Shown here in pieces: positions 1-64,000 of a DNA stretch of 64,000 nucleotides; positions within the stretch are counted from its first letter, which is position 1; every line of letters starts with the position of its first letter. A program made the translations under genes and the position numbers. The notes below the pieces were generated by a model, which saw only the letters and a list, made by a program, of their open reading frames with translations, did no database searches and had not been told where the DNA came from. Source of the stretch: Gordonia alkanivorans NBRC 16433. Its GTDB lineage: Bacteria; Actinomycetota; Actinomycetes; Mycobacteriales; Mycobacteriaceae. Location: contig NZ_BACI01000046.1 of assembly GCF_000225505.1 (NCBI RefSeq), positions 1-64,000 of the forward strand, given 5' to 3'.

Positions 1-2
1 TT

Positions 3-314
3 TGGGTGCGCTGGTGGGCCTGCGATCCACGGCCGAGTGGCGCAGTCGTGCGATACGGGCCGTCGGTCCGCACCATGGACGAACTGCTGGAGGTGGTGGC
101 GGCCGGCCAGGCCGTTTCCATCACCGGGCAGTTCGTGGCGCAGAGCTACCGGAACCCCGGCGTGGCCTTCGTCCCGGTCGACGACGTGCCCTCGTGCCCG
201 TTGTCCCTCTGCACCCGGAACTCCGACACGTCGTCCGTCATCACCGAGTTGCGCAGAGCTGTCGCGGCATCGACCCGGACCGAGGAGTCACGCACGCCTG
301 CACGGCATTCGTGA
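3..314 (+). CDS. LysR-family regulator, C-terminal fragment (runs in from the left edge)
   Basis: Only the last ~103 codons are in the window. The translation (VVAAGQAVSITGQFVAQSY, then GVAFVPVDDVPSCPLSL, then ITELRRA near the end) fits the final segment of a LysR-type effector-binding domain, where a 'VAAG.G' loop and a last helix close the fold. The reading frame is open to the left edge, so the start lies outside. The stop codon falls inside a perfect inverted repeat shared with the convergent paaK gene. The target genes cannot be told from this piece. A periplasmic-binding-like domain of another kind is possible but less likely. Confidence 0.6.
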   Translation, partial: WVRWWACDPRPSGAVVRYGPSVRTMDELLEVVAAGQAVSITGQFVAQSYRNPGVAFVPVDDVPSCPLSLCTRNSDTSSVITELRRAVAASTRTEESRTPARHS

Positions 315-320
315 CTCCTC
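282..320. terminator. Bidirectional hairpin terminator between LysR-type gene and paaK
   Basis: Perfect 11-bp inverted repeat GAGGAGTCACG (282-292) / CGTGACTCCTC (310-320) with a 17-nt loop, lying between two convergent genes and overlapping the stop codon of the first. There is no T-tract, as is common in actinomycetes. Confidence 0.7.
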
Positions 321-337
321 GCCCGGGAGCTGGTTAC

Positions 338-1654
338 TCAGCCCTGGGGACGGTTGTCCACGAGTCGCTTGGCCTTGCCCGTCGAGCGGAACAGGGCACC
401 GGATTCGACGACGTCCACCGCCACTGTGACGCCGATCCGGTCCTTGATCAGCGACTGCAGCTCGACGGCTGCCGTTCCGCGGTGGTCGCCGGAAACGTCA
501 TGGCGGCACTCGACTTTCACCGTCAACTGATCCATGCGTCCGGGCCGTTCCAGCACGCACTGGAACTGTGGGGCCAGCATCGGGACATTCAGGATGAGTT
601 CCTCGATCTGGGTGGGGAACAGATTCACCCCGCGCAGGATGATCATGTCGTCGGTCCGGCCGGTGACCTTCTGCATACGGCGCATGGAACGCGCGGTTCC
701 GGGGAGCAACCTGGTCAGATCTCGGGTACGGTACCGGATGATCGGCATCGCCTCCTTGGTGAGAGAGGTGAACACCAGCTCGCCCTCCTCCCCGTCGGGA
801 AGCACCTCACCGGTCATCGGATCGATGATCTCGGGATAGAAGTGATCTTCCCAGATATGCAGTCCGTCTTTGGTTTCCACACATTCCTGCGCAACCCCGG
901 GCCCCATCACCTCCGAGAGACCGTAGATGTCGACCGCGTCCATCCCGAGCTGCTGCTCGAGTTCGCTACGCATCTGTTCGGTCCACGGCTCGGCACCGAA
1001 GACTCCGGTGCGCAGCGAGGTCGTGGCCGGGTCGATTCCCCTGGCGAGCATCGCGTCGACGATCGTCAGCATGTACGACGGCGTCACCATGATCGCGTCC
1101 GGCCGGAAGTCCTCGATCAATTGGATCTGTCGTTCGGTCATCCCTCCCGACATGGGGATCACCGTGCAACCCAGACGTTCTGCGCCGTAGTGGGCGCCGA
1201 GACCGCCGGTGAACAGTCCATACCCGTATGCGACATGCACCTTGTCCCCCGGCCGCACGCCGCCTGCACGCAGGCTGCGGGCCACCAGGTCCGCCCAGGT
1301 GTCCAGGTCGCCGGCGGTGTACCCGACCACCGTCGGCCGGCCGGTGGTACCCGATGACGCGTGGATCCGCGATACCTGCTCGTGCGGTACCGCCAGCATT
1401 CCGAACGGATAGTTCTCCCGCAGATCGTTTTTCGCAGTCAAGGGAAACAGTCGCAGGTCGGACAGTTCCTGCAGGTCGTCGGGGCGCACACCTCGTGAGT
1501 CGAACGCCGCGCGGTAATGCGGGACCTTGTCGTAGGCGTGCTGCAACGACCACTTGAGCCGTGCGAGCTGAGTTGCCGCGATCTCGTCACGAGAGGCGAA
1601 CTCCAGGTTCGACTCGGGACGCTCCGCGGTGGGTCGAGAAAGGGTGCTGGTCAT
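338..1654 (-). CDS. paaK: Phenylacetate-CoA ligase
   Basis: 438-aa adenylate-forming enzyme that activates phenylacetate to phenylacetyl-CoA with ATP and CoA, the entry step of aerobic phenylacetate degradation. The P-loop-like SSGTTG motif is near residue 100, a YGLSEVMGPG motif follows in the middle, and the length matches PaaK (about 430-440). The start is the ATG at 1654 (MTSTLSRPTAERPE), 20 nt after the paaE stop; the frame stays open further upstream but runs into paaE. It is last in the minus-strand paaABCDEK set, so it should be co-transcribed with the epoxidase that uses its product. Confidence 0.95.
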   Translation of the reverse strand: MTSTLSRPTAERPESNLEFASRDEIAATQLARLKWSLQHAYDKVPHYRAAFDSRGVRPDDLQELSDLRLFPLTAKNDLRENYPFGMLAVPHEQVSRIHASSGTTGRPTVVGYTAGDLDTWADLVARSLRAGGVRPGDKVHVAYGYGLFTGGLGAHYGAERLGCTVIPMSGGMTERQIQLIEDFRPDAIMVTPSYMLTIVDAMLARGIDPATTSLRTGVFGAEPWTEQMRSELEQQLGMDAVDIYGLSEVMGPGVAQECVETKDGLHIWEDHFYPEIIDPMTGEVLPDGEEGELVFTSLTKEAMPIIRYRTRDLTRLLPGTARSMRRMQKVTGRTDDMIILRGVNLFPTQIEELILNVPMLAPQFQCVLERPGRMDQLTVKVECRHDVSGDHRGTAAVELQSLIKDRIGVTVAVDVVESGALFRSTGKAKRLVDNRPQG

Positions 1655-1674
1655 CGTCGTACTCCAGGATCGTG

Positions 1675-2769
1675 TCAGGCGTCGAAGTCGACAGTGACGC
1701 TGTCGCTGACAGGGAAAGTCTGGCAGGTGAGGACGAATCCGTCTGCCACCTCGGAATTTTCGAGAGCATAGTTGCGCCGCATGTCGACCTCGCCGAGGGT
1801 CACCATGGCCCGGCACGTTCCGCAAACTCCACCCTTGCACGCGAACGGCAGGTCCGAGCGCAACTGTTCGCCCGCGTCAAGGATCGATACCTCTCGCGAC
1901 AGTCGTCCGCTGACCGATCGGCCGTCGAGGACGATGGTGACATCGCTGCTCGGTCCGGTGACACCGGGCTCGCGGTGCGTCTCCTGCGGCGGCGGAACGT
2001 CGTCGACGTAGAACAGCTCGAAGTGGACCTGATCTCCCGCGACGCCCCTGACACTCAACGCATCTCGGGCATCGGTCACCATTCCGTAGGGTCCGCACAG
2101 CCAGAAGTGGTCGATGTCGGGAATCGGGACCAGGGTGTCCAGGATCGTGCGCAGTCGATCCGCATCGAGCCTGCCGCTGAACAGTTCCACCTCACGCGGT
2201 TCGCGGGACAGCACGTGGATAACTTCGAACCGTGCGCCGAACCGGTCCTTCAGGTCGGCGATCTCCTCGGCGAACATGACCGACCTCGTGCGCCGGTTGC
2301 CGTAGAGCAGGATCACCTGTGCGTCCGGGTTGTCCAGGACCGACGCGGCGATCGACAGCATCGGCGTGATCCCCGAACCCGCGGCGATGAGCACATGCCG
2401 ACCGCCTGCCGCAGCATCGGCGACGAACGACCCGGCCGGCGGCGCGACGTCGATGCGGTCGCCGGACCGCACGTCGCGCACCAGCCAGCTGGAGAAGAGT
2501 CCGTCGGCGACCTCGCGAACCCCGATCCGGGGCGCGGCACCGGTGGGCGCGCAGATCGAGTACGAGCGGCGATGCTCGACGCCGTCGACGAAGCGCCGCA
2601 GCGTGAGCGACTGTCCCGGACGGAAGTCATAGTCCGCGGCGAGGTCGGCGGGGACCTCGAAGCGGACAGCTACGGCATCGTCGCAGAGTTTCTCGACATC
2701 GGCCACGGTCAGGCTGTGGAACGACCTGGTGCGCGACGGTGAGACGACCGCCTCGGCGGTGCTGGTCAT
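1675..2769 (-). CDS. paaE: Phenylacetyl-CoA 1,2-epoxidase, reductase subunit PaaE
   Basis: 364-aa iron-sulfur flavoprotein that passes electrons from NAD(P)H to the PaaAC di-iron oxygenase. Domains in order: an FAD-binding barrel with RSYSIC (residues ~69-74), a nucleotide-binding domain with GSGITPMLS (~131) and CGPYGM, and a C-terminal plant-type [2Fe-2S] ferredoxin domain with the CKGGVCGTC cluster and a distal Cys in LTCQTFP. All cluster cysteines are present. It starts 1 nt after the paaD stop, showing tight operon coupling. Confidence 0.96.
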   Translation of the reverse strand: MTSTAEAVVSPSRTRSFHSLTVADVEKLCDDAVAVRFEVPADLAADYDFRPGQSLTLRRFVDGVEHRRSYSICAPTGAAPRIGVREVADGLFSSWLVRDVRSGDRIDVAPPAGSFVADAAAGGRHVLIAAGSGITPMLSIAASVLDNPDAQVILLYGNRRTRSVMFAEEIADLKDRFGARFEVIHVLSREPREVELFSGRLDADRLRTILDTLVPIPDIDHFWLCGPYGMVTDARDALSVRGVAGDQVHFELFYVDDVPPPQETHREPGVTGPSSDVTIVLDGRSVSGRLSREVSILDAGEQLRSDLPFACKGGVCGTCRAMVTLGEVDMRRNYALENSEVADGFVLTCQTFPVSDSVTVDFDA

Positions 2770-2770
2770 G

Positions 2771-3292
2771 TCAGATCTCCTTCACATGATCGAAGGGCTC
2801 CAGGCAACCGCGACAGCGGTACTGCGCCTTACACAGCGTCGCGCCGAACTCCGAGACGAGTTGGGTGTGAGGGGAACCACATCGGGGGCACGTCAGGGCC
2901 CGGGGGCGTGCGGTGAGGGTGAGCGGAATCGGTCCGCTCGGACGTGAGGTGACCGCGCCGGGAACCGAGTACCCGCTCTCGGCCAGCTTCTGCCGACCCT
3001 CCGGCGAGATCCAGTCGGTCGACCACGAGGGCTGCAGCTGTGTGCGCACCGCGACGCGTGAGAAACCCTCTTGCGCAAGGGTGTACTCGATGTCGTCGCG
3101 CATGGTCGCGATCGCGGGACAACCCGAGTAGGTCGGGGTGATCGTCACGACCACCGAACCGTCGTCGTCGATCTCCACGTCGCGCAGGACGCCGAGGTCC
3201 GCGAGAGTCAGCATCGGCATCTCCGGGTCGGTGACCGATGCGACGATCTCCCGCGCGGTCTCCGCGCCGGTCTCGCTCAGCGCTCCGGTCAT
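2771..3292 (-). CDS. paaD: Phenylacetyl-CoA epoxidase subunit PaaD (DUF59 + zinc ribbon)
   Basis: 173 aa. The N-terminal half is a DUF59/MIP18-type domain (TDPEMPMLTLADLGVL, then TPTYSGCPAIATM), thought to help mature metal centres of the epoxidase. The C-terminal end carries two CxxC pairs (CPRCGSP, CRGCLEPF) that form a zinc ribbon. The ATG at 3292 is chosen because it begins 2 nt after the paaC stop (3295). The reading frame stays open upstream inside paaC, but that part has no recognisable content. It lies in the order paaA-B-C-D-E, as in other actinobacteria. Confidence 0.93.
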   Translation of the reverse strand: MTGALSETGAETAREIVASVTDPEMPMLTLADLGVLRDVEIDDDGSVVVTITPTYSGCPAIATMRDDIEYTLAQEGFSRVAVRTQLQPSWSTDWISPEGRQKLAESGYSVPGAVTSRPSGPIPLTLTARPRALTCPRCGSPHTQLVSEFGATLCKAQYRCRGCLEPFDHVKEI

Positions 3293-3294
3293 GC

Positions 3295-4212
3295 TCACCA
3301 CACACCTTCGGGGTGTGCGCGGGCGACGCTCTGCATTTCGGCCAGCACCAGGCCCATCGCCTCGGTGTGCAGGCCGCGCCGCCCTTCGCGGCCCCCCACT
3401 GTGCCGACGGAACCGCCCGCGGGACGATCGAGTTCGGCGGCGTGCAGGACCCGATCGACGACCGCGTCGAACTCGTCCCGGACGGTCCGCGGGTCGACGC
3501 CCACCCCGGCTGAGGCCAGGGTGATCTCTTCGCCGGTCGGCCGGAAGAGTTCCTCGACGTATGGCCACACCCGCACGAGCGCTTCGCGGACACGACGCCG
3601 TGACTCGGCGGTGCCGCACGCGAGTGTGACCGTCCAGCGCGCCGCGTAGTCGCGGTGGTACGTAAGTTCTTTGACGCCCTTCTGCGCCACGGCAGCGAGC
3701 ACCGGGTCGCGGGACATGCGGAGCCGGTCGAAGATCGCCAACCGCCAGGTGGTGAACACCAGCAGGCGGACGATCGACACCGCGAAGTCCCCGTTGTCCA
3801 GTTCGACGAGCCGAACGTTGCGGAAGGCCGTTTCGTCACGGAAGAAGGCGAGCGCGTCCTCGACGGGCGCCGGGGAGGTCTCGGAGATGACCGGGACCAC
3901 CTTCGGGTCGGCGGCCGCGGCCCGTGCGAGTAGCAACCGGGCCTGGCCGAGGAGGTCGAGACCGATGTTCGCCAGTGCGACCTCTTCCTCGAGTTCAGGT
4001 GCGCGAGTGGCCCATTGCGTCAGCCGCTGCGAACTGATCAGTGCGTCGTCACCGAGCATCAGACAGTACTCCGCAAGTGTGCTCGGGTAGATGTCTGCAG
4101 GGACCGTGGTGTCCACGCCGGCGAGCGGGTCGTCGAAGCTGGTGCCGAAAGCCCACTGCCCGTGCGAGTCCTCGTCGACGAGGCCGTCGTAGGCGCTCTC
4201 GTGATCTGTCAT
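3295..4212 (-). CDS. paaC: Phenylacetyl-CoA epoxidase structural subunit PaaC
   Basis: 305-aa ferritin-like helical protein. PaaC pairs with the catalytic PaaA in the epoxidase core but does not hold the active di-iron site itself. Recognisable motifs are LMLGDDALI, NIGLDLLGQARLLL, FTTWRLAIFDRL and ELTYHRDYAARW. The ATG at 4212 (MTDHESAYDG) gives a normal length with a 13-nt gap after paaB. The N-terminus is slightly longer than in the E. coli protein (about 250 aa) because of an acidic leader of ~45 residues. Confidence 0.94.
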   Translation of the reverse strand: MTDHESAYDGLVDEDSHGQWAFGTSFDDPLAGVDTTVPADIYPSTLAEYCLMLGDDALISSQRLTQWATRAPELEEEVALANIGLDLLGQARLLLARAAAADPKVVPVISETSPAPVEDALAFFRDETAFRNVRLVELDNGDFAVSIVRLLVFTTWRLAIFDRLRMSRDPVLAAVAQKGVKELTYHRDYAARWTVTLACGTAESRRRVREALVRVWPYVEELFRPTGEEITLASAGVGVDPRTVRDEFDAVVDRVLHAAELDRPAGGSVGTVGGREGRRGLHTEAMGLVLAEMQSVARAHPEGVW

Positions 4213-4225
4213 CTGTCCTGCAACC

Positions 4226-4555
4226 TCACATGTGGGGGACGTTGTCGGGGATCTCGTAGAACGTCGGATGCCGGTAGACCTTGTCACCGCTGGGGTCGAA
4301 GAACGGGTCCTTCTCCGACGGACTCGACGCCACCACCGCGGTCGAGGGCACCACCCAGATGCTCACTCCCTCATTGCGGCGTGTGTAGACATCGCGTGCA
4401 TGCCGCAACGCCATCTCGCCGTCTGCGGCGTGCAGCGAGCCGACGTGCACGTGGTTCAGTCCGCGCTTGCCTCGCAGGAACACCTCGTACAGCGGCCAGT
4501 CCGCCCTCACCATGCGGTCCCTCGTCGTGTGGTCCCTCGTCGTGTGGTCTTTCAC
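4226..4555 (-). CDS. paaB: Phenylacetyl-CoA epoxidase subunit PaaB, GTG start
   Basis: 109-aa small subunit that bridges the PaaAC cores. The diagnostic stretch is [20 protein letters not shown] followed by [11 protein letters not shown] and IWVVPS. The start is GTG at 4555: a strong Shine-Dalgarno AGGAGGA (complement of 4562-4568) sits 6 nt upstream, and the GTG overlaps the paaA TGA as GTGA. The internal ATG at 4513 has no ribosome binding site. Starting at GTG adds a short N-terminal tail [14 protein letters not shown] encoded by a 15-bp tandem repeat, which other PaaB proteins would not be expected to share. Confidence 0.94.
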
Positions 4556-4561
4556 CGTGTG
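4517..4561. repeat. 15-bp tandem repeat in the paaB start region
   Basis: Two identical copies of gtccctcgtcgtgtg (4517-4531, 4532-4546) and a third diverged copy (4547-4561). On the minus strand it encodes [10 protein letters not shown] at the N-terminus of PaaB; the outermost copy overlaps the start codon. Confidence 0.9.
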
Positions 4562-5511
4562 TCCTCCTGTCCACGTGCGGCGAAGGCCATGGCGGCCTCG
4601 CGCACCCATGCGCCGTTCTCGTGTGCGGCTCGGCGATTGGCGAGGCGCTCGGCGTTCGCCGCGCCGTTGCCCTTGATGACCTCGGTGAACTCACTCCAGT
4701 CCGGTTCACCGAAGTCGTAGGCTCCGCGGTCGGGATTCCAGATGAGGTCCGGGTCGGGAAAGGTCACGCCGAGCGCCTCGGCCTGCGGCACGCTCATGTC
4801 GACGAACCGCTGGCGCAGTTCATCGTTGGTGTGTCGCTTGATCCGCCACTTCATCGACTGCTCGGTGTTCGGCGATCGGTCGTCGGGCGGGCCGAACATC
4901 ATCAGCGCGGGCCACCACCAGCGATCCACCGACTCCTGGACCATCGCGCGCTGCGCATCGGTCCCGCGCATCATGGTCGAGAGCAGTTCGTAACCCTGCC
5001 GCTGATGGAAGGACTCCTCCTTGCACACCCGGATCATGGCGCGCGCGTACGGGCCGAAGGAGCTGCGGCACAACGGAACCTGATTGCAGATGGCGGCTCC
5101 GTCGACCAGCCACCCGATGGTGCCGACGTCGGCAAAGGTGAGGGTTGGATAGTTGAAGATCGACGAGTACTTCTGCTTGCCCTCGATCAGCTTCTCGGTG
5201 AGGTCGGCCCGCTCGACACCCAGCGTCTCGGCGGCCGAGTACAGGTAGAGGCCGTGACCGGCTTCGTCCTGGACTTTCGCCATGAGGATCGCTTTGCGCC
5301 GCAGAGACGGCGCCCGGGTGAGCCAGTTGCCCTCGGGCTGCATGCCGATGATCTCCGAATGCGCGTGCTGGGCGATCTGGCGAACCAGGGTCTTGCGGTA
5401 GCCATCGGGCATCCAGTCCCGCGGCTCGATCCTCAGGTCGTCCGCCACCGTCCGGTCGAACTCGTCAAGGCGAGCGGAATCGTCGTAGGTTATGGCTTTT
5501 GACGTGGTCAT
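4552..5511 (-). CDS. paaA: Phenylacetyl-CoA 1,2-epoxidase catalytic subunit PaaA
   Basis: 319-aa di-iron oxygenase that epoxidises the aromatic ring of phenylacetyl-CoA. The ferritin-like four-helix core shows the metal-binding helices with [17 protein letters not shown] (E..H) and [11 protein letters not shown] (E..H). The length matches PaaA from other bacteria (309-330 aa). It is the first gene of the paaABCDEK run; the 76 nt upstream hold a TetR-type palindrome (5529-5544). Its stop overlaps the paaB start. Confidence 0.97.
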
Positions 5512-5528
5512 TCACTCTGCTTTCAAAA

Positions 5529-5544
5529 CCGACTGTTCAGTCGG
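5529..5544. promoter_or_regulatory. PaaR-type operator upstream of paaA
   Basis: CCGACTG-TT-CAGTCGG: perfect 7-bp arms with a 2-bp centre, in the paaG-paaA gap, 17-32 nt upstream of the paaA ATG. It shares the ACCGACYG half-site with the elements at 7986-8003 and 8730-8747. Confidence 0.75.
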
Positions 5545-5587
5545 GATTAGTGTGTATGGCAGTGAGCCGGGCACAACCGATCCGGTC

Positions 5588-6367
5588 TCAGGACCCGATG
5601 AAGACCGGCTTATCCTTGGCGACGAACGCCGACACGGCGGCTCGATGATCGGCGCCGGCGCCCAGCCTGACCTGCGCGTCGAGCTCACGATCGAGTGCGG
5701 CGTCGAGGCCGTCGGCCGATGCGGCCACGAGCGATTTGATCTCGCGGTAGGCCGCGGTCGGGCCCTCCGACAGGGCACGGGCGATCTCCCGAGCGACGTC
5801 GACGACGTCCTCGTCGTCGACGACCCGGTGGACCAGACCCCAGTCCAACGCCTGTTGCGCACCGATCTTCTCGCCGAGGAGCAGCAGAGCGCGGGCGCGG
5901 TCGGCACCGAGACGCTGCACCAGCGAGTAACTGAGGCCAGAATCGCTCGCGAGGGCGATGCCGCTGAACGCGGTCGCGAACGAGGTCTTGCCGCCAGCGA
6001 TACGGATGTCGGTGGCCAGCGCCAGACCCCAGCCCGCGCCCACGCACGCACCGGGAATCGCTGACACCACCGGCACCCGCAGCGCCGCCAGGGCACGCAC
6101 CAGCGGGTTGTAGTGCTCGGCCACCGTGTTCATCGCGGTCGCCGGGTCTGACTCGAGCGCGATGAGATGTTCAGCGAGATCCTGTCCGACACAGAAGTTC
6201 CTCCCCTCCGCGGTGAGGAGGACTGCCCGGACGGACGAGTCGTCAGCCGCCGCGGCCACCGCGTCCAGGAAGGCGACCTTGGTCGCGGCATCCAGTGCGT
6301 TGTTCGCCTGCGCGCGAGCCAGGGTCAGGGTCGCGAGCCCGTCGGCGATGTCGATGGTCACGGTCAT
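5588..6367 (-). CDS. paaG: PaaG: ring-1,2-epoxyphenylacetyl-CoA isomerase (oxepin-CoA forming)
   Basis: 259-aa crotonase-fold enzyme. Within the phenylacetate route PaaG converts the epoxide to oxepin-CoA. Features that favour PaaG over PaaF are FCVGQDLAEH, the HYNPLVRALAAL helix, the Asp in SDSGLSYSL and the C-terminal SAFVAKDKPVF, all of which resemble E. coli PaaG. The ATG at 6367 overlaps the upstream paaH stop as ATGA, so translation is coupled. The assignment between PaaG and PaaF is by motif comparison from memory. Confidence 0.85.
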   Translation of the reverse strand: MTVTIDIADGLATLTLARAQANNALDAATKVAFLDAVAAAADDSSVRAVLLTAEGRNFCVGQDLAEHLIALESDPATAMNTVAEHYNPLVRALAALRVPVVSAIPGACVGAGWGLALATDIRIAGGKTSFATAFSGIALASDSGLSYSLVQRLGADRARALLLLGEKIGAQQALDWGLVHRVVDDEDVVDVAREIARALSEGPTAAYREIKSLVAASADGLDAALDRELDAQVRLGAGADHRAAVSAFVAKDKPVFIGS

Positions 6368-7227
6368 GATGTCGAGCCTTCCCACTCGTGGAACCCGCGG
6401 CCGGACTTACGTCCGAGGTGGCCGCGGGCGACTTTGTCACGCAACAACTGTGGCGGCGAGAATCGACCACCCAAGGTGCCTTCGAGGTGTTCGGCGATGG
6501 CCAGACGCACGTCGAGACCGACGAGGTCGGTGGAACGCAACGGGCCCATCGGATGCCGATATCCCAGTTCCATCGCGCGGTCGATCGACTCGGCGTCCGC
6601 GATGCCGTCCTCCAGCATCCGAATTGCCTCGAGCCCCAGGCAAACCCCCAGCCGGCTCGTGGCGAAGCCTGGCGAATCATTCACCAGGACCTCTGATTTC
6701 CCGAGCATGGCCACCCATCGGCGGACCACGTCCACGGCAGACGTCGAGGTCGTCGGCGACCGTACGATCTCCACCAGGGACGAGGCCGGCACGGGGTTGA
6801 AGAAGTGCATACCGACGAATCGGCTTGGATCGGTGAGTGCGGCGCCCAGTTCGGCGATGGAGATGGAACTCGTGTTGGAGGCGATGACAGTCCGCGTCCC
6901 CACCGCAACCTCGACGGCCGTCAGGACGGCGACTTTGAGGGCCGGCACCTCGGGGACCGCCTCCACCACGAGGTCGGTGTCCCTGGCCAGGTCGTGAACC
7001 GCGGCGGCCGTGGACACCCGGCCCGCCACCTCGTCGACGTCTCGACCGTCGAGCTTGTCACGCTCGTCTGCACGACGCAGCCCGGCCACGACGCGGTCCA
7101 GTGCGGCCTGCCGGTCGGCGGTCTCGACGAGGGTCACTGCCGACCCGAGCGTCGCGAACACCTGCGCGATCCCCGCACCCATACGGCCACCGCCCACCAC
7201 TCCGACGCGTGCGGGAATCTCGGTCAT
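6364..7227 (-). CDS. paaH: 3-hydroxyacyl-CoA (3-hydroxyadipyl-CoA) dehydrogenase PaaH
   Basis: 287-aa NAD-dependent dehydrogenase that oxidises 3-hydroxyadipyl-CoA late in the pathway. The N-terminal Rossmann motif is GVVGGGRMGAGIAQVF (residues ~10-25), followed by VIASNTSSISI and GMHFFNPVP, the hallmark of the family. The C-terminal helical domain includes GYRHPMGPLRSTDLVGLD. The ATG at 7227 overlaps the paaF stop (ATGA) and its own stop overlaps the paaG start, so paaF-H-G are translationally coupled. Confidence 0.93.
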   Translation of the reverse strand: MTEIPARVGVVGGGRMGAGIAQVFATLGSAVTLVETADRQAALDRVVAGLRRADERDKLDGRDVDEVAGRVSTAAAVHDLARDTDLVVEAVPEVPALKVAVLTAVEVAVGTRTVIASNTSSISIAELGAALTDPSRFVGMHFFNPVPASSLVEIVRSPTTSTSAVDVVRRWVAMLGKSEVLVNDSPGFATSRLGVCLGLEAIRMLEDGIADAESIDRAMELGYRHPMGPLRSTDLVGLDVRLAIAEHLEGTLGGRFSPPQLLRDKVARGHLGRKSGRGFHEWEGSTS

Positions 7228-7955
7228 CGTTTCCTCTCCAGGAAGGCGGTCATCCGCTCCTGCTTGTCCTCGGTCTCGAAAAGAACCGCCTGCGCGATGT
7301 CGTCGGCCCATGAATGCGTCCCCGCCGCATCGAGAATGGTCTTGGTCAGCCTCAGCGCCAGCGACGACTGCCGAACGATCCGGTCGATGAGCCGGTGCGC
7401 GGCGGCAACGTGATCATCGGCGATCTCCGCAACGAGCCCGACCTCCCGCGCGGCCACCGCGTCGAGAGTGAGCCCGCCGAGGAGCACCTGCTTGGCCACC
7501 GACATGCCGACCAGGGCCGGCAGCCGGTAGCTCGCCCCCGCGGCCGCGAGGATGCCGAGCCCGGGCTCGGGGTTGCCGAACACCGCGGTCGACGTGGCGA
7601 TCCGGATGTCACAGGCGTAGGACAGCTCCGCGCCCCCACCGAGGGCGCGGCCGCTCACCGCGGCGACCGTAGGCAGCGGCAGCGATGCGACGCGATCGAA
7701 CAGCGACCGGTTGATACCGGCCAGGGCGTCCTCGCGGCGACGGTCGCGGAGTTCGGCGATGTCGGCGCCGCCGGCGAAGTCGTCACCGCGGCCCATCAGC
7801 ACGAGCGGCTTGGGGTCACGCTCGATCCGGGCGCACGCGTCGTGCAGTTCGGCGACCATCGCGGCATTGATGGCGTTGCGTCGAGCGGGCCGGTCAAGCG
7901 TCACGACGAATCGGTCATCGCGCTCCTCGACCTCGACGGTGTGCGCATCGGGCAT
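7224..7955 (-). CDS. paaF: Enoyl-CoA hydratase, PaaF-type
   Basis: 243-aa crotonase-fold protein, the likely 2,3-dehydroadipyl-CoA hydratase. It has the oxyanion-hole segments FAGGADIAELR and GRALGGGAELSYACD, and the Glu in GNPEPGLGIL used by hydratases (absent from the PaaG neighbour, which has Asp at the isomerase position). The ATG at 7955 is chosen; the frame stays open upstream but has no coding signal there. It is the first gene of the paaF-H-G operon and diverges from paaR across a 104-bp gap holding an operator-like palindrome. Confidence 0.88.
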   Translation of the reverse strand: MPDAHTVEVEERDDRFVVTLDRPARRNAINAAMVAELHDACARIERDPKPLVLMGRGDDFAGGADIAELRDRRREDALAGINRSLFDRVASLPLPTVAAVSGRALGGGAELSYACDIRIATSTAVFGNPEPGLGILAAAGASYRLPALVGMSVAKQVLLGGLTLDAVAAREVGLVAEIADDHVAAAHRLIDRIVRQSSLALRLTKTILDAAGTHSWADDIAQAVLFETEDKQERMTAFLERKR

Positions 7956-7985
7956 CTGGACTCCTTCCGTGGTGTCGCAACAGTA

Positions 7986-8003
7986 ACCAACCTTTCGGTC
8001 GGT
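7986..8003. promoter_or_regulatory. PaaR-type operator between paaF and paaR
   Basis: ACCAACCTTTCGGTCGGT, an imperfect 18-bp palindrome (right half TCGGTCGGT). It lies between the divergent paaF and paaR genes, so one protein could control both. Confidence 0.65.
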
Positions 8004-8059
8004 AATCAATACCCCGACGCTCGCCCGGCTGACCGATGCATGCGGGACGAGATGACAAG

Positions 8060-8680
8060 ATGATCGACATGGCCAGCACTCGCGCCCCCCGCAAGACCGG
8101 TCGGCCGGGCCGACCCGGGTACGACCTCGACTCACTCCTCGCGGTGGCGGTCAAGGTGTTCAACGACAAGGGCTACGACGGCACCAGCATGGACGCCCTT
8201 GCGGAGCGCCTCGGCATCAGCAAGTCCTCGATCTACCACCACGTGGCAGGAAAGGAAGAACTCCTGGAGTTGGCGTTGAACCGCGCCCTCAACGCGTTGT
8301 TCGCTGTCACCGTCGAGGCCCGCGCGACCGAGGGTCGCTACATCGACCGGCTGGAATACCTGGTCAGACGCAGTGTCGACATTCTGGTGGCCGAGCTCCC
8401 GTACGTCACCCTGCTGTTGCGGGTTCGCGGCAACTCCGCGGTCGAACGCCGCGCGATGGCCCGCCGGCGCGAGTTCGACGCATTCGTCTCCGAGCTCGTC
8501 TCGGCGGCAGCCGACGAAGGCGACCTCAACCCCGAGATCGACCCCGCACTGGTCGCGCGCCTGCTCTTCGGCACCGTGAACTCACTCATCGAGTGGTACC
8601 GCCCCCGGTCCGGCGGCTCGGCCACCGAGCTCGGCGATGCCGTCGTCGCACTGACCTTCGACGGCCTCCGTCGTAGCTGA
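8060..8680 (+). CDS. paaR: TetR-family regulator of phenylacetate catabolism (PaaR-like)
   Basis: 206-aa TetR protein. The HTH is in residues ~25-65 with TSMDALAERLGISKSSIYHH; the basic Arg/Pro-rich leader (RAPRKTGRPGRPG) precedes it. The C-terminal domain is helical with no known ligand motif, but the setting inside the paa cluster suggests phenylacetyl-CoA as the inducer, as for other PaaR proteins. The start is ATG 8060 with a weak GACGAG 8 nt upstream; ATG 8069 (MASTRAP) is equally possible. It is expected to bind the palindromes at 5529, 7986 and 8730. Confidence 0.88.
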   Translation: MIDMASTRAPRKTGRPGRPGYDLDSLLAVAVKVFNDKGYDGTSMDALAERLGISKSSIYHHVAGKEELLELALNRALNALFAVTVEARATEGRYIDRLEYLVRRSVDILVAELPYVTLLLRVRGNSAVERRAMARRREFDAFVSELVSAAADEGDLNPEIDPALVARLLFGTVNSLIEWYRPRSGGSATELGDAVVALTFDGLRRS

Positions 8681-8729
8681 CGCCCACACCCCCTCTTGAC
8701 AACTCGTCATCCTCCCGGTGAAGGTAATA

Positions 8730-8747
8730 ACCGACCGAACGTACGGT
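8730..8747. promoter_or_regulatory. PaaR-type operator upstream of paaZ
   Basis: ACCGACCGAACGTACGGT, an imperfect 18-bp palindrome directly in front of the paaZ ribosome binding site (GGAG at 8752-8755). It abuts a TAATAA element; a TTGACA at 8696-8701 lies 23 nt further up, too far for a standard promoter. Confidence 0.65.
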
Positions 8748-8760
8748 GGATGGAGTTGAT

Positions 8761-10800
8761 GTGACCAGACTGCTCGAGAGCTACGCGCAAGGACGATGGT
8801 TCACCGCTGACGACGCGGGAACGGTGGTGACGAGCGCGGTGGACGGCAGCGACGTCGCGCGCATCTCGTCGTCGGGACTGGACGTGGCGGGGATGGTCGC
8901 CCACGCCCGGGCGGTCGGCGGCCCCGCATTGCGCAGCCTGACCTTCCACGAGCGTGCCGGGCTGCTCAAACAACTCGGACTCACCCTCATGGCGGGCAAA
9001 GAGGAGTTCTACGAGCTGTCCACCTCCACCGGCGCGACGACGCGGGATTCAGCGGTCGACATCGACGGCGGCATCGGCACGGTACTCAGCTACGCGAGCA
9101 AGGCCCGTCGCGAACTGCCCAACGACAGCGTCTATCTCGATGGCGACGTGGAACGACTCGGCAAAAACGGCACCTTCCTCGGACGACACATCTACACCCC
9201 GCGCCGCGGGGTGTCCGTACAGATCAACGCCTTCAACTTCCCGGTCTGGGGTTTCCTGGAGAAACTCGCACCCGCGTTCATCGCGGGTGTCCCGTCGATC
9301 ATCAAGCCCGCCAGTCAAACCGCCTACCTGACCGAGCTCGTCGTCCGCCGGATCATCGAGAGCGGCATCATGCCCGAGGGATCGATCCAGCTGATCTGCG
9401 GCAGCACACATGATCTGCTCGATCATCTCGACGGACAGGACACGGTCGCGTTCACCGGTTCGGCCGCGACGGCCGCATTGTTGCGCTCACACCCGGGCAT
9501 CGTCGCCGCCGGAACCCGCTTCACCGCCGAGGCCGACTCACTCAACGCATCGATTCTGGGACCCGATGTTGCCGTTGATGATCCCGAATTCGACCTGTTC
9601 GTAGAGCAACTCGTGACCGAGATGACCGTGAAGGCCGGCCAGAAGTGTACCGCGATCCGGCGCGCCCTCGTCCCGGCAAACCGCGTGGATGCCGTCATCG
9701 ACGCCACCAGCGCGCTTCTGGCGAGGGTCGTGGTCGGCGACCCCCGTGCCGACGGGGTCACGATGGGCCCCCTCGCGAGTCTCGCGCAACGCGAAGAGGT
9801 CCGCACCTCCGTTCGGGGTCTCACCAAGTCCGCCGAGATCGTCTTCGGCGACCCCGAACACGTCGATGCCGTCGGCACCGGCACCGAGTCCGGCGCCTTC
9901 ATCTCCCCTATCCTGCTGCGCGCCAACGGAAACAATGCGGACGAGCCCCACGACATCGAAGCGTTCGGTCCGGTCTCGACCGTCATCGGCTACGCCGACA
10001 CCGCCGACGCCATCGCACTCGCGGCCCGCGGACAGGGCAGCCTCGTGGCCTCGCTGGTCACCAAAGACTCCGGTGTGGCACAGGAGATCGTTCTGGGCCT
10101 CGCGCCCTACCACGGACGCATACTGGTGCTGAACAGCGAGGACGCCCGGGAGTCGACCGGACACGGGTCTCCTCTGCCGGTCCTGGTGCACGGCGGACCC
10201 GGTCGCGCCGGTGGCGGTGAGGAACTCGGCGGCATCCGCGGCGTGCTGCATCATATGCAGCGCACCGCCGTCCAGGGCACACCCGATGTACTCGCCGCGG
10301 TCGGCAACAGCTGGGTCACCGGGTCGCAGCGCCACCTCGGTGATGTCCATCCGTTCCGGAAAAATCTGGCGGAGTTGCGAATCGGGGATACCGTCGTCGG
10401 TGGTCCACGACAGGTGACGCTCGCCGACATCAGCCACTTCGCCGAGTTCACCGGCGACACGTTCTATGCGCACACAGACGCCCGGGCGGCCGCGGCCAAT
10501 CCCCTTTTCGGCGGCATCGTCGCCCACGGCTATCTTGTGGTGTCCCTGGCCGCGGGGTTGTTCGTCGAACCGAATCCCGGTCCGGTGCTGGCCAACTTCG
10601 GCGTCGACACTCTCCGATTCCTCACCCCGGTCAAGGCAGGCGACAGCCTCACCGTCACTCTCACCGCCAAGGAGCTGACCCCACGTCCGAGCGCCGACTA
10701 CGGCGAGGTGCGCTGGGATGCGTTGGTGACCAACCAGAACGACGACATCGTCGCCACCTACGACGTCCTGACCCTTGTTGCCAAGGGGGCACGGCAATGA
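8761..10800 (+). CDS. paaZ: PaaZ: oxepin-CoA hydrolase / 3-oxo-5,6-dehydrosuberyl-CoA semialdehyde dehydrogenase
   Basis: 679-aa bifunctional fusion that opens the oxepin ring and oxidises the resulting aldehyde. Residues 1 to ~520 are an NAD(P)-dependent aldehyde dehydrogenase: FNFPVWGFLEKL, KPASQTAYL, VAFTGSAATA and the catalytic Cys in AGQKCTAIRRA. Residues ~540-675 are an R-specific hydratase (MaoC-like) domain with FAEFTGDTFYAHTD and GGIVAHGYLVVSL. The length equals that of E. coli PaaZ (~681). GTG at 8761 is chosen because GGAG lies 5 nt upstream; an in-frame GTG at 8746 is the alternative. Confidence 0.96.
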   Translation: MTRLLESYAQGRWFTADDAGTVVTSAVDGSDVARISSSGLDVAGMVAHARAVGGPALRSLTFHERAGLLKQLGLTLMAGKEEFYELSTSTGATTRDSAVDIDGGIGTVLSYASKARRELPNDSVYLDGDVERLGKNGTFLGRHIYTPRRGVSVQINAFNFPVWGFLEKLAPAFIAGVPSIIKPASQTAYLTELVVRRIIESGIMPEGSIQLICGSTHDLLDHLDGQDTVAFTGSAATAALLRSHPGIVAAGTRFTAEADSLNASILGPDVAVDDPEFDLFVEQLVTEMTVKAGQKCTAIRRALVPANRVDAVIDATSALLARVVVGDPRADGVTMGPLASLAQREEVRTSVRGLTKSAEIVFGDPEHVDAVGTGTESGAFISPILLRANGNNADEPHDIEAFGPVSTVIGYADTADAIALAARGQGSLVASLVTKDSGVAQEIVLGLAPYHGRILVLNSEDARESTGHGSPLPVLVHGGPGRAGGGEELGGIRGVLHHMQRTAVQGTPDVLAAVGNSWVTGSQRHLGDVHPFRKNLAELRIGDTVVGGPRQVTLADISHFAEFTGDTFYAHTDARAAAANPLFGGIVAHGYLVVSLAAGLFVEPNPGPVLANFGVDTLRFLTPVKAGDSLTVTLTAKELTPRPSADYGEVRWDALVTNQNDDIVATYDVLTLVAKGARQ

Positions 10801-10874
10801 GCGTGCGCATCGCCGTCTGTTACGGACAGCCCCCCGACACCGAGGAGGCTGTCGCACAGATCGGACGGCCCTGA
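10797..10874 (+). pseudogene. EthD-domain protein remnant (first ~15 codons only)
   Basis: A 25-codon ORF overlaps the paaZ stop as ATGA and reads MSVRIAVCYGQPPDTEEAVA, then IGRP and stop. The first 13 residues resemble the start of EthD-family proteins, where 'YGxPxDPxxFdxYY' opens the ferredoxin-like fold. The rest of a normal ~100-aa EthD protein is missing and nothing in the next 100 bp restores it. The favoured reading is a truncated downstream gene; a short real peptide cannot be excluded. Confidence 0.5.
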
Positions 10875-10961
10875 CGGACACCTCCGCACCAACCGATGTC
10901 ATCCACAGCCCCTCGTCATCCGTATCACCGACGAGTGACCTCAGGAGACCCATCGGTCGAC

Positions 10962-10967
10962 TAGGGT
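10962..10967 (+). promoter_or_regulatory. -10 element for a leaderless transcript (DUF4178 gene)
   Basis: TAGGGT lies 7 nt upstream of the GTG at 10975, so transcription would begin at or next to the start codon. There is no proper ribosome binding site in between. Confidence 0.5.
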
Positions 10968-10974
10968 CGGCGGA

Positions 10975-11610
10975 GTGGAGTTCCTGCTGATCATCGTCGT
11001 GGCACTCCTCGCGATCATCGCGGTGGTCGTCATCTTCAGCTACCTGGGCAACCGCAAGGCCCGGCAGGCCGAGGCGGACGCCCTGCGCAACCGCACGTAC
11101 CGGCCCGGAGATCCGTTCTCCTCGGCCGACGACGACTCCGTCTACGGCGACCCGCGCCAACTGAAACCGGGCGACCTCGTGGAGTTACGAGGCGAGACCT
11201 ATGCGGTACGCGGCACGGTGCGGCTGACCCAGGACGGATACGTCTGGACCGAGAACTTCCTCGACACCGGACTCGGCACCAAGGCCTGGATTTCGGTCGA
11301 GGACGATCCCGACCTCGAGGTCGTGCTGTGGCATGAACTGTCCGGCGTCGTCGTCGAGCCCGGACCCGACACGGTCGAGGTCGACGGCCGCCGCTACCAC
11401 TCCGAGGAGGCCGGCAGCGCCCGGTTCACCTCGGCGGGCACCACCGGCGTCGCGGCGTCGGGCCGGATGGCGTACCACGACTACCAGGCCGGCGACGAAC
11501 GCTTGTCCTTCGAGGACTACGGCAGCGGCTGGGAATGCGCGCGCGGCGAACTTCTCACCCGTGCCGACTACCGCATCTTCCCCAGCAACCCCTCTGATCA
11601 GAACATCTGA
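10975..11610 (+). CDS. DUF4178-domain membrane-anchored protein
   Basis: 211 aa, function unknown. One N-terminal membrane helix (residues ~2-25, FLLIIVVALLAIIAVVVIF) is followed by a soluble beta-rich domain of the DUF4178 type: LKPGDLVELRGETYAVRG, then YVWTENFLD, and DYGSGWECARGELLT near the end. It heads a five-gene set with DUF2617, DUF4247, DUF350 and a spermidine synthase, an association seen in many actinobacteria. GTG start, probably leaderless. Confidence 0.8.
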   Translation: MEFLLIIVVALLAIIAVVVIFSYLGNRKARQAEADALRNRTYRPGDPFSSADDDSVYGDPRQLKPGDLVELRGETYAVRGTVRLTQDGYVWTENFLDTGLGTKAWISVEDDPDLEVVLWHELSGVVVEPGPDTVEVDGRRYHSEEAGSARFTSAGTTGVAASGRMAYHDYQAGDERLSFEDYGSGWECARGELLTRADYRIFPSNPSDQNI

Positions 11611-11632
11611 GCGACGAAGGACTGCGAGACAC

Positions 11633-12178
11633 ATGTCAGAACAGCCCGACGAACCCGGTGCGTCCGTCGCCCGACTCTCCGTCGCATACGCCGACACGAG
11701 CGCTGGCCAGCTCGGCTTCTCACTCGACGCCCCGCTCCAGGAGCCGCTCGCCCAGGAGGACGGTGAGATCGACGGCATCACGGTGTCGGTCCGTCTGCTG
11801 GGGGCGAGCCATCAGGTCGTCGTCGACGACGGCGCCCAGCGCATCTGCGAGACCGTCGCGTGCCTGCCCGACGTGACCTCGGCGCTGCCCGAGACATTCC
11901 AGGAGAGCGGCTATCTCTTCAGCTCCCGCGTCGAGCGGGCCACCGACGACCAGTTGGCCGCGCTGATCGAACAACTCGGCGTCCGCGTCACCGAACAGAT
12001 GACGTCGGGGAAACCGAGCGTGATGGGAGTGTTCCCCGGCGATCCCCACGCGGTGACCGCGATCATCTCCGACTCGTCGTCCGAGGAGATCTCGTGGCAC
12101 ACCTGGCACACGTACCCGCAGGCCGGTGAGGTCGTCATCACGACCAGCGTGATCCACCGCGGAGCGACGCGCACATGA
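11633..12178 (+). CDS. DUF2617-family protein
   Basis: 181-aa soluble, acidic protein of unknown function. It reads as an alpha/beta domain with FSLDAPLQEPLA, ISWHTWHTYPQAGEVVIT near the C-terminus and no catalytic motif that I recognise. ATG 11633 is the first plausible start after the DUF4178 stop (22-nt gap). Its stop overlaps the next start (ATGA), so it is co-translated with the DUF4247 gene. Confidence 0.8.
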   Translation: MSEQPDEPGASVARLSVAYADTSAGQLGFSLDAPLQEPLAQEDGEIDGITVSVRLLGASHQVVVDDGAQRICETVACLPDVTSALPETFQESGYLFSSRVERATDDQLAALIEQLGVRVTEQMTSGKPSVMGVFPGDPHAVTAIISDSSSEEISWHTWHTYPQAGEVVITTSVIHRGATRT

Positions 12179-12735
12179 CCGATCCGCCCCCTCCCGGCGA
12201 CTACCCACCCCCGTCCCCCGGCCAGTCGCAGCCCGACCCGCGCCGCCGGCTCGACCGCATCCGCAACATCATCATCGGCGTCATCGTGGTGATCACGATC
12301 TTCGCGCTGCTCGGTGCATGCGGTGCGCGTGCCCTGCGTGGCGGCGGGCTGGGCGGCTCGGCGCGCGACTACATCTCGCAGAACTACGAACGCGATATCG
12401 CCCTCGACGAGGGCGATGTGGACGCCTACGTGGCGCAGGGAACGCCCACCGAGGTGGCCGAGGAGATCCGCGACGCCGAGCGCCCGACCGATCAGCGCGC
12501 CGGCGCGTCGGGAACGGGCAATGTCGCGGACACCCAGTTCCTCCAGTACCCCGACTACCTGGTCGCCCTGTTCCCGTACGCCGCCAACCAGACCCGCGTG
12601 ATGCTGAGCCGTGACTACCGGTCGGGCTACAACCGGTACCACAACTACGTCGGCGCCTTCTGGGTTCCGACGCCGGGTTATTCCGGCAGCGGGAGCAGCA
12701 ACCGCGGCGGCGGCAGCGGAGGTGGCGGCAAATGA
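12175..12735 (+). CDS. DUF4247-family membrane-anchored protein
   Basis: 186 aa. A Pro-rich cytoplasmic leader (residues 1-22) and a basic stretch precede one membrane helix (~30-50, NIIIGVIVVITIFALLGACG). The external part includes SARDYISQNY and QFLQYPDYLVALFP and a Ser/Gly-rich tail (SGSGSSNRGGGSGGGGK). The Cys right after the helix (LLGACG) is a possible but unproven lipid site. Unknown function, conserved in this operon. Confidence 0.8.
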   Translation: MTDPPPPGDYPPPSPGQSQPDPRRRLDRIRNIIIGVIVVITIFALLGACGARALRGGGLGGSARDYISQNYERDIALDEGDVDAYVAQGTPTEVAEEIRDAERPTDQRAGASGTGNVADTQFLQYPDYLVALFPYAANQTRVMLSRDYRSGYNRYHNYVGAFWVPTPGYSGSGSSNRGGGSGGGGK

Positions 12736-12804
12736 CTGCCCTCCAGAGTTCTCGCGATCGATCCCCCCAGACCGAAACCACGGCCCGAACCCACGGAGAT
12801 GACC

Positions 12805-13230
12805 ATGCTCGCTGACATGACCGAGAACGCCTACGCCGCAGGTGCCTACGCGGGTGTCGGAGTGATCCTGATGATCCTGTCGTTCGCCATCGTCGATCTG
12901 CTGACCCCCGGCAAGCTGCGTCACCAGCTCTGGGCCGAACGCAACCGCAACGCCGGAATCCTGGTCGGCTCCAACCTCTTCGCGGTGGCGATCATCGTGA
13001 CCGCCGCCATCGTCGCCAGTGAGGGCCGGCTGCTCGAGGGCCTCACCTACACGGTGGTCTACTCGGCGATCGGCCTGATCGTGATGAGCGTGACGTTCCT
13101 GGTCATCGACGCGCTCACCCCCGGCAAGCTCGGCGAGATCCTCGTGAACCCGGAAAGCCATCCGGCGGTGTGGGTGCAGGGCGTCGCCCACATCGGGGTC
13201 GCCGTCATCATCGCCGCCTCCATCCTGTGA
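12805..13230 (+). CDS. DUF350-family membrane protein (copy 1)
   Basis: 141-aa protein (143 if the ATG at 12799 is used) with four predicted membrane helices arranged as an internal repeat; each half ends in a conserved (I/V)-(V/I)D-x-LTPGKL motif (residues ~30-38 and ~95-103), the DUF350 signature. ERNRNAGILV follows the first motif. Function unknown. It lies between the DUF4247 and spermidine synthase genes. A second copy is at 29932-30360. Confidence 0.85.
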   Translation: MLADMTENAYAAGAYAGVGVILMILSFAIVDLLTPGKLRHQLWAERNRNAGILVGSNLFAVAIIVTAAIVASEGRLLEGLTYTVVYSAIGLIVMSVTFLVIDALTPGKLGEILVNPESHPAVWVQGVAHIGVAVIIAASIL

Positions 13231-13243
13231 CCACTTTCCATCT

Positions 13244-14809
13244 GTGACACTCACGGACACCTCCACCGAACCGCTCTCCGCGCGGCCACGTTTCGCGCGG
13301 TCCGCTCTGCTGGCCGTGGTGTTCGTCTGCGCCGCATGCGGTCTGGTGTACGAGCTGGCGCTGGTGTCCCTGGGGTCCTTCCTGATCGGCAACACCGCGA
13401 CGCAGGCGTCGATCGTCCTCGCGGTGATGGTGTTCGCCATGGGGGTCGGCTCCCTCGCCGCGAAACCGCTCCAACCCCACTCGGTTGCCGCGTTCGCGGT
13501 CATCGAGCTACTGCTCGCACTCCTCGGCGGCCTGTCGGTGATGGCTCTCTACGCCGCCTTCGCCTACCTGGAGCTCTACACGCCGGCGCTCATCGTGGTG
13601 GCCTTCGTCCTCGGCGTCCTCATCGGGGCCGAGATCCCGTTGCTGATGGTGCTGCTGCAACGGATTCGACGCCAGGAGCCGGGTGCGGCGGTCGCGGACA
13701 TGTTCGCCGTCGACTACATCGGCGCGTTGCTCGGCGGTCTCTGCTTCCCGTTCCTGTTGTTGCCGCTGTTCGGTCAGCTGCGCGGGGCACTCGTGGTCGG
13801 ACTCGTCAACGCCGCGGCGGGCTGCTTCCTCGTATTCGTCATCTTCCGGAAGTCGTTGAGCCGCGGCCAACTCGCCCTGCTGTCCGCCGGAGCGCTGGCG
13901 GTGGTCGCGGCGCTCGTGGCCGGATTGATGCTGTCCGCCCGTTTCGAGGTGACCGCCCGGCAGGCGCTCTACCGCGACCCGATCGTGGCCGCCGCCCGGA
14001 GCGCCTACCAGGACATCGTGATCACCGAGCGATCCACCGGCGCAGGCCCCGACACCCGGCTGTACCTGAACGGCGACCTGCAGTTCTCGTCGATCGACGA
14101 GCACCGCTATCACGAGGCACTCGTCCATCCCGCGATGTCGGGTGAGCGCTCGTCGGTGCTCGTGCTCGGCGGCGGCGACGGCCTCGCGCTGCGTGAGGTC
14201 CTCCGATACCCCGACGCGCACGACGTCACCCTCGTCGAACTCGACCCGGAGATGATCCGGCTGGCACGCACCGACTCCCGCCTGACCTCGCTCAACCGGG
14301 GGTCGATGACCGATCGGCGTGCCGAGGTTGTGACCGCCGACGCCTTCAGCTGGTTGCGTCAGACGGACCGACGTTTCGACGTGATCATCGTCGACATGCC
14401 CGATCCCGACGACTCCGCCACCGCCAAGCTGTACTCCACCGAGTTCTACGCACTCGTCCGCGCCCACCTCGCCGAGCACGGTCGCGTCGTCGTGCAGGCG
14501 GGTTCGCCGTACTTCGCGCCGAAGTCGTTCTGGTGCATCGCCTCCACCATGAGGGAGGCCGGACTGCCGGCCACGCCGTACCACGTCGACGTCCCGGCAT
14601 TCGGCGACTGGGGTTTTCACCTCGCAGGTGCCGACGGGCCGATCAGCCCGACGGTCGACGCTCCCGGGCCGTTGCGATTCCTGAGTCCGGAGCAGCTGAC
14701 CGCGGCGACCGTCTTCTCGCTCGATCGGCAACCGCTCGACCTGCCACCGTCGACCCTGATGGACCCGCGCATCCTGCGATACGCACAGGGCGAGTGGGCG
14801 ATCTACTGA
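13244..14809 (+). CDS. Membrane-embedded spermidine synthase-like protein
   Basis: 521 aa. Residues 1 to ~215 form seven or more membrane helices; residues ~230-520 are a polyamine aminopropyltransferase domain: LYLNGDLQFSSIDEHRYHEAL, the nucleotide-binding VLVLGGGDGLALREV, LVELDPEMI, and the active-site DMPDPDD in place of the usual (D/E)xxDP. The substrate is likely decarboxylated S-adenosylmethionine plus a polyamine, but this membrane class is poorly characterised and may use another acceptor. GTG start at 13244; last gene of the DUF4178 operon. Confidence 0.85.
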   Translation: MTLTDTSTEPLSARPRFARSALLAVVFVCAACGLVYELALVSLGSFLIGNTATQASIVLAVMVFAMGVGSLAAKPLQPHSVAAFAVIELLLALLGGLSVMALYAAFAYLELYTPALIVVAFVLGVLIGAEIPLLMVLLQRIRRQEPGAAVADMFAVDYIGALLGGLCFPFLLLPLFGQLRGALVVGLVNAAAGCFLVFVIFRKSLSRGQLALLSAGALAVVAALVAGLMLSARFEVTARQALYRDPIVAAARSAYQDIVITERSTGAGPDTRLYLNGDLQFSSIDEHRYHEALVHPAMSGERSSVLVLGGGDGLALREVLRYPDAHDVTLVELDPEMIRLARTDSRLTSLNRGSMTDRRAEVVTADAFSWLRQTDRRFDVIIVDMPDPDDSATAKLYSTEFYALVRAHLAEHGRVVVQAGSPYFAPKSFWCIASTMREAGLPATPYHVDVPAFGDWGFHLAGADGPISPTVDAPGPLRFLSPEQLTAATVFSLDRQPLDLPPSTLMDPRILRYAQGEWAIY

Positions 14810-14823
14810 ACGGTTCACGTCGT

Positions 14824-14868
14824 AGATGTCGCGTATCGTCGCGCGCGGCAACACGATTCGCGACATCT
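14824..14868. terminator. Long inverted repeat after the spermidine synthase gene
   Basis: Arms AGATGTCGCGTATCG (14824-14838) and CGATTCGCGACATCT (14854-14868) match at 14 of 15 positions around a 15-nt GC-rich loop. It lies just after the operon and before lytS, fitting a terminator. Confidence 0.6.
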
Positions 14869-14921
14869 CACGCACCCGGTTCCAGCGGCGGCGTCAACCG
14901 AAGACACCGCTTGTGACCGAT

Positions 14922-14942
14922 GGTGTCAACTAGGGTGACACC
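14922..14942. promoter_or_regulatory. Palindrome overlapping the -10 element of the LytS-type kinase gene
   Basis: GGTGTCA-ACTAGGG-TGACACC, perfect 7-bp arms, ends immediately before the ATG at 14943. The centre holds a -10-like TAGGGT (14931-14936) six nt from the ATG, so the arms could bind a repressor on a leaderless promoter. Confidence 0.55.
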
Positions 14943-16133
14943 ATGTCGAGCGACGTGGCCATCATCGGGTCGATCCTGCTGCTGGTCATGGTGCTCGGCC
15001 TCGTCGCGTTGGTCCGGACGCGGCGTCAGGTCACCACCCCCACCGAACGCACGGTGCACATGGCGCTGCACACCGCGTCATTGGCGGCGCGATCGCTGCG
15101 CACCGGACTCACCGAGGAGTCGGCGGCCGAAGCCCTCCCCCATCTGCGCACGCTGACCTCCGCCGAGGCCGTCGCCCTGTTCGACGACGAGCCGCGGCGG
15201 CTCGCCCACGACCCGGACGACGACGAGATCTGGGACCCCGACATGCTGCGCGAGGCCGCCAGGGCAGCGGCTTCGGCGACCGGCGACCAGCGTCGGGTCC
15301 TGGTCTCCGACCCGTGCGGCGCGGAGTCGCCGGTGCGGGCCCTCATCGCCCAGCCTCTCGTCGCCGGCGACGCCAGTGTCGGCGTCCTCGTCGTCGCCAC
15401 GACCCGCCGGCCTGGCCCGGGCATGCTCGGTGCCGTCGCCGAGGTGGCCCGCTACGTCTCGAGCCAGATCGAACTGGCCGAACTCGACGCCTCCCGCGCC
15501 CGCCTCGACCGGGCGGAGGTGCTCGCGCTCCGCGCGCAGATCAGCCCGCACTTCATCTACAACGCCCTCAACACGATCGCCTCGTTCGTCCGCACCGACC
15601 CCGACCGAGCCCGCGAACTCGTGCTCGACTTCGCCGATTTCACGCGCTACTCGTTCCGCGCGAGCGGCGAGTACACCGTGCTGGCCGACGAACTGCGCAA
15701 CATTGACCGCTACCTCACCCTCGAACGCGCCCGCTTCGGCAACTCACTCGACGTGAGGCTGCACGTCGCGCCGGAGGTCCTGAACGTCGTCGTACCGTTC
15801 CTCGCGCTTCAGCCGCTCGTGGAGAACGCGGTCCGTCACGGACTCGCGTCGAAGGGTGGCGGCACCATCACCATCACCGCGGCCGACGAGGGCACCGACT
15901 GCGTCATCACCGTCGAGGACGACGGCGTCGGCATGGATCCCGAACTCCTGCGCAGCGGCGCGCTCGACGCGTTGGACCACAGCGAGGGCGCGCACGTCGG
16001 GCTCACCAACGTCGACCATCGCCTCCGCGCCGCGTTCGGCAACGACTACGGACTGGTGGTCGAGACGGCCGTGGGTGCCGGCACCAAGGTGGGCATGCGG
16101 GTACCGAAGTTCCGGGCGGGCATCCGACCCTGA
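14943..16133 (+). CDS. LytS-type sensor histidine kinase
   Basis: 396 aa. One N-terminal membrane helix (residues ~6-25), a GAF-like sensory region (~40-175), then a His_kinase domain of the LytS/YehU class with phosphorylated His203 in QISPHFIYNALNTI and an ATPase domain: LQPLVENAVRHG (N-box) and VEDDGVGMD (G1). It lacks the 5-helix LYT sensor of Bacillus LytS. The partner is almost certainly the LytTR regulator at 18009-18827, since both classes pair only with each other; the two are separated by an antisense phosphate transport pair. Related systems in E. coli (BtsSR, PyrSR) sense pyruvate. Confidence 0.9.
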   Translation: MSSDVAIIGSILLLVMVLGLVALVRTRRQVTTPTERTVHMALHTASLAARSLRTGLTEESAAEALPHLRTLTSAEAVALFDDEPRRLAHDPDDDEIWDPDMLREAARAAASATGDQRRVLVSDPCGAESPVRALIAQPLVAGDASVGVLVVATTRRPGPGMLGAVAEVARYVSSQIELAELDASRARLDRAEVLALRAQISPHFIYNALNTIASFVRTDPDRARELVLDFADFTRYSFRASGEYTVLADELRNIDRYLTLERARFGNSLDVRLHVAPEVLNVVVPFLALQPLVENAVRHGLASKGGGTITITAADEGTDCVITVEDDGVGMDPELLRSGALDALDHSEGAHVGLTNVDHRLRAAFGNDYGLVVETAVGAGTKVGMRVPKFRAGIRP

Positions 16134-16136
16134 GAG

Positions 16137-17123
16137 CTAGAAGACCATCTTCGCGAGCAGGAACGTGGCGGCGGCGAAAGCGGCGGCCGCAGGGAAGGTG
16201 GTCACCCAGGCGGCGGCCATGTTGCCCGCGGTGCCCCACCGCACGGCGCTGGTGCGCTTGGTCGACCCCACGCCCATGATCGCCGAGGAGATCACGTGGG
16301 TGGTCGAGATGGGTGCACCCAGGCCGGCCGAGGCGACGTAGAGCACCGAGGCGGCGGTGGCCTCGGCGGCGAAGCCCTGCGGCGGGTCGAGTTCGATGAT
16401 CTTGCGGCCGAGGGTGCGCATGATCCGCATGCCGCCGGTGGCGGTACCGATGGCCAGGACCACGGCGGTGAGCAGGAAACACCACAGCGGAATCGAGTAG
16501 TCGTCCTGGTATCCGGCGACGACGAGTGCGAGAACCACGATGCCCATCGTCTTGGCCGCGTCCTGCATGCCGTGGCCGAACGCCATCATCGCGGCCGACA
16601 CGGTCTGTGCGTGCCGGAATCGCCGGCCGGTGATCGCCGGCGAGGCGTTGCGGAAAAGCCACATGATCGCGAGCATCGCCGCGGCGCCCAGCGCGAAGCC
16701 GGCAAGCGGCGACAGCACCATCGGCAGCAGGATCTTCTCCACGACGCCGGCCCAGAGCACGGTGACCCCCGCGACCATGGCCGCGCCCACCATGCCGCCG
16801 ATCAGCGCGTGCGAGGACGACGACGGCAGGCCGAACCACCAGGTGATGAGGTTCCAGGTGATGGCACCGATGAGGGCGCAGCCGACGAGCATCAGCGCGT
16901 CGGGTCCCGCTTTGAGGTCGATGATCCCCGAGCCGACGGTGCTGGCCACCTTGGCACCGAAGAAGGAGCCGATCAGGTTGCCGACGGCGGCCATCGCCAG
17001 CGCCGCGCGCAGCGTCAGGGCGCGGGTCGACACCGAGGTCGCGATCGCGTTGGCAGAGTCGTGGAAACCGTTGGTGAACGTGAAGGCCATGGCAAGACCG
17101 ATCACCACGAGAAGTGCGAACAC
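16137..17123 (-). CDS. pit: Low-affinity inorganic phosphate transporter (PiT family)
   Basis: 328-aa membrane protein with about ten helices and the two inverted PHO4 signature repeats: FTNGFHDSANAIATSVSTRAL near the N-terminus and a second one, GHGMQDAAKTMGIVVLAL, past the middle. It imports phosphate with protons or as a metal-phosphate complex. GTG start at 17123, 8 nt after the stop of the DUF47 gene, with which it forms a standard two-gene operon. It lies antisense between the sensor kinase and response regulator. Confidence 0.94.
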   Translation of the reverse strand: MFALLVVIGLAMAFTFTNGFHDSANAIATSVSTRALTLRAALAMAAVGNLIGSFFGAKVASTVGSGIIDLKAGPDALMLVGCALIGAITWNLITWWFGLPSSSSHALIGGMVGAAMVAGVTVLWAGVVEKILLPMVLSPLAGFALGAAAMLAIMWLFRNASPAITGRRFRHAQTVSAAMMAFGHGMQDAAKTMGIVVLALVVAGYQDDYSIPLWCFLLTAVVLAIGTATGGMRIMRTLGRKIIELDPPQGFAAEATAASVLYVASAGLGAPISTTHVISSAIMGVGSTKRTSAVRWGTAGNMAAAWVTTFPAAAAFAAATFLLAKMVF

Positions 17124-17130
17124 GGGTGTG

Positions 17131-17748
17131 TCACGACTCCTTGAGGACGATGGTCTCGACGATGTTGGCGACCTTCTCGAAGGAATCGGCGGCGTCCTCG
17201 AGCTCGTCGGCCACGTCCTTGAGCTTCATCACGGTCAGCGCGTCGAGGTGTCCGTCGAACAGGTAGGCCAGGAAGGTCCGGTAGGTGTGGTCGGCGCGGT
17301 TCTCGAGCGCGTTGATCTCGATCCAGTACCGCTCGAGGTCCTTCATTCCGGCGAGTCGCGGCATCGCGTCGGCGGTCACGCTCGCCGAGGTGTCGAGGAT
17401 CTCGATCATCTCGCGCAGGTGTTGCGGGAGCTCGGTGACTCCGTAGAGGGCCATGAGGTGGGTCGCGGCCTCGATGTGGTCCATGACGTCGTCCAGGCTC
17501 GAACCGAGGACGTAGATGTCGGAGCGGTCGAACGGCGTGATGAAGCTCGAGTTGACCGTGCGGAACATCTCGTGGGTGATGCGGTCGCAGTCGTGTTCGA
17601 GGTCGACCATCCGGCGCGCGATCCCCTCGAAGTCCGGTTCGGGCTCCAGCAGGCCGGTGAGGGTCTTGGTCCCATCCGCCAGGCACTGGGCCGAGGACGT
17701 GAACAACCCGTAGAAGAGATCGTTCTTGGGTTTGAACCGGGAGAACAC
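17131..17748 (-). CDS. DUF47 (PhoU-like) phosphate transport regulator
   Basis: 205-aa helical protein of the PhoU-like DUF47 family, usually encoded upstream of Pit transporters and thought to modulate them. Motifs: DLEHDCDRITHEMFRTVNSS and PFDRSDIYVLGSSLDDVMD, which are the metal-binding helices of this family. The start is GTG at 17748 (VFSRFKPKND) with GGAAG upstream; longer frames exist but have no coding signal. The terminal VETIVLKES runs up to the pit start. Confidence 0.9.
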   Translation of the reverse strand: MFSRFKPKNDLFYGLFTSSAQCLADGTKTLTGLLEPEPDFEGIARRMVDLEHDCDRITHEMFRTVNSSFITPFDRSDIYVLGSSLDDVMDHIEAATHLMALYGVTELPQHLREMIEILDTSASVTADAMPRLAGMKDLERYWIEINALENRADHTYRTFLAYLFDGHLDALTVMKLKDVADELEDAADSFEKVANIVETIVLKES

Positions 17749-18008
17749 AGTGACTTTCTTCCTATCTTGCGTCCAACGCATCGAGGCGACGCTGTGCAGC
17801 GACTTCCTCGGTGAGTCCGTCTGACGTCGGGATGGCCGTGGACAGGGTATCGAGGCAGCCGACGGGCACACCCACCTGACCGGACTTTTTCCGGAATCAG
17901 AGAATCAGCAGGCGGACGGGGCGGCCGGATCTGCTGTGTGACGCGGCCCACGCGGTACGATCCTCGTGTCCGCCGTCGCGCATCAGCGCAGCAGTCGGGA
18001 GGAGATGG

Positions 18009-18827
18009 ATGTCCGGGCTGGTGGTGCTCGCCGTCGACGACGAACCCCCTGCTCTCGACGAACTCCGCTACCTCCTGGACCGGCAGGACGAGGTCGCCGA
18101 GGTACATGACGCGACGGATGCGACCGGCGCACTCCGTGAACTCAACTCCCGCCGGGTCGACGCGATCTTCCTCGACATCAACATGCCGGGCCTGTCCGGA
18201 CTCGAGTTGGCCGGCGTCCTCGCCAGGTACGCACAGCCTCCCGCGATCGTGTTCGTCACCGCGCACGAGGACAAGGCGGTCGACGCCTTCGAGGTCGGCG
18301 CCGTGGACTATCTGCTCAAGCCACTCCGCGAGGTGCGCCTCGCCCAGGCGCTCGGACGGGTCCGCGCCAGCCTCGACGCCCGCGCCAAACCCGCCGCGAG
18401 CACTCCTCCCCCGGCGCCATCGGGTGCGCCACGAGCCGCCTCCGACGACGTGATCCCGGTCGAGATGAGCGGTGTGACCTCGTTGGTCCGGCGTGACTCG
18501 ATCTCGTGGGTCGAGGCCGTGGGCGACTACGCCCGACTCCACGCCGAGTCCGGCGCGCACCTCGTCCGCATCCCATTGTCGACCCTCGAATCACGTTGGC
18601 AGGACAAGGGTTTCGCCCGAGTTCACCGTTCCTACCTGGTGGCCCTGCCCATGGTGACCGGCCTGCGGACCACCGGGAGCGGGACCGTTGTCAGTGTGCG
18701 CGCGAACGGGGCGTCGGAAGCGGTGGAGCTGCCGGTCAGCCGGCGTCAGGTCCGCGACCTGAAGGACCGGCTCATCCGGGACCCGTTGCGCCAGTATCGT
18801 TCCCCCGCCGGTCGCGGCGATGTCTGA
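18009..18827 (+). CDS. LytTR-family response regulator
   Basis: 272 aa. The receiver domain (residues ~4-120) has the acidic pair in AVDDEP, phosphoacceptor Asp56 in FLDINMPG, Thr in FVTAHEDK and Lys104 in LLKPL. After a Pro/Ala linker, the LytTR DNA-binding domain (~150-255) shows SISWVEAVGDYARLH and FARVHRSYLVAL. GGAG precedes the ATG by 4-8 nt. It is followed with an 8-nt overlap by a small membrane protein and then the symporters, so it may control carboxylate uptake, as BtsR/PyrR-type regulators do. This is an inference from family and position. Confidence 0.92.
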   Translation: MSGLVVLAVDDEPPALDELRYLLDRQDEVAEVHDATDATGALRELNSRRVDAIFLDINMPGLSGLELAGVLARYAQPPAIVFVTAHEDKAVDAFEVGAVDYLLKPLREVRLAQALGRVRASLDARAKPAASTPPPAPSGAPRAASDDVIPVEMSGVTSLVRRDSISWVEAVGDYARLHAESGAHLVRIPLSTLESRWQDKGFARVHRSYLVALPMVTGLRTTGSGTVVSVRANGASEAVELPVSRRQVRDLKDRLIRDPLRQYRSPAGRGDV

Positions 18828-19209
18828 GAATCCGCCGCAGCGCGAACGGGTCGTCCTCGCCTCACGGCGTGGCGCCCGGATGGTGCGCACGCGCGTAGAG
18901 GTCCAGGAACAGACCGAGGTCGGTGACGCGCTGGTGCGCGGTCTGATGCGGGCTCAGCTCGGGTTGGCGTTGCGCCTCGGCGGGAGCCTGCTCGTCGTCG
19001 TGGTGGCGATACCTCTGCTCGCCGTGCTGGTCCCGAGCGTGGCCGAGACGACCCTCTTCGGCATCCGGATCACCTGGCTCGTCCTCGGACTCCTCGCCTA
19101 TCCGGTGCTGTATCTGACGGGACTGCTGTACGTGCGGCTGGCCGAGCACGCCGAGCGCGACTTCATGAGTCTCGTCGACGACGATCCCGGCGATCCGGGC
19201 CGGACGTGA
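18820..19209 (+). CDS. Small two-helix membrane protein, partner of downstream symporter
   Basis: 129 aa, with a basic cytoplasmic leader (~45 aa), two membrane helices (~46-70 and ~77-100) and an acidic tail. It resembles the DUF485-type partners that precede ActP/MctC symporters in position and layout, although the sequence is not an obvious DUF485 match. Overlaps the response regulator stop by 8 nt and the symporter start by 4 nt (GTGA), so it is part of a single transcription unit. Confidence 0.75.
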   Translation: MSENPPQRERVVLASRRGARMVRTRVEVQEQTEVGDALVRGLMRAQLGLALRLGGSLLVVVVAIPLLAVLVPSVAETTLFGIRITWLVLGLLAYPVLYLTGLLYVRLAEHAERDFMSLVDDDPGDPGRT

Positions 19210-20945
19210 GCGGCGTCGACATGCTGACCGCCGTGGCGTTGTTCGCCGCCGCGGTCGCCACGATCGCGGTCGGGGCCTGGGGCGGCCGATTCTCCCGAAC
19301 GACGTCGGATTTCCTGGTGGCCTCGCGTGCCGTCGGGTCGCGGTGGAATGCCGCCGCCGTGTCGGGTGAATACCTGTCCGCGGCGTCGTTTCTCGGTGTC
19401 GCCGGGCTTGTCGCGAAGTACGGCGCCGACGCCCTCTGGTACCCGGTCGGTTTCACGGCCGGCTACCTCGGTCTGCTGTTGTTCGTCGCTGCACCGCTGC
19501 GTCGTTCGGGCGCCTACACCGTGCCCGACTTCGCCGAGTTCCGGCTCTCCTCGACCGCCGTGCGCAAGACCGCGATGGTGGTCGTGGTCGTCGTCTGCGT
19601 GCTGTACCTCATCCCCCAGTTCCAGGGTGCGGGACTCACTCTCAACATCCTGCTCGGCGCACCCGTCTGGACCGGGGCGGTCGGCGTCGGCCTCATCGTG
19701 ATCGTGAACGTCGTCGGCGGCGGGATGCGGTCGATCACGTTCGTGCAGGCATTCCAGTACTGGCTCAAGCTGACCGCCATCGCGATCCCCACCCTCGTGC
19801 TGATCGGGGTGTTCGCGAACGACCCGGCGAACGTCGGCGAGCCCGCACCGCCGCGGGTCACGACCGCCACCACCGTCGACGTCACCACCGACGTCTCGGT
19901 CACCGTCGCCGAGACCAAGGGGGTGCGCGTCACCGGCACGCTCGACGGCTCGCCGGTGGTCGATGCTCCGATCCCATCCCCCGGCGGTCATGTCATCTCA
20001 GCCGATTCCGTCATCTTCCTCGACGCCGGCGCGGCCACCCCGGTCGTGGCGGGAGCCCCGGTCGACGGGTCGGACTGGGTGGCGCCCGGCGGCGGTCTCG
20101 GCGGTCGCCACCCGCTGTTCCAGGTGCTCTCCCTGATCCTCGCCACGTTCCTCGGCGTGATGGGCCTGCCGCACGTCCTCGTGCGCTTCTACACCAACCC
20201 GGACGGCCGCACGGCCCGTCGAACGGCGCTCGCCGCGATCGCGCTGCTGTCGCTGTTCTATCTGTTCCCCGTCCTGCTCGGGGTGTTCGCTCGTCTCTAC
20301 GTGCCCGAACTGCTGATCACCGGGACGTCCGACGCAGCTGTCCTCCTCCTCCCGAGCGCCGCCATCGGTGGCCTGGCCGGGCAGATCCTCGCCGCGCTGG
20401 TCGCGGCCGGTGCGATCGCGGCCTTCCTCGCCACGTCGTCGGGCCTGCTTGTGTCGGTGGCCGGCGCGCTGGCGACGGACGTCTTCCGCGGGCGCGTCCG
20501 CGACTTCCGCATCGCCGCGATCATCGGCGGCGCCATCCCGATCGCGCTCTCGCTCGCGGCGGGCTCACTGGAACTGTCGCGCACCGTCGGGCTGGTGTTC
20601 GCTGTCGCCGCGTCGACGCTGTGTCCGCTGCTCGTCCTCGGCATCTGGTGGCGTGGCCTGACGTCGACCGGTGCGATCGCCGGGCTGATCGTCGGCGGGG
20701 TGTCGTCGGGTTCAGCCACCTCGCTCGCGATCGCCGGGGTGATCGACGACGACGCCCTGGGCGGCTGGCCGGCCGCGCTGGTCGGCTATCCGGGCGCGGT
20801 CACCGTGCCACTCGCCTTCGGCACGATGGTGCTGGTCAGCCTCGCGACCCGACGACGCTTGCCCGGCGATCTCGCCCGCACTTTCGCGCGGATGCACGTC
20901 CCCGAACGCGTCGGGATGGGCGTCGACCGGCTTCCCGGCGGCTGA
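19206..20945 (+). CDS. Sodium:solute symporter, acetate/pyruvate type, with enlarged external loop
   Basis: 579-aa SSS-family symporter (LeuT fold). Family motifs: SGEYLSAASFLGVAGL near residue 60, VVGGGMRSITFVQAFQYWLK (~175) and GVMGLPHVLVRFYTNP (~320). A hydrophilic insert of about 95 residues (~205-300), rich in Val/Thr (TTATTVDVTTDVSVTVAE), sits between two helices on the external side; it is much longer than in the paralogue at 21472. GTG start overlapping the previous gene. Probably imports a short monocarboxylate. Confidence 0.88.
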   Translation: MSGVDMLTAVALFAAAVATIAVGAWGGRFSRTTSDFLVASRAVGSRWNAAAVSGEYLSAASFLGVAGLVAKYGADALWYPVGFTAGYLGLLLFVAAPLRRSGAYTVPDFAEFRLSSTAVRKTAMVVVVVVCVLYLIPQFQGAGLTLNILLGAPVWTGAVGVGLIVIVNVVGGGMRSITFVQAFQYWLKLTAIAIPTLVLIGVFANDPANVGEPAPPRVTTATTVDVTTDVSVTVAETKGVRVTGTLDGSPVVDAPIPSPGGHVISADSVIFLDAGAATPVVAGAPVDGSDWVAPGGGLGGRHPLFQVLSLILATFLGVMGLPHVLVRFYTNPDGRTARRTALAAIALLSLFYLFPVLLGVFARLYVPELLITGTSDAAVLLLPSAAIGGLAGQILAALVAAGAIAAFLATSSGLLVSVAGALATDVFRGRVRDFRIAAIIGGAIPIALSLAAGSLELSRTVGLVFAVAASTLCPLLVLGIWWRGLTSTGAIAGLIVGGVSSGSATSLAIAGVIDDDALGGWPAALVGYPGAVTVPLAFGTMVLVSLATRRRLPGDLARTFARMHVPERVGMGVDRLPGG

Positions 20946-21115
20946 CCGTTCACCGTTCGTCGGATCTGATCGACCGTCCGTCGCACAGTGCACAACCTTC
21001 GGCGTGTGACCCACGACACCAGTTGCGGTGTGATCTGCGCCTCAATCAGGCTGTTCTCCGAAGTGCCATCACAGCGGCCTCCACCGCCGTGGCCCCCATC
21101 GACTTGGAGGACAGC

Positions 21116-21475
21116 GTGTCGAACATCGACCAACCAGCAGCGGCACCACCGCATACGCCGGCGGGTGAGCAGTTCATCGAGATGCAGAACAGCCCTCAGT
21201 TCCAGGAACTGAAGGCGCGCCTGCGCAAGTTCATCTTCCCGATGACCGCGTTCTTCCTGATCTGGTACGCGATCTACGTGCTGCTCGGCGCCTTCGCGCA
21301 TGACTTCATGGCGATCCAGGTGTGGGGCAACATCAACCTCGGTCTGATCCTCGGACTGCTGCAGTTCGTGACCACATTCGTCATCACCGGCCTGTACGTA
21401 CGCTTCGCGAACCGCGAACTCGACCCGCGTGCCGAGGCCCTCCGCAACGAGATGGAAGGCGGCCCGTCACTGTGA
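21116..21475 (+). CDS. DUF485-family membrane protein
   Basis: 119 aa with two membrane helices (~40-62 and ~73-97). Motifs: NSPQFQELKARLRKFIFPMT and GLYVRFANRELDP, typical of DUF485 partners of ActP/MctC symporters. GTG start at 21116 with GGAGG 5 nt upstream. Its stop overlaps the symporter start as GTGA. It probably stabilises or assists the symporter; no direct activity is known. Confidence 0.9.
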   Translation: MSNIDQPAAAPPHTPAGEQFIEMQNSPQFQELKARLRKFIFPMTAFFLIWYAIYVLLGAFAHDFMAIQVWGNINLGLILGLLQFVTTFVITGLYVRFANRELDPRAEALRNEMEGGPSL

Positions 21476-23115
21476 ACACCTCCGTCCACACCACCACGCT
21501 CGCCGCCACCGTCGGCAGCCCGGTCGCCAACATCGCGATCTTCGCCGCGTTCGTGGCGGTCACGATGTACATCGTCATCCGGGCCAGCAAGAACAACAAC
21601 TCGGCCGCGGACTTCTTCACCGGCGGCCGCGGCTTCTCCGGCCCGCAGAACGGCATCGCCATCGCCGGTGACTACCTGTCGGCGGCCAGCTTCCTCGGCA
21701 TCGCCGGCGCCATCGCGGTCTACGGCTATGACGGCTTCCTCTACTCCATCGGCTTCCTCGTCGCCTGGCTCGTCGCGCTGCTGCTCGTCGCCGAATTGCT
21801 GCGCAACACCGGCAAGTTCACGATGGCCGACGTCCTCAGCTTCCGCCTGAAGCAGCGACCGGTCCGTCTCGCGGCGGCCATCTCGACCCTCGCGGTCTCG
21901 CTGTTCTACCTCCTGGCCCAGATGGCCGGTGCCGGTGGCCTCGTCGCCCTGCTCCTCGACATCGAGGGTCGTGTCGGCCAGTCGATCGTGATCGCCGTCG
22001 TCGGCGCGCTGATGATCGTCTACGTGCTCATCGGCGGCATGAAGGGCACCACCTGGGTGCAGATCATCAAGGCGGTGCTGCTCATCAGCGGCGCGGCGAT
22101 CATGACCTTCATCGTGCTCGCCAAGTTCGGCATGAACCTGTCGTCGATCCTCGGTGCCGCCCAGGACGCCATCAGCAGCTCGGGCAGCGAAAAGGTTGCC
22201 TCGCGTGACGTTCTCGCACCCGGCGCCCAGTACGGCGGTTCGCTCGAGTCCAAGATCAACTTCCTCTCGCTGGCCATCGCCCTGGTCCTCGGCACCGCGG
22301 GCCTGCCGCACGTGCTGATGCGCTTCTACACCGTGCCGACCGCGAAAGAGGCTCGTAAGTCGGTGGTCTGGGCGATTGCGCTCATCGGCGCCTTCTACCT
22401 GTTCACCCTGATCCTGGGTTACGGCGCGGCCGCGCTGGTCGGACCGGACAAGATCCTCGCCGCAGCAGGCGGACAGAATGCGGCGGCACCGCTGCTGGCG
22501 TTCGAGATCGGCGGTGTGGTGCTGCTCGGCATCATCTCGGCGGTGGCCTTCGCCACGATCCTCGCCGTCGTCGCCGGCCTGGCGATCACCGCGTCGGCAT
22601 CGTTCGCCCACGACATCTACGCGTCGGTCATCAAGCGCAACAAGGTGAGTGAGGACGACCAGGTCCGCGTTTCGCGCTACACCGTCGTCGTGCTCGGCGT
22701 GCTCGGCATCGTGCTCGGCATCCTGGCCAACGGTCAGAACATCGCCTTCCTGGTGGCCCTGGCCTTCGCCATCGCCGCGGCGGCGAACCTGCCGACGATC
22801 GTGTACTCGCTCTACTGGAAGCGCTTCAACACCCGCGGCGCCCTGTGGAGCATGTACGGCGGCCTGATCTCCACGATCCTGCTGATCGTCTTCTCGCCGG
22901 CCGTGTCCGGCTCGTCGACCGCGATGATCCCCGGCGCCGACTTCGCCTGGTTCCCGCTGGCCAATCCGGGCATCGTGTCGATCCCGCTGGCCTTCGTCCT
23001 CGGCATCGTCGGCACCCTGACCTCGCCGAGCGACGTCGGGACCCCGGAACGCAACGCGGAGATGGAGGTTCGCTCCCTCACCGGAATCGGCGCGGAGAAG
23101 GCCGTGCAGCACTAG
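21472..23115 (+). CDS. Cation/acetate (monocarboxylate) symporter, ActP/MctC-like
   Basis: 547-aa SSS-family symporter with about 13 helices: FFTGGRGFSGPQNGIAIAG, DYLSAASFLGIAGAIAVYG, GGMKGTTWVQIIKAVLL and GTAGLPHVLMRFYTVP are the diagnostic segments of ActP and MctC. It likely imports acetate, pyruvate or propionate with Na+ or H+. GTG start coupled to the DUF485 gene. It ends at a strong hairpin (23140-23177) shared with the convergent amidase gene. Confidence 0.93.
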   Translation: MNTSVHTTTLAATVGSPVANIAIFAAFVAVTMYIVIRASKNNNSAADFFTGGRGFSGPQNGIAIAGDYLSAASFLGIAGAIAVYGYDGFLYSIGFLVAWLVALLLVAELLRNTGKFTMADVLSFRLKQRPVRLAAAISTLAVSLFYLLAQMAGAGGLVALLLDIEGRVGQSIVIAVVGALMIVYVLIGGMKGTTWVQIIKAVLLISGAAIMTFIVLAKFGMNLSSILGAAQDAISSSGSEKVASRDVLAPGAQYGGSLESKINFLSLAIALVLGTAGLPHVLMRFYTVPTAKEARKSVVWAIALIGAFYLFTLILGYGAAALVGPDKILAAAGGQNAAAPLLAFEIGGVVLLGIISAVAFATILAVVAGLAITASASFAHDIYASVIKRNKVSEDDQVRVSRYTVVVLGVLGIVLGILANGQNIAFLVALAFAIAAAANLPTIVYSLYWKRFNTRGALWSMYGGLISTILLIVFSPAVSGSSTAMIPGADFAWFPLANPGIVSIPLAFVLGIVGTLTSPSDVGTPERNAEMEVRSLTGIGAEKAVQH

Positions 23116-23139
23116 CCTTTTCGCACACCCACCCCTTTT

Positions 23140-23177
23140 CGGCAAACCCGTCACCCTGCGAGGTGGCGGGTTTGCCG
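23140..23177. terminator. Bidirectional hairpin terminator between symporter and amidase
   Basis: CGGCAAACCCGTCACC (23140-23155) pairs with GGTGGCGGGTTTGCCG (23162-23177) at 15 of 16 positions around a 6-nt loop, preceded by short T runs. It lies between convergent genes. Confidence 0.85.
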
Positions 23178-23212
23178 ATCAGTGGTGGGTTTGTCAGCGC
23201 GGGAATCGCCGG

Positions 23213-24625
23213 TCAGGCGTCCTGAATCCGCGCGAACGGCCGGGCGGCTTCGAGTTCGAACGCGAGCTCCAGCAGGGTGCGCTCGTCGCCGAGGTCGGCG
23301 GAGAGCTGGATGCCGACGGGCAGCCCCGACTTCGACTGTCCCAGCGGCAGACTGATCGCCGGGGTACCCGACGTGTTGTTCGCGGGCGTGAACGCGACAT
23401 AGCGCGTCAGACGGTCCATAGCCTCACCGAAATCGATACCCGGGTCGAGGTAGCCGATCTCCGGCGGGAGGTGCGCGAGGGTCGGCGACAAGATCACGTC
23501 GAATTGCTCGTGCAGCGATCGGAACGCTGCGGTGGAGCGTCGGAGACCGCGGATCGACGACGGCATGCGATAGAAGTGTCGCAAGGCGTTGCGCGACAGC
23601 CCACGGGTGAACGAGTCCAACTGCTTGCGATCGAAACCCTTGTCGTGCAGTCGCTTACCGGTGCGGTCCAGCGCGAAGGCCAGCAACGACCAGTAGTCGA
23701 TGAACTGCCGGATGTAGACGCGGTCGACCGGCAGCGGCACCATCTCTGTTCGGTGGCCGAGCGACTCGACGAGCTCGGCGACATCGGTGACGCACCGTTG
23801 GGTGTCGCTGTCGAGCAGCTGCCCGGTGATCGGTTCGGTGATCAGCGCGATCCGCAGCCGCTTCTCCCCCGGCCCCTCCACCAGACCGACCGGCGGCAGG
23901 CCGGGGCCGGGCCGGAAACCCTGCGAGTCGTCGAGGAACCGTGCCGTGTCCCGCACCGATCGGCTCACGATCCCGTTGCACACCAGGTCGATCGGCGCAT
24001 CCTCGGTCTGCTTCGCCGGCGCGGTACGGCCCCGGCTCGGCTTCAGCCCCACCAGACCACATGCGGCAGCGGGGATTCGGATCGATCCGCCACCGTCGTT
24101 GGCATGGGCGATCGGCAGTGCACCCGCCGCCACGAGCGCGGCGGAACCACCCGAGGAGCCGCCGGCGGAGAAGTCGGTGTCCCACGGATTGCGGGTCGGC
24201 TCCCGGTCGACGTATTCGGTCGTCGCGGTCAGCCCGAAGGCCGGCATGTTCGACGCCCCGACGAGGTTGACCCCGGTCGCCAGGAACTGGTTGGTGAACG
24301 CCTCGTTCGCCGACGCCGGGTTCGGCGCGACCGCAGCGGACCCGTGGCACGTGGGCAGCCCTGCGAAATCGGTGTTGTTCTTGATGATCGACGGCACCCC
24401 GACGAACGACCCGGCCGGAAAGTCGCTGTCGACGGCGCGCTTGCGAGCTCGCTCGCGGTCGTCGAAGGCGATCGCGTTCAGCTGCGGATTGACCGCGTCG
24501 ATCCGGGCGAGAGCCGCTTCGACCGCCTCGGCGGCCGAGATCTCCCGGGCGGCGATGGCGTCGGCGATGCCGACGGCGTCGAGATCACCGAGTGCGTCGT
24601 CTGTGAACGCGTGAACCTTCTTCAT
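23213..24625 (-). CDS. Amidase-signature hydrolase
   Basis: 470-aa amidase-signature enzyme with the Ser-Ser-Lys triad: Lys in GVPSIIKNNTDF (~83), and the Gly/Ser-rich SAGGSSGGSAALVA (~154-167) with the nucleophile Ser in GGSIRIPAAACGLVGLKPSRG. The substrate is unknown; this family hydrolyses amides, nylon oligomers or N-acyl compounds, and the ATTEYV and NPWD motifs resemble 6-aminohexanoate-cyclic-dimer hydrolase-type proteins. It is a lone gene on the minus strand, 10 nt downstream of the TetR gene at 24635, so possibly in the same transcript. Confidence 0.88.
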   Translation of the reverse strand: MKKVHAFTDDALGDLDAVGIADAIAAREISAAEAVEAALARIDAVNPQLNAIAFDDRERARKRAVDSDFPAGSFVGVPSIIKNNTDFAGLPTCHGSAAVAPNPASANEAFTNQFLATGVNLVGASNMPAFGLTATTEYVDREPTRNPWDTDFSAGGSSGGSAALVAAGALPIAHANDGGGSIRIPAAACGLVGLKPSRGRTAPAKQTEDAPIDLVCNGIVSRSVRDTARFLDDSQGFRPGPGLPPVGLVEGPGEKRLRIALITEPITGQLLDSDTQRCVTDVAELVESLGHRTEMVPLPVDRVYIRQFIDYWSLLAFALDRTGKRLHDKGFDRKQLDSFTRGLSRNALRHFYRMPSSIRGLRRSTAAFRSLHEQFDVILSPTLAHLPPEIGYLDPGIDFGEAMDRLTRYVAFTPANNTSGTPAISLPLGQSKSGLPVGIQLSADLGDERTLLELAFELEAARPFARIQDA

Positions 24626-24634
24626 GCCCGGACC

Positions 24635-25258
24635 CTATCGCCCTCCGGCGGACCCCGGGGCCGCTCCGAGCATCGCGACAACATCGTCGACCAGCTCGGC
24701 GACGTAGGCGTCGTCGACGGCGAGACCGAAGACCGCATGGTGGTAGAGCGGTGCGATCACGTGGTCGAGGAGCTGGCGCACCGACGGCGTCGCCTCGCCG
24801 CGCTCGGAGGCCCGCGCGATCATCTCCTCCGCCTGCTCGCGGCGGACCTCCCAGCACGGACACGCCTCGACGACGTCGTCGCGCGCTGCGACCATCGCAC
24901 GCAGGTACGCCCGACGCTTCGGCCGGCCGACGTCGGCGGCGATCACGCTCGCCCACTCCGCGATGTCGTCGCGGAGCACACCCGTATCGGGCAACGGTTC
25001 GCCCTGCGTCAGTGCGGCGACCGCCACCTCCCCCAGGAGCGCGTCGATCGAGCCCCACCTGCGGTAGATGCTGGTCGGATTGACGCCGGCGAGGTCGGCG
25101 ACCTCCGGGATGGTCATCGTGTCGCGCTGGCCCGCGCCGACCAGCTGCCCGACCGCGGCATAGACCGCCGACTGCACGCGCGCGCTCCTACCGCCTGGCC
25201 GCGTCGCGCGAGGTGCCATCGCTGCGTCCGCCCGCGACGCTGCATTTCCCATAGCCAT
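24635..25258 (-). CDS. TetR-family regulator (divergent from MFS exporter)
   Basis: 207-aa TetR protein with HTH at residues ~35-75 (TMTIPEVADLAGVNPTSIYRRWGS) and a TetR C-terminal domain (AEWASVIAADVGRPKRRAYL). ATG at 25258 is chosen; an in-frame ATG at 25252 is also possible. It is divergent from the MFS gene and faces two 14-bp palindromes with the same spacing, so it probably represses the exporter and itself. Its ligand is unknown. Confidence 0.87.
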   Translation of the reverse strand: MAMGNAASRADAAMAPRATRPGGRSARVQSAVYAAVGQLVGAGQRDTMTIPEVADLAGVNPTSIYRRWGSIDALLGEVAVAALTQGEPLPDTGVLRDDIAEWASVIAADVGRPKRRAYLRAMVAARDDVVEACPCWEVRREQAEEMIARASERGEATPSVRQLLDHVIAPLYHHAVFGLAVDDAYVAELVDDVVAMLGAAPGSAGGR

Positions 25259-25270
25259 GCGGCCATTATT

Positions 25271-25284
25271 GCAAATCCAATTGC
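25271..25284. promoter_or_regulatory. TetR operator-like site 1
   Basis: GCAAATCCAATTGC: inverted GCAA/TTGC ends with the same 5-4-5 layout as the site at 25321. It lies 13-26 bp upstream of the tetR start. Confidence 0.6.
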
Positions 25285-25317
25285 TTTTGGAAGGCATCCG
25301 CGCCTATCGTCGTTTTA

Positions 25318-25337
25318 AATGCAAACGCATTTGCGTT
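25318..25337. promoter_or_regulatory. TetR operator-like site 2
   Basis: AAATGCAAACGCATTTGCGT holds nested palindromes (AAATGC..GCATTT, GCAAA..TTTGC, AACGCA..TGCGTT). It ends 3-12 nt before the AAGGAG ribosome binding site of the exporter gene. Confidence 0.65.
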
Positions 25338-25348
25338 AAGGAGACGAC

Positions 25349-26605
25349 ATGGCGCCACTACATCCCCACCGTGCGTTCTGGCTGATCGCGGCCACGTACG
25401 TGATGGTGCTCTTCGCCTCCGCCGCCCCGTCGCCGCTGTATCCGATCTACCAGGAGCTCTGGGGTTTCTCGTCGCTCACCCTGACCCTGGTCTTCGCCGT
25501 CTACGTGGTCACGATGTTGGTGAGCCTGCTGACGGTGGGGTCGCTGTCCGACCACATCGGCCGACGTCCCGTGCTCGCGGTCGCGCTCGTCCTGCTGATC
25601 GCCAGCATGGTGCTCTTCGTCGTGGCCCAGGACGTGGGTACGTTGCTCGCCGCCCGCGCGCTGCAGGGCCTCGCCACCGGCGCCGCCATGGGCACCCTCA
25701 CCGCGACCACCGTCGACCTCCAGCCCACCGCACGACTCGGCTCGACGATCATCGGCGCCGCCCCGGCCTTCGGCCTCGCCACCGGCGTCGGCGTCGCCGG
25801 ATTGCTCGTCGAGTACGCACCCGCGCCCCGAATCCTGGTCTACGAGGTCATCCTCGGCCTGTTCGCGGCGCTGCTCATCGCACTCCTCGTGGTCCCCGAG
25901 ACCCGCGAGCGCGTGGCCTTCACCTCACGCCGGCACCTGGCCACGACCCTCGCACCCCAGGTTCGGGTGCCCCGCGAGGTCCGCCCCGTGTTCTTCGCGT
26001 CGGCCCCCACCCTGGTGGCCACCTGGTCCCTCGGCGGGCTGTACCTGTCGCTCGGTTCCTCCGTCGTCGCACGCGTCTTCGGGGTCACCAATCACGGCGA
26101 GGCCGGGCTCATCCTCTTCACCTTCTTCGCCAGCGCGACGGTCACCTCCTTGTTCATCACGGGACGGCCGGCGACGGTGAAACAGGCCTACGGCTACCCG
26201 ACCCTCGCGATCGGCGTGCTGATCTCGCTGTCCGGCGTCATGACCGAGGTCCTGCCGCTCTACATCCTCGGCTCGCTCGTGGCCGGCTCCGGATGGGCGG
26301 CGACCTTCCTCAGCGCCATGGACAACATCACCGCCGCGACGCCTCCCGCCCAACGCGGACAGGTCTTCTCCTCGGTGTTCGTCGCCAGCTACCTCGCGTT
26401 CAGCGTGCCGGCGGTGATAGCCGGAATAGTCGTGTCCCACATCGGACTTCGCGCGACGGTCATCGGGTACGTCGGCTACGTCCTCGCCGTCGCACTGTTC
26501 GGCGCGGCACTCGCGGTCGTCATGCGGCGTACCGCGACCAGGGCCGAGGTGGCCGCCACTGCAACGGAAGACGCGCCGGAACCGATTGCGGTCGGCGAAT
26601 CCTGA
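25349..26605 (+). CDS. MFS transporter (drug efflux type)
   Basis: 418 aa, twelve predicted membrane helices. The cytoplasmic loop 2-3 motif A is GSLSDHIGRRPVLAVAL; helix 4-5 has ARALQGLATGAAMGTL. AAGGAG lies just upstream of the ATG. Control by the divergent TetR gene suggests efflux of a toxic compound; the substrate is not identifiable from the sequence. Confidence 0.9.
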   Translation: MAPLHPHRAFWLIAATYVMVLFASAAPSPLYPIYQELWGFSSLTLTLVFAVYVVTMLVSLLTVGSLSDHIGRRPVLAVALVLLIASMVLFVVAQDVGTLLAARALQGLATGAAMGTLTATTVDLQPTARLGSTIIGAAPAFGLATGVGVAGLLVEYAPAPRILVYEVILGLFAALLIALLVVPETRERVAFTSRRHLATTLAPQVRVPREVRPVFFASAPTLVATWSLGGLYLSLGSSVVARVFGVTNHGEAGLILFTFFASATVTSLFITGRPATVKQAYGYPTLAIGVLISLSGVMTEVLPLYILGSLVAGSGWAATFLSAMDNITAATPPAQRGQVFSSVFVASYLAFSVPAVIAGIVVSHIGLRATVIGYVGYVLAVALFGAALAVVMRRTATRAEVAATATEDAPEPIAVGES

Positions 26606-26618
26606 ACGGACGCCGGGG

Positions 26619-27305
26619 TCAGCCCCGGTCCCGCAGCCCCACCATCCGGGTGGCCAGCTCCGCGTAGAACTTCCCCATCTCCTCGGGCGGGAGAGAGTTC
26701 TCGGCGCGGTACCAGCGCGCGACGTCGATGCCCATCGACAGCATCGCGTTGGTGGTGGCCTGGGAATCGGCGACGTCGAAGTCGCCGTTCTCGATTCCCG
26801 CATCGACGATCGCCCGCACCCGGCGGGTGATCTCCCGCCGCAACTCCATGACCGTCTCGAGGTGATCGGGCGCCAGCGACCCCAACTCGTAGTTCACGAC
26901 GCGGGCGCGTACGTGCTCGCGCGCGTGGTGCTCGGTGAACGCGCCGACGACCGTTGCCAGGCGTTCGGCGGGCGCCACCGCCGGGTCGTCGACCTCGTCG
27001 ATCATGCCCAGGATGATCCGGTGCCCCGCCTCGGAGAGCTCGAAGAGGAGCTCCTCCTTGGACCGGAAGTGCACGTAGACCGCCGCCGAACTCATCTGCG
27101 CGCCGTTGGCGATGTCCCGGGTCGTCGTGGCGTTGAAGCCCTTCGCCGCGAACGCCTCGGCAGCGGCCAGCAGCAACCGCTCTCGGGCCGCGACCGGTTG
27201 TATCCGGGTCGTCGGTTCGGTCGACGAGACCACGTTCACCCCCTCGTTCGCTCGGCGACCTCGCGCCTTCTCCAGCCGATTGACACCGCCCTTGATGCGC
27301 GGCAT
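26619..27305 (-). CDS. TetR-family regulator of acyl-CoA dehydrogenase operon
   Basis: 228-aa TetR protein with HTH near residues 48-90 (ATTTRDIANGAQMSSAAVYVHF) and an effector domain rich in charged helices. The N-terminus from ATG 27305 is unusually long and basic (MPRIKGGVNRLEKARGRRAN); GTG codons ~65 nt downstream (VNVVSSTEP) are alternative starts. It diverges from two acyl-CoA dehydrogenase genes across a 124-bp gap with a perfect palindrome (27319-27336). By analogy with KstR2/FadR-like repressors it may respond to an acyl-CoA. Confidence 0.85.
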   Translation of the reverse strand: MPRIKGGVNRLEKARGRRANEGVNVVSSTEPTTRIQPVAARERLLLAAAEAFAAKGFNATTTRDIANGAQMSSAAVYVHFRSKEELLFELSEAGHRIILGMIDEVDDPAVAPAERLATVVGAFTEHHAREHVRARVVNYELGSLAPDHLETVMELRREITRRVRAIVDAGIENGDFDVADSQATTNAMLSMGIDVARWYRAENSLPPEEMGKFYAELATRMVGLRDRG

Positions 27306-27318
27306 AGTGCAACTTATC

Positions 27319-27336
27319 ACTAAGCAAGCGCTTAGT
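27319..27336. promoter_or_regulatory. TetR operator palindrome
   Basis: ACTAAGC-AAGC-GCTTAGT with perfect 7-bp arms, in the gap between tetR and the acyl-CoA dehydrogenase genes. The core TAAGCN4GCTTA resembles sites of acyl-CoA-responsive TetR repressors in mycobacteria. Confidence 0.75.
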
Positions 27337-27429
27337 CAGCGGTCGGTCTTCCAGGTCTTCCCAGGCAGACGGTCCGTGATTGGTGTCGCCGAACACCCGG
27401 CAACCCCCGACAGGAGTAGAGAAGAACCC

Positions 27430-28623
27430 ATGCACCTGAAGTTCAGTCCGGAGGAAGAGGCGTTCCGCGAGGAACTGCGCGGCATCTTCGCGAAGGTCCC
27501 CGAGGACCTCCGCAAGCGGAACGAAGAGGGCAGCCTCAACTACCCCGACGACATCGTCACGGCATCCCGCGTCCTCAACGAGCACGGCATCCTGACGCCG
27601 AGCTGGCCGATCGAGTGGGGCGGCAAGGACTGGACGCCGATCCAGCACCACATCTACCGCGAGGAGATGAGCCTGGCGTTCGTCCCCGACCCGCTGCCGT
27701 TCAACGTCAGCATGATCGGTCCGGTCATCGCCCAGTTCGGGTCGCAGGAGATGAAGGAGAAGTTCCTGCCCAAGACCGCCAACCTCGACATCTGGTGGTG
27801 CCAGGGCTTCTCCGAGCCCGAGGCCGGCTCCGACCTCGCCTCGCTCAAGACCCGCGCGGTCCTCGACGGTGACCACTACGTCATCAACGGCCAGAAGACC
27901 TGGACCACGCTGGGCCAGTACGCCGACTGGATCTTCCTGCTCGCCCGCACCAACCCGGACGTCAAGAAGCAGGCCGGCATCAGCATGTTCCTGATCCCGA
28001 TGGACACCCCGGGCATCGAGCTGCGCCCGATCCAGCTCATCGACGGCAGCTACGAGGTCAACGAGGTCTTCTTCAACGACGTCCGCGTGCCCGTCGAGAA
28101 CATGGTCGGCGAGGAGAACAGCGGCTGGACGCAGGCCAAGTTCCTGCTCGGCAACGAGCGCAACGGCATCGCCCGCGTCGGCTACACCAAGTCGAAGCTG
28201 GCGCGCGCCAAGGAGCTCGCCAAGGAGACCCGGACCGCCAACGGCACCCTGCTCGACGATCCGCTGTTCGCCACCCGCCTGGCCGAACTGGAGAACGAGC
28301 TGCTCGCCCTGGAGATCACCCAGCTGCGCGTCGCCGCGTCGTCGGCCGACGGCAAGCCCAACCCGGCGTCGTCGTTGCTGAAGCTCAAGGGAAGCCAGCT
28401 GCAGCAGGCCGCGATGGAACTCATCGCCGACATCGCCGGACCGGACTCGCTCCCGGTCGCCGAGGTCGACGTCGACGCCGCGAACGGCAGCGCAGCGGTC
28501 ACCGCTCCCGAGTGGGCCCAGCTCGCCGCCCCGACCTACCTGAACTACCGCAAGGTCTCGATCTACGGCGGTTCCTCCGAGGTCCAGCGCCAGATCATCG
28601 ACAAGGCGGTCCTCGGTCTCTGA
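27430..28623 (+). CDS. Acyl-CoA dehydrogenase, large (alpha-type) subunit
   Basis: 397-aa FAD-dependent dehydrogenase. FSPEEEAFREELR opens the helical domain; GFSEPEAGSDLASLKTRA is the FAD/substrate signature; YGGSSEVQRQIIDKAVLGL is the C-terminal FAD-binding motif. The layout resembles the large subunit of heteromeric dehydrogenases (PimC, FadE26-type). The next gene encodes a shorter, atypical partner, as in alpha2beta2 enzymes. AGGAG lies upstream of the ATG at 27430. The substrate is probably a dicarboxylic or steroid-like acyl-CoA but is not determined. Confidence 0.88.
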   Translation: MHLKFSPEEEAFREELRGIFAKVPEDLRKRNEEGSLNYPDDIVTASRVLNEHGILTPSWPIEWGGKDWTPIQHHIYREEMSLAFVPDPLPFNVSMIGPVIAQFGSQEMKEKFLPKTANLDIWWCQGFSEPEAGSDLASLKTRAVLDGDHYVINGQKTWTTLGQYADWIFLLARTNPDVKKQAGISMFLIPMDTPGIELRPIQLIDGSYEVNEVFFNDVRVPVENMVGEENSGWTQAKFLLGNERNGIARVGYTKSKLARAKELAKETRTANGTLLDDPLFATRLAELENELLALEITQLRVAASSADGKPNPASSLLKLKGSQLQQAAMELIADIAGPDSLPVAEVDVDAANGSAAVTAPEWAQLAAPTYLNYRKVSIYGGSSEVQRQIIDKAVLGL

Positions 28624-28671
28624 CCGCCGACCCCTCTGACCTCACTTCGACTTCACAGACCAAGGACAACA

Positions 28672-29784
28672 ATGGATTTCGAGCTTTCCGAAGAACAGGG
28701 GATGTTGCGCGACACCGTGCGCGAGGTCCTCACCAAGACCTACGACGTGGAGACCCTCCGCAAGGTGACCGACACCGATCTCGGTTGGAGCGAGAAGGTG
28801 TGGAAGTCGCTCGCGGAGATCGGCATCCTCGGCCTGACCTTCCCCGAGTCCGAGGGCGGCATGGACGCCGGACCGGTCGAGTTCACCAGCGTGATGACCG
28901 AACTCGGTCGCGCCCTGGCCCCCGAGCCGTACCTGGACTCGGTGCTCGTCCCCGGCTCGCTGCTCGACGCCGCCGACGACGCGACCCGCGCCGAGCTGCG
29001 CGGCGGCCTCGCCTCCGGTGAGCTGCTGATGGCCTTCGCCCACAACGAGCCCGGCGACCGCTGGCCGGTGGCCGCGGTGTCCACCACCGCCACTGCCGAG
29101 GGCGTGCTCAACGGCACCAAGACCCTTGTCGGACACGGCGATTCCGCACACAAGCTGATCGTCTCGGCACGTGTCGGCGACGAGGTGGGCCTGTTCCTCA
29201 TCGACGCCGACGCCGAGGGCGTCACCCGCACCGCGTACCGCACGCACGATCGTCGACGCGGCGCCGAGTTCACGTTCAACGACGCCCAGGCCACCCGCCT
29301 CGGCAGCGGTGACGCGTCGGAGCTCATCGCCAACGCGGAGATCGGCATCCAGACCGCACTGTGCGCCGAAGCCCTCGGCGCCATGGAGCGCAGCCTCGAG
29401 CTGACCGTCGAATACCTCAAGTCGCGCAAGCAGTTCGGTGTTCCGCTGGCCACCTTCCAGGCGCTCACCCACCGCGCCGCGGACATGTACGTCCAGCTCG
29501 AGCTCGCCCGGAGCCTGGTGCTGTACGCGACGACCGCCCTCGCCGACGGTATCGCCGACGCGGCCATCGCGTCGCGGGTGAAGCTGCAGACCGTTCGCTC
29601 GGCACGCCTCATCGGCCAGGAGGCCATCCAGATGCACGGCGGCATCGGCATGACCGCCGAGTACCCGATCGCGCACTACGTGAGTCGCCTGACCGCGATC
29701 AGCCACACCCTCGGCGACGCGGACGCCCACGTCACCAAGCTGTCGAAGGACCTGGCGTCCTACGACATGCTCAGCGTCGGCTGA
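28672..29784 (+). CDS. Acyl-CoA dehydrogenase, small (beta-type) subunit
   Basis: 370 aa, downstream of the alpha gene by 48 nt. It shows FELSEEQGMLRDTVREVL and MHGGIGMTAEYPIAHYVSR, but the FAD signature in the middle is degenerate (VAAVSTTATAEGVLNGTKT in place of the EPxAGSD block). Such pairs make heterotetramers where only one subunit type carries the full active site. Co-regulated with the alpha subunit by the divergent TetR. A hairpin (29797-29832) follows. Confidence 0.88.
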   Translation: MDFELSEEQGMLRDTVREVLTKTYDVETLRKVTDTDLGWSEKVWKSLAEIGILGLTFPESEGGMDAGPVEFTSVMTELGRALAPEPYLDSVLVPGSLLDAADDATRAELRGGLASGELLMAFAHNEPGDRWPVAAVSTTATAEGVLNGTKTLVGHGDSAHKLIVSARVGDEVGLFLIDADAEGVTRTAYRTHDRRRGAEFTFNDAQATRLGSGDASELIANAEIGIQTALCAEALGAMERSLELTVEYLKSRKQFGVPLATFQALTHRAADMYVQLELARSLVLYATTALADGIADAAIASRVKLQTVRSARLIGQEAIQMHGGIGMTAEYPIAHYVSRLTAISHTLGDADAHVTKLSKDLASYDMLSVG

Positions 29785-29796
29785 CACTTCTTCTCC

Positions 29797-29832
29797 CTCC
29801 CTGAGGTGCGCTTCGGCTCGCACCTCAGGGAG
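29797..29832. terminator. Hairpin terminator; member of an intergenic palindrome family
   Basis: CTCCCTGAGGTGCG (29797-29810) and CGCACCTCAGGGAG (29819-29832), a perfect 14-bp stem with an 8-nt loop, 13 nt after the acyl-CoA dehydrogenase stop. The CTCCCTGAGG arm recurs at 54705. Confidence 0.85.
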
Positions 29833-29931
29833 CAAAGAGGTACCGCCACGGATCCCGGCACCTCCCACCCCGCACGCCGGCCCACCGATACTGTTTCCTC
29901 AGCACAGCTCGGTGAGGAGAGAGGGACTCGG

Positions 29932-30360
29932 ATGGATTTGCTGCGTGACAATCTGGCCGCTGGGGCGTCGTTCAGCCTCGTCGGGATCACCCTGCTCGTC
30001 GTCGGGTTCGTGGCGCTCGACGTGGTGACCCCCGGCCGGCTTCGGCAGCTGGTGTGGGTCGACCACAACCGCAACGCCGTCATCCTCGCCACCTCGATGG
30101 TCATCGGACTGTCGATCGTGCTGGTCTGCTCGGTCATCGACACCGAACTCCTCGAACTGTGGCGCGCGCTGCTCTACACCGTCGCCTACGTGGTCCTGAC
30201 GATCGCGGTGATGATGTGGTCGTTCGTGCTCATCGACTGGCTGACCCCGGGCAAGCTGGGGACGCTGCTGCTGGAGAACGACGAGCACCCCGCCGGCTGG
30301 ATCACCGCCGCGGTCTTCGTCGGCATCGGTGCCGTCATCGGCATGACCCTGCTGGTCTGA
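29932..30360 (+). CDS. DUF350-family membrane protein (copy 2)
   Basis: 142 aa, four membrane helices in two repeats, each ending with the DUF350 motif (LDVVTPGRLRQLVW near residue 30, DWLTPGKLGTLLL near 105). DHNRNAVILA after the first motif parallels ERNRNAGILV in copy 1 at 12805, so the two are paralogues. This copy stands alone, with GGTGAGGAGAGAGG about 15-25 nt upstream. Function unknown. Confidence 0.85.
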   Translation: MDLLRDNLAAGASFSLVGITLLVVGFVALDVVTPGRLRQLVWVDHNRNAVILATSMVIGLSIVLVCSVIDTELLELWRALLYTVAYVVLTIAVMMWSFVLIDWLTPGKLGTLLLENDEHPAGWITAAVFVGIGAVIGMTLLV

Positions 30361-30386
30361 GCGGTTTCCGGCGCGACCACCAGGCT

Positions 30387-30428
30387 TATTGACGGTCCGC
30401 CAGCAACCTATTGACGGTGCGCCAACAA
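30387..30428. repeat. Tandem 20-bp direct repeat upstream of the SRPBCC gene
   Basis: tattgacggtccgccagcaa (30387-30406) and tattgacggtgcgccaacaa (30409-30428) differ at two positions. The second copy contains the TTGACG -35 candidate at 30411-30416, so the repeats may be a transcription factor binding array. Confidence 0.75.
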
Positions 30429-30439
30429 GCCCATACTGT
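30411..30439 (+). promoter_or_regulatory. Promoter for the SRPBCC gene (likely leaderless)
   Basis: -35 TTGACG (30411-30416), 17-nt spacer, -10 TACTGT (30434-30439). The ATG is 8 nt after the -10, so the transcript would have almost no leader. Confidence 0.65.
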
Positions 30440-30447
30440 TGGCGACC

Positions 30448-30918
30448 ATGACCGCATCACTCATCGAAGAGTCCATCGACATCGACGCATCTGCCGAGCA
30501 GGTGTGGTCGGTGATCTCCGATCTCCAGCGCATGGGCGAGTGGAGCCCGCAGTGCAAGAAGATGATCATCCGCGGCGGCACCGTCGGGTTGGGGACCAAG
30601 ACCATCAACATCAACCGCCGCGGCCCGTTGGTGTGGCCGACCACCTCCAAGGTCGTGCGTTTCACACCCAACCAGGAGATCGCCTTCCGCGTGGCCGAGA
30701 ACCACACCGTGTGGAGCTACGCCATCACCCCGAACGGTTCGGGCGTGACCGTGACCGAGCGCCGCGAGGTGAACGGCTCCACCACCAAGGTGTCGTCGTT
30801 GCTCGTCGACAAGCTGTTCGGCGGCGCCGATTCCTTCGAGGCCGAACTCCAGCTGGGCATGGCCGAGACCCTCGGCAAGATCAAGCGCGCGGCCGAGAGC
30901 CAGCTCGACCGCGTCTGA
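30448..30918 (+). CDS. SRPBCC-family (polyketide cyclase/START-like) protein
   Basis: 156-aa single-domain lipid-binding-type fold: SIDIDASAEQVWSVISDLQRMGEWSP at the N-terminus is the family hallmark (helix-grip), and the C-terminal helix is long (GMAETLGKIKRAAES). Such proteins bind hydrophobic ligands or act as cyclases; no active-site residue identifies a specific reaction. The start ATG at 30448 sits right after a good promoter; a TTG at 30439 is in frame but less likely. Confidence 0.88.
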   Translation: MTASLIEESIDIDASAEQVWSVISDLQRMGEWSPQCKKMIIRGGTVGLGTKTININRRGPLVWPTTSKVVRFTPNQEIAFRVAENHTVWSYAITPNGSGVTVTERREVNGSTTKVSSLLVDKLFGGADSFEAELQLGMAETLGKIKRAAESQLDRV

Positions 30919-30934
30919 AACCCCGTGATACCCG

Positions 30935-31735
30935 TCAGGTTCCGCTGATCTTGTCGATCAGTTCGGGGAGGTCGGCCACCGAGTCGATGACGTGGTCCGG
31001 GAAGGGCCCGAACTCGTCACGCGCGAGGGCATCGAGCGCCTCCTCGCGGAACTTGCCGGTGCGCACCAGCACACCGATCAGCGCCGACGCCTGTGCACCC
31101 AGGACGTCGTTGTGCATGTCGTCGCCGACCATCACCACCTGGTTGGGCTCGAGCCCCAACATGTCGGTGGCGGCGCGGAATCCGAGCGGCGAGGGTTTGC
31201 CGATCGCCTTGATCTTCTTGCCCGACGCCTTCTCGAGGCCCTCGAGATAGACGCCCGTGTCGATCGACAGCCCGTCGGCCGTCGACCACGTCATCGACCG
31301 GTGCATGGCGATCACCGGCACTCCGTCGAGCAGCATCTCGAGGACCTTCGACAGCGCGTCGTGGGTGAACACGGGACCTGCCCCACCCAGAACCACGACC
31401 TCGGCATCCGCCGGGTCGTCGGTCAGTTCGACCCCGGTCATGTCCTCGGCGATCGGGCCCTGGTTGAGAACCCAGACCCGTTTGCCCGGGAAGGTCGACC
31501 CCACGTATTCGGCGGTCAGCTTCGCGGCCGTCAGGATCTCGTCGGCATCGACGAAGAAGCCGCAGTCGTTCAACAGCTCCGCGATCTCGTTGCGCGAGCG
31601 CGAGGTGGTGTTGGTGAGGAACATCCGCGGGATCTTGCGGTCGGCGAGGCGGGAGACGGCCTCCACCGCGCCGGGCAGAGCCTTCCACGAGGTGACCATC
31701 ACCCCGTCGATGTCGAGAAGCAGACCCAATGCCAT
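30935..31735 (-). CDS. HAD-superfamily (IIA) phosphatase
   Basis: 266-aa HAD hydrolase of the NagD/LHPP type. Motif I LLLDIDGVMV (residues ~5-14) has the nucleophile Asp; motif II FLTNTTSRSR; GKPSPLGFRAA; and motif III/IV MVGDDMHNDVLGAQA. The cap domain lies in the middle. Substrate unknown; relatives hydrolyse phosphohistidine, pyrophosphate or sugar phosphates. ATG 31735 gives the usual length for this family. Confidence 0.9.
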   Translation of the reverse strand: MALGLLLDIDGVMVTSWKALPGAVEAVSRLADRKIPRMFLTNTTSRSRNEIAELLNDCGFFVDADEILTAAKLTAEYVGSTFPGKRVWVLNQGPIAEDMTGVELTDDPADAEVVVLGGAGPVFTHDALSKVLEMLLDGVPVIAMHRSMTWSTADGLSIDTGVYLEGLEKASGKKIKAIGKPSPLGFRAATDMLGLEPNQVVMVGDDMHNDVLGAQASALIGVLVRTGKFREEALDALARDEFGPFPDHVIDSVADLPELIDKISGT

Positions 31736-31836
31736 GGGCACGAATGTAGTCCGCGGTCCCCGGCGACGCAGTGCAGGCATCCCTCGAACCGGGTACCCCG
31801 ACGAGACGCGTCCGCTCACCTGGCATCCTGAGGCGC

Positions 31837-33096
31837 ATGCGTACCGTCGCAGAGCATCAGGCCGTCGTCTCCGCATTGTTCGGCCCACCCGTTCCCGTCC
31901 GGCTGTCCCTGCCGGAGGCGTTGGGCAGGGCCACGTTCGCCGACGTCGACGCGCCGCTCTCGTTGCCCGGCTTCGACAACTCGGCGATGGACGGATTCGC
32001 CGTCCTCGCCGACGATCTCGCGGACGCCTCCCCCGACTCCCCCGTCACGCTGCCCGTCGCCGCGGACATCCCGGCGGGACGCACCGACGCTCTCGCACTG
32101 ACCCCCGGCACCGCGCATCGCATCATGACCGGTGCCCCGCTGCCGGCCGGCGCCGACGCCGTCGTCCCGGTGGAGCTGACCGACGCGGCGGTCGGCCCGG
32201 TCGCGGCCGCGGAGACGGTCACGTTCACGGCACCGGTCGAGTCCGGAAAACACATCCGGCGTGCGGGTTCCGACATCGGGCAGGGCGTCCGTGCCCTGCC
32301 CGCCGGGACCGTCATCGGGGCGCCGCAGATCGGTCTGCTGGCCGCGCTCGGGATCGCCGAGGTCACCGTCGCCCGGCCGTTGCGCGTCGTGGTCCTGTCC
32401 ACCGGCTCCGAGCTCGTCGAACCCGGAAAACCGTTGCAGCACGGCCAGATCTACGAGTCGAACGGAGCGATGCTCACCGCCGCCGCCATCGAGGCCGGCG
32501 CGATCGGCCGGCATGTGCACTTCGTCCCGGACGACACCGGCGACTTCCTCGACCGGCTCGACCAGGTCGCCGGCGAGGCCGACCTGATCATCACGTCCGG
32601 GGGTGTCAGCGCGGGCGCCTTCGAGGTCGTGAAGGACGCGCTGTCGGCCACCGGGTCCGTCGAGTTCGTGAAGGTCGCGATGCAACCCGGTATGCCGCAG
32701 GGCTGCGGTCACCACACCGCGTCCGACCGGCCCGACGGAACGCCCGGGCCCACCGTGCCGATCATCACACTCCCGGGCAACCCGGTCAGTGCCCTGGTGT
32801 CCTTCGAAGTCTTCATCCGGCCCGCACTCCGCGCCGCGATGGGGTTGCCACCGCAACGACGTCGGGTGACCGCCCGGCTGGGCGCCGACATCCGCTCACC
32901 GCAGGGCAAGCGGCAGTTCCTCCGCGGAGTCCTCCGGACCGACGAGGACGGATCGGGCGTCGTCGTCGACCCGATCGGCCCGCCCGGCTCCCATCACCTC
33001 CGCTTTCTCGCCGAGGCGGACGCACTGATCGACGTGCCCACCGAGACCGACGGTCTGGCCGTGGGAACTCCGGTCGACGTGCTCGTTCTGCGCTGA
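31837..33096 (+). CDS. moeA: Molybdopterin molybdenumtransferase MoeA
   Basis: 419 aa. It inserts molybdate into adenylylated molybdopterin to complete molybdenum cofactor. Motifs: PGFDNSAMDGFAV (domain II), MTGAPLPAGADAVVPVE, LSTGSELVEPG, SGGVSAGAFEVVKDAL, LPGNPVSALVSFEVFIRP. ATG at 31837. It corresponds to moeA2 (Rv0438c) in M. tuberculosis, where the same neighbours psd and pssA follow, and forms the first gene of that colinear block here. Confidence 0.94.
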   Translation: MRTVAEHQAVVSALFGPPVPVRLSLPEALGRATFADVDAPLSLPGFDNSAMDGFAVLADDLADASPDSPVTLPVAADIPAGRTDALALTPGTAHRIMTGAPLPAGADAVVPVELTDAAVGPVAAAETVTFTAPVESGKHIRRAGSDIGQGVRALPAGTVIGAPQIGLLAALGIAEVTVARPLRVVVLSTGSELVEPGKPLQHGQIYESNGAMLTAAAIEAGAIGRHVHFVPDDTGDFLDRLDQVAGEADLIITSGGVSAGAFEVVKDALSATGSVEFVKVAMQPGMPQGCGHHTASDRPDGTPGPTVPIITLPGNPVSALVSFEVFIRPALRAAMGLPPQRRRVTARLGADIRSPQGKRQFLRGVLRTDEDGSGVVVDPIGPPGSHHLRFLAEADALIDVPTETDGLAVGTPVDVLVLR

Positions 33097-33183
33097 GCTC
33101 TAAGCTGGACCGAAGTCGTACCCGACCCGTGGTGCGCAAGGTTTCATCGAACGGCCCGCATCGGGCACAACAGGAGGTAGATC

Positions 33184-33927
33184 GTGGCCAGACGTCCGCG
33201 TCCGGACGAGGGCAACACCGGCCGTGTCGCCCATTTCCTAGACCTGGCCCGTGAGACCATCCCGCCGATCCATCCGGCCGGTATCCCGTTCGTCGCCGCC
33301 CCCGCGGCGGTCGCGTTCCTCGGACGCCGCCACCGCTGGATCGCGCGGCCCGCAGCACTGACCGCCGGCGCCTGTGCCGCGTTCTTCCGGCACCCGAGCC
33401 GTGTCCCACCGACCGAGCCGGGCGTGGTCGTCGCACCCGCCGACGGCACGATCGCACTCGTCGACGAGGCCGTCCCACCGGCGGAGGCGGGTCTGGGCAG
33501 CGATCCGCTGCCCCGTGTCTCGACCTTCCTGTCGATCTTCGACGTGCACGTCCAGCGTGTGCCCATCGCCGGTACGGTCACCGCGGTGACGCACACCCCG
33601 GGCGCGTTCTTGTCCGCGGACCTCCCCGAGGCCAGCCGTGACAACGAACGCACCACCATGACCATCCGTACGACGAGAAGAAGCGGAGGGGCGACCGGCG
33701 GCGGCGCCGGACCCGACCTCGCGGTCGTGCAGATCGCCGGGCTCATCGCGCGCCGGATCGTCTGCGACCCGAAGGTCGGCGACACCCTGCGGCTCGGCGA
33801 CACCTACGGACTGATCCGCTTCGGTTCCCGGGTCGACGTCTACTTCCCCAAGGGCACCACACCCCGCGTCTCGGTGGGTCAGCGCGCCGTCGGCGGCGAG
33901 ACCCCCTTCGCCTACCTCGACCTCTGA
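33184..33927 (+). CDS. psd: Phosphatidylserine decarboxylase (short type)
   Basis: 247 aa. Makes phosphatidylethanolamine from phosphatidylserine. The self-cleavage site is Gly-Ser within [11 protein letters not shown] (~220), giving the pyruvoyl group; [13 protein letters not shown] and PADGTI are also typical. The length and the FGSR cleavage site match the short actinobacterial class. GTG start at 33184 with AGGAGG just upstream (33172-33177). Followed after 8 nt by pssA, the preceding step in the pathway. Confidence 0.93.
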
Positions 33928-33935
33928 TCCGGCCC

Positions 33936-35036
33936 GTGAACCCCCAGGCTGCGAATTCATCCGACGGTCCCGCCGGACGCCGGGCCGGTGACCCCGGTCT
34001 CCGCCGGCCGTCCCGCTCCTCCAAGACCCGCGTCCCCACCGCGCGGTCAGCACGACGCCAGGCGCAGGCCCATGGCCCCGCACCGTCCAAGCCACGTGAA
34101 CCCGAACGTCGCCGGCTCAGCAAGCAGGCGCAGGCGGGACGCATCATCATCCCGTCGTCGCTCACGATCCTCGCGATCTGCGCGGGACTGACGGCGATGC
34201 GCGCGGCCACCACCGGCGACATCGACGTCGCCATGGGTCTCCTCGTCGCCGCCGCGTTCCTCGACGGCATCGACGGACGGGTGGCCCGGCTGATGGGCGC
34301 GACGAGCCGTATCGGCGCCGAGATCGACTCCCTGGCCGACGCGATCAACTTCGGCGTGGTGCCGGCGATGATCGTCTACTTCTTCCTGCTCGACGGCCAG
34401 GATCTCGGCTGGGCGCTGGCGCTGATCTACTGCTGCGCGATCGTGTTGCGCCTCGCCCGGTTCAACACCCTGCTCGACGACGACGAGGCACCCGGGTACA
34501 CGAGGGACTTCTTCGTCGGCGTCCCGGCACCGGCGGCCGCCATCTGCGCGCTGCTGCCGATCGGTCTGGCCCAGCAGTTCGGCGAGGGCTGGTGGACATC
34601 GGTGCCCGCCGTGGGCGGATGGCTGGTCCTGGTCGCGTTCCTGGCCGTCAGCCGCGTTCCCACGGCGTCCCTGAAGACCGCGTCGATCCCGCCGCGCGCG
34701 GTCGCCGGTCTGCTCGTCCTCGTCGCGGTCGGTGCCGCTCTCCTGCTGACCTACCCCTACCTGCTGATGATGATCGGCATCGCCGCCTACGCGATCCACA
34801 TCCCGTTCGCGTGGCGTTCGCGTCGGTGGGTCGCCTCGCGGCCGGAGCACTGGGACGACAAGCCCGCCGAGCGCCGTGCGCAGCGGAAGGCGTCGAAGAC
34901 CGCGCCGGGTGGCCGTCGACGACGCCCCGTCCTGAAGTCGCAGCGCAGGCTGGGCCTCAACCGTCCCACCGGTGCGCCGGTCGCCGTGCAGAGCTCCGAA
35001 CCGGTTGCCGATCAGAACGGAAGCGAGACCGAATGA
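33936..35036 (+). CDS. pssA: CDP-diacylglycerol-serine O-phosphatidyltransferase
   Basis: 366 aa. It makes phosphatidylserine from CDP-diacylglycerol and serine, the step before Psd. The CDP-alcohol phosphotransferase motif is DGIDGRVARLMG followed by IGAEIDSLAD (residues ~109-133), and about eight helices span ~70-290. The first ~65 residues and the last ~70 are basic, hydrophilic extensions. GTG start; the stop overlaps the AAA ATPase start (ATGA). Confidence 0.92.
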   Translation: MNPQAANSSDGPAGRRAGDPGLRRPSRSSKTRVPTARSARRQAQAHGPAPSKPREPERRRLSKQAQAGRIIIPSSLTILAICAGLTAMRAATTGDIDVAMGLLVAAAFLDGIDGRVARLMGATSRIGAEIDSLADAINFGVVPAMIVYFFLLDGQDLGWALALIYCCAIVLRLARFNTLLDDDEAPGYTRDFFVGVPAPAAAICALLPIGLAQQFGEGWWTSVPAVGGWLVLVAFLAVSRVPTASLKTASIPPRAVAGLLVLVAVGAALLLTYPYLLMMIGIAAYAIHIPFAWRSRRWVASRPEHWDDKPAERRAQRKASKTAPGGRRRRPVLKSQRRLGLNRPTGAPVAVQSSEPVADQNGSETE

Positions 35037-37303
35037 GCTCACGGGTGTCCCTGACCCTGACCGCCCGACTCAACACCTCCGCGGCCGAGGCACGCCGCGG
35101 CATCATCCGGGTGCACCCCGAGGTGCTGACCGCGTTGTCGCTGCGGGAGTGGGATGCCGTGTCGATCACCGGCGCCCGCGTGACCGCCGCGGTGGTCGCG
35201 GCGACCGATGCGTCGGCGCCGACCGGGACCGTCCTGCTCGACGAGATCCTCTTCTCCAACGCCGGGGTCAAGGAGAACGCCCCGGTCGTGCTGGCCCCGG
35301 TGGTCGTGCACGGCGCGAGCCGGGTCGTCGTGAACGGCTCGGTGCTGGCCACCCAGTCGATCACCGAGTCCACGCTCCGGCGCGCGCTGCTCGGCAAGGT
35401 GCTCTCGGTCGGTGACGCGGTGTCGCTGCTGCCCCGCGACCTCGGGCCCGAACTCGCCGCGACCGAGGCGACGCGCGCCCTGGCCCGGTCCGTCGGCATC
35501 ACCTGGACCACCGAACTGCTCACCGTCACGGGTACCGATCCGGGCTCCCCCGTCAGCGTGCAGACCAACACCGCGGTGCTGTGGTCGACGACCGCAGGCG
35601 AGGTGCCCCCGCTCGGCGACCGCGCCGGTCTCGGTTCGCCGCGGATTCCGGGTGCGCTCGGCATCGTGCCCGACACCCCGGTCAACGCACCGCCGACGAT
35701 CCCGGCTCCCGTCGGCAGCGTCCCGGTCGAGGAGCCCGACGTCCCGGTCCGGCCGGTGTCCGAGCTGGTCGGCGTCGACTCGCAGATCACCAAGCTCACC
35801 GAATGGCTGGCGATCACGCTCGACGAGCCCGACGTCCTGCGCACCCTGGGCGCCGCGCCTCGTCTCGGCGTCCTGGTGACCGGGCCGGCCGGTGGCGGCA
35901 AGGCGACGCTGGTCCGATCGGTCTGCGCGAAGCGCACCCTCGTCACCGTCGACGGCCCGACGACCGGCGCCACCGAACCCAACACCCGCCTGCGCACGGT
36001 CACCGACGCGGTGGCCCGCGCCCGCGCCACCGGCGGGGTCCTGCTCATCACCGACATCGACGCCCTCCTGCCATCCGAGCCGGAGCCGGTCGCCACCCTT
36101 GTCCTCGACGAGCTGCGCTCGGGCATCTCCGATGGCCGTATCGCGCTCGTCGCGACCACCGCCGAACCCGTTCGCCTCGACTCGCGCCTACGCGACCCGT
36201 CGCTGTGCGACCGCGAACTGATCATCGGACTGCCCGACGCCGCCACCCGCGGACGGCTGTTGGCGGCGATCCTGTCGACGGTTCCCACCGAGGGCGACCT
36301 CGACCTCGAGTCGGTGGCCGCACGCACCCCGGGTTTCGTCGCCGGCGACCTCGCCGCGCTCACCCGCGAGGCCGCGCTGCGCGCCGCGACCCGCGCCAGC
36401 AGCAGCAAATCCGAACCCGCACTCCGCACCGAGGATCTCGTGGGCGCGCTCGACGTGATCCGGCCGGTGTCCCGGTCGGATTCCCCCGAGGTGGCACTCG
36501 GTTCGATCACGCTCGCCGATGTCGGCGACATGGTCGAGACCAAACAGGCGCTGACCGAGGCGGTCCTGTGGCCGCTGCAGCATCCCGACACCTTCGCCCG
36601 GCTCGGCGTCGACCCGCCCCGCGGTGTGCTGCTCTTCGGCCCGCCAGGATGCGGCAAGACCTTCGTCGTCCGCGCGCTCGCCGCATCCGGCCAGTTGTCG
36701 GTGCACACCGTCAAAGGTGCTGAGCTGATGGACAAATGGGTCGGCTCGTCGGAGAAGGCGGTCCGTGACCTGTTCGCCCGCGCCCGCGAGTCGGCGCCGT
36801 CGCTGATCTTCCTCGACGAGGTCGACGCGCTCGCACCTCGTCGAGGGCAATCCACCGATTCCGGGGTCGCCGACCGTGTGGTCGCGTCGCTTCTCACCGA
36901 ACTCGACGGCGTCGAACCGCTGCAGGACGTGGTCGTACTCGGCGCGACCAACCGCCCCGACCTCATCGACCCGGCGCTGCTGCGACCCGGCCGCCTAGAA
37001 CGCCTGGTCTTCGTGCCGCCGCCGGATGCCGCAGCCCGCGGGGACATCTTGCGCACCAGCGGCCGCGACGTCCCGCTCGACGACATCGACCTCGACGAAC
37101 TCGCCGCCGACCTCGAGGGCTACTCCGCCGCCGACTGCTCGGCGCTGCTCCGCGAGGCCGCACTGTCGGCGATGCGACGCGACATCAACGCCGCGGTGGT
37201 CACCGCCGACGACGTGACCGAGGCCAGGAGCCGGGTCCGTCCGTCGCTCGACCCCGACCAGGTGGAGAACCTGCGGGCGTATGCCGAGCGCCGGTTGGAG
37301 TGA
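35033..37303 (+). CDS. Cdc48/VCP-like double AAA ATPase
   Basis: 756 aa. N-terminal domain of the Cdc48-like double-psi barrel kind (~1-235), then AAA domain 1 (~240-480) and AAA domain 2 (~490-740). D2 has an intact Walker A GPPGCGKTF, Walker B LIFLDEVDAL, and arginine finger region RPGRLERLVFVPPP. D1 has GPAGGGKATL (Thr replaced by Ala after the Lys) and a Walker B LLITDID that lacks the catalytic Glu, so it may bind but not hydrolyse ATP. Corresponds in position to Rv0435c; it follows pssA with an ATGA overlap. Confidence 0.88.
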   Translation: MSSRVSLTLTARLNTSAAEARRGIIRVHPEVLTALSLREWDAVSITGARVTAAVVAATDASAPTGTVLLDEILFSNAGVKENAPVVLAPVVVHGASRVVVNGSVLATQSITESTLRRALLGKVLSVGDAVSLLPRDLGPELAATEATRALARSVGITWTTELLTVTGTDPGSPVSVQTNTAVLWSTTAGEVPPLGDRAGLGSPRIPGALGIVPDTPVNAPPTIPAPVGSVPVEEPDVPVRPVSELVGVDSQITKLTEWLAITLDEPDVLRTLGAAPRLGVLVTGPAGGGKATLVRSVCAKRTLVTVDGPTTGATEPNTRLRTVTDAVARARATGGVLLITDIDALLPSEPEPVATLVLDELRSGISDGRIALVATTAEPVRLDSRLRDPSLCDRELIIGLPDAATRGRLLAAILSTVPTEGDLDLESVAARTPGFVAGDLAALTREAALRAATRASSSKSEPALRTEDLVGALDVIRPVSRSDSPEVALGSITLADVGDMVETKQALTEAVLWPLQHPDTFARLGVDPPRGVLLFGPPGCGKTFVVRALAASGQLSVHTVKGAELMDKWVGSSEKAVRDLFARARESAPSLIFLDEVDALAPRRGQSTDSGVADRVVASLLTELDGVEPLQDVVVLGATNRPDLIDPALLRPGRLERLVFVPPPDAAARGDILRTSGRDVPLDDIDLDELAADLEGYSAADCSALLREAALSAMRRDINAAVVTADDVTEARSRVRPSLDPDQVENLRAYAERRLE

Positions 37304-37362
37304 GGGTTCGCACGGCCGTTCTCGTCCTGTCCGCGAAGGCGAGACAACCAAAGGGGTGACTG

Positions 37363-38010
37363 ATGCCACGGCCGTCCAAACCGTTGATCAACCGTGACGC
37401 GGCAGTGCAGGCATCGCTCGAGATCATCGACACCGAAGGACTCGATGCGTTCAGCCTTCCGCGACTGGCAGAGCAGCTGGGAGTCCGCGCCCCGTCGCTC
37501 TATCACCACTTCAGGGACAAGCACGAGCTGCTCGCCGAAGTCGCTCTCCGCGTCGCCGGACCGAGTCGGAGACCTCGGGTGAAGCCGGGACCGGACTGGC
37601 CTGACTACCTGATCGGGATCTCCCTGAACTTCCGGCAGTCGGTCCTCCGACATCGGAACGCGGCACCGCTCCTGGTTACGCATCTTCCGCGCGTGCGGTT
37701 CGTCTCCGTTCAGGAGGACTGTGCGTCGTTTCTCTCCGCGTCAGGTGTCCCCACCGAGCTCCAGGTCCGAATCCTGGAAGGCGTGCAGAGCCTCGTCGTC
37801 GGCGCCGTGTTGATGGAGGCGTCGCAGCCTCCGCACAGCCGGTCGTCCGCCGCGGGGCATGTCTCGCCCGACACACAGCCGCACCTGTCCCGAGCGCTGT
37901 CGGCCAACCACCTCACCCCGCGCCGGCTCTTCGAGACGCGGCTGCGGGATTTCCTGTACGGCGCTGTCCGGGACCACGCAGGTGCCGCGGACGAACCTAC
38001 TCGACGTTGA
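37363..38010 (+). CDS. TetR-family regulator (TetR class C-terminal domain)
   Basis: 215 aa. HTH at residues ~10-55 (FSLPRLAEQLGVRAPSLYHHFRD), close to the TetR/TetR_C class that binds tetracycline-like ligands. RBS AAGGGG just upstream of ATG 37363. The gene is convergent with the lipoprotein gene and overlaps it by 14 nt. No divergent transporter is present, so the target is unknown. Confidence 0.85.
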   Translation: MPRPSKPLINRDAAVQASLEIIDTEGLDAFSLPRLAEQLGVRAPSLYHHFRDKHELLAEVALRVAGPSRRPRVKPGPDWPDYLIGISLNFRQSVLRHRNAAPLLVTHLPRVRFVSVQEDCASFLSASGVPTELQVRILEGVQSLVVGAVLMEASQPPHSRSSAAGHVSPDTQPHLSRALSANHLTPRRLFETRLRDFLYGAVRDHAGAADEPTRR

Positions 38011-38425
38011 CCAGGTAGAACACCGACGATCCGCCACCGGCGGCCTGCGGGGAGGCGCCGACCTGAACCCAGTAGGTCGACCCACCCTTGGCCGCGGACA
38101 GCACGGCAACGGACTGTCCGCCTTCGGTGGAACGATGCGACTCGACGTAACCGGCGTCGGTCAGCTTCTTCGTCGCCGCCTCGAGCTGGTTGCCGCCGTT
38201 CGCCGGACCCTGGACGGTGACCTCCCAGCCGTCGGCGCGCGTACCGCTCGCCGACAGCACGTGCCCGTCGATCAGCGGCACCTGCGTGACGGGAAAATCA
38301 GACGGCAGCGGAACCCCATCGGGGCCCGCCTGCTCCTCCTCGCTGCACCCGGCCAGCGCGCCACCGACCACCGCGATCGAAGCCAGTACCACAACGAGAC
38401 GCCAGAGCCAGTCGAACCGGAACAT
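37997..38425 (-). CDS. Putative lipoprotein of unknown function
   Basis: 142 aa. A signal peptide with lipobox LAGC (Cys27) marks an exported lipoprotein. The mature part has no known domain: PSDFPVTQVPLIDGHVLSA, GPANGGNQLEAATKKLTDAG and a terminal YWVQVGASPQ segment, perhaps a small beta-alpha fold. ATG at 38425 gives a proper signal peptide. It diverges from the Mrp operon, with a shared ~70-bp promoter region. Confidence 0.75.
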   Translation of the reverse strand: MFRFDWLWRLVVVLASIAVVGGALAGCSEEEQAGPDGVPLPSDFPVTQVPLIDGHVLSASGTRADGWEVTVQGPANGGNQLEAATKKLTDAGYVESHRSTEGGQSVAVLSAAKGGSTYWVQVGASPQAAGGGSSVFYLVNVE

Positions 38426-38498
38426 ACGGGCAACGGTAAAGTAGTTCCCGCGGGTGTTCGCCCGTGACACCCCGCCGGGAGAAAGACGGAGTGCCCTT

Positions 38499-41474
38499 TT
38501 GATTTCTGTGTTGGCTGCGTTGGCAGTGTGCGCACTGATCGCGCCCGCAGTCATCCACTGGATCGGCACCCGGGGTTTCTACATCCTCGCGCTCGCGCCG
38601 CTCGGCGCCCTGATCTGGGTGATCACCCACTGGCCCGCCCCCGAGGCCGACCGCGCCGTCGTGGAGACGGTGAGCTGGGTTCCGTCGTTGCAGATGGACA
38701 TCGTCACCCGCTTCGACACCCTCACGGCGATCCTGTCGGTCCTGATCCTGGGCGTCGGCGCCCTCGTGCTCTGCTACTGCGCCCACTACTTCGACGACGC
38801 CCGCCCGCGCGTCGCGCTGTTCGGTGGCGAGATGGTGGCCTTCGCGGCGGCCATGTTCGGTCTGGTCATCTCTGACAACATGCTCGTGCTCTACGTGTTC
38901 TGGGAGCTCACGACCGTCCTGTCGTTCATGCTCGTCGGCTTCTACGGCGTCCGTGCGACGGCCCGGCGATCGGCCACCCAGGCTCTCCTGGTCACCACCT
39001 TCGGTGGCCTGGCCATGCTCGTCGGCATCATCATGCTGGGCGAACGCTCCGGGACCTACCTGCTCTCGGAGATCATCGCGGCACCGCCGACCGGCGTCTA
39101 CGTCGACATCGCGATCGTCCTGCTGCTCATCGGCGCGCTCAGCAAGTCGGCCATCGTCCCGTTCCACTTCTGGCTCCCGGGCGCGATGGCCGCCCCCACG
39201 CCGGTCAGCGCCTACCTGCATGCTGCCGCGATGGTGAAAGCCGGCATCTACCTGATCGCGCGTCTGGCCCCGGGCTTCTCGGCCACCGCCAGCTGGCAGA
39301 TCGCCGTCGTCGGCCTCGGTGCGCTGACGATGGTCCTCGGGGGCTGGCGTTCACTCCGTGAACTCGACCTGAAACTCATCCTCGCCTTCGGCACCGTGTC
39401 CCAGCTGGGATTCATGGCCGTCCTCGTCGGCATCGGCGATGCGAACGTGGCCATGGCAGGCCTCGCCATGCTCGTCGCGCACGCCATGTTCAAGGCGTCG
39501 CTGTTCATGGTCGTCGGCATCATCGACCACGCGACCGGTACCCGCGACATCCGCAAGCTCGCACGTCTCGGGCACCGCCTGCCGGTGCTCGCCGTCACCG
39601 CGGCGCTCGCCGGTGCGAGCATGGCCGGCATCCCGTTCACCTTCGGGTTCATCGGCAAGGAGACCGCCTTCGCGTCGGTCTGGGACACCGGGGCCCTCAG
39701 TTCCTGGCAGGCCCACACCGTCGACATCGTCCTGCTGGTCGGATCGATCATCACCTGCGCGTACACGCTGCGCTTCCTGTGGGGCGCGTTCGGACGCAAG
39801 GTCCGCAACACACCCAGCCCGGCCGTGGCGAAGATGCACGCCCCCGCCTGGGCCTTCTACATCTCCCCGGTCGTCCTCGCCGTCGCCGGTGTGGTCGCCG
39901 GCTTCGTCAGCGGGCCGATCGGCGCCCTCTTCGAGCCCTACGCCGAGACCCTGAACAGCTACGGACACGAGCTCGAACACCTCGCGCTGTGGCACGGTTT
40001 CGGACTCCCGGTGATCTTCTCGATCATCGTGATCGTCGGCGGTGTCATCGCCTTCCTCGGCATCCGCAAGATCCGCGACCGTGTCTTCGGTTTCCGGCCG
40101 ATGCTCAACGCCGACCGGATCTACGACGCCGCGCTGCGTTCGGCCGACACCGTCTCACTGCTGCTCACACGCAACACCCAGCGCGGATCGCTGCCCGTCA
40201 CCCAGGGCGTCATCCTCTGCACGGCGATCCTGTTGCCGACGATCGTGCTGTTCCTCGGCGCCCGTGACCAGCTGCAGATCGACTACGACGCCACCGCTCC
40301 CCAGTTCGTCATCGGCGGCATCATGATCGCTGCTTCGATCGCAGCGGTCGTCCTGCGCAATCGTCTCGCCGCGACGCTGCTCGTCGGCGTAACCGGTTAC
40401 GGCTGCGGCATGTTGTTCGCCCTCTACGGCGCCCCCGACCTCGCGCTCACCCAGTTCCTGGTGGAGACGCTGACGCTGGTCATCTTCGTGCTCGTCCTGC
40501 GTAAGCTGCCGGCCGAGCCGGAGAAGCGGCACGCCACCGGCTTCAAGCCCCTGCGCGCGCTGATCGGCCTCGCCTTCGGCGCCATGCTCGTGGTGATCGG
40601 CCTGTACGCGGCCTCCGCACGCTCGACCGAGCCACTGCACGTCGACCTTCCCGAGGCCGCCTACAAGTTCGGTCAGGGCGCGAACGCGGTGAACGTCATC
40701 CTCGTCGACATCCGCGCGTGGGACACACTCGGCGAGGTGTCCGTGCTGATCGCCGCGGCGACGGGTGTCGCCTCGATGGTGTTCCGCAACCGGCGCTTCG
40801 GCGCGGTACCACGCGTCGCCGACGCCGCTCGCCTGCAGGCCGGGATCAGCGACAACGACACCGATGACGACGACGATCCGATCCCACCGGACCGCACGAC
40901 CTGGCTGCTCGGGTCTGGTCTGCGCGACCCCCGGCATCGATCGATGGTCCTCGAGGCCACCACCCGACTGCTGTTCCCGACGATGGTCGTGCTGTCGGTC
41001 TACTTCTTCTACGCCGGACACAACTCGCCGGGCGGCGGATTCGCCGGTGGCCTCACCATGGGTCTCGCGCTGGTCCTGCGGTACCTGGCGGGTGGCCGCT
41101 ACGAGCTCGGGGAGGCCCTGCCGATCGAACCGGGCCGCATCCTGGGCGCAGGTCTGGCGATCTCCGCCGCCACCGCGATCACGTCGTTGTTCCTCGGGGC
41201 GCCCGCGCTCTCGTCCGCCGTCTTCGAGATCACCGTCCCGGTCCTCGGCGACATCAAGCTGGTCACCGCGCTGTTCTTCGACCTCGGGATCTACCTCATC
41301 GTGATCGGACTGGTACTCGACGTGCTGCGCAGCCTCGGGGCCCGCCTCGACGTCGAGACGACGATGGCGCGCACTCCCGTCCGCACCCAGACCGATCCGG
41401 CGGCGATCCCGGCCGAATCCGACGAGCCGACGGCCGAGAACGTCCCCGCGGGAGAGGGACAGGTGGTCCGATGA
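38499..41474 (+). CDS. mrpA: Mrp antiporter subunit A-B fusion (MrpA/MnhA + MrpB)
   Basis: 991 aa, the proton-conducting core of the Mrp cation/H+ antiporter, similar to NuoL. Residues ~1-650 include DNMLVLYVFWELTTVLSFML, HFWLPGAMAAPTPVSAYLHAA and TVSQLGFMAVLVGIG; the C-terminal ~200 residues are an MrpB domain (NSPGGGFAGGLTMGLAL). The TTG at 38499 is chosen: GGAG lies 7 nt upstream; GTG at 38454 is the alternative. All following genes overlap by 4 nt, so the operon is translated as one unit. Confidence 0.93.
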   Translation: MISVLAALAVCALIAPAVIHWIGTRGFYILALAPLGALIWVITHWPAPEADRAVVETVSWVPSLQMDIVTRFDTLTAILSVLILGVGALVLCYCAHYFDDARPRVALFGGEMVAFAAAMFGLVISDNMLVLYVFWELTTVLSFMLVGFYGVRATARRSATQALLVTTFGGLAMLVGIIMLGERSGTYLLSEIIAAPPTGVYVDIAIVLLLIGALSKSAIVPFHFWLPGAMAAPTPVSAYLHAAAMVKAGIYLIARLAPGFSATASWQIAVVGLGALTMVLGGWRSLRELDLKLILAFGTVSQLGFMAVLVGIGDANVAMAGLAMLVAHAMFKASLFMVVGIIDHATGTRDIRKLARLGHRLPVLAVTAALAGASMAGIPFTFGFIGKETAFASVWDTGALSSWQAHTVDIVLLVGSIITCAYTLRFLWGAFGRKVRNTPSPAVAKMHAPAWAFYISPVVLAVAGVVAGFVSGPIGALFEPYAETLNSYGHELEHLALWHGFGLPVIFSIIVIVGGVIAFLGIRKIRDRVFGFRPMLNADRIYDAALRSADTVSLLLTRNTQRGSLPVTQGVILCTAILLPTIVLFLGARDQLQIDYDATAPQFVIGGIMIAASIAAVVLRNRLAATLLVGVTGYGCGMLFALYGAPDLALTQFLVETLTLVIFVLVLRKLPAEPEKRHATGFKPLRALIGLAFGAMLVVIGLYAASARSTEPLHVDLPEAAYKFGQGANAVNVILVDIRAWDTLGEVSVLIAAATGVASMVFRNRRFGAVPRVADAARLQAGISDNDTDDDDDPIPPDRTTWLLGSGLRDPRHRSMVLEATTRLLFPTMVVLSVYFFYAGHNSPGGGFAGGLTMGLALVLRYLAGGRYELGEALPIEPGRILGAGLAISAATAITSLFLGAPALSSAVFEITVPVLGDIKLVTALFFDLGIYLIVIGLVLDVLRSLGARLDVETTMARTPVRTQTDPAAIPAESDEPTAENVPAGEGQVVR

Positions 41475-42160
41475 GCACCAATCTCCCACTCCTCCTCGTC
41501 GTCGGGGTCATGGCCGCGTGCGGCGTGTACCTGCTGATGGAACGCAGCCTGGTCCGGATGTTGTTCGGCCTGCTCCTCGCCGGCAACTCGCTCAACCTGA
41601 TGATCATCGTGGTGTCCGGCGGGATGGGTAATCCGCCGATCCTGGGCCGGTCGTCGGAGAACCGAGCCACGGATGCCGACCCGCTCGCCCAGGGAATGAT
41701 CCTGACCGCGATCGTCATCACCATGGGCGTCGCGGCGTTCGTGCTCGCGCTCGTCTACCGGCTGTTCGTGATCAACCGCGACGACGACGATCTCGAGGAC
41801 GACGTCGAGGACGTCAAGATCAAGACGGGCACACTCGACACGGCCCCCGATCGCGACCGCAGCGACGACCCGGTCACGCTGTCCGATACCGCCAGCGGCG
41901 ACTACTTCGACGACTCGGGTAACCCCCTCTCCCCCGAGGAGGTCGCCGAACGTCACGCGGCGCTGCACGAGACCGACATCATGCCGACCGACTCCGACGT
42001 CATCGACGAGATCGGGTCCGACAGTTCCGAGGACGACCCGGACCTCGTGGGAGACAAGATCCCCGAGGACGACTCCGACCACCCGAAGGTCATCGGGAGC
42101 TCCGGGGAGAAGGTCGCCACCGACGACGCCGAACACGATTCCGAAGGGGGTGACCGATGA
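41471..42160 (+). CDS. mrpC: Mrp antiporter subunit C with long acidic C-terminal tail
   Basis: 229 aa. The first ~105 residues are a normal MrpC (NuoK-like, three helices: LLMERSLVRMLFGLLLAGNSLN, GMILTAIVITMGVAAFVLAL). The remaining ~120 residues form a very acidic cytoplasmic tail (DDDDLEDDVEDVK, many Asp/Glu/Ser) not present in typical ~113-aa MrpC. Overlaps mrpA and mrpD by 4 nt each. Confidence 0.9.
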   Translation: MSTNLPLLLVVGVMAACGVYLLMERSLVRMLFGLLLAGNSLNLMIIVVSGGMGNPPILGRSSENRATDADPLAQGMILTAIVITMGVAAFVLALVYRLFVINRDDDDLEDDVEDVKIKTGTLDTAPDRDRSDDPVTLSDTASGDYFDDSGNPLSPEEVAERHAALHETDIMPTDSDVIDEIGSDSSEDDPDLVGDKIPEDDSDHPKVIGSSGEKVATDDAEHDSEGGDR

Positions 42161-43770
42161 CTCCGCAGCCGTCCTGGATTCCCGTCCTGATCACGCTGCC
42201 GACGCTGGTCCCCCTCGGCGCCGCCGCGCTGTCGCTGCTACTCGGCCGCAGCCCGCGGTTCCAGCGCGTGGTCGCCATCGCGGCGATCTCGGTGGCGTTC
42301 ATCGCGTCGTGTCTGCTGCTCTACCTGACCGACCGGCACGGTACCTTCGCGGTCGCGATCGGCGGCTGGGGTGACAAGGGCTTCCCCAACGGCCCACTCG
42401 GGATCACGCTGGTCGTCGACCAGCTCGCGGCGCTGATGCTGGTCGTCTCGACGATCGTGCTGCTGTGCGTCGTCGTGTACGCGATCGGTCAGGGTATCCG
42501 TGACGGCACGGCCCAGCAGCCGACGTCGATCTTCCTGCCGACCTACCTGATCCTGACCGCGGGTGTCTGCAACGCCTTCCTGGCCGGCGACCTGTTCAAC
42601 CTCTACGTCTCCTTCGAGGTGCTGCTCACCGCGAGCTTCGTGCTGCTCACGCTCGGCGCCAGCGAGGAACGCGTCCGCGCCGGCGCGTCGTACGTGATGG
42701 TGTCGATGTTGTCGTCGCTGATCTTCCTGGCCGGCATCGCCTTCGCCTACGCCACCACGGGGACGCTCAACCTCGCGGAGATGGCGGTCCGCCTCGACGA
42801 CGTGCCCGACGGCACCCGCAACGCCCTCTATGCGGTACTGCTCGTGGCGTTCGGCATCAAGGCCGCGGTCTTCCCCCTGTCGACGTGGCTGCCCGACTCC
42901 TACCCGACCGCGCCCGCCCCGGTCACCGCGGTGTTCGCGGGCCTCCTCACCAAGGTCGGTGTGTACGCGATCGTCCGCGCCCACACCCTGTTGTTCCCCG
43001 GCGGGTCGATGGACACGGTGCTCATGGTCGCGGGTCTGCTGACGATGATCGTGGGCATCTTCGGTGCGATCGCCCAGTCCGACATCAAACGTCTGCTGTC
43101 GTTCACCCTCGTCAGCCACATCGGCTACATGGTCTTCGGCGTCGCGCTGTCGTCGGAACTCGGGATGTCGGCGGCAATCTACTACGTCGCCCACCACATC
43201 CTCGTCCAGACCACGTTGTTCCTGGTGGTGGGCCTGATCGAGCGTCAGGCGGGATCGGCCTCACTGCGTCGGCTCGGCGGCCTGATCGCCAGCCCCGTCC
43301 TCGCCGTCCTCTTCCTCGTCCCGGCCCTCAACCTGGGGGGTATCCCGCCGTTCTCCGGGTTCATCGGCAAGGTCGCACTCCTCGAGGCCGGCGTCCAGAA
43401 CGGATCGGTGCTGGCCTGGATTCTGGTGGCCGGCTCGGTCGTCACCAGCCTCCTCACGCTGTACGTGGTGGCCCGAATCTGGACCAAGGGCTTCTGGCGG
43501 CCCCGCGCCGACGCCCCCGAGGGCGAACTCGCCGACCAAGGACCGTCCGCACTCATCGACGAACGCGACGACGGCGCCTTCTCCGAACGTGAGGACGTCG
43601 GCCGCATGCCGGCGATGATGGTCCTCCCCACGTTCGCGATGGTCGTCGCCGGTCTGGTGCTCACACTGTGGGCCGGCCCGATCTTCGACTTCACCGACAG
43701 CGCCGCAACCGACGTCGTCCACCGCGGCGTGTACGTCGAGGCCGTACTGGGCGGAGGTGAATCACGATGA
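42157..43770 (+). CDS. mrpD: Mrp antiporter subunit D
   Basis: 537-aa NuoM/NuoN-like antiporter subunit with ~14 membrane helices: LYVSFEVLLTASFVLLTLG (Glu in helix 5 position), GIKAAVFPLSTWLPDSYPTAP (conserved Lys) and SDIKRLLSFTLVSHIGYMVFG. With MrpA it carries cation/proton exchange. A loop near residue 450 (RPRADAPEGELADQGP) is longer and more acidic than usual. Confidence 0.94.
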   Translation: MTPQPSWIPVLITLPTLVPLGAAALSLLLGRSPRFQRVVAIAAISVAFIASCLLLYLTDRHGTFAVAIGGWGDKGFPNGPLGITLVVDQLAALMLVVSTIVLLCVVVYAIGQGIRDGTAQQPTSIFLPTYLILTAGVCNAFLAGDLFNLYVSFEVLLTASFVLLTLGASEERVRAGASYVMVSMLSSLIFLAGIAFAYATTGTLNLAEMAVRLDDVPDGTRNALYAVLLVAFGIKAAVFPLSTWLPDSYPTAPAPVTAVFAGLLTKVGVYAIVRAHTLLFPGGSMDTVLMVAGLLTMIVGIFGAIAQSDIKRLLSFTLVSHIGYMVFGVALSSELGMSAAIYYVAHHILVQTTLFLVVGLIERQAGSASLRRLGGLIASPVLAVLFLVPALNLGGIPPFSGFIGKVALLEAGVQNGSVLAWILVAGSVVTSLLTLYVVARIWTKGFWRPRADAPEGELADQGPSALIDERDDGAFSEREDVGRMPAMMVLPTFAMVVAGLVLTLWAGPIFDFTDSAATDVVHRGVYVEAVLGGGESR

Positions 43771-44618
43771 CGACCGGAGAACAGCCCAGCGGGAAGCAGC
43801 CCGACGGTGGCGAACGGACCATGAAGCGACGCGCCCCGGTGGTGTCCACCAAGGGCCCCGTACTCTCGCTGGTGATCAACACCTGGCGGGTGTCACTGCT
43901 GTTCATCTTCTGGCACTTCGTCAGTGCTCTGGTGTGGCTGCGCAATCACACGCGCCTGCCCAAGTGGCTCGGCAGCGACAGCCGCGAGGTCGGGGTCCGG
44001 CTGTGGACCATCGCCTGGCTGACCTTCGTCTGGGTGTTGTTGTGGGGCACCGTTTCGTGGGCCAACATCATCGGCGGCGTGGTCCTCGCGGTTGCGGTGC
44101 TCACCGTGCTGCCCCTACCGCGCGTACCCGTCGAGGGCCGAATCCACCCGCTGTCGCTGGCCCGGCTCGTCGTCCGGCTCGTCGTCGACTTCTTCGTCTC
44201 GAGCCTGCAGATCGGCTGGATGGCCATCCGACCCGGCCGACCGCCACTCGGTGCCGTCGTGCGCGTCCGGGTTGCGATCAAGTCCGACATGGTCCTCACC
44301 CTTGCCGTCGACTACCTGAACCTCGTGCCCGGCACGATGGTGCTCGAGATCGACCACCGTCGTCGCATGCTGTACGTCCACGTCTTCGACGTCCGGTCGG
44401 AGAAGAAGGTGCGCGCGTTCTACGACCAGGTCGCCTACGTCGAGCGCATGTTCATCAAGGCCTTCGAGCGGGACAGCGAATGGCATCCCAGCCCGTACCA
44501 CGGCATCGACGAGGACTTCCATCACGTGCGGCCCATCCAACCGGTCGCCGGTGCGCAGTCGGCGGACATCCCGACCGCGGCGGCGGAGACCTCCCGCTCG
44601 GATCGAGGTGAGTCATGA
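43767..44618 (+). CDS. mrpE: Mrp antiporter subunit E
   Basis: 283-aa member of the MrpE family: an N-terminal leader of ~60 residues and two pairs of helices, followed by the typical soluble region with DMVLTLAVDYLNLVPGTMVLEI and LYVHVFDVRSEKKVRAFYDQV. The C-terminal tail (~60 aa) is Pro/Ala-rich. It overlaps mrpD and mrpF by 4 nt. Confidence 0.9.
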   Translation: MTTGEQPSGKQPDGGERTMKRRAPVVSTKGPVLSLVINTWRVSLLFIFWHFVSALVWLRNHTRLPKWLGSDSREVGVRLWTIAWLTFVWVLLWGTVSWANIIGGVVLAVAVLTVLPLPRVPVEGRIHPLSLARLVVRLVVDFFVSSLQIGWMAIRPGRPPLGAVVRVRVAIKSDMVLTLAVDYLNLVPGTMVLEIDHRRRMLYVHVFDVRSEKKVRAFYDQVAYVERMFIKAFERDSEWHPSPYHGIDEDFHHVRPIQPVAGAQSADIPTAAAETSRSDRGES

Positions 44619-44878
44619 GCGTCGTGTGGACGATCGCGGCGACGATGCTCCTGATCGCCGCGATCCTGACGATGATCGCCATCCTGCGCGGACCGTCGAC
44701 GCTGGACCGTCTGGTCTCGCTCGACGTCCTCATCGCGCTGTGCATGTGCGGTCTCGGTGTGTGGGCGGCCTACAGCCTCGACTCGACGGTCGTGCCGGCC
44801 ATCGTCGCGCTGTCGCTGCTGAGCTTCGTCGGATCGGTGGCGATCGCACGATTCCGAGTCCGGGATGACCAGACATGA
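44615..44878 (+). CDS. mrpF: Mrp antiporter subunit F
   Basis: 87 aa, three membrane helices, with ILRGPSTLDRLVSLDVLIAL as the family hallmark. The stop overlaps the mrpG start (ATGA). Confidence 0.93.
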   Translation: MSVVWTIAATMLLIAAILTMIAILRGPSTLDRLVSLDVLIALCMCGLGVWAAYSLDSTVVPAIVALSLLSFVGSVAIARFRVRDDQT

Positions 44879-45207
44879 TCGTGGATATCGTCAGCGGAAC
44901 GCTGATCCTCATCGGCTGCCTCATGGCGGTCACCGCGGCCATCGGTCTGGTGCGGTTCCCGGACACGCTGAGCCGGATGCACGCCGCCACCAAACCGCAG
45001 ACCTTCGGGCTGCTGCTGATCCTGCTCGGCGCGGTGGTCCGCCTCGGCGACAACGTCGACAGCGGGATGCTCATCCTGGCCGGGCTCTTCGCGCTGATCA
45101 CGGCACCGGTGGTCGCCCACCGGATCGGACGCCTCGCCTATCAGGAACAGCGCGCCCGCGACGGCCTCATGGAGGAGCGCGACATGGAGTCACCCGACCG
45201 GGATTAG
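44875..45207 (+). CDS. mrpG: Mrp antiporter subunit G
   Basis: 110 aa, three membrane helices: GTLILIGCLMAVTAAIGLVRFPD and MHAATKPQTFGLLLILLG are diagnostic. It ends the Mrp operon; beyond it GC content falls at the restriction-modification island. Confidence 0.93.
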   Translation: MIVDIVSGTLILIGCLMAVTAAIGLVRFPDTLSRMHAATKPQTFGLLLILLGAVVRLGDNVDSGMLILAGLFALITAPVVAHRIGRLAYQEQRARDGLMEERDMESPDRD

Positions 45208-45460
45208 CGGAGAGTTCGGGGCCGCAGTGGTCAAGTTGCATCCCGTACGAAAAGGCTCGTTTGAGATCTATTGGACAACTTGCCGACATCTCCGCGTATC
45301 GGTCGGTGTCGAGATCATAAGCCATCGATAAGTCGTCGGACGGGATCAACGACTGTTTCTGCCTGTTCTTCGTTCTGCCACTAAAGCCACGAACACCTCC
45401 GTCCTAGTTCGCGACGTTACGCTCTGTCGCTGCTGAAATCCTTCATGAGATGCTGCGTCT
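45208..45460. other. Gene-free lower-GC stretch at the left edge of the restriction-modification island
   Basis: About 250 bp with more A/T than the flanks. No ORF with coding character: a minus-strand 60-codon ORF (45167-45349) overlaps mrpG and looks random. Nothing resembling an integrase, att site or controller (C) protein gene is visible. Confidence 0.5.
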
Positions 45461-46228
45461 GTGACGGAATCGCTCGACTTGGAGAACTGGCTACGAGCCC
45501 AGTGTTCGGAATACACCTTCGGCCTCGGAGGCGCATATCGTATAGAAGGCGACCACGCGTGGCCGCTGACCGCGAAGGATGAAGTCGATCTACTGAAGCA
45601 GCTAGCAGCTGGTGGGCACATCCTCCCCTTACCGAAGGAGCCGGCCGCGCTCGCGAACGTTCTTGAGGTCGGCATCGTCGGGTTCCTTATCGACCGCATA
45701 TCGAGCCTAACCAGCGCCTTCGCGGAGCGAGGGACCGAGCGCGGTTACCCAGACCTCGAAATCAGCGGCGACGCTTTCGGGGGCGGGTATCACGCCATCG
45801 ACATCAAAGTCGCTCGACGCGCTGTCCGCAAGAGCGGCACTCCAGCGAACAAGACCCAGAGCGCGATAACCCTCTACACAGGTAACACTTACTTTAAGCA
45901 CCCTGACCTGCAGTTTCCTGGTACGTTTCGTCCCTTCGCCGACTACACTTCGCACCTCGACGTTCTCGGTATTTACACTCTCGATGACAAAGCTTCCGGG
46001 AGGGTTCGGGACCTGGAACTGATCGTTCAGCAACCATGGAAGATCGCCAGCGAGCAACGTTCCTCCACTACACGCGAGTACATCGGAGCAGTTAAGGACA
46101 TCGATGCGCTTCGGGACGGCAGAGGTGCGTTCGCGACACCCGAAGAGTTCTACACCTACTGGCGCAAGTACAAGTTCAAGACAGCACCTGTAGTTGTTCA
46201 GCTGCTAGACAAGATGCGTCGCCAGTAG
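45461..46228 (+). CDS. Type II restriction endonuclease, EcoRV-like
   Basis: 255 aa. Alignment by eye with EcoRV: YPDLEISGDAF...GYHAIDIKVARR matches the EcoRV catalytic stretch YPDFTLYK...IAIDIKTTY, giving the PD-D-x-K triad (Asp, Asp, Lys). Further on, ITLYTGNTYFKHPD and FRPFADYTSHLDVLGIYTL parallel the EcoRV core, and GRGAFATPEEFYTYWRKYK parallels GIFDSEDEFLDYWRNYE. The recognition sequence cannot be derived; GATATC is possible. Unlike EcoRV its partner methyltransferase is a cytosine-C5 enzyme. GTG start at 45461. Codon use is less GC-rich than the neighbours. Confidence 0.82.
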   Translation: MTESLDLENWLRAQCSEYTFGLGGAYRIEGDHAWPLTAKDEVDLLKQLAAGGHILPLPKEPAALANVLEVGIVGFLIDRISSLTSAFAERGTERGYPDLEISGDAFGGGYHAIDIKVARRAVRKSGTPANKTQSAITLYTGNTYFKHPDLQFPGTFRPFADYTSHLDVLGIYTLDDKASGRVRDLELIVQQPWKIASEQRSSTTREYIGAVKDIDALRDGRGAFATPEEFYTYWRKYKFKTAPVVVQLLDKMRRQ

Positions 46229-46289
46229 ATCGCATCCTGTGGGTGAGTCCCATACGTGGGTGTCGGACAGCCGTGAGAAGCTTTCTAGC

Positions 46290-47357
46290 ATGGCGACCAC
46301 CCGCGGCGTAGCAATCTCACTGTTCTCAGGGGCCGGAGGCCTCGACCTGGGTGCCGAACTCGCGGGATTTGACGTCCGGGCTGCTGTTGAACGCCACGCA
46401 GATGCTGCGATGACAATGGAGAAGAACTTCCCCAAGCTGGGCGCTCCGGTGATCCACAAGGACATCCTAGAAACTTCCACGACTGAGATCCTTAAGGCAG
46501 CTGGTCTTCGCAAAGGGCAGAGACCAGACCTGCTCGTGGGAGGGCCCCCATGCACACCGTTCTCGAAGAGCGGGTTCTGGCTCGAATGGAAGCGTTCAGG
46601 ACTCGACCCTGACGCCTCCCTTCTGCAGGAGTACACCCGCGTTCTCCGAGAGTCTCGGCCGCGAGCGTTTGTGCTCGAGAATGTATATGCACTGACCTAC
46701 AACAACCAAGCCAGCAGACCTGCGCTTACGCGTCTACTTCGGGAGATCGACGAAGCGGGTTATGACTGCAATATGGCGGTTCTCAATGCTGCGGACTACG
46801 GTGTGCCACAGGCCCGCCCACGACTATTCATTGTCGGAACCCCTAAAGGCACGCCAACACCAACGCTGCCGAAGGCTACGCACGGCGGCAAGTGGGAGCG
46901 GAGGGCGACAGGAACCGCCGACAGACCGCACGTCACGGCAGGCGAGGCTCTGGCAGGCCTGGTCACAGAGCCAGAGCGGGAAGAGACCCTCGGCGGACAA
47001 TACGGCAAGTTACTGAAGGACATTCCGCCAGGCGGCAACTACCTCCATTACACCGAGGAAAGGGGCCATCCCCAGCCGCTCTTCAAGTGGCGGAGCCGCT
47101 ACTGGTCATTCTTGTTGAAGCTTGACCCCGGCAAGCCATCGCCTACGATCCAGGCGCAACCAGGCCCCAATGTCGGACCATTCCACTGGGACAACCGAAG
47201 ACTGCGCGTTCCCGAGGTAAAGCGCCTGTTTACGTTTCCCGACGAATTCGAGTTCGTAGGAGGGCGTGCGAGCGTTCAGTATCAGTTGGGTAACTCCGTG
47301 CCACCTCTCCTGGCGCAGCGCGTGCTGGAACAGGTTCAGTCCGCAATTCGGAGGTGA
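46290..47357 (+). CDS. DNA (cytosine-5-)-methyltransferase of the restriction-modification system
   Basis: 355 aa. Ordered m5C-MTase motifs: motif I ISLFSGAGGLDLG near the N-terminus, motif IV GGPPCTPFSKSG with the catalytic Cys, motif VI ENVYAL, motif VIII PQARPRLFIVGTP and motif X YQLGNSVPPLLAQ. The variable region between VIII and IX (~150-270) should set the recognition sequence. ATG 46290 is chosen so motif I sits near the start as usual; GTG 46239 is the alternative and is only 11 nt after the endonuclease stop. It protects host DNA from the adjacent EcoRV-like enzyme. Confidence 0.93.
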   Translation: MATTRGVAISLFSGAGGLDLGAELAGFDVRAAVERHADAAMTMEKNFPKLGAPVIHKDILETSTTEILKAAGLRKGQRPDLLVGGPPCTPFSKSGFWLEWKRSGLDPDASLLQEYTRVLRESRPRAFVLENVYALTYNNQASRPALTRLLREIDEAGYDCNMAVLNAADYGVPQARPRLFIVGTPKGTPTPTLPKATHGGKWERRATGTADRPHVTAGEALAGLVTEPEREETLGGQYGKLLKDIPPGGNYLHYTEERGHPQPLFKWRSRYWSFLLKLDPGKPSPTIQAQPGPNVGPFHWDNRRLRVPEVKRLFTFPDEFEFVGGRASVQYQLGNSVPPLLAQRVLEQVQSAIRR

Positions 47358-47507
47358 AGTGCGCCGTGACCGGCAGCTCTCCAACGCGCCTCCACAAACA
47401 GACTGGAGTTGTGGTTCCTGCTGTGCGATTTGGCTCCGGCGGGGACCTACCCTAAGCTGATGTAACGTGTTCGGCTTGCGCTGCAACCATGGGGCGAGTC
47501 GCACCGA

Positions 47508-47580
47508 GCCCCCTTCGTCTAGCGGCCTAGGACGCCGCCCTTTCAAGGCGGTAGCGCGGGTTCGAATCCCGTAGGGGGTA
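47508..47580 (+). tRNA. tRNA-Glu (anticodon TTC)
   Basis: 73 nt. 7-bp acceptor GCCCCCT/AGGGGGT with G1-U72, anticodon stem CCGCC-CTTTCAA-GGCGG with TTC, T-arm GCGGG-TTCGAAT-CCCGT. No encoded CCA. First of three tandem tRNA genes next to the restriction-modification island. Confidence 0.96.
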
Positions 47581-47608
47581 CAGTCTTCGGACTGACGTAG
47601 TACAGCAA

Positions 47609-47682
47609 GGCCCTGTGGCGCAGTTGGTTAGCGCGCCGCCCTGTCACGGCGGAGGTCGCGGGTTCGAGTCCCGTCAGGGTCG
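47609..47682 (+). tRNA. tRNA-Asp (anticodon GTC)
   Basis: 74 nt. Acceptor GGCCCTG/CAGGGTC, discriminator G73, anticodon loop CTGTCAC with GTC, T-arm with GGTTCGAGTCC. Confidence 0.96.
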
Positions 47683-47738
47683 CAGTTGACGCCGGAGAAT
47701 CCGGCGATTTGCGCAAGGCATCCGAAACGGGTGCCCGC

Positions 47739-47812
47739 GGCCAGGTAGCTCAGTTGGTACGAGCGTTCGCCTGAAAAGCGAAAGGTCGCCGGTTCGATCC
47801 CGGCCCTGGCCA
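47739..47812 (+). tRNA. tRNA-Phe (anticodon GAA)
   Basis: 74 nt. Acceptor GGCCAGG/CCTGGCC, discriminator A73, anticodon loop CTGAAAA with GAA, T-arm GGTTCGATCCC. Confidence 0.96.
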
Positions 47813-48022
47813 CCTAGTCGCGCTAGTATCGCGCCCTGTCGTCATAGGGAACAAGGACGAGAGTCGAGAGTTCGCCGGTTCACGGCTTAGGACCGTCGCA
47901 CACCGTGCCTACCTTGAGCCGAGTTCAACCAAGCCGCCACTTGCCGCTGCTTCTCGCCGCGAATCCGCCGATGGAGCCCCGGTCCACGGTCCTCAGGCGG
48001 TGCGGAGGGGCGTACCGAGGGG

Positions 48023-49144
48023 TCAATCCAGCTCGGCCACAACCGATGCGACGACATCGCGCATCGAGTGGGTGTCGCGGTACACCGCGCGTTGCCGCTG
48101 ATAGCTGGCACCCTGCGTGATGATGCGCTCCACGCCGGCGAGTTCGTCGACGCAGCCGAGGTCGCGTGCGATCGGCTGGAGGCGTTCGAGCAGCCGATGC
48201 AGATCGTCGGTGACGAGTTCCTCCCGGCACTGCCCGTCGAGGATGACGATGGCGTCGAGGCCGTATCGCGCTGCGCGCCACTTGTTCTCCTGGACCAGCC
48301 AGGGTGCCATCGTCGGCAGGGTCTCCCCCGCCGAGAACCGGCGGTCGAGGTCGACGACGAGACAGTGGATCAGTGCGACGATCGCGGAGAGCTCGTCGAG
48401 GTTGGTCATGCCGTCGCAGACGCGGACCTCGATGGTGCCGAGATGCGGTGACGGGCGGATGTCCCAGCGGATCTCGTTGAGGTGGTCGATGATGCCGGTC
48501 GTCTTCTGGTCGGCGACGAAGGCCTCGAACTGGTCCCACGTCTCGAACTGGAACGGCAGTCCCGCGGTGGGGAGCTGTTGGAACATCATCGCGCGGTTGC
48601 TGGCGTAACCGGTGTCCTGACCGGCCCACATCGGCGACGACGAGGACAGCGCCAGCAGGTGCGGATAGAAGTTCAGCAGGGAGTCGAGGATCGGGAGCAC
48701 CTTGTCGCGGTGGCTGATCCCGACGTGGACGTGGACGCCCCAGATGAGCATCTGCCGACCCCACCACTGGGTGCGTTCGATGAGCTCGGCGTAGCGGTGA
48801 CCTTCGGTCAGCAACTGCGTCGAGTACTCGGCGAAGGGATGCGTGCCGGCGCCGTAGAGGTCGACGCCGAGTTCCTCGGTCAGGACCCGTACGACGCCGA
48901 GGGTGTCGGTCAGATCCGCGATCGCCTCACCGGTGGTGCGGCAGATTCCCGTCACGAGTTCGACGGTGTTGCGGAGCAGTTCCTTGTGGATCTTCCCCTC
49001 ACGGTCGGGGTGATGCTCACCGACCGCGGCGAAGAGCGCCGCCGCCGAGTTCGACAGATCGCCGGTGACCTTGTCGGTCAGAGCGAATTCCCACTCGACC
49101 CCCAGCGTGGGGGTCGGCGACCCGTCGAACTCGATCGGTGACAT
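48023..49144 (-). CDS. YbdK-type carboxylate-amine (glutamate-cysteine) ligase
   Basis: 373 aa of the GCS2/YbdK family: LGVEWEFAL at the N-terminus, GICRTTGEAIADL, the active-site stretch WGVHVHVGISHRDKVLPIL and GTIEVRVCDGMTNL. Family members catalyse ATP-dependent gamma-glutamyl ligation, though YbdK itself is weak; mycolic-acid bacteria use mycothiol, not glutathione. It corresponds to Rv0433. Transcribed with sodC on the minus strand, 33 nt downstream of it. Confidence 0.9.
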   Translation of the reverse strand: MSPIEFDGSPTPTLGVEWEFALTDKVTGDLSNSAAALFAAVGEHHPDREGKIHKELLRNTVELVTGICRTTGEAIADLTDTLGVVRVLTEELGVDLYGAGTHPFAEYSTQLLTEGHRYAELIERTQWWGRQMLIWGVHVHVGISHRDKVLPILDSLLNFYPHLLALSSSSPMWAGQDTGYASNRAMMFQQLPTAGLPFQFETWDQFEAFVADQKTTGIIDHLNEIRWDIRPSPHLGTIEVRVCDGMTNLDELSAIVALIHCLVVDLDRRFSAGETLPTMAPWLVQENKWRAARYGLDAIVILDGQCREELVTDDLHRLLERLQPIARDLGCVDELAGVERIITQGASYQRQRAVYRDTHSMRDVVASVVAELD

Positions 49145-49177
49145 GGGCGGCCGCGCCCGGTGCCGGATCGCGGGTGC

Positions 49178-49858
49178 CTAGCTGCGCTCTTCGATGACGC
49201 CGCACGCGATGCGCGAGCCGGCGTCACCGGTCTTCAGGGTTTCTTCCTTCGGTCCACCCGGGTACTTGTCGGCCGGGATGTTGCCGAAGTTGTCGGGCTT
49301 CTCGTGGATCATGATGGCCTTGCCGAAGACCTGATCCAGCTTCACCGCGTCGGTGGTCGTCACGGTACGACCGGTGTGGTCTTCGAGGATGTTGATCGAG
49401 ACCAGGTCACCGCTTGCGGGGTGGCTGGTGCTGCCGTCGACCTGCAGGTGCCCACCGGCCGAGGTGAAGGCCTGTGCCCCACCGGAACCGGCGTCGCAGG
49501 TGCCGTTCTCGTGGATGTGCATGCCGTGGAAGCCTGCGGGTAGGTCACCGTCGGTGACACGCACGCTGACCGTGACCGGGCCGTCGCCCTGGGACTCGGC
49601 CGAGAAGGTGGCCTCGCCGACGACCTTGCCGGAGGTGTCCTTGATCTCGGCGGTCGCGACCTGACCGCTGGGCTCGTCGTCGACGTTGTCCGCGGCACCC
49701 GGGGGCAGCGGCTTGTCGGAGATCACCGGCGGTGTCGTGCCGGGGACATCCGTGGGGTTCTGGTCGGGGCTGCACCCGGCCAGGGCGACCCCGATCAGTC
49801 CCGCGGAAGCCAGCGCGGCGAGGGCGCGCGACGCGGTGAGTTTCGAACGTCCGGACAT
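49178..49858 (-). CDS. sodC: Cu,Zn superoxide dismutase, lipoprotein
   Basis: 226 aa. Signal peptide and lipobox VALAGC (Cys29), then the Cu,Zn-SOD domain: metal site HGMHIHENGTC, GGHLQ with the bridging His region, and the terminal DAGSRIACGVI with the disulfide Cys and structural Arg. Extracytoplasmic defence against superoxide. Syntenic with Rv0432. Confidence 0.95.
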   Translation of the reverse strand: MSGRSKLTASRALAALASAGLIGVALAGCSPDQNPTDVPGTTPPVISDKPLPPGAADNVDDEPSGQVATAEIKDTSGKVVGEATFSAESQGDGPVTVSVRVTDGDLPAGFHGMHIHENGTCDAGSGGAQAFTSAGGHLQVDGSTSHPASGDLVSINILEDHTGRTVTTTDAVKLDQVFGKAIMIHEKPDNFGNIPADKYPGGPKEETLKTGDAGSRIACGVIEERS

Positions 49859-49880
49859 GTCACTCCTTGATCACTGTCAC

Positions 49881-49896
49881 CGGGGCTTCGCCCGGC
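49881..49896. other. Short GC hairpin upstream of sodC
   Basis: CCGGG-GCTTCG-CCCGG, a 5-bp stem with a 6-nt loop in the sodC leader, 23 nt from its start. Possible mRNA leader structure; role unknown. Confidence 0.3.
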
Positions 49897-49996
49897 TGTG
49901 GGCGGTTCACTGGGCGTCGGCCCAACGGTGCGCGACGACTGCACTGCGCGCTGTTGAAGTTGTGCGAATGATTCGACGATAGTCCGGCCGCGTGCG

Positions 49997-50485
49997 TCAC
50001 GATCCACTGACCGCGGTCACCACGATCACCGGGACCCCGCCCTTGCATCGGGTGAACGAGCTGGGACGCTCCTCGACCGAGACCGTGCCGCCCAGTGCCT
50101 TCGCAAGCTCGTCGGCCTGGGCCTTGTCGGAGTCCGAGTCGTAGAAGATCGTGTTCTCGCTGAAACCGCCGGCGGTGTAGTTGCCGGGCTGGGCCATCGT
50201 GTAGCCCTTCTCCTTCAGCAGGTCACTCACATCCGAGGCGAGTCCGGACACCTGACCGGCGTTGATCACGCACACCCGCTTCGTCGTCGACGACGCGGAG
50301 GTCGACGACGTGGTGGAGGCGGGTGTCGGGGTGGCGGTCGCGGTGGTCTCGGTGGCCTGGGGTTCGCTTCCCGAGGTCGCCGCGGAATGCCAGCCGAGCC
50401 CGATGAAGACGACGGCCACTGCGAAGAGCATCATCGCCCCCGCGCGCAGCGGCAGGCGATTGGGCTCACGGTCTGCATTCATCAC
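49997..50485 (-). CDS. LytR_C-domain secreted or anchored protein
   Basis: 162 aa. One N-terminal membrane helix (~15-32), a Thr/Ser/Pro-rich linker, then a LytR C-terminal domain ([21 protein letters not shown], then [16 protein letters not shown]). Equivalent to Rv0431, annotated there as a tuberculin-related peptide. Function unknown; LytR_C is thought to act at the cell surface. ATG at 50485, or at 50482. Confidence 0.88.
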
Positions 50486-50529
50486 CGACGACCTTAACGC
50501 ACCTCGGGTGGCTGACCGGGGTCAGCGTC

Positions 50530-50874
50530 TCAGGTGATCTCGAAGCCCAGACGGCGCGCGGCGCGGGCCTTCTGGCGCGACGCACGGAGGCGGCGGAGTC
50601 GCTTGACGAGCATGGGATCCGCGGCCAGTGCCTCCGGCCGGTCGACCAGCGCGTTGAGCACCTGGTAGTACCGGGTCGCCGACAGGCCGAACAGTTCCTT
50701 GATGGCTTCTTCCTTGGCGCCGGCGTACTTCCACCACTGACGTTCGAAGGCCAGGATGTCGTGTTCTCGGCGCGACAGACCGTCCGCACCGACCTCGTGC
50801 GGGTCGGGCTGGGCTCCGTTGTCGGGGGTGGGTTGCTCGCCGTCGTTCTGGCTACGCGCGGTTGCGCCGTCCAT
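50530..50874 (-). CDS. DUF3263 protein with helix-turn-helix character
   Basis: 114 aa. The core [29 protein letters not shown] and [20 protein letters not shown] fit the DUF3263 family, which has a sigma-like HTH. The basic C-terminus ([20 protein letters not shown]) may bind nucleic acid. Equivalent to Rv0430. Function unknown. Confidence 0.88.
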
Positions 50875-51110
50875 CTCACTCCCTCACCGATAAACCTGAT
50901 GACCCTCACACCGTCGCTGACGTGCACGGAACCGGCGGGCCGATCCAGACGGAACGAATCGGACATCGGCGGCACGGCGACGAATCACAACAGTGTGGTT
51001 CGCAGACAATCTAACCACGGTCAGGGCGTCCGATCGTGCTGTGACTCGCCACGACGCACGGCCGGTCCGCGACGCCGTACCCGGCGTCGTTGCGGCGCTC
51101 TGAGCAGCGT

Positions 51111-51116
51111 TAGGGT
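51111..51116 (+). promoter_or_regulatory. -10 element for a leaderless def transcript
   Basis: TAGGGT ends 7 nt before the ATG at 51124, with no ribosome binding site between. Confidence 0.5.
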
Positions 51117-51123
51117 GATCGAC

Positions 51124-51738
51124 ATGGCGATTCTCCCGATCTGCATCGTGGGCGAGCCGGTGCTGCACCAGCCCACCTCCCCGGTCCCACTCGACGCGGA
51201 CGGCCGTCCGTCGCCGGAGGTCATCACCCTCCTCGACGACATGTTCGAGACCATGGATGCCGCCCACGGCGTCGGACTGGCCGCCAACCAGGTCGGGGTC
51301 GGGTCACGCATGTTCGTCTACGACTGCCCCGACGGCGACCGCATGGCGACCCGACGCCGCGGCGAGGTGATCAACCCGGTCCTGGAGACCTCCGAGATCC
51401 CCGAGACCATGCCCGATCCCGACGACAACGACGAGGGTTGCTTGTCGGTGCCGGGCGAGCAGTTCCCCACCGGCCGCGCCGACTGGGCACGCGTCACCGG
51501 CGTCGACCGGACCGGCGCCGAGATCGTCATCGAGGGCAACGGCTTCTTCGCCCGGATGCTGCAGCACGAGGTCGGCCACCTCGACGGCTTCCTCTATGTC
51601 GACGTGCTCGTCGGCCGCAATGCGCGCGCCGCGAAGAAGGCCATCAAGCGCAACAAGTGGGGTGTCCCCGGACTGACCTGGCTGCCGGGCGCCGTCGCCG
51701 ACCCGTTCGGGCACGACGACGATGACGACGACGACTGA
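51124..51738 (+). CDS. def: Peptide deformylase
   Basis: 204 aa. It removes the formyl group from nascent proteins. Metal and catalytic motifs: [18 protein letters not shown] (Cys ligand) and QHEVGHLDG (HExxH-type, two His ligands and catalytic Glu). The C-terminal tail ends in a run of seven Asp after GH. ATG 51124 gives the canonical N-terminus [14 protein letters not shown]. Equivalent to Rv0429c. Confidence 0.95.
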
Positions 51739-51768
51739 CCGCCACTGATCAGGCCACACCGGGCGACA

Positions 51769-52794
51769 GTGTCCCAGCTGCACACGACGAAGTCGGGCGC
51801 CGTGATCGGCGACCGGGTCGTCGTGCGCTATCTGCTGGGTGACTCGACGCCCGCAGACTGGCGCGGCAATCCCGATGCGGCGCAATCGGATGTCACCGGC
51901 GTCCTGCTCGACGACACCGATCCGCTTCGCCTCGAACGCGACGGCGAGGTGGTGTCGATCCCCGCTGCCACCGTCACCTCGGTGCGGCTCCTCTCGGCGA
52001 CGCCGGTGCGTAACAAGGAGATCCGCGCCCTGGAGGGTGTCGCGGCACGATCCTGGCCGGGAGTGGAGACCGCGTGGATCGCCGGGTGGTTCGTCCGCGC
52101 CGGACACGGGTTCAGCCGCCGCGCGAACTCCGCGATCCCACTGGACATGTCGGCCCACCCGGACGCGACGACGCTCGCCCGGATCGCGCGGTGGTACGCC
52201 GAACGGGACCTGCCGCCCCTTCTCGCACTTCCCGAGCGCCTGGTGAAGGCCGCCACCGTCGGCGGCGTCCAGGACATCGAGGTGCAGATGCTCACCTGCG
52301 ACGCGGCGCCGCTGACGGCACGGCTGGCCGGGTCCCGTTCCGACGCAGTTCGTCTATCCGACGAGCCGCATGCCGAATGGCTCGCCGCCTACACCGGGCA
52401 CCGTGCCGGCGAAGACACCGACGTCGAGGACGCCACCGACGCCGTACGGCAGGTGGTGACCGCCGGCGACGGGCCGCCGGTCTTCGCCGCGATCCGCGAC
52501 GAGTCATCGGCGGTCATCGCGATCGGCCGCGGCGTGGTCACCGAATCCCCGGACGGCCGACGGTGGTTGGGACTGTCGGCACTGTGGACCGACCCGGAAC
52601 GACGCCGGAGGGGGTTGTCCTCGCAGATCCTCGCCGAGCTGGTGGCATGGGGCGCTCAGCAGGGCGCCGCTCGTGCGTACCTGCAGGTCGAGACGACAAA
52701 CCGCCTCGCCGGCGCCTGGTACCGCCGACTCGGCTTCGGCCTGCACCACAGCTACCGGTACGTCACCCCCGACCCCGCACCCCAGGAACTCTGA
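51769..52794 (+). CDS. GNAT-family N-acetyltransferase with N-terminal SH3-like region
   Basis: 341 aa. Residues 1-85 are a small beta-barrel-like region (GDRVVVRYLLG), the middle is helical, and the last ~150 residues are a GNAT domain with GLSALWTDPERRRRGLSSQILAEL (acetyl-CoA motif A) and QVETTNRLAGAWYRRLGF (motif B). GTG start. Equivalent to Rv0428c; its target is not known. Its stop overlaps the next ATG by 1 nt (TGATG). Confidence 0.9.
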   Translation: MSQLHTTKSGAVIGDRVVVRYLLGDSTPADWRGNPDAAQSDVTGVLLDDTDPLRLERDGEVVSIPAATVTSVRLLSATPVRNKEIRALEGVAARSWPGVETAWIAGWFVRAGHGFSRRANSAIPLDMSAHPDATTLARIARWYAERDLPPLLALPERLVKAATVGGVQDIEVQMLTCDAAPLTARLAGSRSDAVRLSDEPHAEWLAAYTGHRAGEDTDVEDATDAVRQVVTAGDGPPVFAAIRDESSAVIAIGRGVVTESPDGRRWLGLSALWTDPERRRRGLSSQILAELVAWGAQQGAARAYLQVETTNRLAGAWYRRLGFGLHHSYRYVTPDPAPQEL

Positions 52795-53405
52795 TGCCAA
52801 GCCGTTCACGCTCGACGCCGGCCGTTGCCCAACGCCGCCGGCAGGCGGTGATCACCGCGGCCGCCTTCGTCGTCATCGCGCTGGTGTTCGCGATCACCTG
52901 GTTCATCAACAGCGGCAGCGATTCCGGCGCCGACGAGTCGGTCACCGCGGGTTCGGCCTCGTCGAAGAGTTCGACCGTCCGGACGTCGGCCGGCAAGACC
53001 ACTGCTGCCACGTCGACCACAGCCGAGTCGACGGCCCGCAACACAACTTCCGAGACCACGGCCCCGAAGTCGAGCAGGACGAGGACCTCCACGGCGAAGA
53101 CGCCGGCACCCGCGGCGGCCCCCGCGCACGTCACGCGCACCCTCGCGCTCATCGACGCCGGCGAGTGGCCGGAGGCCGCCCGCGCACCGGGGACGAAGGG
53201 CGGGATCACCTTCCGTAACAACGAGCGTCGTCTGCCGGCCACGGATGCCGACGGCCGCCGTGTCGCATACCGGGAATGGGACGTCAACCCGAAGGAGCCC
53301 GGCCGCAGCCGGGACGCCGAGCGGATCGTCACCGGGAGCGACGGAACCGCCTGGTACACAGCCGATCACTACCGCTCGTTCATCCTGATTCGAGGACCGT
53401 CATGA
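52794..53405 (+). CDS. Membrane-anchored guanyl-specific ribonuclease (RNase Sa/barnase family)
   Basis: 203 aa. Basic N-terminus, one membrane helix or uncleaved signal (~17-38), a Ser/Thr-rich linker (~40-110), then a microbial ribonuclease domain (~114-201). It aligns by eye with RNase Sa: Glu161 in REWDV, Arg177 in AERIVTG and His192 in ADHYRSF match catalytic Glu54, Arg69 and His85. The next gene is a barstar-like inhibitor starting 4 nt before its stop. The domain would face outside, while the inhibitor protects the cytosol. Sits where Rv0426c lies in M. tuberculosis. Confidence 0.85.
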   Translation: MPSRSRSTPAVAQRRRQAVITAAAFVVIALVFAITWFINSGSDSGADESVTAGSASSKSSTVRTSAGKTTAATSTTAESTARNTTSETTAPKSSRTRTSTAKTPAPAAAPAHVTRTLALIDAGEWPEAARAPGTKGGITFRNNERRLPATDADGRRVAYREWDVNPKEPGRSRDAERIVTGSDGTAWYTADHYRSFILIRGPS

Positions 53406-53914
53406 CCTCGCACGACGATTTCGGCAGTCGCCTCCGCCGTTTCCTCGACGGCGCGGGGAACGACGGCCCGGCGGTCGGACTCACGCTCTCCCCGGAGTTG
53501 CCCGACCTCGGTCCAGGCGTCCGCCTGCGCACCATCAGCGGCACCGCGGCGACCACCACCGGGGCCATGTACACCGCCTTCGCGCGCGTGTGGGACTTCC
53601 CCGATCACTTCGGCCGCAACCGAGATGCCTTCGACGACTGCATGCGCGATCTCGACGCCCCCGATGCCGACGGCCGCACTCCGGCTTCCATCGTCACCCA
53701 CGTCACCCAGGCTCACCGCCTGCTCGACGAGGACGACGCGACCTTCACCTGGTTCGCCGACTCGATCGGCTTCTACCGCGATCACTATCGCGACCTGGGG
53801 CGGACTTTCGCACTGGTCCTGTCGACCTCCTCGTCACGCGCCTCGGCCGTACGCACGCGCTGGGACGGCGCCGGTGTGCCGGTCGCCGACCTCGACAGCA
53901 TCGGGGAGTGCTGA
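53402..53914 (+). CDS. Barstar-like ribonuclease inhibitor
   Basis: 170 aa. The centre matches the barstar family: ARVWDFPDHFGRNRDAFDDCMRDL (in barstar, this helix and loop enter the barnase active site). The remainder has barstar-like helices and strands (FALVLSTSSSRASAVR). ATGA overlap with the ribonuclease gene makes a toxin-antitoxin-like arrangement with the enzyme first. Confidence 0.87.
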   Translation: MTSHDDFGSRLRRFLDGAGNDGPAVGLTLSPELPDLGPGVRLRTISGTAATTTGAMYTAFARVWDFPDHFGRNRDAFDDCMRDLDAPDADGRTPASIVTHVTQAHRLLDEDDATFTWFADSIGFYRDHYRDLGRTFALVLSTSSSRASAVRTRWDGAGVPVADLDSIGEC

Positions 53915-54700
53915 ATGCGGTTCGCCACGTGGAACGTCAACTCCATCCGCGCACGATCGGAATCGGTGGTCGAGTGGATGGAATCGGCCGATATCGACGT
54001 CCTCGCGATGCAGGAGACCAAGTGTCACGACGACGCTTTCCCGCTGATGAGCTTCCTTGCGTCCGGGTACGACGTCGCCCACGTCGGGCAGGGCGCCTAC
54101 AACGGTGTGGCGATCGCATCGCGAATCGGACTCGACGCCGTCGAGATCGCCTTCGACGGGGTACCCACGTATCCGGTCGACAACCAGCCGATCCGTGAGG
54201 CCCGCGCGATCTCGGCGGTGTGCGCGGGAATCCGGGTGTGGAGCCTGTACGTGCCCAACGGGCGGACACCCGAGGACCCGCACTACGAGTACAAGCTCCG
54301 TTGGCTCGACGCCCTCGGTGACCACATCGCGTTGCGTCTGGCCCACGACCCCGCCGCCGAGATGATGCTGGCCGGCGACTGGAACGTCGCGCAGACCGAC
54401 GACGACGTCTGGGATCGCACGTACTTCGAGGGACGCACCCACGTCACGCCACCGGAACGCGCTGCGGTGCAGCGGTTCCTGGACGGCGGCCTGGTCGACT
54501 CCGCCCTCCCCTATGCCCCGGGCTACACGTTCTGGGATTACACGCAGTTGCGGTTCCCCCGCAACGAGGGCATGCGCATCGACTACGCGTTCTGCTCACC
54601 TGCACTCGACACGCGTGTCATGGGCGCGCACATCGACCGCGAGGCGCGGAAACGCAAGGGCGCCAGCGATCACGCGCCGGTCGTCTTCGACCTCGGATAA
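53915..54700 (+). CDS. xthA: Exodeoxyribonuclease III (AP endonuclease)
   Basis: 261 aa, base excision repair enzyme. Motifs: TWNVNSIRAR, MQETKCHDDAFP (catalytic Glu), YVPNGR, LAGDWNVAQTDDD (Asp, Asn) and KGASDHAPVVFDL (active-site His). It starts right after the barstar stop and is colinear with Rv0427c. The stop codon is followed by a palindromic intergenic repeat. Confidence 0.95.
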   Translation: MRFATWNVNSIRARSESVVEWMESADIDVLAMQETKCHDDAFPLMSFLASGYDVAHVGQGAYNGVAIASRIGLDAVEIAFDGVPTYPVDNQPIREARAISAVCAGIRVWSLYVPNGRTPEDPHYEYKLRWLDALGDHIALRLAHDPAAEMMLAGDWNVAQTDDDVWDRTYFEGRTHVTPPERAAVQRFLDGGLVDSALPYAPGYTFWDYTQLRFPRNEGMRIDYAFCSPALDTRVMGAHIDREARKRKGASDHAPVVFDLG

Positions 54701-54704
54701 CCCG

Positions 54705-54743
54705 CTCCCTGAGGAGCGAGCTTGCGAGCGTCTCGAAGGGTCA
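54705..54743. repeat. Intergenic palindromic repeat (CTCCCTGAGG family)
   Basis: An imperfect palindrome that begins CTCCCTGAGGAGCGAGC and ends CGTCTCGAAGGGTCA, between two convergent genes. Its last three bases are the stop codon of the siderophore reductase gene. The first ten bases match the arm of the hairpin at 29797. Confidence 0.6.
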
Positions 54744-55496
54744 GGCGAAGGACTTGCCCGGAATCCAGTAGGCCTGTGCCTTCACCGACTTCTTGGGGAT
54801 GCCGTACTCGTCCTTCAGCGACGCCGCGACCGCACGGGTGCTCACCGAATCGAGTGCGACCCAACCGAAGTGGTCGCCCGCGGCGAATGCCGAGGACCGC
54901 ACCGCGTCGACGAGGGCGACGCCGTCGTGTTCACGCGCGATCCAGTGGATGGTGTCATGTGCGCGGGCCCGCACCGGCAGGGCCTTGTCGCTCTCGTGCT
55001 GGTACTCCAACCACAACGTCGCGGGCGTCTCCGGTCTGCCGGAGGCACCGATCGCGTCGAGCAGCGAGTTGATCGCCGGGAGCGAGGCCGGGTCGCCGGC
55101 GATGATCCAGCCGCGGACCTCGTCGCCGGGCATCGTGAACTTGGAACCCATCACGGTGGCGGTGATCGTGTCCCCGACCCGCGCGTGCTGAGCCCAGCGG
55201 GCCGCGATGCCGTTGTGGAGGGCGAACTCGATGCCGAAGGTGTCGGCTGCGGGATCGGCGTCGACCAGGGTGTAGCCGCGCTGGTGGAGTTTGCCCGCGT
55301 CGTCGAACCACATCCGGATCCACATAGTGGGGTGCAGTGCCCGCTTCGCCAGAAGACCGCCGCCGGTGAACGTCAGGCGCACATAGTGATCGGTGACGAC
55401 CTGGGTGCCGGTCACGGTCAGCTCGAAGTCGTCGCCGCCGAGGAGTTTGAGGACGGCGCCCTGCCAGCCGCGGCCCTTCGTCGCGACTTGACTCAC
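54741..55496 (-). CDS. Siderophore-interacting (ferric reductase) flavoprotein
   Basis: 251 aa of the SIP/ViuB family (FAD-binding, NADPH-linked), which reduces ferric siderophores in the cytoplasm. Motifs: VRLTFTGGGLL, QRGYTLVDADP (equivalent to RxYT), WIIAGDPASLPAINSLLD and a C-terminal GYWR-like KAQAYWIPG. GTG start at 55496, overlapping the acyl ligase stop as GTGA, so it belongs to the iron-regulated operon. Confidence 0.88.
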   Translation of the reverse strand: MSQVATKGRGWQGAVLKLLGGDDFELTVTGTQVVTDHYVRLTFTGGGLLAKRALHPTMWIRMWFDDAGKLHQRGYTLVDADPAADTFGIEFALHNGIAARWAQHARVGDTITATVMGSKFTMPGDEVRGWIIAGDPASLPAINSLLDAIGASGRPETPATLWLEYQHESDKALPVRARAHDTIHWIAREHDGVALVDAVRSSAFAAGDHFGWVALDSVSTRAVAASLKDEYGIPKKSVKAQAYWIPGKSFA

Positions 55497-57157
55497 TTCT
55501 GTCCGATGGTTTCGAACGCCCCGTCCTCGACCATCTGCCGGGTCTCGAGGCGACGGATCTTGCCCGACGTGGTGCGCGGAACCGCGTCGGGTGCCACGAA
55601 GATCACCTCGGCGGGCATGATCCCGCACGCCGACGCCACCTCCGAGTTGACCTCGGCGCGAGCCTTGTCCGGGTCCGAACCCTTGTACTCGGCGAGGATC
55701 ACCAGACCCGGGCGCGACGAGCCCTCACCGCGGGCCATCGCGACCACACCGCCCCGGCGCACGCCCGCGACCTCCGCGGCGGCACGCTCGATCTCGATCG
55801 GGAACAGGTTGCGGCCGGCGACGATGATGACCTCTTTGGCGCGTCCACAGATGACCAGTCGGTCGTCGATCAGGTAACCGAGGTCTCCGGTGGCGAACCA
55901 TTCCCCCGCACCGAGGTCGGGGCCGCCGAGATAACCGCGCATCATCGAGGTACCCCGGATCTCAACGTGCCCGACCGAACGCCCGTCGATGACCGGAACG
56001 TCCACATTCGGTTCGACGATCCGAACCTGCATGCCGCCCAGCGGCTTTCCGAGGAGCGCGTATCGCCGGCGGATGGGTTCGCCACCGCCGGGCGGGGTCA
56101 CGGTGACCTCGTCGTAGTGCGCGCCCTCGCCGACCGCGGGCATCGTGACGGCACAGGCGGATTCGGCCATACCGTAGGCGGGTGCGGCGGCCGAAGGCTC
56201 GAAGCCGAACGGCGCCGTGGCCTCCAGGAACTTGTCGAAGGCGTCGGCGTCGATGGGTTCGCCGCCGCTGATCGCGACACGGAGGTTCGACAGGTCGATG
56301 TCGCGCAGGAGCTTTCCGTAGCGTCCGAGGATGTCGTAGGCGAAGTTCGGGGCGGCGGTGACGGTGGCCTTCGTCTCGGTCAGCCACTGCATCCACTTGA
56401 ACGGCGCGGCCGCGAAGGCCGTGTTCGGCACCACGTAGGCGGGGATGCCCGTCGTCATTCCGGCGAGGAGGAACATCAGTCCCATGTCGTGGTAGAGCGG
56501 CAACCAGGTGAACCCGGTGTCGCGGGTGCGGTGCATACCCAGGCGGCTCACCAATTCGATGGCGTTGGAGTACACCGCCGACGCCGTGAGGACCGCGGTC
56601 TTCGGATCACCGGTCGATCCGGCGGTGCCCTGCAGGACCGCGACGCTGTTGGGGTTGACATTGCGGGCGACGAAGCCGCTGGTGTCGGCGGCGATCCCGT
56701 ATTCGGCGACCCTAGCGATGCGGAGCTGCCCGTCGACCTTGGTGAGCAGATCGAGCTGGGAGCCGCTCCCGAGGACGGTGCCGACGCCGATCGAGACGAA
56801 TCGCCTGTAGGTGGTCTCCGCCCAGCGGCTCTCGTCGGCTCCGCGGATGGGTCCGGGCAGGATGCTCACCGGAACGCCGGCGAGCCATGCGCCCTGGATC
56901 GCAGCGATGAGGTCGACCGTGGGATCGCCGATGAGACCGACGGCGAGCGGCTCGTGCAGGTCACTGTCGGCGAGGAGCTGCACCGCGATCTGTTCGGCGC
57001 GCGCGTGAACCTCGCGCCAGGGCGCGATCACCCATTCGCCGGATTCGGAGTCGAGCACGGACAGCGTGGTGTCCCCGGCCAGCATCGCCTCGCGGACGGT
57101 CGCCGCGAGGGTGTTGGTCGAGCCTGTTTCCTCCAGAACCACGCTGCTCTGCGACAT
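55493..57157 (-). CDS. Acyl-ACP ligase, MbtM/FadD33-like
   Basis: 554-aa adenylate-forming enzyme. QGTAGSTGDPKTAV is the A3 P-loop region, LPLYHDMGLMFLL matches fatty acyl-AMP ligases, and GYLIDDRLVICGRAKEVIIVAGRN is the hinge. A SGKIRR Lys lies at the C-terminus. In mycobactin synthesis MbtM (FadD33) loads a long-chain acyl group onto the carrier protein MbtL. Divergent from the NRPS; the 333-bp gap carries iron boxes. ATG at 57157. Confidence 0.85.
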   Translation of the reverse strand: MSQSSVVLEETGSTNTLAATVREAMLAGDTTLSVLDSESGEWVIAPWREVHARAEQIAVQLLADSDLHEPLAVGLIGDPTVDLIAAIQGAWLAGVPVSILPGPIRGADESRWAETTYRRFVSIGVGTVLGSGSQLDLLTKVDGQLRIARVAEYGIAADTSGFVARNVNPNSVAVLQGTAGSTGDPKTAVLTASAVYSNAIELVSRLGMHRTRDTGFTWLPLYHDMGLMFLLAGMTTGIPAYVVPNTAFAAAPFKWMQWLTETKATVTAAPNFAYDILGRYGKLLRDIDLSNLRVAISGGEPIDADAFDKFLEATAPFGFEPSAAAPAYGMAESACAVTMPAVGEGAHYDEVTVTPPGGGEPIRRRYALLGKPLGGMQVRIVEPNVDVPVIDGRSVGHVEIRGTSMMRGYLGGPDLGAGEWFATGDLGYLIDDRLVICGRAKEVIIVAGRNLFPIEIERAAAEVAGVRRGGVVAMARGEGSSRPGLVILAEYKGSDPDKARAEVNSEVASACGIMPAEVIFVAPDAVPRTTSGKIRRLETRQMVEDGAFETIGQK

Positions 57158-57271
57158 GTTCGTTCCCCGTTCTCGCCGACCGCGTGTGTCGGCTGTCGTG
57201 TTCGTGTGGATGCGTCCGGTTCGCATGTATCGCGCGGGTCGCGGCGCCCGGTGTCGGCCCGCCACCCTTGG

Positions 57272-57290
57272 ATAGGTTAGCCTAAACTTC
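57272..57290. promoter_or_regulatory. Iron box 1 (IdeR/DtxR-type)
   Basis: ATAGGTTAGCCTAAACTTC; 15 of 19 positions agree with the consensus iron box. It is 115 bp from the acyl ligase ATG, so it likely controls the minus-strand operon. Confidence 0.8.
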
Positions 57291-57363
57291 ATAGCGCACA
57301 AGAGCCCGTCCACCGTCGATGGCGGCGTGATTCAGATCATCTGGCCAGACGACGGTCCGCAAC

Positions 57364-57382
57364 TTAGGCTTACCTAAGTCTA
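57364..57382. promoter_or_regulatory. Iron box 2 (IdeR/DtxR-type)
   Basis: TTAGGCTTACCTAAGTCTA; 12 of 19 positions agree; both half-sites TTAGG and CCTAA are intact. Confidence 0.65.
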
Positions 57383-57415
57383 GTGCCCGGAGCGGGCGTT
57401 TCGTACAGCGACTAG

Positions 57416-57434
57416 TTAGTATAACCTACCCTAA
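57416..57434. promoter_or_regulatory. Iron box 3 (IdeR/DtxR-type)
   Basis: TTAGTATAACCTACCCTAA; 15 of 19 positions agree with the consensus. It ends 56 bp from the NRPS ATG. Confidence 0.75.
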
Positions 57435-57490
57435 ATTGGGCAGAGTGCTCGAGTGAAAGACGTTTCCGACCCGCGAGAGGCAATCGGCTG

Positions 57491-60400
57491 ATGGCCACGA
57501 ATCCTGAGATGACTCCCCCCATCGCGGACCTCGTCAGCCCCGCCGACATCCGGGCCCAGGTCGCTGCCGCCCTCGGCGTCACACCTGAGTCCCTCGACCC
57601 CACCGGAGACCTCATCGCCCAGGGCCTCGACTCCCTGCGCATGATGCGACTGGCCGGCACCTGGCGCAAACGCGGCATCGACATCGACTTCGCCCGCCTC
57701 GCCGCCTCCCCCACCCTCGACGCCTGGACCGCGCTCCTCGGCGGACCGTCGACTCCCGCGGAGATGAGCGCATCGCCGGAGAACGTCGATCCCACAGCAC
57801 CTTTCCCACTGGCGCCGATGCAGCACGCCTATTGGATCGGACGGTCCGACAGCCATGCGTTCGGCAATGTGGCCGCGCACCTCTACATCGAGTTCGACGG
57901 CCACGGCCTCGATCCCGACCGCTTCACCACCGCCATGGGTGAGCTGATGGAGCGTCATCCGATGCTGCGGGTCCGTGTGCTCCCCGACGGCACGCAGGTC
58001 GTCGGGCCCGCACACCCGGACGCGATCGCCGTTCACGATCTGCGCAGCCAGTCGGCCGAGATGGTCGAGAAGATACTCGCCGAAACGCGTTCCCACGGAA
58101 CGCATCGCACCCTGCCCGTCGAAGAGGGCGCGGTCATCCGCGCGGAACTGAGTCTGCTGCCCGACGGGTCCACCCGCGTGCACCTCGACGTCGACATGAT
58201 CGCGGCCGACGCCATGAGCTACCGCGTCCTCGTCGACGACTTCGCTCGCCTCTACCGCGGGGAGACCCTGCCCGAACTGGGTGTCACCTTCGCGACGATC
58301 ACCGCCGACCGAACCTCCCGCGAGATCCGCGACGAAGACCTCGCCTGGTGGCGGGAGCGCATCCCGCACCTGCCCGGACCGCCGGAACTCCCGCTCGACG
58401 ACCGCGCCGCCCGCGGCGAGGTGGAGCCGCGCAGCGTCCGCTTGCACCATTCGGTCTCGGCCTCGGAATGGAAGCGTCTCGAGGAGCACGCCCATCGTCG
58501 AGGTGTGACCCCCGCGGCCGCGGTGGCGGCGGTCTTCGCCGAGGCGGTCGGCACCCATGCGGCGAATTCCCGTTTCCTGCTGACCGTTCCGCTGTTCGAT
58601 CGTCCCCGGATCCATGCCGACGTCGAGCGTGTGGTCGGCGACTTCACCTCGTCGATCCTCGTCGAGGCCGACCTGAGCGAATCGGCAACGCTCGCCGAGC
58701 GTGCACGCCAGATGCGCTCGGCGATGCACGATGCCGCTGCTCACGGATCGATGAGCGGTCTCGACGTCCTCCGCGAACTCGGCCGAGCCCGAGGCGAATC
58801 CGTCATCTCGCCGGTCGTGTTCACCAGCGCGCTCGGGCTCGGCGACCTGTTCTCCCCTCAGGCGACCGACGTCCTCGGCGACCCCGCCTGGATCGTGTCG
58901 CAGGGGCCCCAGGTGCTGCTCGACGCCCAGGTCACCGAGATCGCCGGGGGACTGCTCCTGAACTGGGACGTCCGGGTGTCCGACCTCGACGAGTCCACTG
59001 CCCGCGCGATGTTCGACTACTACGTCCGGCTTCTCGGTCTCCTCGTCGACGGCGAATGGGATGTCCCGGCACCCGACCCGGTCGCCGATGACGTCCGTGC
59101 ACAGCGACTTTCGGTCGAGCGACCGCTGCCCGACACCGACACCTTCGACGGGACACTGCACGGCACGATCTTCGGTCGCGCGGCGCAACGGCCGACGACC
59201 CCGGCGGTCACCACCGATTCCCGGACGTGGACGCACGGCGAACTCACCGACGAGGCACTTCGGGTGGCGGGCGCACTCGCCGCCGCGGGCGTCTGCACCG
59301 GCGACACCGTCGTCGTCAACCTGCCCAAGGGTGGCGACCAGGTCGTCGCCGCGCTCGCCGTCCTGGCCGTGGGCGCCGCCTACGTGCCGATCGCGCCGAC
59401 GCAGCCCGCGACCCGACGAGACCGCATCGTCTCCATCGCCGGACCACGCGCCGTGCTCACCGCCGATGTCGACGCCTGGACGGAGTCCAACGGCCCCACC
59501 GTCATCGACCTCGACGCGGCACGCACCTCAGCACCGGTCGACCCGGTGGAGGTCACCGGCGAGGAGTTGGCCTACATCCTGTTCACGTCCGGATCGACGG
59601 GACTGCCCAAGGGCGTCCAGGTCCCCCATCGCGCCGCGGTGGCCACCATCTCCGACCTCGTCGACCGTTACTCGATCGACGCCCGTGACCGCAGCCTGCA
59701 GGTCTCCTCGCTCGAGTTCGACCTCTCCGTCTTCGACATCTTCGGTCTCCTCGCGGTCGGCGGCGCCGTCGTCGTACCCGGCGACGACGAACGCACCAAG
59801 GTCGATGACTGGGTGCGACTCCTCGCCGAACACTCGGTGTCCGTGCTCAACTGCGTGCCGTCGATCCTCGGGATGATCCTCGACATCGATTCACTGCCGC
59901 CATCGATGCGGATGATCATCATGGGCGGCGACAAGGTCGACGTCTCGCTGCTCGAACGAGTCGCCACACAACTGCCCGACTGCCGCGTCGCCGGACTGGG
60001 CGGTACCACCGAGACCGCCATCCACTCCACCATCTGCGAGGCGGACGACGTCCCGGCCGGAATGGCGTTCGTGCCCTACGGTGTTCCGCTGCGCGGCGTT
60101 CGCTGCCGAGTCGTCGACGAGACCGGCCGCGATCGGCCCGACCTCGTCCCCGGCGAACTGTGGATCGGTGGCGCCGGCGTCGCCGACGGTTATCGTGGCG
60201 ATCCCGAGCGCACCGCCGATCGTTTCGTTCATCACGACGGCGAGAAGTGGTATCGCACAGGCGATCTCGCCCGGTACCTACCCGGCGGTTTCCTCGACTT
60301 CCTCGGCCGCGCCGACCACATGGTGAAGGTCCGCGGCTATCGCGTGGAGCTAGGCGAGGTCGAAGCAGGCCTGCTCGCTCTCGACGAGGTCGCGTCGGCG

Positions 60401-60946
60401 GTCGCCTGGTCCGACGGCCGGGATCTTCAAGCCGCGGTCGTTGCCGCCGGAACGGTCATCGACGAGAACGCGATCCGGGACCGTCTGTCCGAGTCCCTTC
60501 CGCCGCACATGATCCCGCGGACTGTCACCGTCCTCGACGCGTTGCCGTTGACCGCGAACGGGAAGTACGACCGCAAGGCCCTGGCGGCACTCGTCGACAC
60601 CGCCGAGGGCGGCCCACAGGTCGTCGCACCGCGCACCCCGCTCGAGGAGGCGCTCGTCGTGATCTTCTCCGAGGTGCTGCCCGTCCGGCCGATCGGCGTC
60701 ACCGAGGACTTCATCTCACTCGGCGGTGACTCGGTGCAGGCCACCCGACTCGTGGCCCTGTCCCGCACCTGGCTCGACGCCCCGCGACTGTCGGTCGCCG
60801 ACATCTTCGGTCACCGGACGATCGCGGGTCTCGCCGAGCGGCTCACCGCCCTCGAAGGCACCCGGGTCGAGCGGGTCGCCGCGATCCTCCTCGACGTCGT
60901 GGCCCTCTCCGACCAACAGGTGGATGCCGAACTCGCCGGCACCTGA
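57491..60946 (+). CDS. Nonribosomal peptide synthetase, MbtB-like (ArCP-Cy-A-PCP)
   Basis: 1151 aa. Domain order: aryl carrier protein (~18-85, phosphopantetheine Ser48 in GLDSLRMM), cyclisation domain (~105-540; D235-x4-D240-xx-S243 as in Cy, not the HHxxxDG of C domains), adenylation domain (~560-1050: [34 protein letters not shown]) and a final carrier (~1070-1140, [11 protein letters not shown]). This is the MbtB plan (salicyl-Ser/Thr to phenyloxazoline) without the C-terminal thioesterase, so release needs another enzyme. No MbtA or MbtI gene is in the window. Iron boxes precede it. Confidence 0.9.
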
Positions 60947-60995
60947 CGCATCCAGCAGGCCCGCTTCCACCAGACACCCCGACAGCAAAGGCATC

Positions 60996-61604
60996 ATGAC
61001 CACTTCATCGGCACCCACGTACGACCTGCACTCGGTCGATCTCGACGACGTGTCGCACGCCATCACGGTCCACGGGTGGCTGACCCATCCCAAGGCCAAG
61101 TACTGGGACATGCTGGAGAGCTCCGTCGCGGACGTGGAGAAGATGATCCGGGACACCGCGGCGGCAACGGCCGGTACGCCCTACGGCATGCGCCTGGGCT
61201 ACCACGACGGGCGGCCGCAGTTCCTGTTCGAACTGTACGATCCGCAGACCAGCGAACTCGCCGACCCCGCAAGCGGTTACGTCCACGCCGAGGGCGACAT
61301 CGGGATGCATCTGCTCGTGGCCCACTCCGAGCAGGCCCTGCCCGGCTTCACCGGCACGGTGATGCTGCACATCATGCGGACGGCGATCCTCGAGGTCGGC
61401 GCCGCGCGGGTGGTCGTCGAACCCGACGTCCGCAACACCGCGGTGCACCGCCTCAACGCGAGCGTCGGCTTCCGGGTCGACGGCGACTACCCGGTCGGCA
61501 ACAAGACCGCACACCTGAGCTACTGCACGCGAGACGACTTCCTCCGCGTCACCGCCGGCGGCACCAGTGTCGGCGCCGTCGAGGTTACGGACCTGGGAGC
61601 GTAG
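60996..61604 (+). CDS. Siderophore N-acyltransferase, IucB/MbtK-like
   Basis: 202-aa GNAT of the AlcB/IucB class. Motifs: [14 protein letters not shown] (acceptor-binding region), [30 protein letters not shown] and [15 protein letters not shown] (acetyl-CoA site). Enzymes of this family acylate the N6-hydroxyl of lysine or ornithine to give a hydroxamate. ATG at 60996 with AAGG upstream. Placed between the NRPS and the NIS synthetase, it likely supplies a hydroxamate building block. Confidence 0.88.
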
Positions 61605-61608
61605 CCCG

Positions 61609-63408
61609 TTGACGATCGAACAGATCCGTCCCGCACGGACCGGGCAGACGGACACCGTGTCGTATCGGCAGGTGTATCACCGCAGGATCGCGCGGAAGAT
61701 CCTGGCCGAGTTCTCCCACGAACGCGCCTTGAGTCCGGTCGAGACCGGCCCGGGTCGCTACGTGGTCGGTTCCGCCGACGGCCGCACCGACTATCACTTC
61801 CGTGCCGAGGTCCTGTCCCTGGAGAACTGGGCGATCGAGGAGTCCTCGTTGCGCCGGGTGCGCGATGGGGAGGAACTGCCCGTCGACGCCGTCGCGCTGG
61901 TCGTCGACCTCGCCCCGATGCTCGGCATCGGCCCGCAGGCGCTGCCGGAGTACCTCGAGGAGTTCATCAGCACTCTCGCGATCAGTGCCGACCGGCCTGA
62001 CGAACGACGCATCACCGCAGCCGATCTCGCGCACGCGGACTTCCAGACCATCGAGAGGACGATGACCGAGGGTCACCCGTGCATCGTGGCGAACGCCGGG
62101 CGCCTCGGCTTCAGCGCCGACGACATCGACCGTTACGCACCGGAGGTCGGCAACCACTTCCGGCTCGTCTGGGTCGCCGCCCGCCGTGAGGACTGCGACG
62201 TGGCGACGGTGAGCGGCGTCGACTACGACGCCATGCTCGTCGACGAACTCGGCGCCGACACCCTGGCGGAGTTCGATACAGTGCTTCGCGAATCCGGTTG
62301 TGATCCCGACGATTACCGCTATCTGCCCGTTCATCCGTGGCAGTGGACGGAGAAGGTCCGGAAGCTCTACTCGGCCGATCTCGCCGACCGCCGCATCGTG
62401 TTCGTGGGCGAGAGCCCCGATCTGTACCAGGCGCAGCAGTCGATCCGCACGGTCTTCAACGCGACTACGCCCACCCGTCACTACGTGAAGGGCGCCCTGT
62501 CGATCGTGAACATGGGCTTCACCCGGGGCATGTCGGCGGACTACATGCGCACCACCCCGCTGATCAACAACTGGGTCCGCGGACTCGTCGCCGACGACCC
62601 GTATCTCGCCGCAATCGGCTTCGAGATGATCTTCGAGGTCGCCGCCATCGGTTACCGCAGTCCCACCTTCACCCCGATCACCCAGCCGGGGTCGGAGTAC
62701 CGCAAGATCCTCTCGGCGCTGTGGCGCCAGAGTCCGGTCACACTGGTGCGTGGCGGCGAGCAGCTCTCCACCATGGCCGCGCTCCTGCACGTCGACCACC
62801 ACGGCGACCCACTGGTGGGCGCATTCATCGCGCGGTCGGGGATACCGGCCGCCGAATGGATCCGGCGCTACCTGCGCACATACCTCCACCCGATCGCCTA
62901 CCTGCTGTACCGGTACGAGCTGAAGTTCTCCCCCCACGGCGAGAACCTGATCCTCGTTCTCGACGAAGGGGTTCCGGTCCGCGCGATCCTCAAGGACATC
63001 GGCGAGGAGGTGTCGGTCTTCGGCGAGCCGGAGGATTTGCCGGAGAGCTGCGCTCGCGTCCTCACCACCGAGCCCGACGAGATCCGCAACCTCGGCGTGC
63101 TCTCGGACGTCTTCGACGACTACCTGCGTCCGCTGGCGGATGTCCTCCACACCCACCGACTCGTGACCGACGAGGAGTTGTGGGACCTGGTGGCCGACAG
63201 TCTGCGCGAGTTCGTCGACACGCATCCCGATCTTGCCGACCAGTTCGCGAAATGGGATCTCTTCGCACCGGAGTTCGGCGCGGTACACATGAACGGCCTG
63301 CAGCTGCGGAACAACAAGCGCATGGTCGACATCGAGGACTCCTACGCATCCCTCGTCGACGCCGGACACCGGCTCGTCAATCCCGTCGCCGAACGGGGAC
63401 GCCAGTGA
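61609..63408 (+). CDS. NRPS-independent siderophore synthetase (IucA/IucC family)
   Basis: 599 aa. [16 protein letters not shown] is the nucleotide-binding signature of NIS synthetases; [36 protein letters not shown] and the terminal [10 protein letters not shown] complete it. NIS enzymes join citrate, succinyl or other carboxylates to amines by acyl adenylates. The TTG start at 61609 is preceded by GGGAG; an in-frame ATG at 61567 would overlap the acetyltransferase gene. The stop overlaps the penicillin acylase start (GTGA). Confidence 0.9.
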
Positions 63409-64000
63409 CCGTCACGACCCCGGCACCCGACACGTCCCCCGCGGAGATCCTGCGCGACGCGCACGGCATCCCGCATGTTCTGGCCGTCACACCGGCCGAC
63501 GCGCTGTACGGACAGGGCCGCGCCTGCGGGCAGGACCGCCGCTGGCAGATCGAGTTCATGCGTCTGCGCGCCGAGGGGCGTACCGCCGAGGTGTTCGGCG
63601 AATCCTGCGTCGAATGGGACACCTTCGCGCGGCGCGCCCGGCTCGACGCGGTTGCCGAGCAGATGTACCACGCGTCGTCCGACCGCACCCGACGCCTGCT
63701 ACGCGCCTATGCCGACGGCGTGAACAGCACCCTTGCCGAGACCGCGCCGCCCGCACCGGAACTCGCCGCACTCGACCACGAGCCGGAACCGTGGCGGCCG
63801 TGGACCCCGATCTCGGTCTTCATCATGCACCACGTTCTGTTCGGCCGGTTCACGACGAAACTGTTCCGGCTGCACGCCTGCCGCGCGACCGGGTCGGATG
63901 CGCTGCGGTTCTGGGCATTCGAGGGCAGCGAGCACGATCCGACCGTGCCGCCGATGCCGGACCAACAGTTCTTGCGCGAGATCCTCGACCTCACGCGGCC
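63405..64000 (+). CDS. Penicillin acylase-family amidohydrolase, N-terminal part (cut by window end)
   Basis: GTG start; at least 198 residues are present. The alpha-chain motifs [20 protein letters not shown] and [22 protein letters not shown] are typical of penicillin/AHL acylases (Ntn hydrolases). The nucleophile Ser of the beta chain lies beyond the window. In pyoverdine synthesis a member of this family (PvdQ) removes a fatty acyl group from the precursor, so a maturation role here is plausible; it is coupled by GTGA to the NIS synthetase. Confidence 0.85.

Follow-up and report, generated by a model that had tools for sequence, protein, structure and literature searches.

What does the siderophore locus at the right-hand end of a 64,000-nucleotide stretch of Gordonia alkanivorans DNA (the window) make, and is that product new? 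The initial annotation described a hybrid NRPS-NIS locus that matches no known product. The hybrid character is borne out. We conclude, with a probability of roughly 0.9, that a Gordonia cluster for a nocardichelin-type (ncd) siderophore lies here, a new instance of a cluster already known and not a new kind of product. Gene content, gene order, protein families, conservation and a match of formulas were observed directly in this analysis.

Layout and extent of the locus

By Pfam, one operon joins an NRPS without a thioesterase to a GNAT and an IucA/IucC-family synthetase, and an MbtM-like ligase and a siderophore reductase form a unit divergent from it (Table 1), an arrangement proposed earlier that the Pfam and NCBIfam calls support. 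The MbtM-like start was set at the ATG at 57157, in an open frame that reaches 57313. The reductase, which is 91% identical to its counterpart in the close relative G034, probably has its true start near 55499.

The span originally assigned to the cluster, 57158-64000, cuts it on both sides. It leaves out MbtM and the reductase on its left side (54741-57157). On its right side, the amidase gene is truncated by the window end, and four genes of interest come after it on the same contig (C86), namely three operon members and the binding-protein gene. Five further cluster genes, of the MbtA, MbtI, ACP, MbtN and WS/DGAT types, are carried on a second contig, C126; in both close relatives, G034 and G056, an end of C126 and the end of C86 map 10 bases apart. 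Extension past 64 kb located an N-monooxygenase on C86 and MbtA and MbtI on C126, as the initial annotation had suggested searching for. Matches to PF00668 fall in two places on C86 and nowhere on C126, and no PKS was found among the ORFs scanned at the locus on the two contigs.

Iron-box-like sites had also been claimed for this locus, and they are present between the divergent units. We scanned with what we take to be the palindromic IdeR box consensus. All four sites of the window with at most 5 mismatches fall at 57267-57434, compared with a chance expectation of 0.03 sites on average and 1 at the largest (100 first-order Markov simulations of the window). The boxes are degenerate, because the scan found no site with at most 3 mismatches. 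Four corresponding sites occur in each of the loci of close relatives (L033-L037).

Table 1. Features of the locus. Coordinates are those of the window unless preceded by C86.
Feature	Position	Strand	Basis or remark
Siderophore-interacting protein (FAD/SIP reductase)	54741..55628	-	PF04954 73 bits, PF08021 47 bits
MbtM-like fatty acyl-AMP ligase	55493..57157	-	NF004510 MbtM 715 bits, cut-off 621
Iron-box-like sites 57267/57272 (overlapping), 57359, 57416	57267..57434		Between divergent units
NRPS, ArCP-Cy-A-PCP	57491..60946	+	Pfam domains, Cy motif, closest solved relative
GNAT acyltransferase, DesC/NcdE-like	60996..61604	+	PF13523 108 bits; NcdE 252 bits
NIS synthetase, DesD/NcdF kind	61567..63408	+	PF04183 250 bits; NcdF 902 bits
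Penicillin-amidase homologue, 5' part	63405..64000 in window; ends C86:65765	+	
Stand-alone C (condensation) protein	about C86:65753-67237		Operon, beyond window
PLP decarboxylase	C86:67234-68850		Operon, beyond window
N-monooxygenase	C86:68847-70163		Operon, beyond window
Ferric-siderophore-type binding protein	C86:72390-73361	-	

The enzymes of the cluster

The 61567-63408 protein carries IucA_IucC and FhuF domains, confirming an IucA/IucC-family NIS synthetase in the operon. The solved enzymes closest to it are NcdF, DesD, DfoC and AlcC; the NcdF match covers residues 21-609, and scores fall from 902 bits for NcdF to 576 for DesD, 261 for IucC, 195 for AsbB and 21.5 for IucA. Judged by this likeness, it is a type C synthetase of the DesD/NcdF kind. 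In a tree of NIS enzymes, those from hybrid loci make up one side of a 100/100 branch.

These scores bear on the initial proposal of a new acylated siderophore of the phenyloxazoline-hydroxamate-carboxylate type, here read as built on citrate. Part of the IucA/IucC superfamily, to which the enzyme belongs, uses citrate. However, IucC, AsbB and IucA all score far below NcdF, and the decarboxylase and monooxygenase of the operon have relatives in the desferrioxamine pathway. No IucA-like citrate-using synthetase was found in the genome, which has only one PF04183 protein. A citrate-based product is rejected on the similarity of the NIS enzyme, and we regard it as extremely improbable. Instead of the "carboxylate", the genes present indicate succinyl hydroxamates, and no citrate unit is expected in the product.

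The acyltransferase, once labeled IucB/MbtK-type, is indeed a GNAT with a PF13523 domain, but a likeness to MbtK must be rejected, given 30 bits to MbtK against 252 to NcdE and 81 to DfoC. It is predicted to be a succinyltransferase, and is the sole protein of the genome above the PF13523 cut-off, with a second match falling below (20.6 versus 27 bits). The "Ncd" of NcdE and NcdF presumably stands for nocardichelin, and their PDB entries appear to come from Fisk et al. 2025 (doi 10.1021/acschembio.5c00286), which, as cited in PMC13036778, presents nocardichelin biosynthesis as hybrid NRPS-NIS.

In the 57491-60946 protein, Pfam detects two PP-binding domains together with Condensation, AMP-binding and AMP-binding_C; it detects no thioesterase domain. 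The condensation domain bears the cyclization motif DMIAADAMS at residue 235, which with the domains upholds the earlier ArCP-Cy-A-PCP assignment, and the closest solved relative is dihydroaeruginoic acid synthetase (664 bits). We predict a salicyl-(Ser/Thr)-oxazoline synthetase. The A-domain code D-L-F-N-I-G-L-I-H-K, read by eye from PDB alignments, is Ser/Thr-like under the code positions and comparison codes that we assume, and is given little weight.

The monooxygenase lies closest to diamine-type enzymes, with 335 bits to 6xbb, 299 to the desferrioxamine monooxygenase 5o8p, 271 to a putrescine N-hydroxylase and 160 to MbtG; its top NCBIfam model, putative histamine N-monooxygenase, stays below cut-off (358 versus 700). 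The decarboxylase matches a diaminobutyrate enzyme (245 bits) slightly better than the desferrioxamine enzyme (228 bits), and its top NCBIfam model, diaminobutyrate decarboxylase, is likewise below cut-off (311 versus 900). On C126, the salicylate synthase (471 versus 325 bits) and the ACP (NF004533, 102 bits, cut-off 72) exceed their cut-offs. The MbtA-like aryl-AMP ligase, at 561 bits, is below the DHB-ligase NCBIfam cut-off of 723.55, and MbtN is by far the best model for the dehydrogenase, yet below cut-off (590 versus 700). The WS/DGAT protein is below its NCBIfam cut-off as well (100 versus 310), has no solved relative by sequence, and retains HHSISDG.

The product and its proposed assembly

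We favor a nocardichelin-type product because no solved proteins are closer to the NIS synthetase and the GNAT than NcdF and NcdE, because the monooxygenase is nearer to 6xbb, 5o8p and putrescine N-hydroxylase than to MbtG, and because the C126 gene set abuts C86 in G034 and G056. Further support comes from the separate NIS branch, from the gene order NRPS-GNAT-NIS-amidase-C-decarboxylase-monooxygenase, retained in 20 of 51 loci, and from NIS and stand-alone C occurring in one identical set of 22 genomes out of the 59 of the genus. Finally, salicylate, serine, two N-hydroxycadaverines, succinate and a C14:1, C16:1 or C18:1 acyl group were computed to give exactly three reported formulas, under what we take to be the nocardichelin structure. 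Those formulas, C38H61N5O8, C40H65N5O8 and C42H69N5O8, belong to nocardichelins B and A and to a third congener in a Gordonia, according to PMC6467163. Nocardichelin is also proposed, in PMC12161575, for the NRPS/NIS cluster of Gordonia rubripertincta CWB2. On these grounds, the claim that no known product matches does not hold. Among the matches listed in a literature search, PMC12161575 alone looked by title to concern this cluster.

Alternatively, there might be two products and no hybrid, with desferrioxamines made via the NIS enzyme and a separate salicyl-oxazoline compound via the NRPS. Strain CWB2 is reported to make desferrioxamines (PMC12161575), and the genome has a single PF04183 protein. 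Nonetheless, the shared distribution of NIS and stand-alone C, the NRPS without thioesterase, and hybrid molecules of fitting formula, reported from Nocardia and, by extract dereplication, from Gordonia (PMC6467163), make two separate products very improbable. Desferrioxamine side production is compatible with the nocardichelin reading.

For the nocardichelin-type cluster we infer the product, and each step of catalysis on the way to it, as follows. Salicylate from MbtI would be loaded by the MbtA-like ligase onto the ArCP of the NRPS, which would condense it with serine (or threonine) and cyclize the result to a hydroxyphenyl-oxazoline on the PCP. The decarboxylase and monooxygenase would yield N-hydroxycadaverine, to be succinylated by the GNAT. 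A mono-unsaturated fatty acyl group would be furnished by MbtM, the ACP (MbtL) and MbtN, and the WS/DGAT-type protein is the most likely enzyme to attach it to a second N-hydroxycadaverine. For the penicillin-amidase homologue, which is also present in 6 of 18 non-hybrid loci, the probable role is the one proposed for DesG, freeing N-hydroxycadaverine from N-hydroxy-N-succinylcadaverine for reuse. Succinyl and acyl monomers would be linked by the DesD-like synthetase, and the stand-alone C protein would hand the oxazolinyl thioester over to the free amine, giving a product with two hydroxamates and a phenol-oxazoline. The acylated aryl-oxazoline with hydroxamates that was first envisaged is very likely.

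The same product could arise if the GNAT did double duty and made the fatty acyl hydroxamate, leaving the WS/DGAT protein to do something else. In mycobactin, the GNAT MbtK performs this step, and the single PF13523 protein above cut-off and the poorly matched WS/DGAT protein are in keeping with such a parallel. Conversely, the GNAT hardly resembles MbtK, and the WS/DGAT protein retains its HHSISDG motif. Its gene is present in 18 of 51 loci, all of hybrid type, and the 18 loci that lack NRPS or stand-alone C do not have it; among Nocardia loci, 12 of 18 carry it directly after ACP and MbtN. We therefore consider double duty by the GNAT unlikely.

Related systems and the Gordonia soli group

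The locus resembles the ncd cluster in its nearest NIS and GNAT relatives and in building blocks that give nocardichelin formulas, the ncd genes being compared via PDB matches alone. The CWB2 locus, as described in PMC12161575, is similar, with desferrioxamine-type genes, a desG homologue, salicylate synthase and an NRPS. Desferrioxamine clusters (DesABCD, DesG/DesH) share the decarboxylase, N-monooxygenase, GNAT, NIS synthetase and penicillin-amidase homologue; in contrast, the present locus adds the NRPS, stand-alone C, MbtA/I/L/M/N-like genes and WS/DGAT, has no second GNAT above the PF13523 cut-off, and its NIS enzyme sits on a separate branch. With the mycobactin cluster (MbtA, B, I, L, M, N) it shares salicylate, the aryl-oxazoline NRPS and fatty acyl genes, but no PKS or further NRPS modules were seen in this locus. 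Mycobactin lysines are joined by NRPS, whereas here diamine units would be joined by the NIS enzyme.

Less expected were the WS/DGAT gene travelling with hybrid clusters, and five Gordonia genomes that, in place of a salicylate synthase, have a prolyl-PCP-dehydrogenase-like gene close to NIS. In the Gordonia soli group, salicylate synthase is lacking; what occurs instead is a stand-alone A domain together with a carrier protein and a prolyl-PCP-dehydrogenase-like enzyme. A 2,3-dihydroxybenzoate starter was first suspected there, but against the DHB-ligase model the ligase of this group scores 562 bits and that of the window genome 561, neither reaching the cut-off, which decides nothing. Tentatively, we propose a joint scheme in which, once a DesG-type amidase has removed succinate from hydroxycadaverine, a WS/DGAT-fold acyltransferase would draw on the ACP to form the fatty acyl hydroxamate, and in which the scaffold would have been re-tooled in the G. 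soli group, whose A domain, carrier and dehydrogenase could supply a different amino-acid-derived unit and hence an undescribed hybrid siderophore.

The nocardichelin type is the sole family of NIS/NRPS hybrid siderophores named in PMC12161575, and petrobactin is also counted as a hybrid in PMC13036778. A draft locus split between contigs is here tied to this rare class, and its Gordonia gene set is given. For two steps, the conserved WS/DGAT and penicillin-amidase genes suggest roles that can be tested, and genomes lacking salicylate synthase offer a concrete place to seek a new product.

The hybrid locus and its two contigs

The 5.07 Mb genome, assembled in 131 contigs, carries a genuine NRPS-NIS hybrid locus. 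As proposed in the initial annotation, the window (C86:1-64000) holds an ArCP-Cy-A-PCP NRPS side by side with a GNAT and a synthetase of the IucA/IucC family, and no thioesterase domain was found in this three-gene stretch. Divergent from these genes is a unit in which an MbtM homologue (715 bits against a cut-off of 621) is accompanied by a SIP-type reductase. Judged by its NIS protein, in a comparison that may omit the genome itself, the genome has as its nearest named relatives Gordonia namibiensis (94%), then G. amicalis (88%).

Past the window end, the operon continues on the same contig (C86) in overlapping reading frames. The first of these genes encodes a penicillin-amidase homologue; a condensation protein that stands alone and bears HHLAVDD comes next, followed by a PLP decarboxylase and an N-monooxygenase of the Lys/Orn type. 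A binding-protein gene then lies on the opposite strand. The best structural matches of the monooxygenase are 6xbb (335 bits), 5o8p (299) and putrescine N-hydroxylase (271), with MbtG at 160. The decarboxylase is about equally similar to a diaminobutyrate enzyme (245 bits) and to the desferrioxamine decarboxylase (228), and its assignment to lysine is therefore based on context. An MPAB/Lcp-type oxygenase and a TetR regulator lie between the monooxygenase and binding-protein genes; the close relative G034 has only ~100 bases at this place.

Features of the hybrid locus, related loci and a long NRPS frame
Feature	Coordinates	Locus
ArCP-Cy-A-PCP NRPS, GNAT and IucA/IucC-family synthetase	57491-63408	
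MPAB/Lcp-type oxygenase and TetR regulator	C86:70446-72081	L003:6446-8081
Variant locus (G. soli contig)	G037:C23:54440-90161	L092-L095
Long NRPS open frame	G000:C36 ~204000-246000	

A second contig, C126, carries an aryl-AMP ligase together with a salicylate synthase that reaches 471 bits where the cut-off is 325; next to them is an ACP (NF004533, 102 of 72 bits). A WS/DGAT-family protein gene lies beside the ACP and an MbtN homologue that scores 590 bits against a cut-off of 700. The five C126 genes have an identical order in G034 and in a second close relative, G056. When mapped on either genome the ends of C86 and C126 are 10 bases apart, and thus the two parts are one locus broken by the assembly.

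Sites were scanned with an iron-box consensus. The window holds four sites with at most five mismatches, every one between the two divergent units, compared with a mean of 0.03 per window in simulated sequences; at three or fewer mismatches the window scan returned none. One 4-mismatch site lies between MbtA and MbtI on C126.

Conservation and a sister variant

Among 51 loci collected by NIS protein, with flanks of at most 10 kb in which a missing gene is not proof of absence, the gene order NRPS-GNAT-NIS-amidase-C-decarboxylase-monooxygenase is shared by 20, which come from Gordonia, Nocardia, Williamsia and Dietzia. The WS/DGAT gene is present in 18 of the 51, all of hybrid type, and in none of the 18 loci that lack NRPS or stand-alone C; in Nocardia it directly follows ACP and MbtN in 12 of 18 loci. 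An NIS tree built from the window and 49 of these loci places the 32 rows that we labelled as hybrid on one side of a branch with 100/100 support. In four Nocardia loci (L039, L041, L044 and L057) the NRPS is split: matches to one half lie ahead of the GNAT, and those to the second half come after the monooxygenase, adjoining the stand-alone C gene.

The same cluster without an NIS gene, named at the outset as evidence that would speak against the hybrid reading, was not encountered among 59 genomes of the genus, because the NIS and stand-alone C proteins occur in the identical 22. Salicylate synthase is present in 38 of the 59, 17 of them with NIS.

Six Gordonia genomes encode an NIS enzyme 68-70% identical to that of the window. 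No salicylate synthase above cut-off was found in five (G015, G022, G037, G047 and G058), and the sixth, G057, has one. Those five alone among the 59 carry a prolyl-PCP-dehydrogenase-like gene (matches to E 1e-60), ~5-15 kb from NIS on the same contig; the best model scores of this gene (180 of 500; 177 of 650) fall far under cut-off. In G037 the neighbors of this gene are a stand-alone A domain, which reaches 222 bits for AMP-binding and 303 of 317 for the amino-acid adenylation model, a small carrier protein with a PP-binding score of 30 (cut-off 20.8), and another protein of the acyl-CoA-dehydrogenase fold. Also in the locus are ACP, WS/DGAT, MbtM- and MbtN-like genes and one extra condensation protein. 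L040, L048, L051 and L066 are sister loci by NIS. The named loci of the variant type cluster together in the NIS tree, and the pattern may therefore reflect a single event rather than five.

The predicted product

Among solved structures, the penicillin-amidase homologue is nearest to 35sz (638 bits, beta chain), followed by glutaryl-7-ACA acylase (236) and D-succinylase (144). These neighbors are consistent with a proposal in PMC12161575 that DesG and DesH convert the succinyl form of hydroxycadaverine to the acetyl form. No second GNAT exceeds the PF13523 cut-off in the genome, one further match reaching 20.6 of 27 bits. The WS/DGAT protein bears HHSISDG (Pfam 49 of 23.6 bits; NCBIfam 100 of 310), and we infer that it transfers the fatty acyl chain to the hydroxylamine.

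The genome encodes one NIS synthetase, such that desferrioxamine, if any is made, would come from the same enzyme. Many further NRPS genes are also present. On contig G000:C36, a single NRPS reading frame extends over 14,073 codons and contains numerous A and C domains.

The NIS enzyme most resembles 9nom (NcdF, 902 bits), ahead of DesD (576), DfoC, AlcC and IucC (261), and the GNAT is closest to NcdE (252 bits; MbtK 30). For a molecule built from salicylate, serine, succinate, two N-hydroxycadaverines and a single mono-unsaturated acyl group, with six water molecules eliminated, the computed formulas are C38H61N5O8, C40H65N5O8 and C42H69N5O8 for C14, C16 and C18 acyl groups. The same three formulas are given in PMC6467163 for nocardichelin B, nocardichelin A and a third, undescribed congener from an extract of Gordonia sp. 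Berg02-22.2. A 2025 paper by Fisk et al., cited in a review (PMC13036778), is reported to describe the biosynthesis of nocardichelin as hybrid NRPS-NIS. The initial view that the locus matches no known product gives way: the computed formulas equal those of the nocardichelins, NcdF and NcdE are the nearest solved relatives of its NIS and GNAT proteins, and the product class of the hybrid cluster is already known. PMC12161575 proposes nocardichelin as the product of the G. rubripertincta CWB2 locus and describes the nocardichelins as the sole NIS/NRPS hybrid family identified to date.
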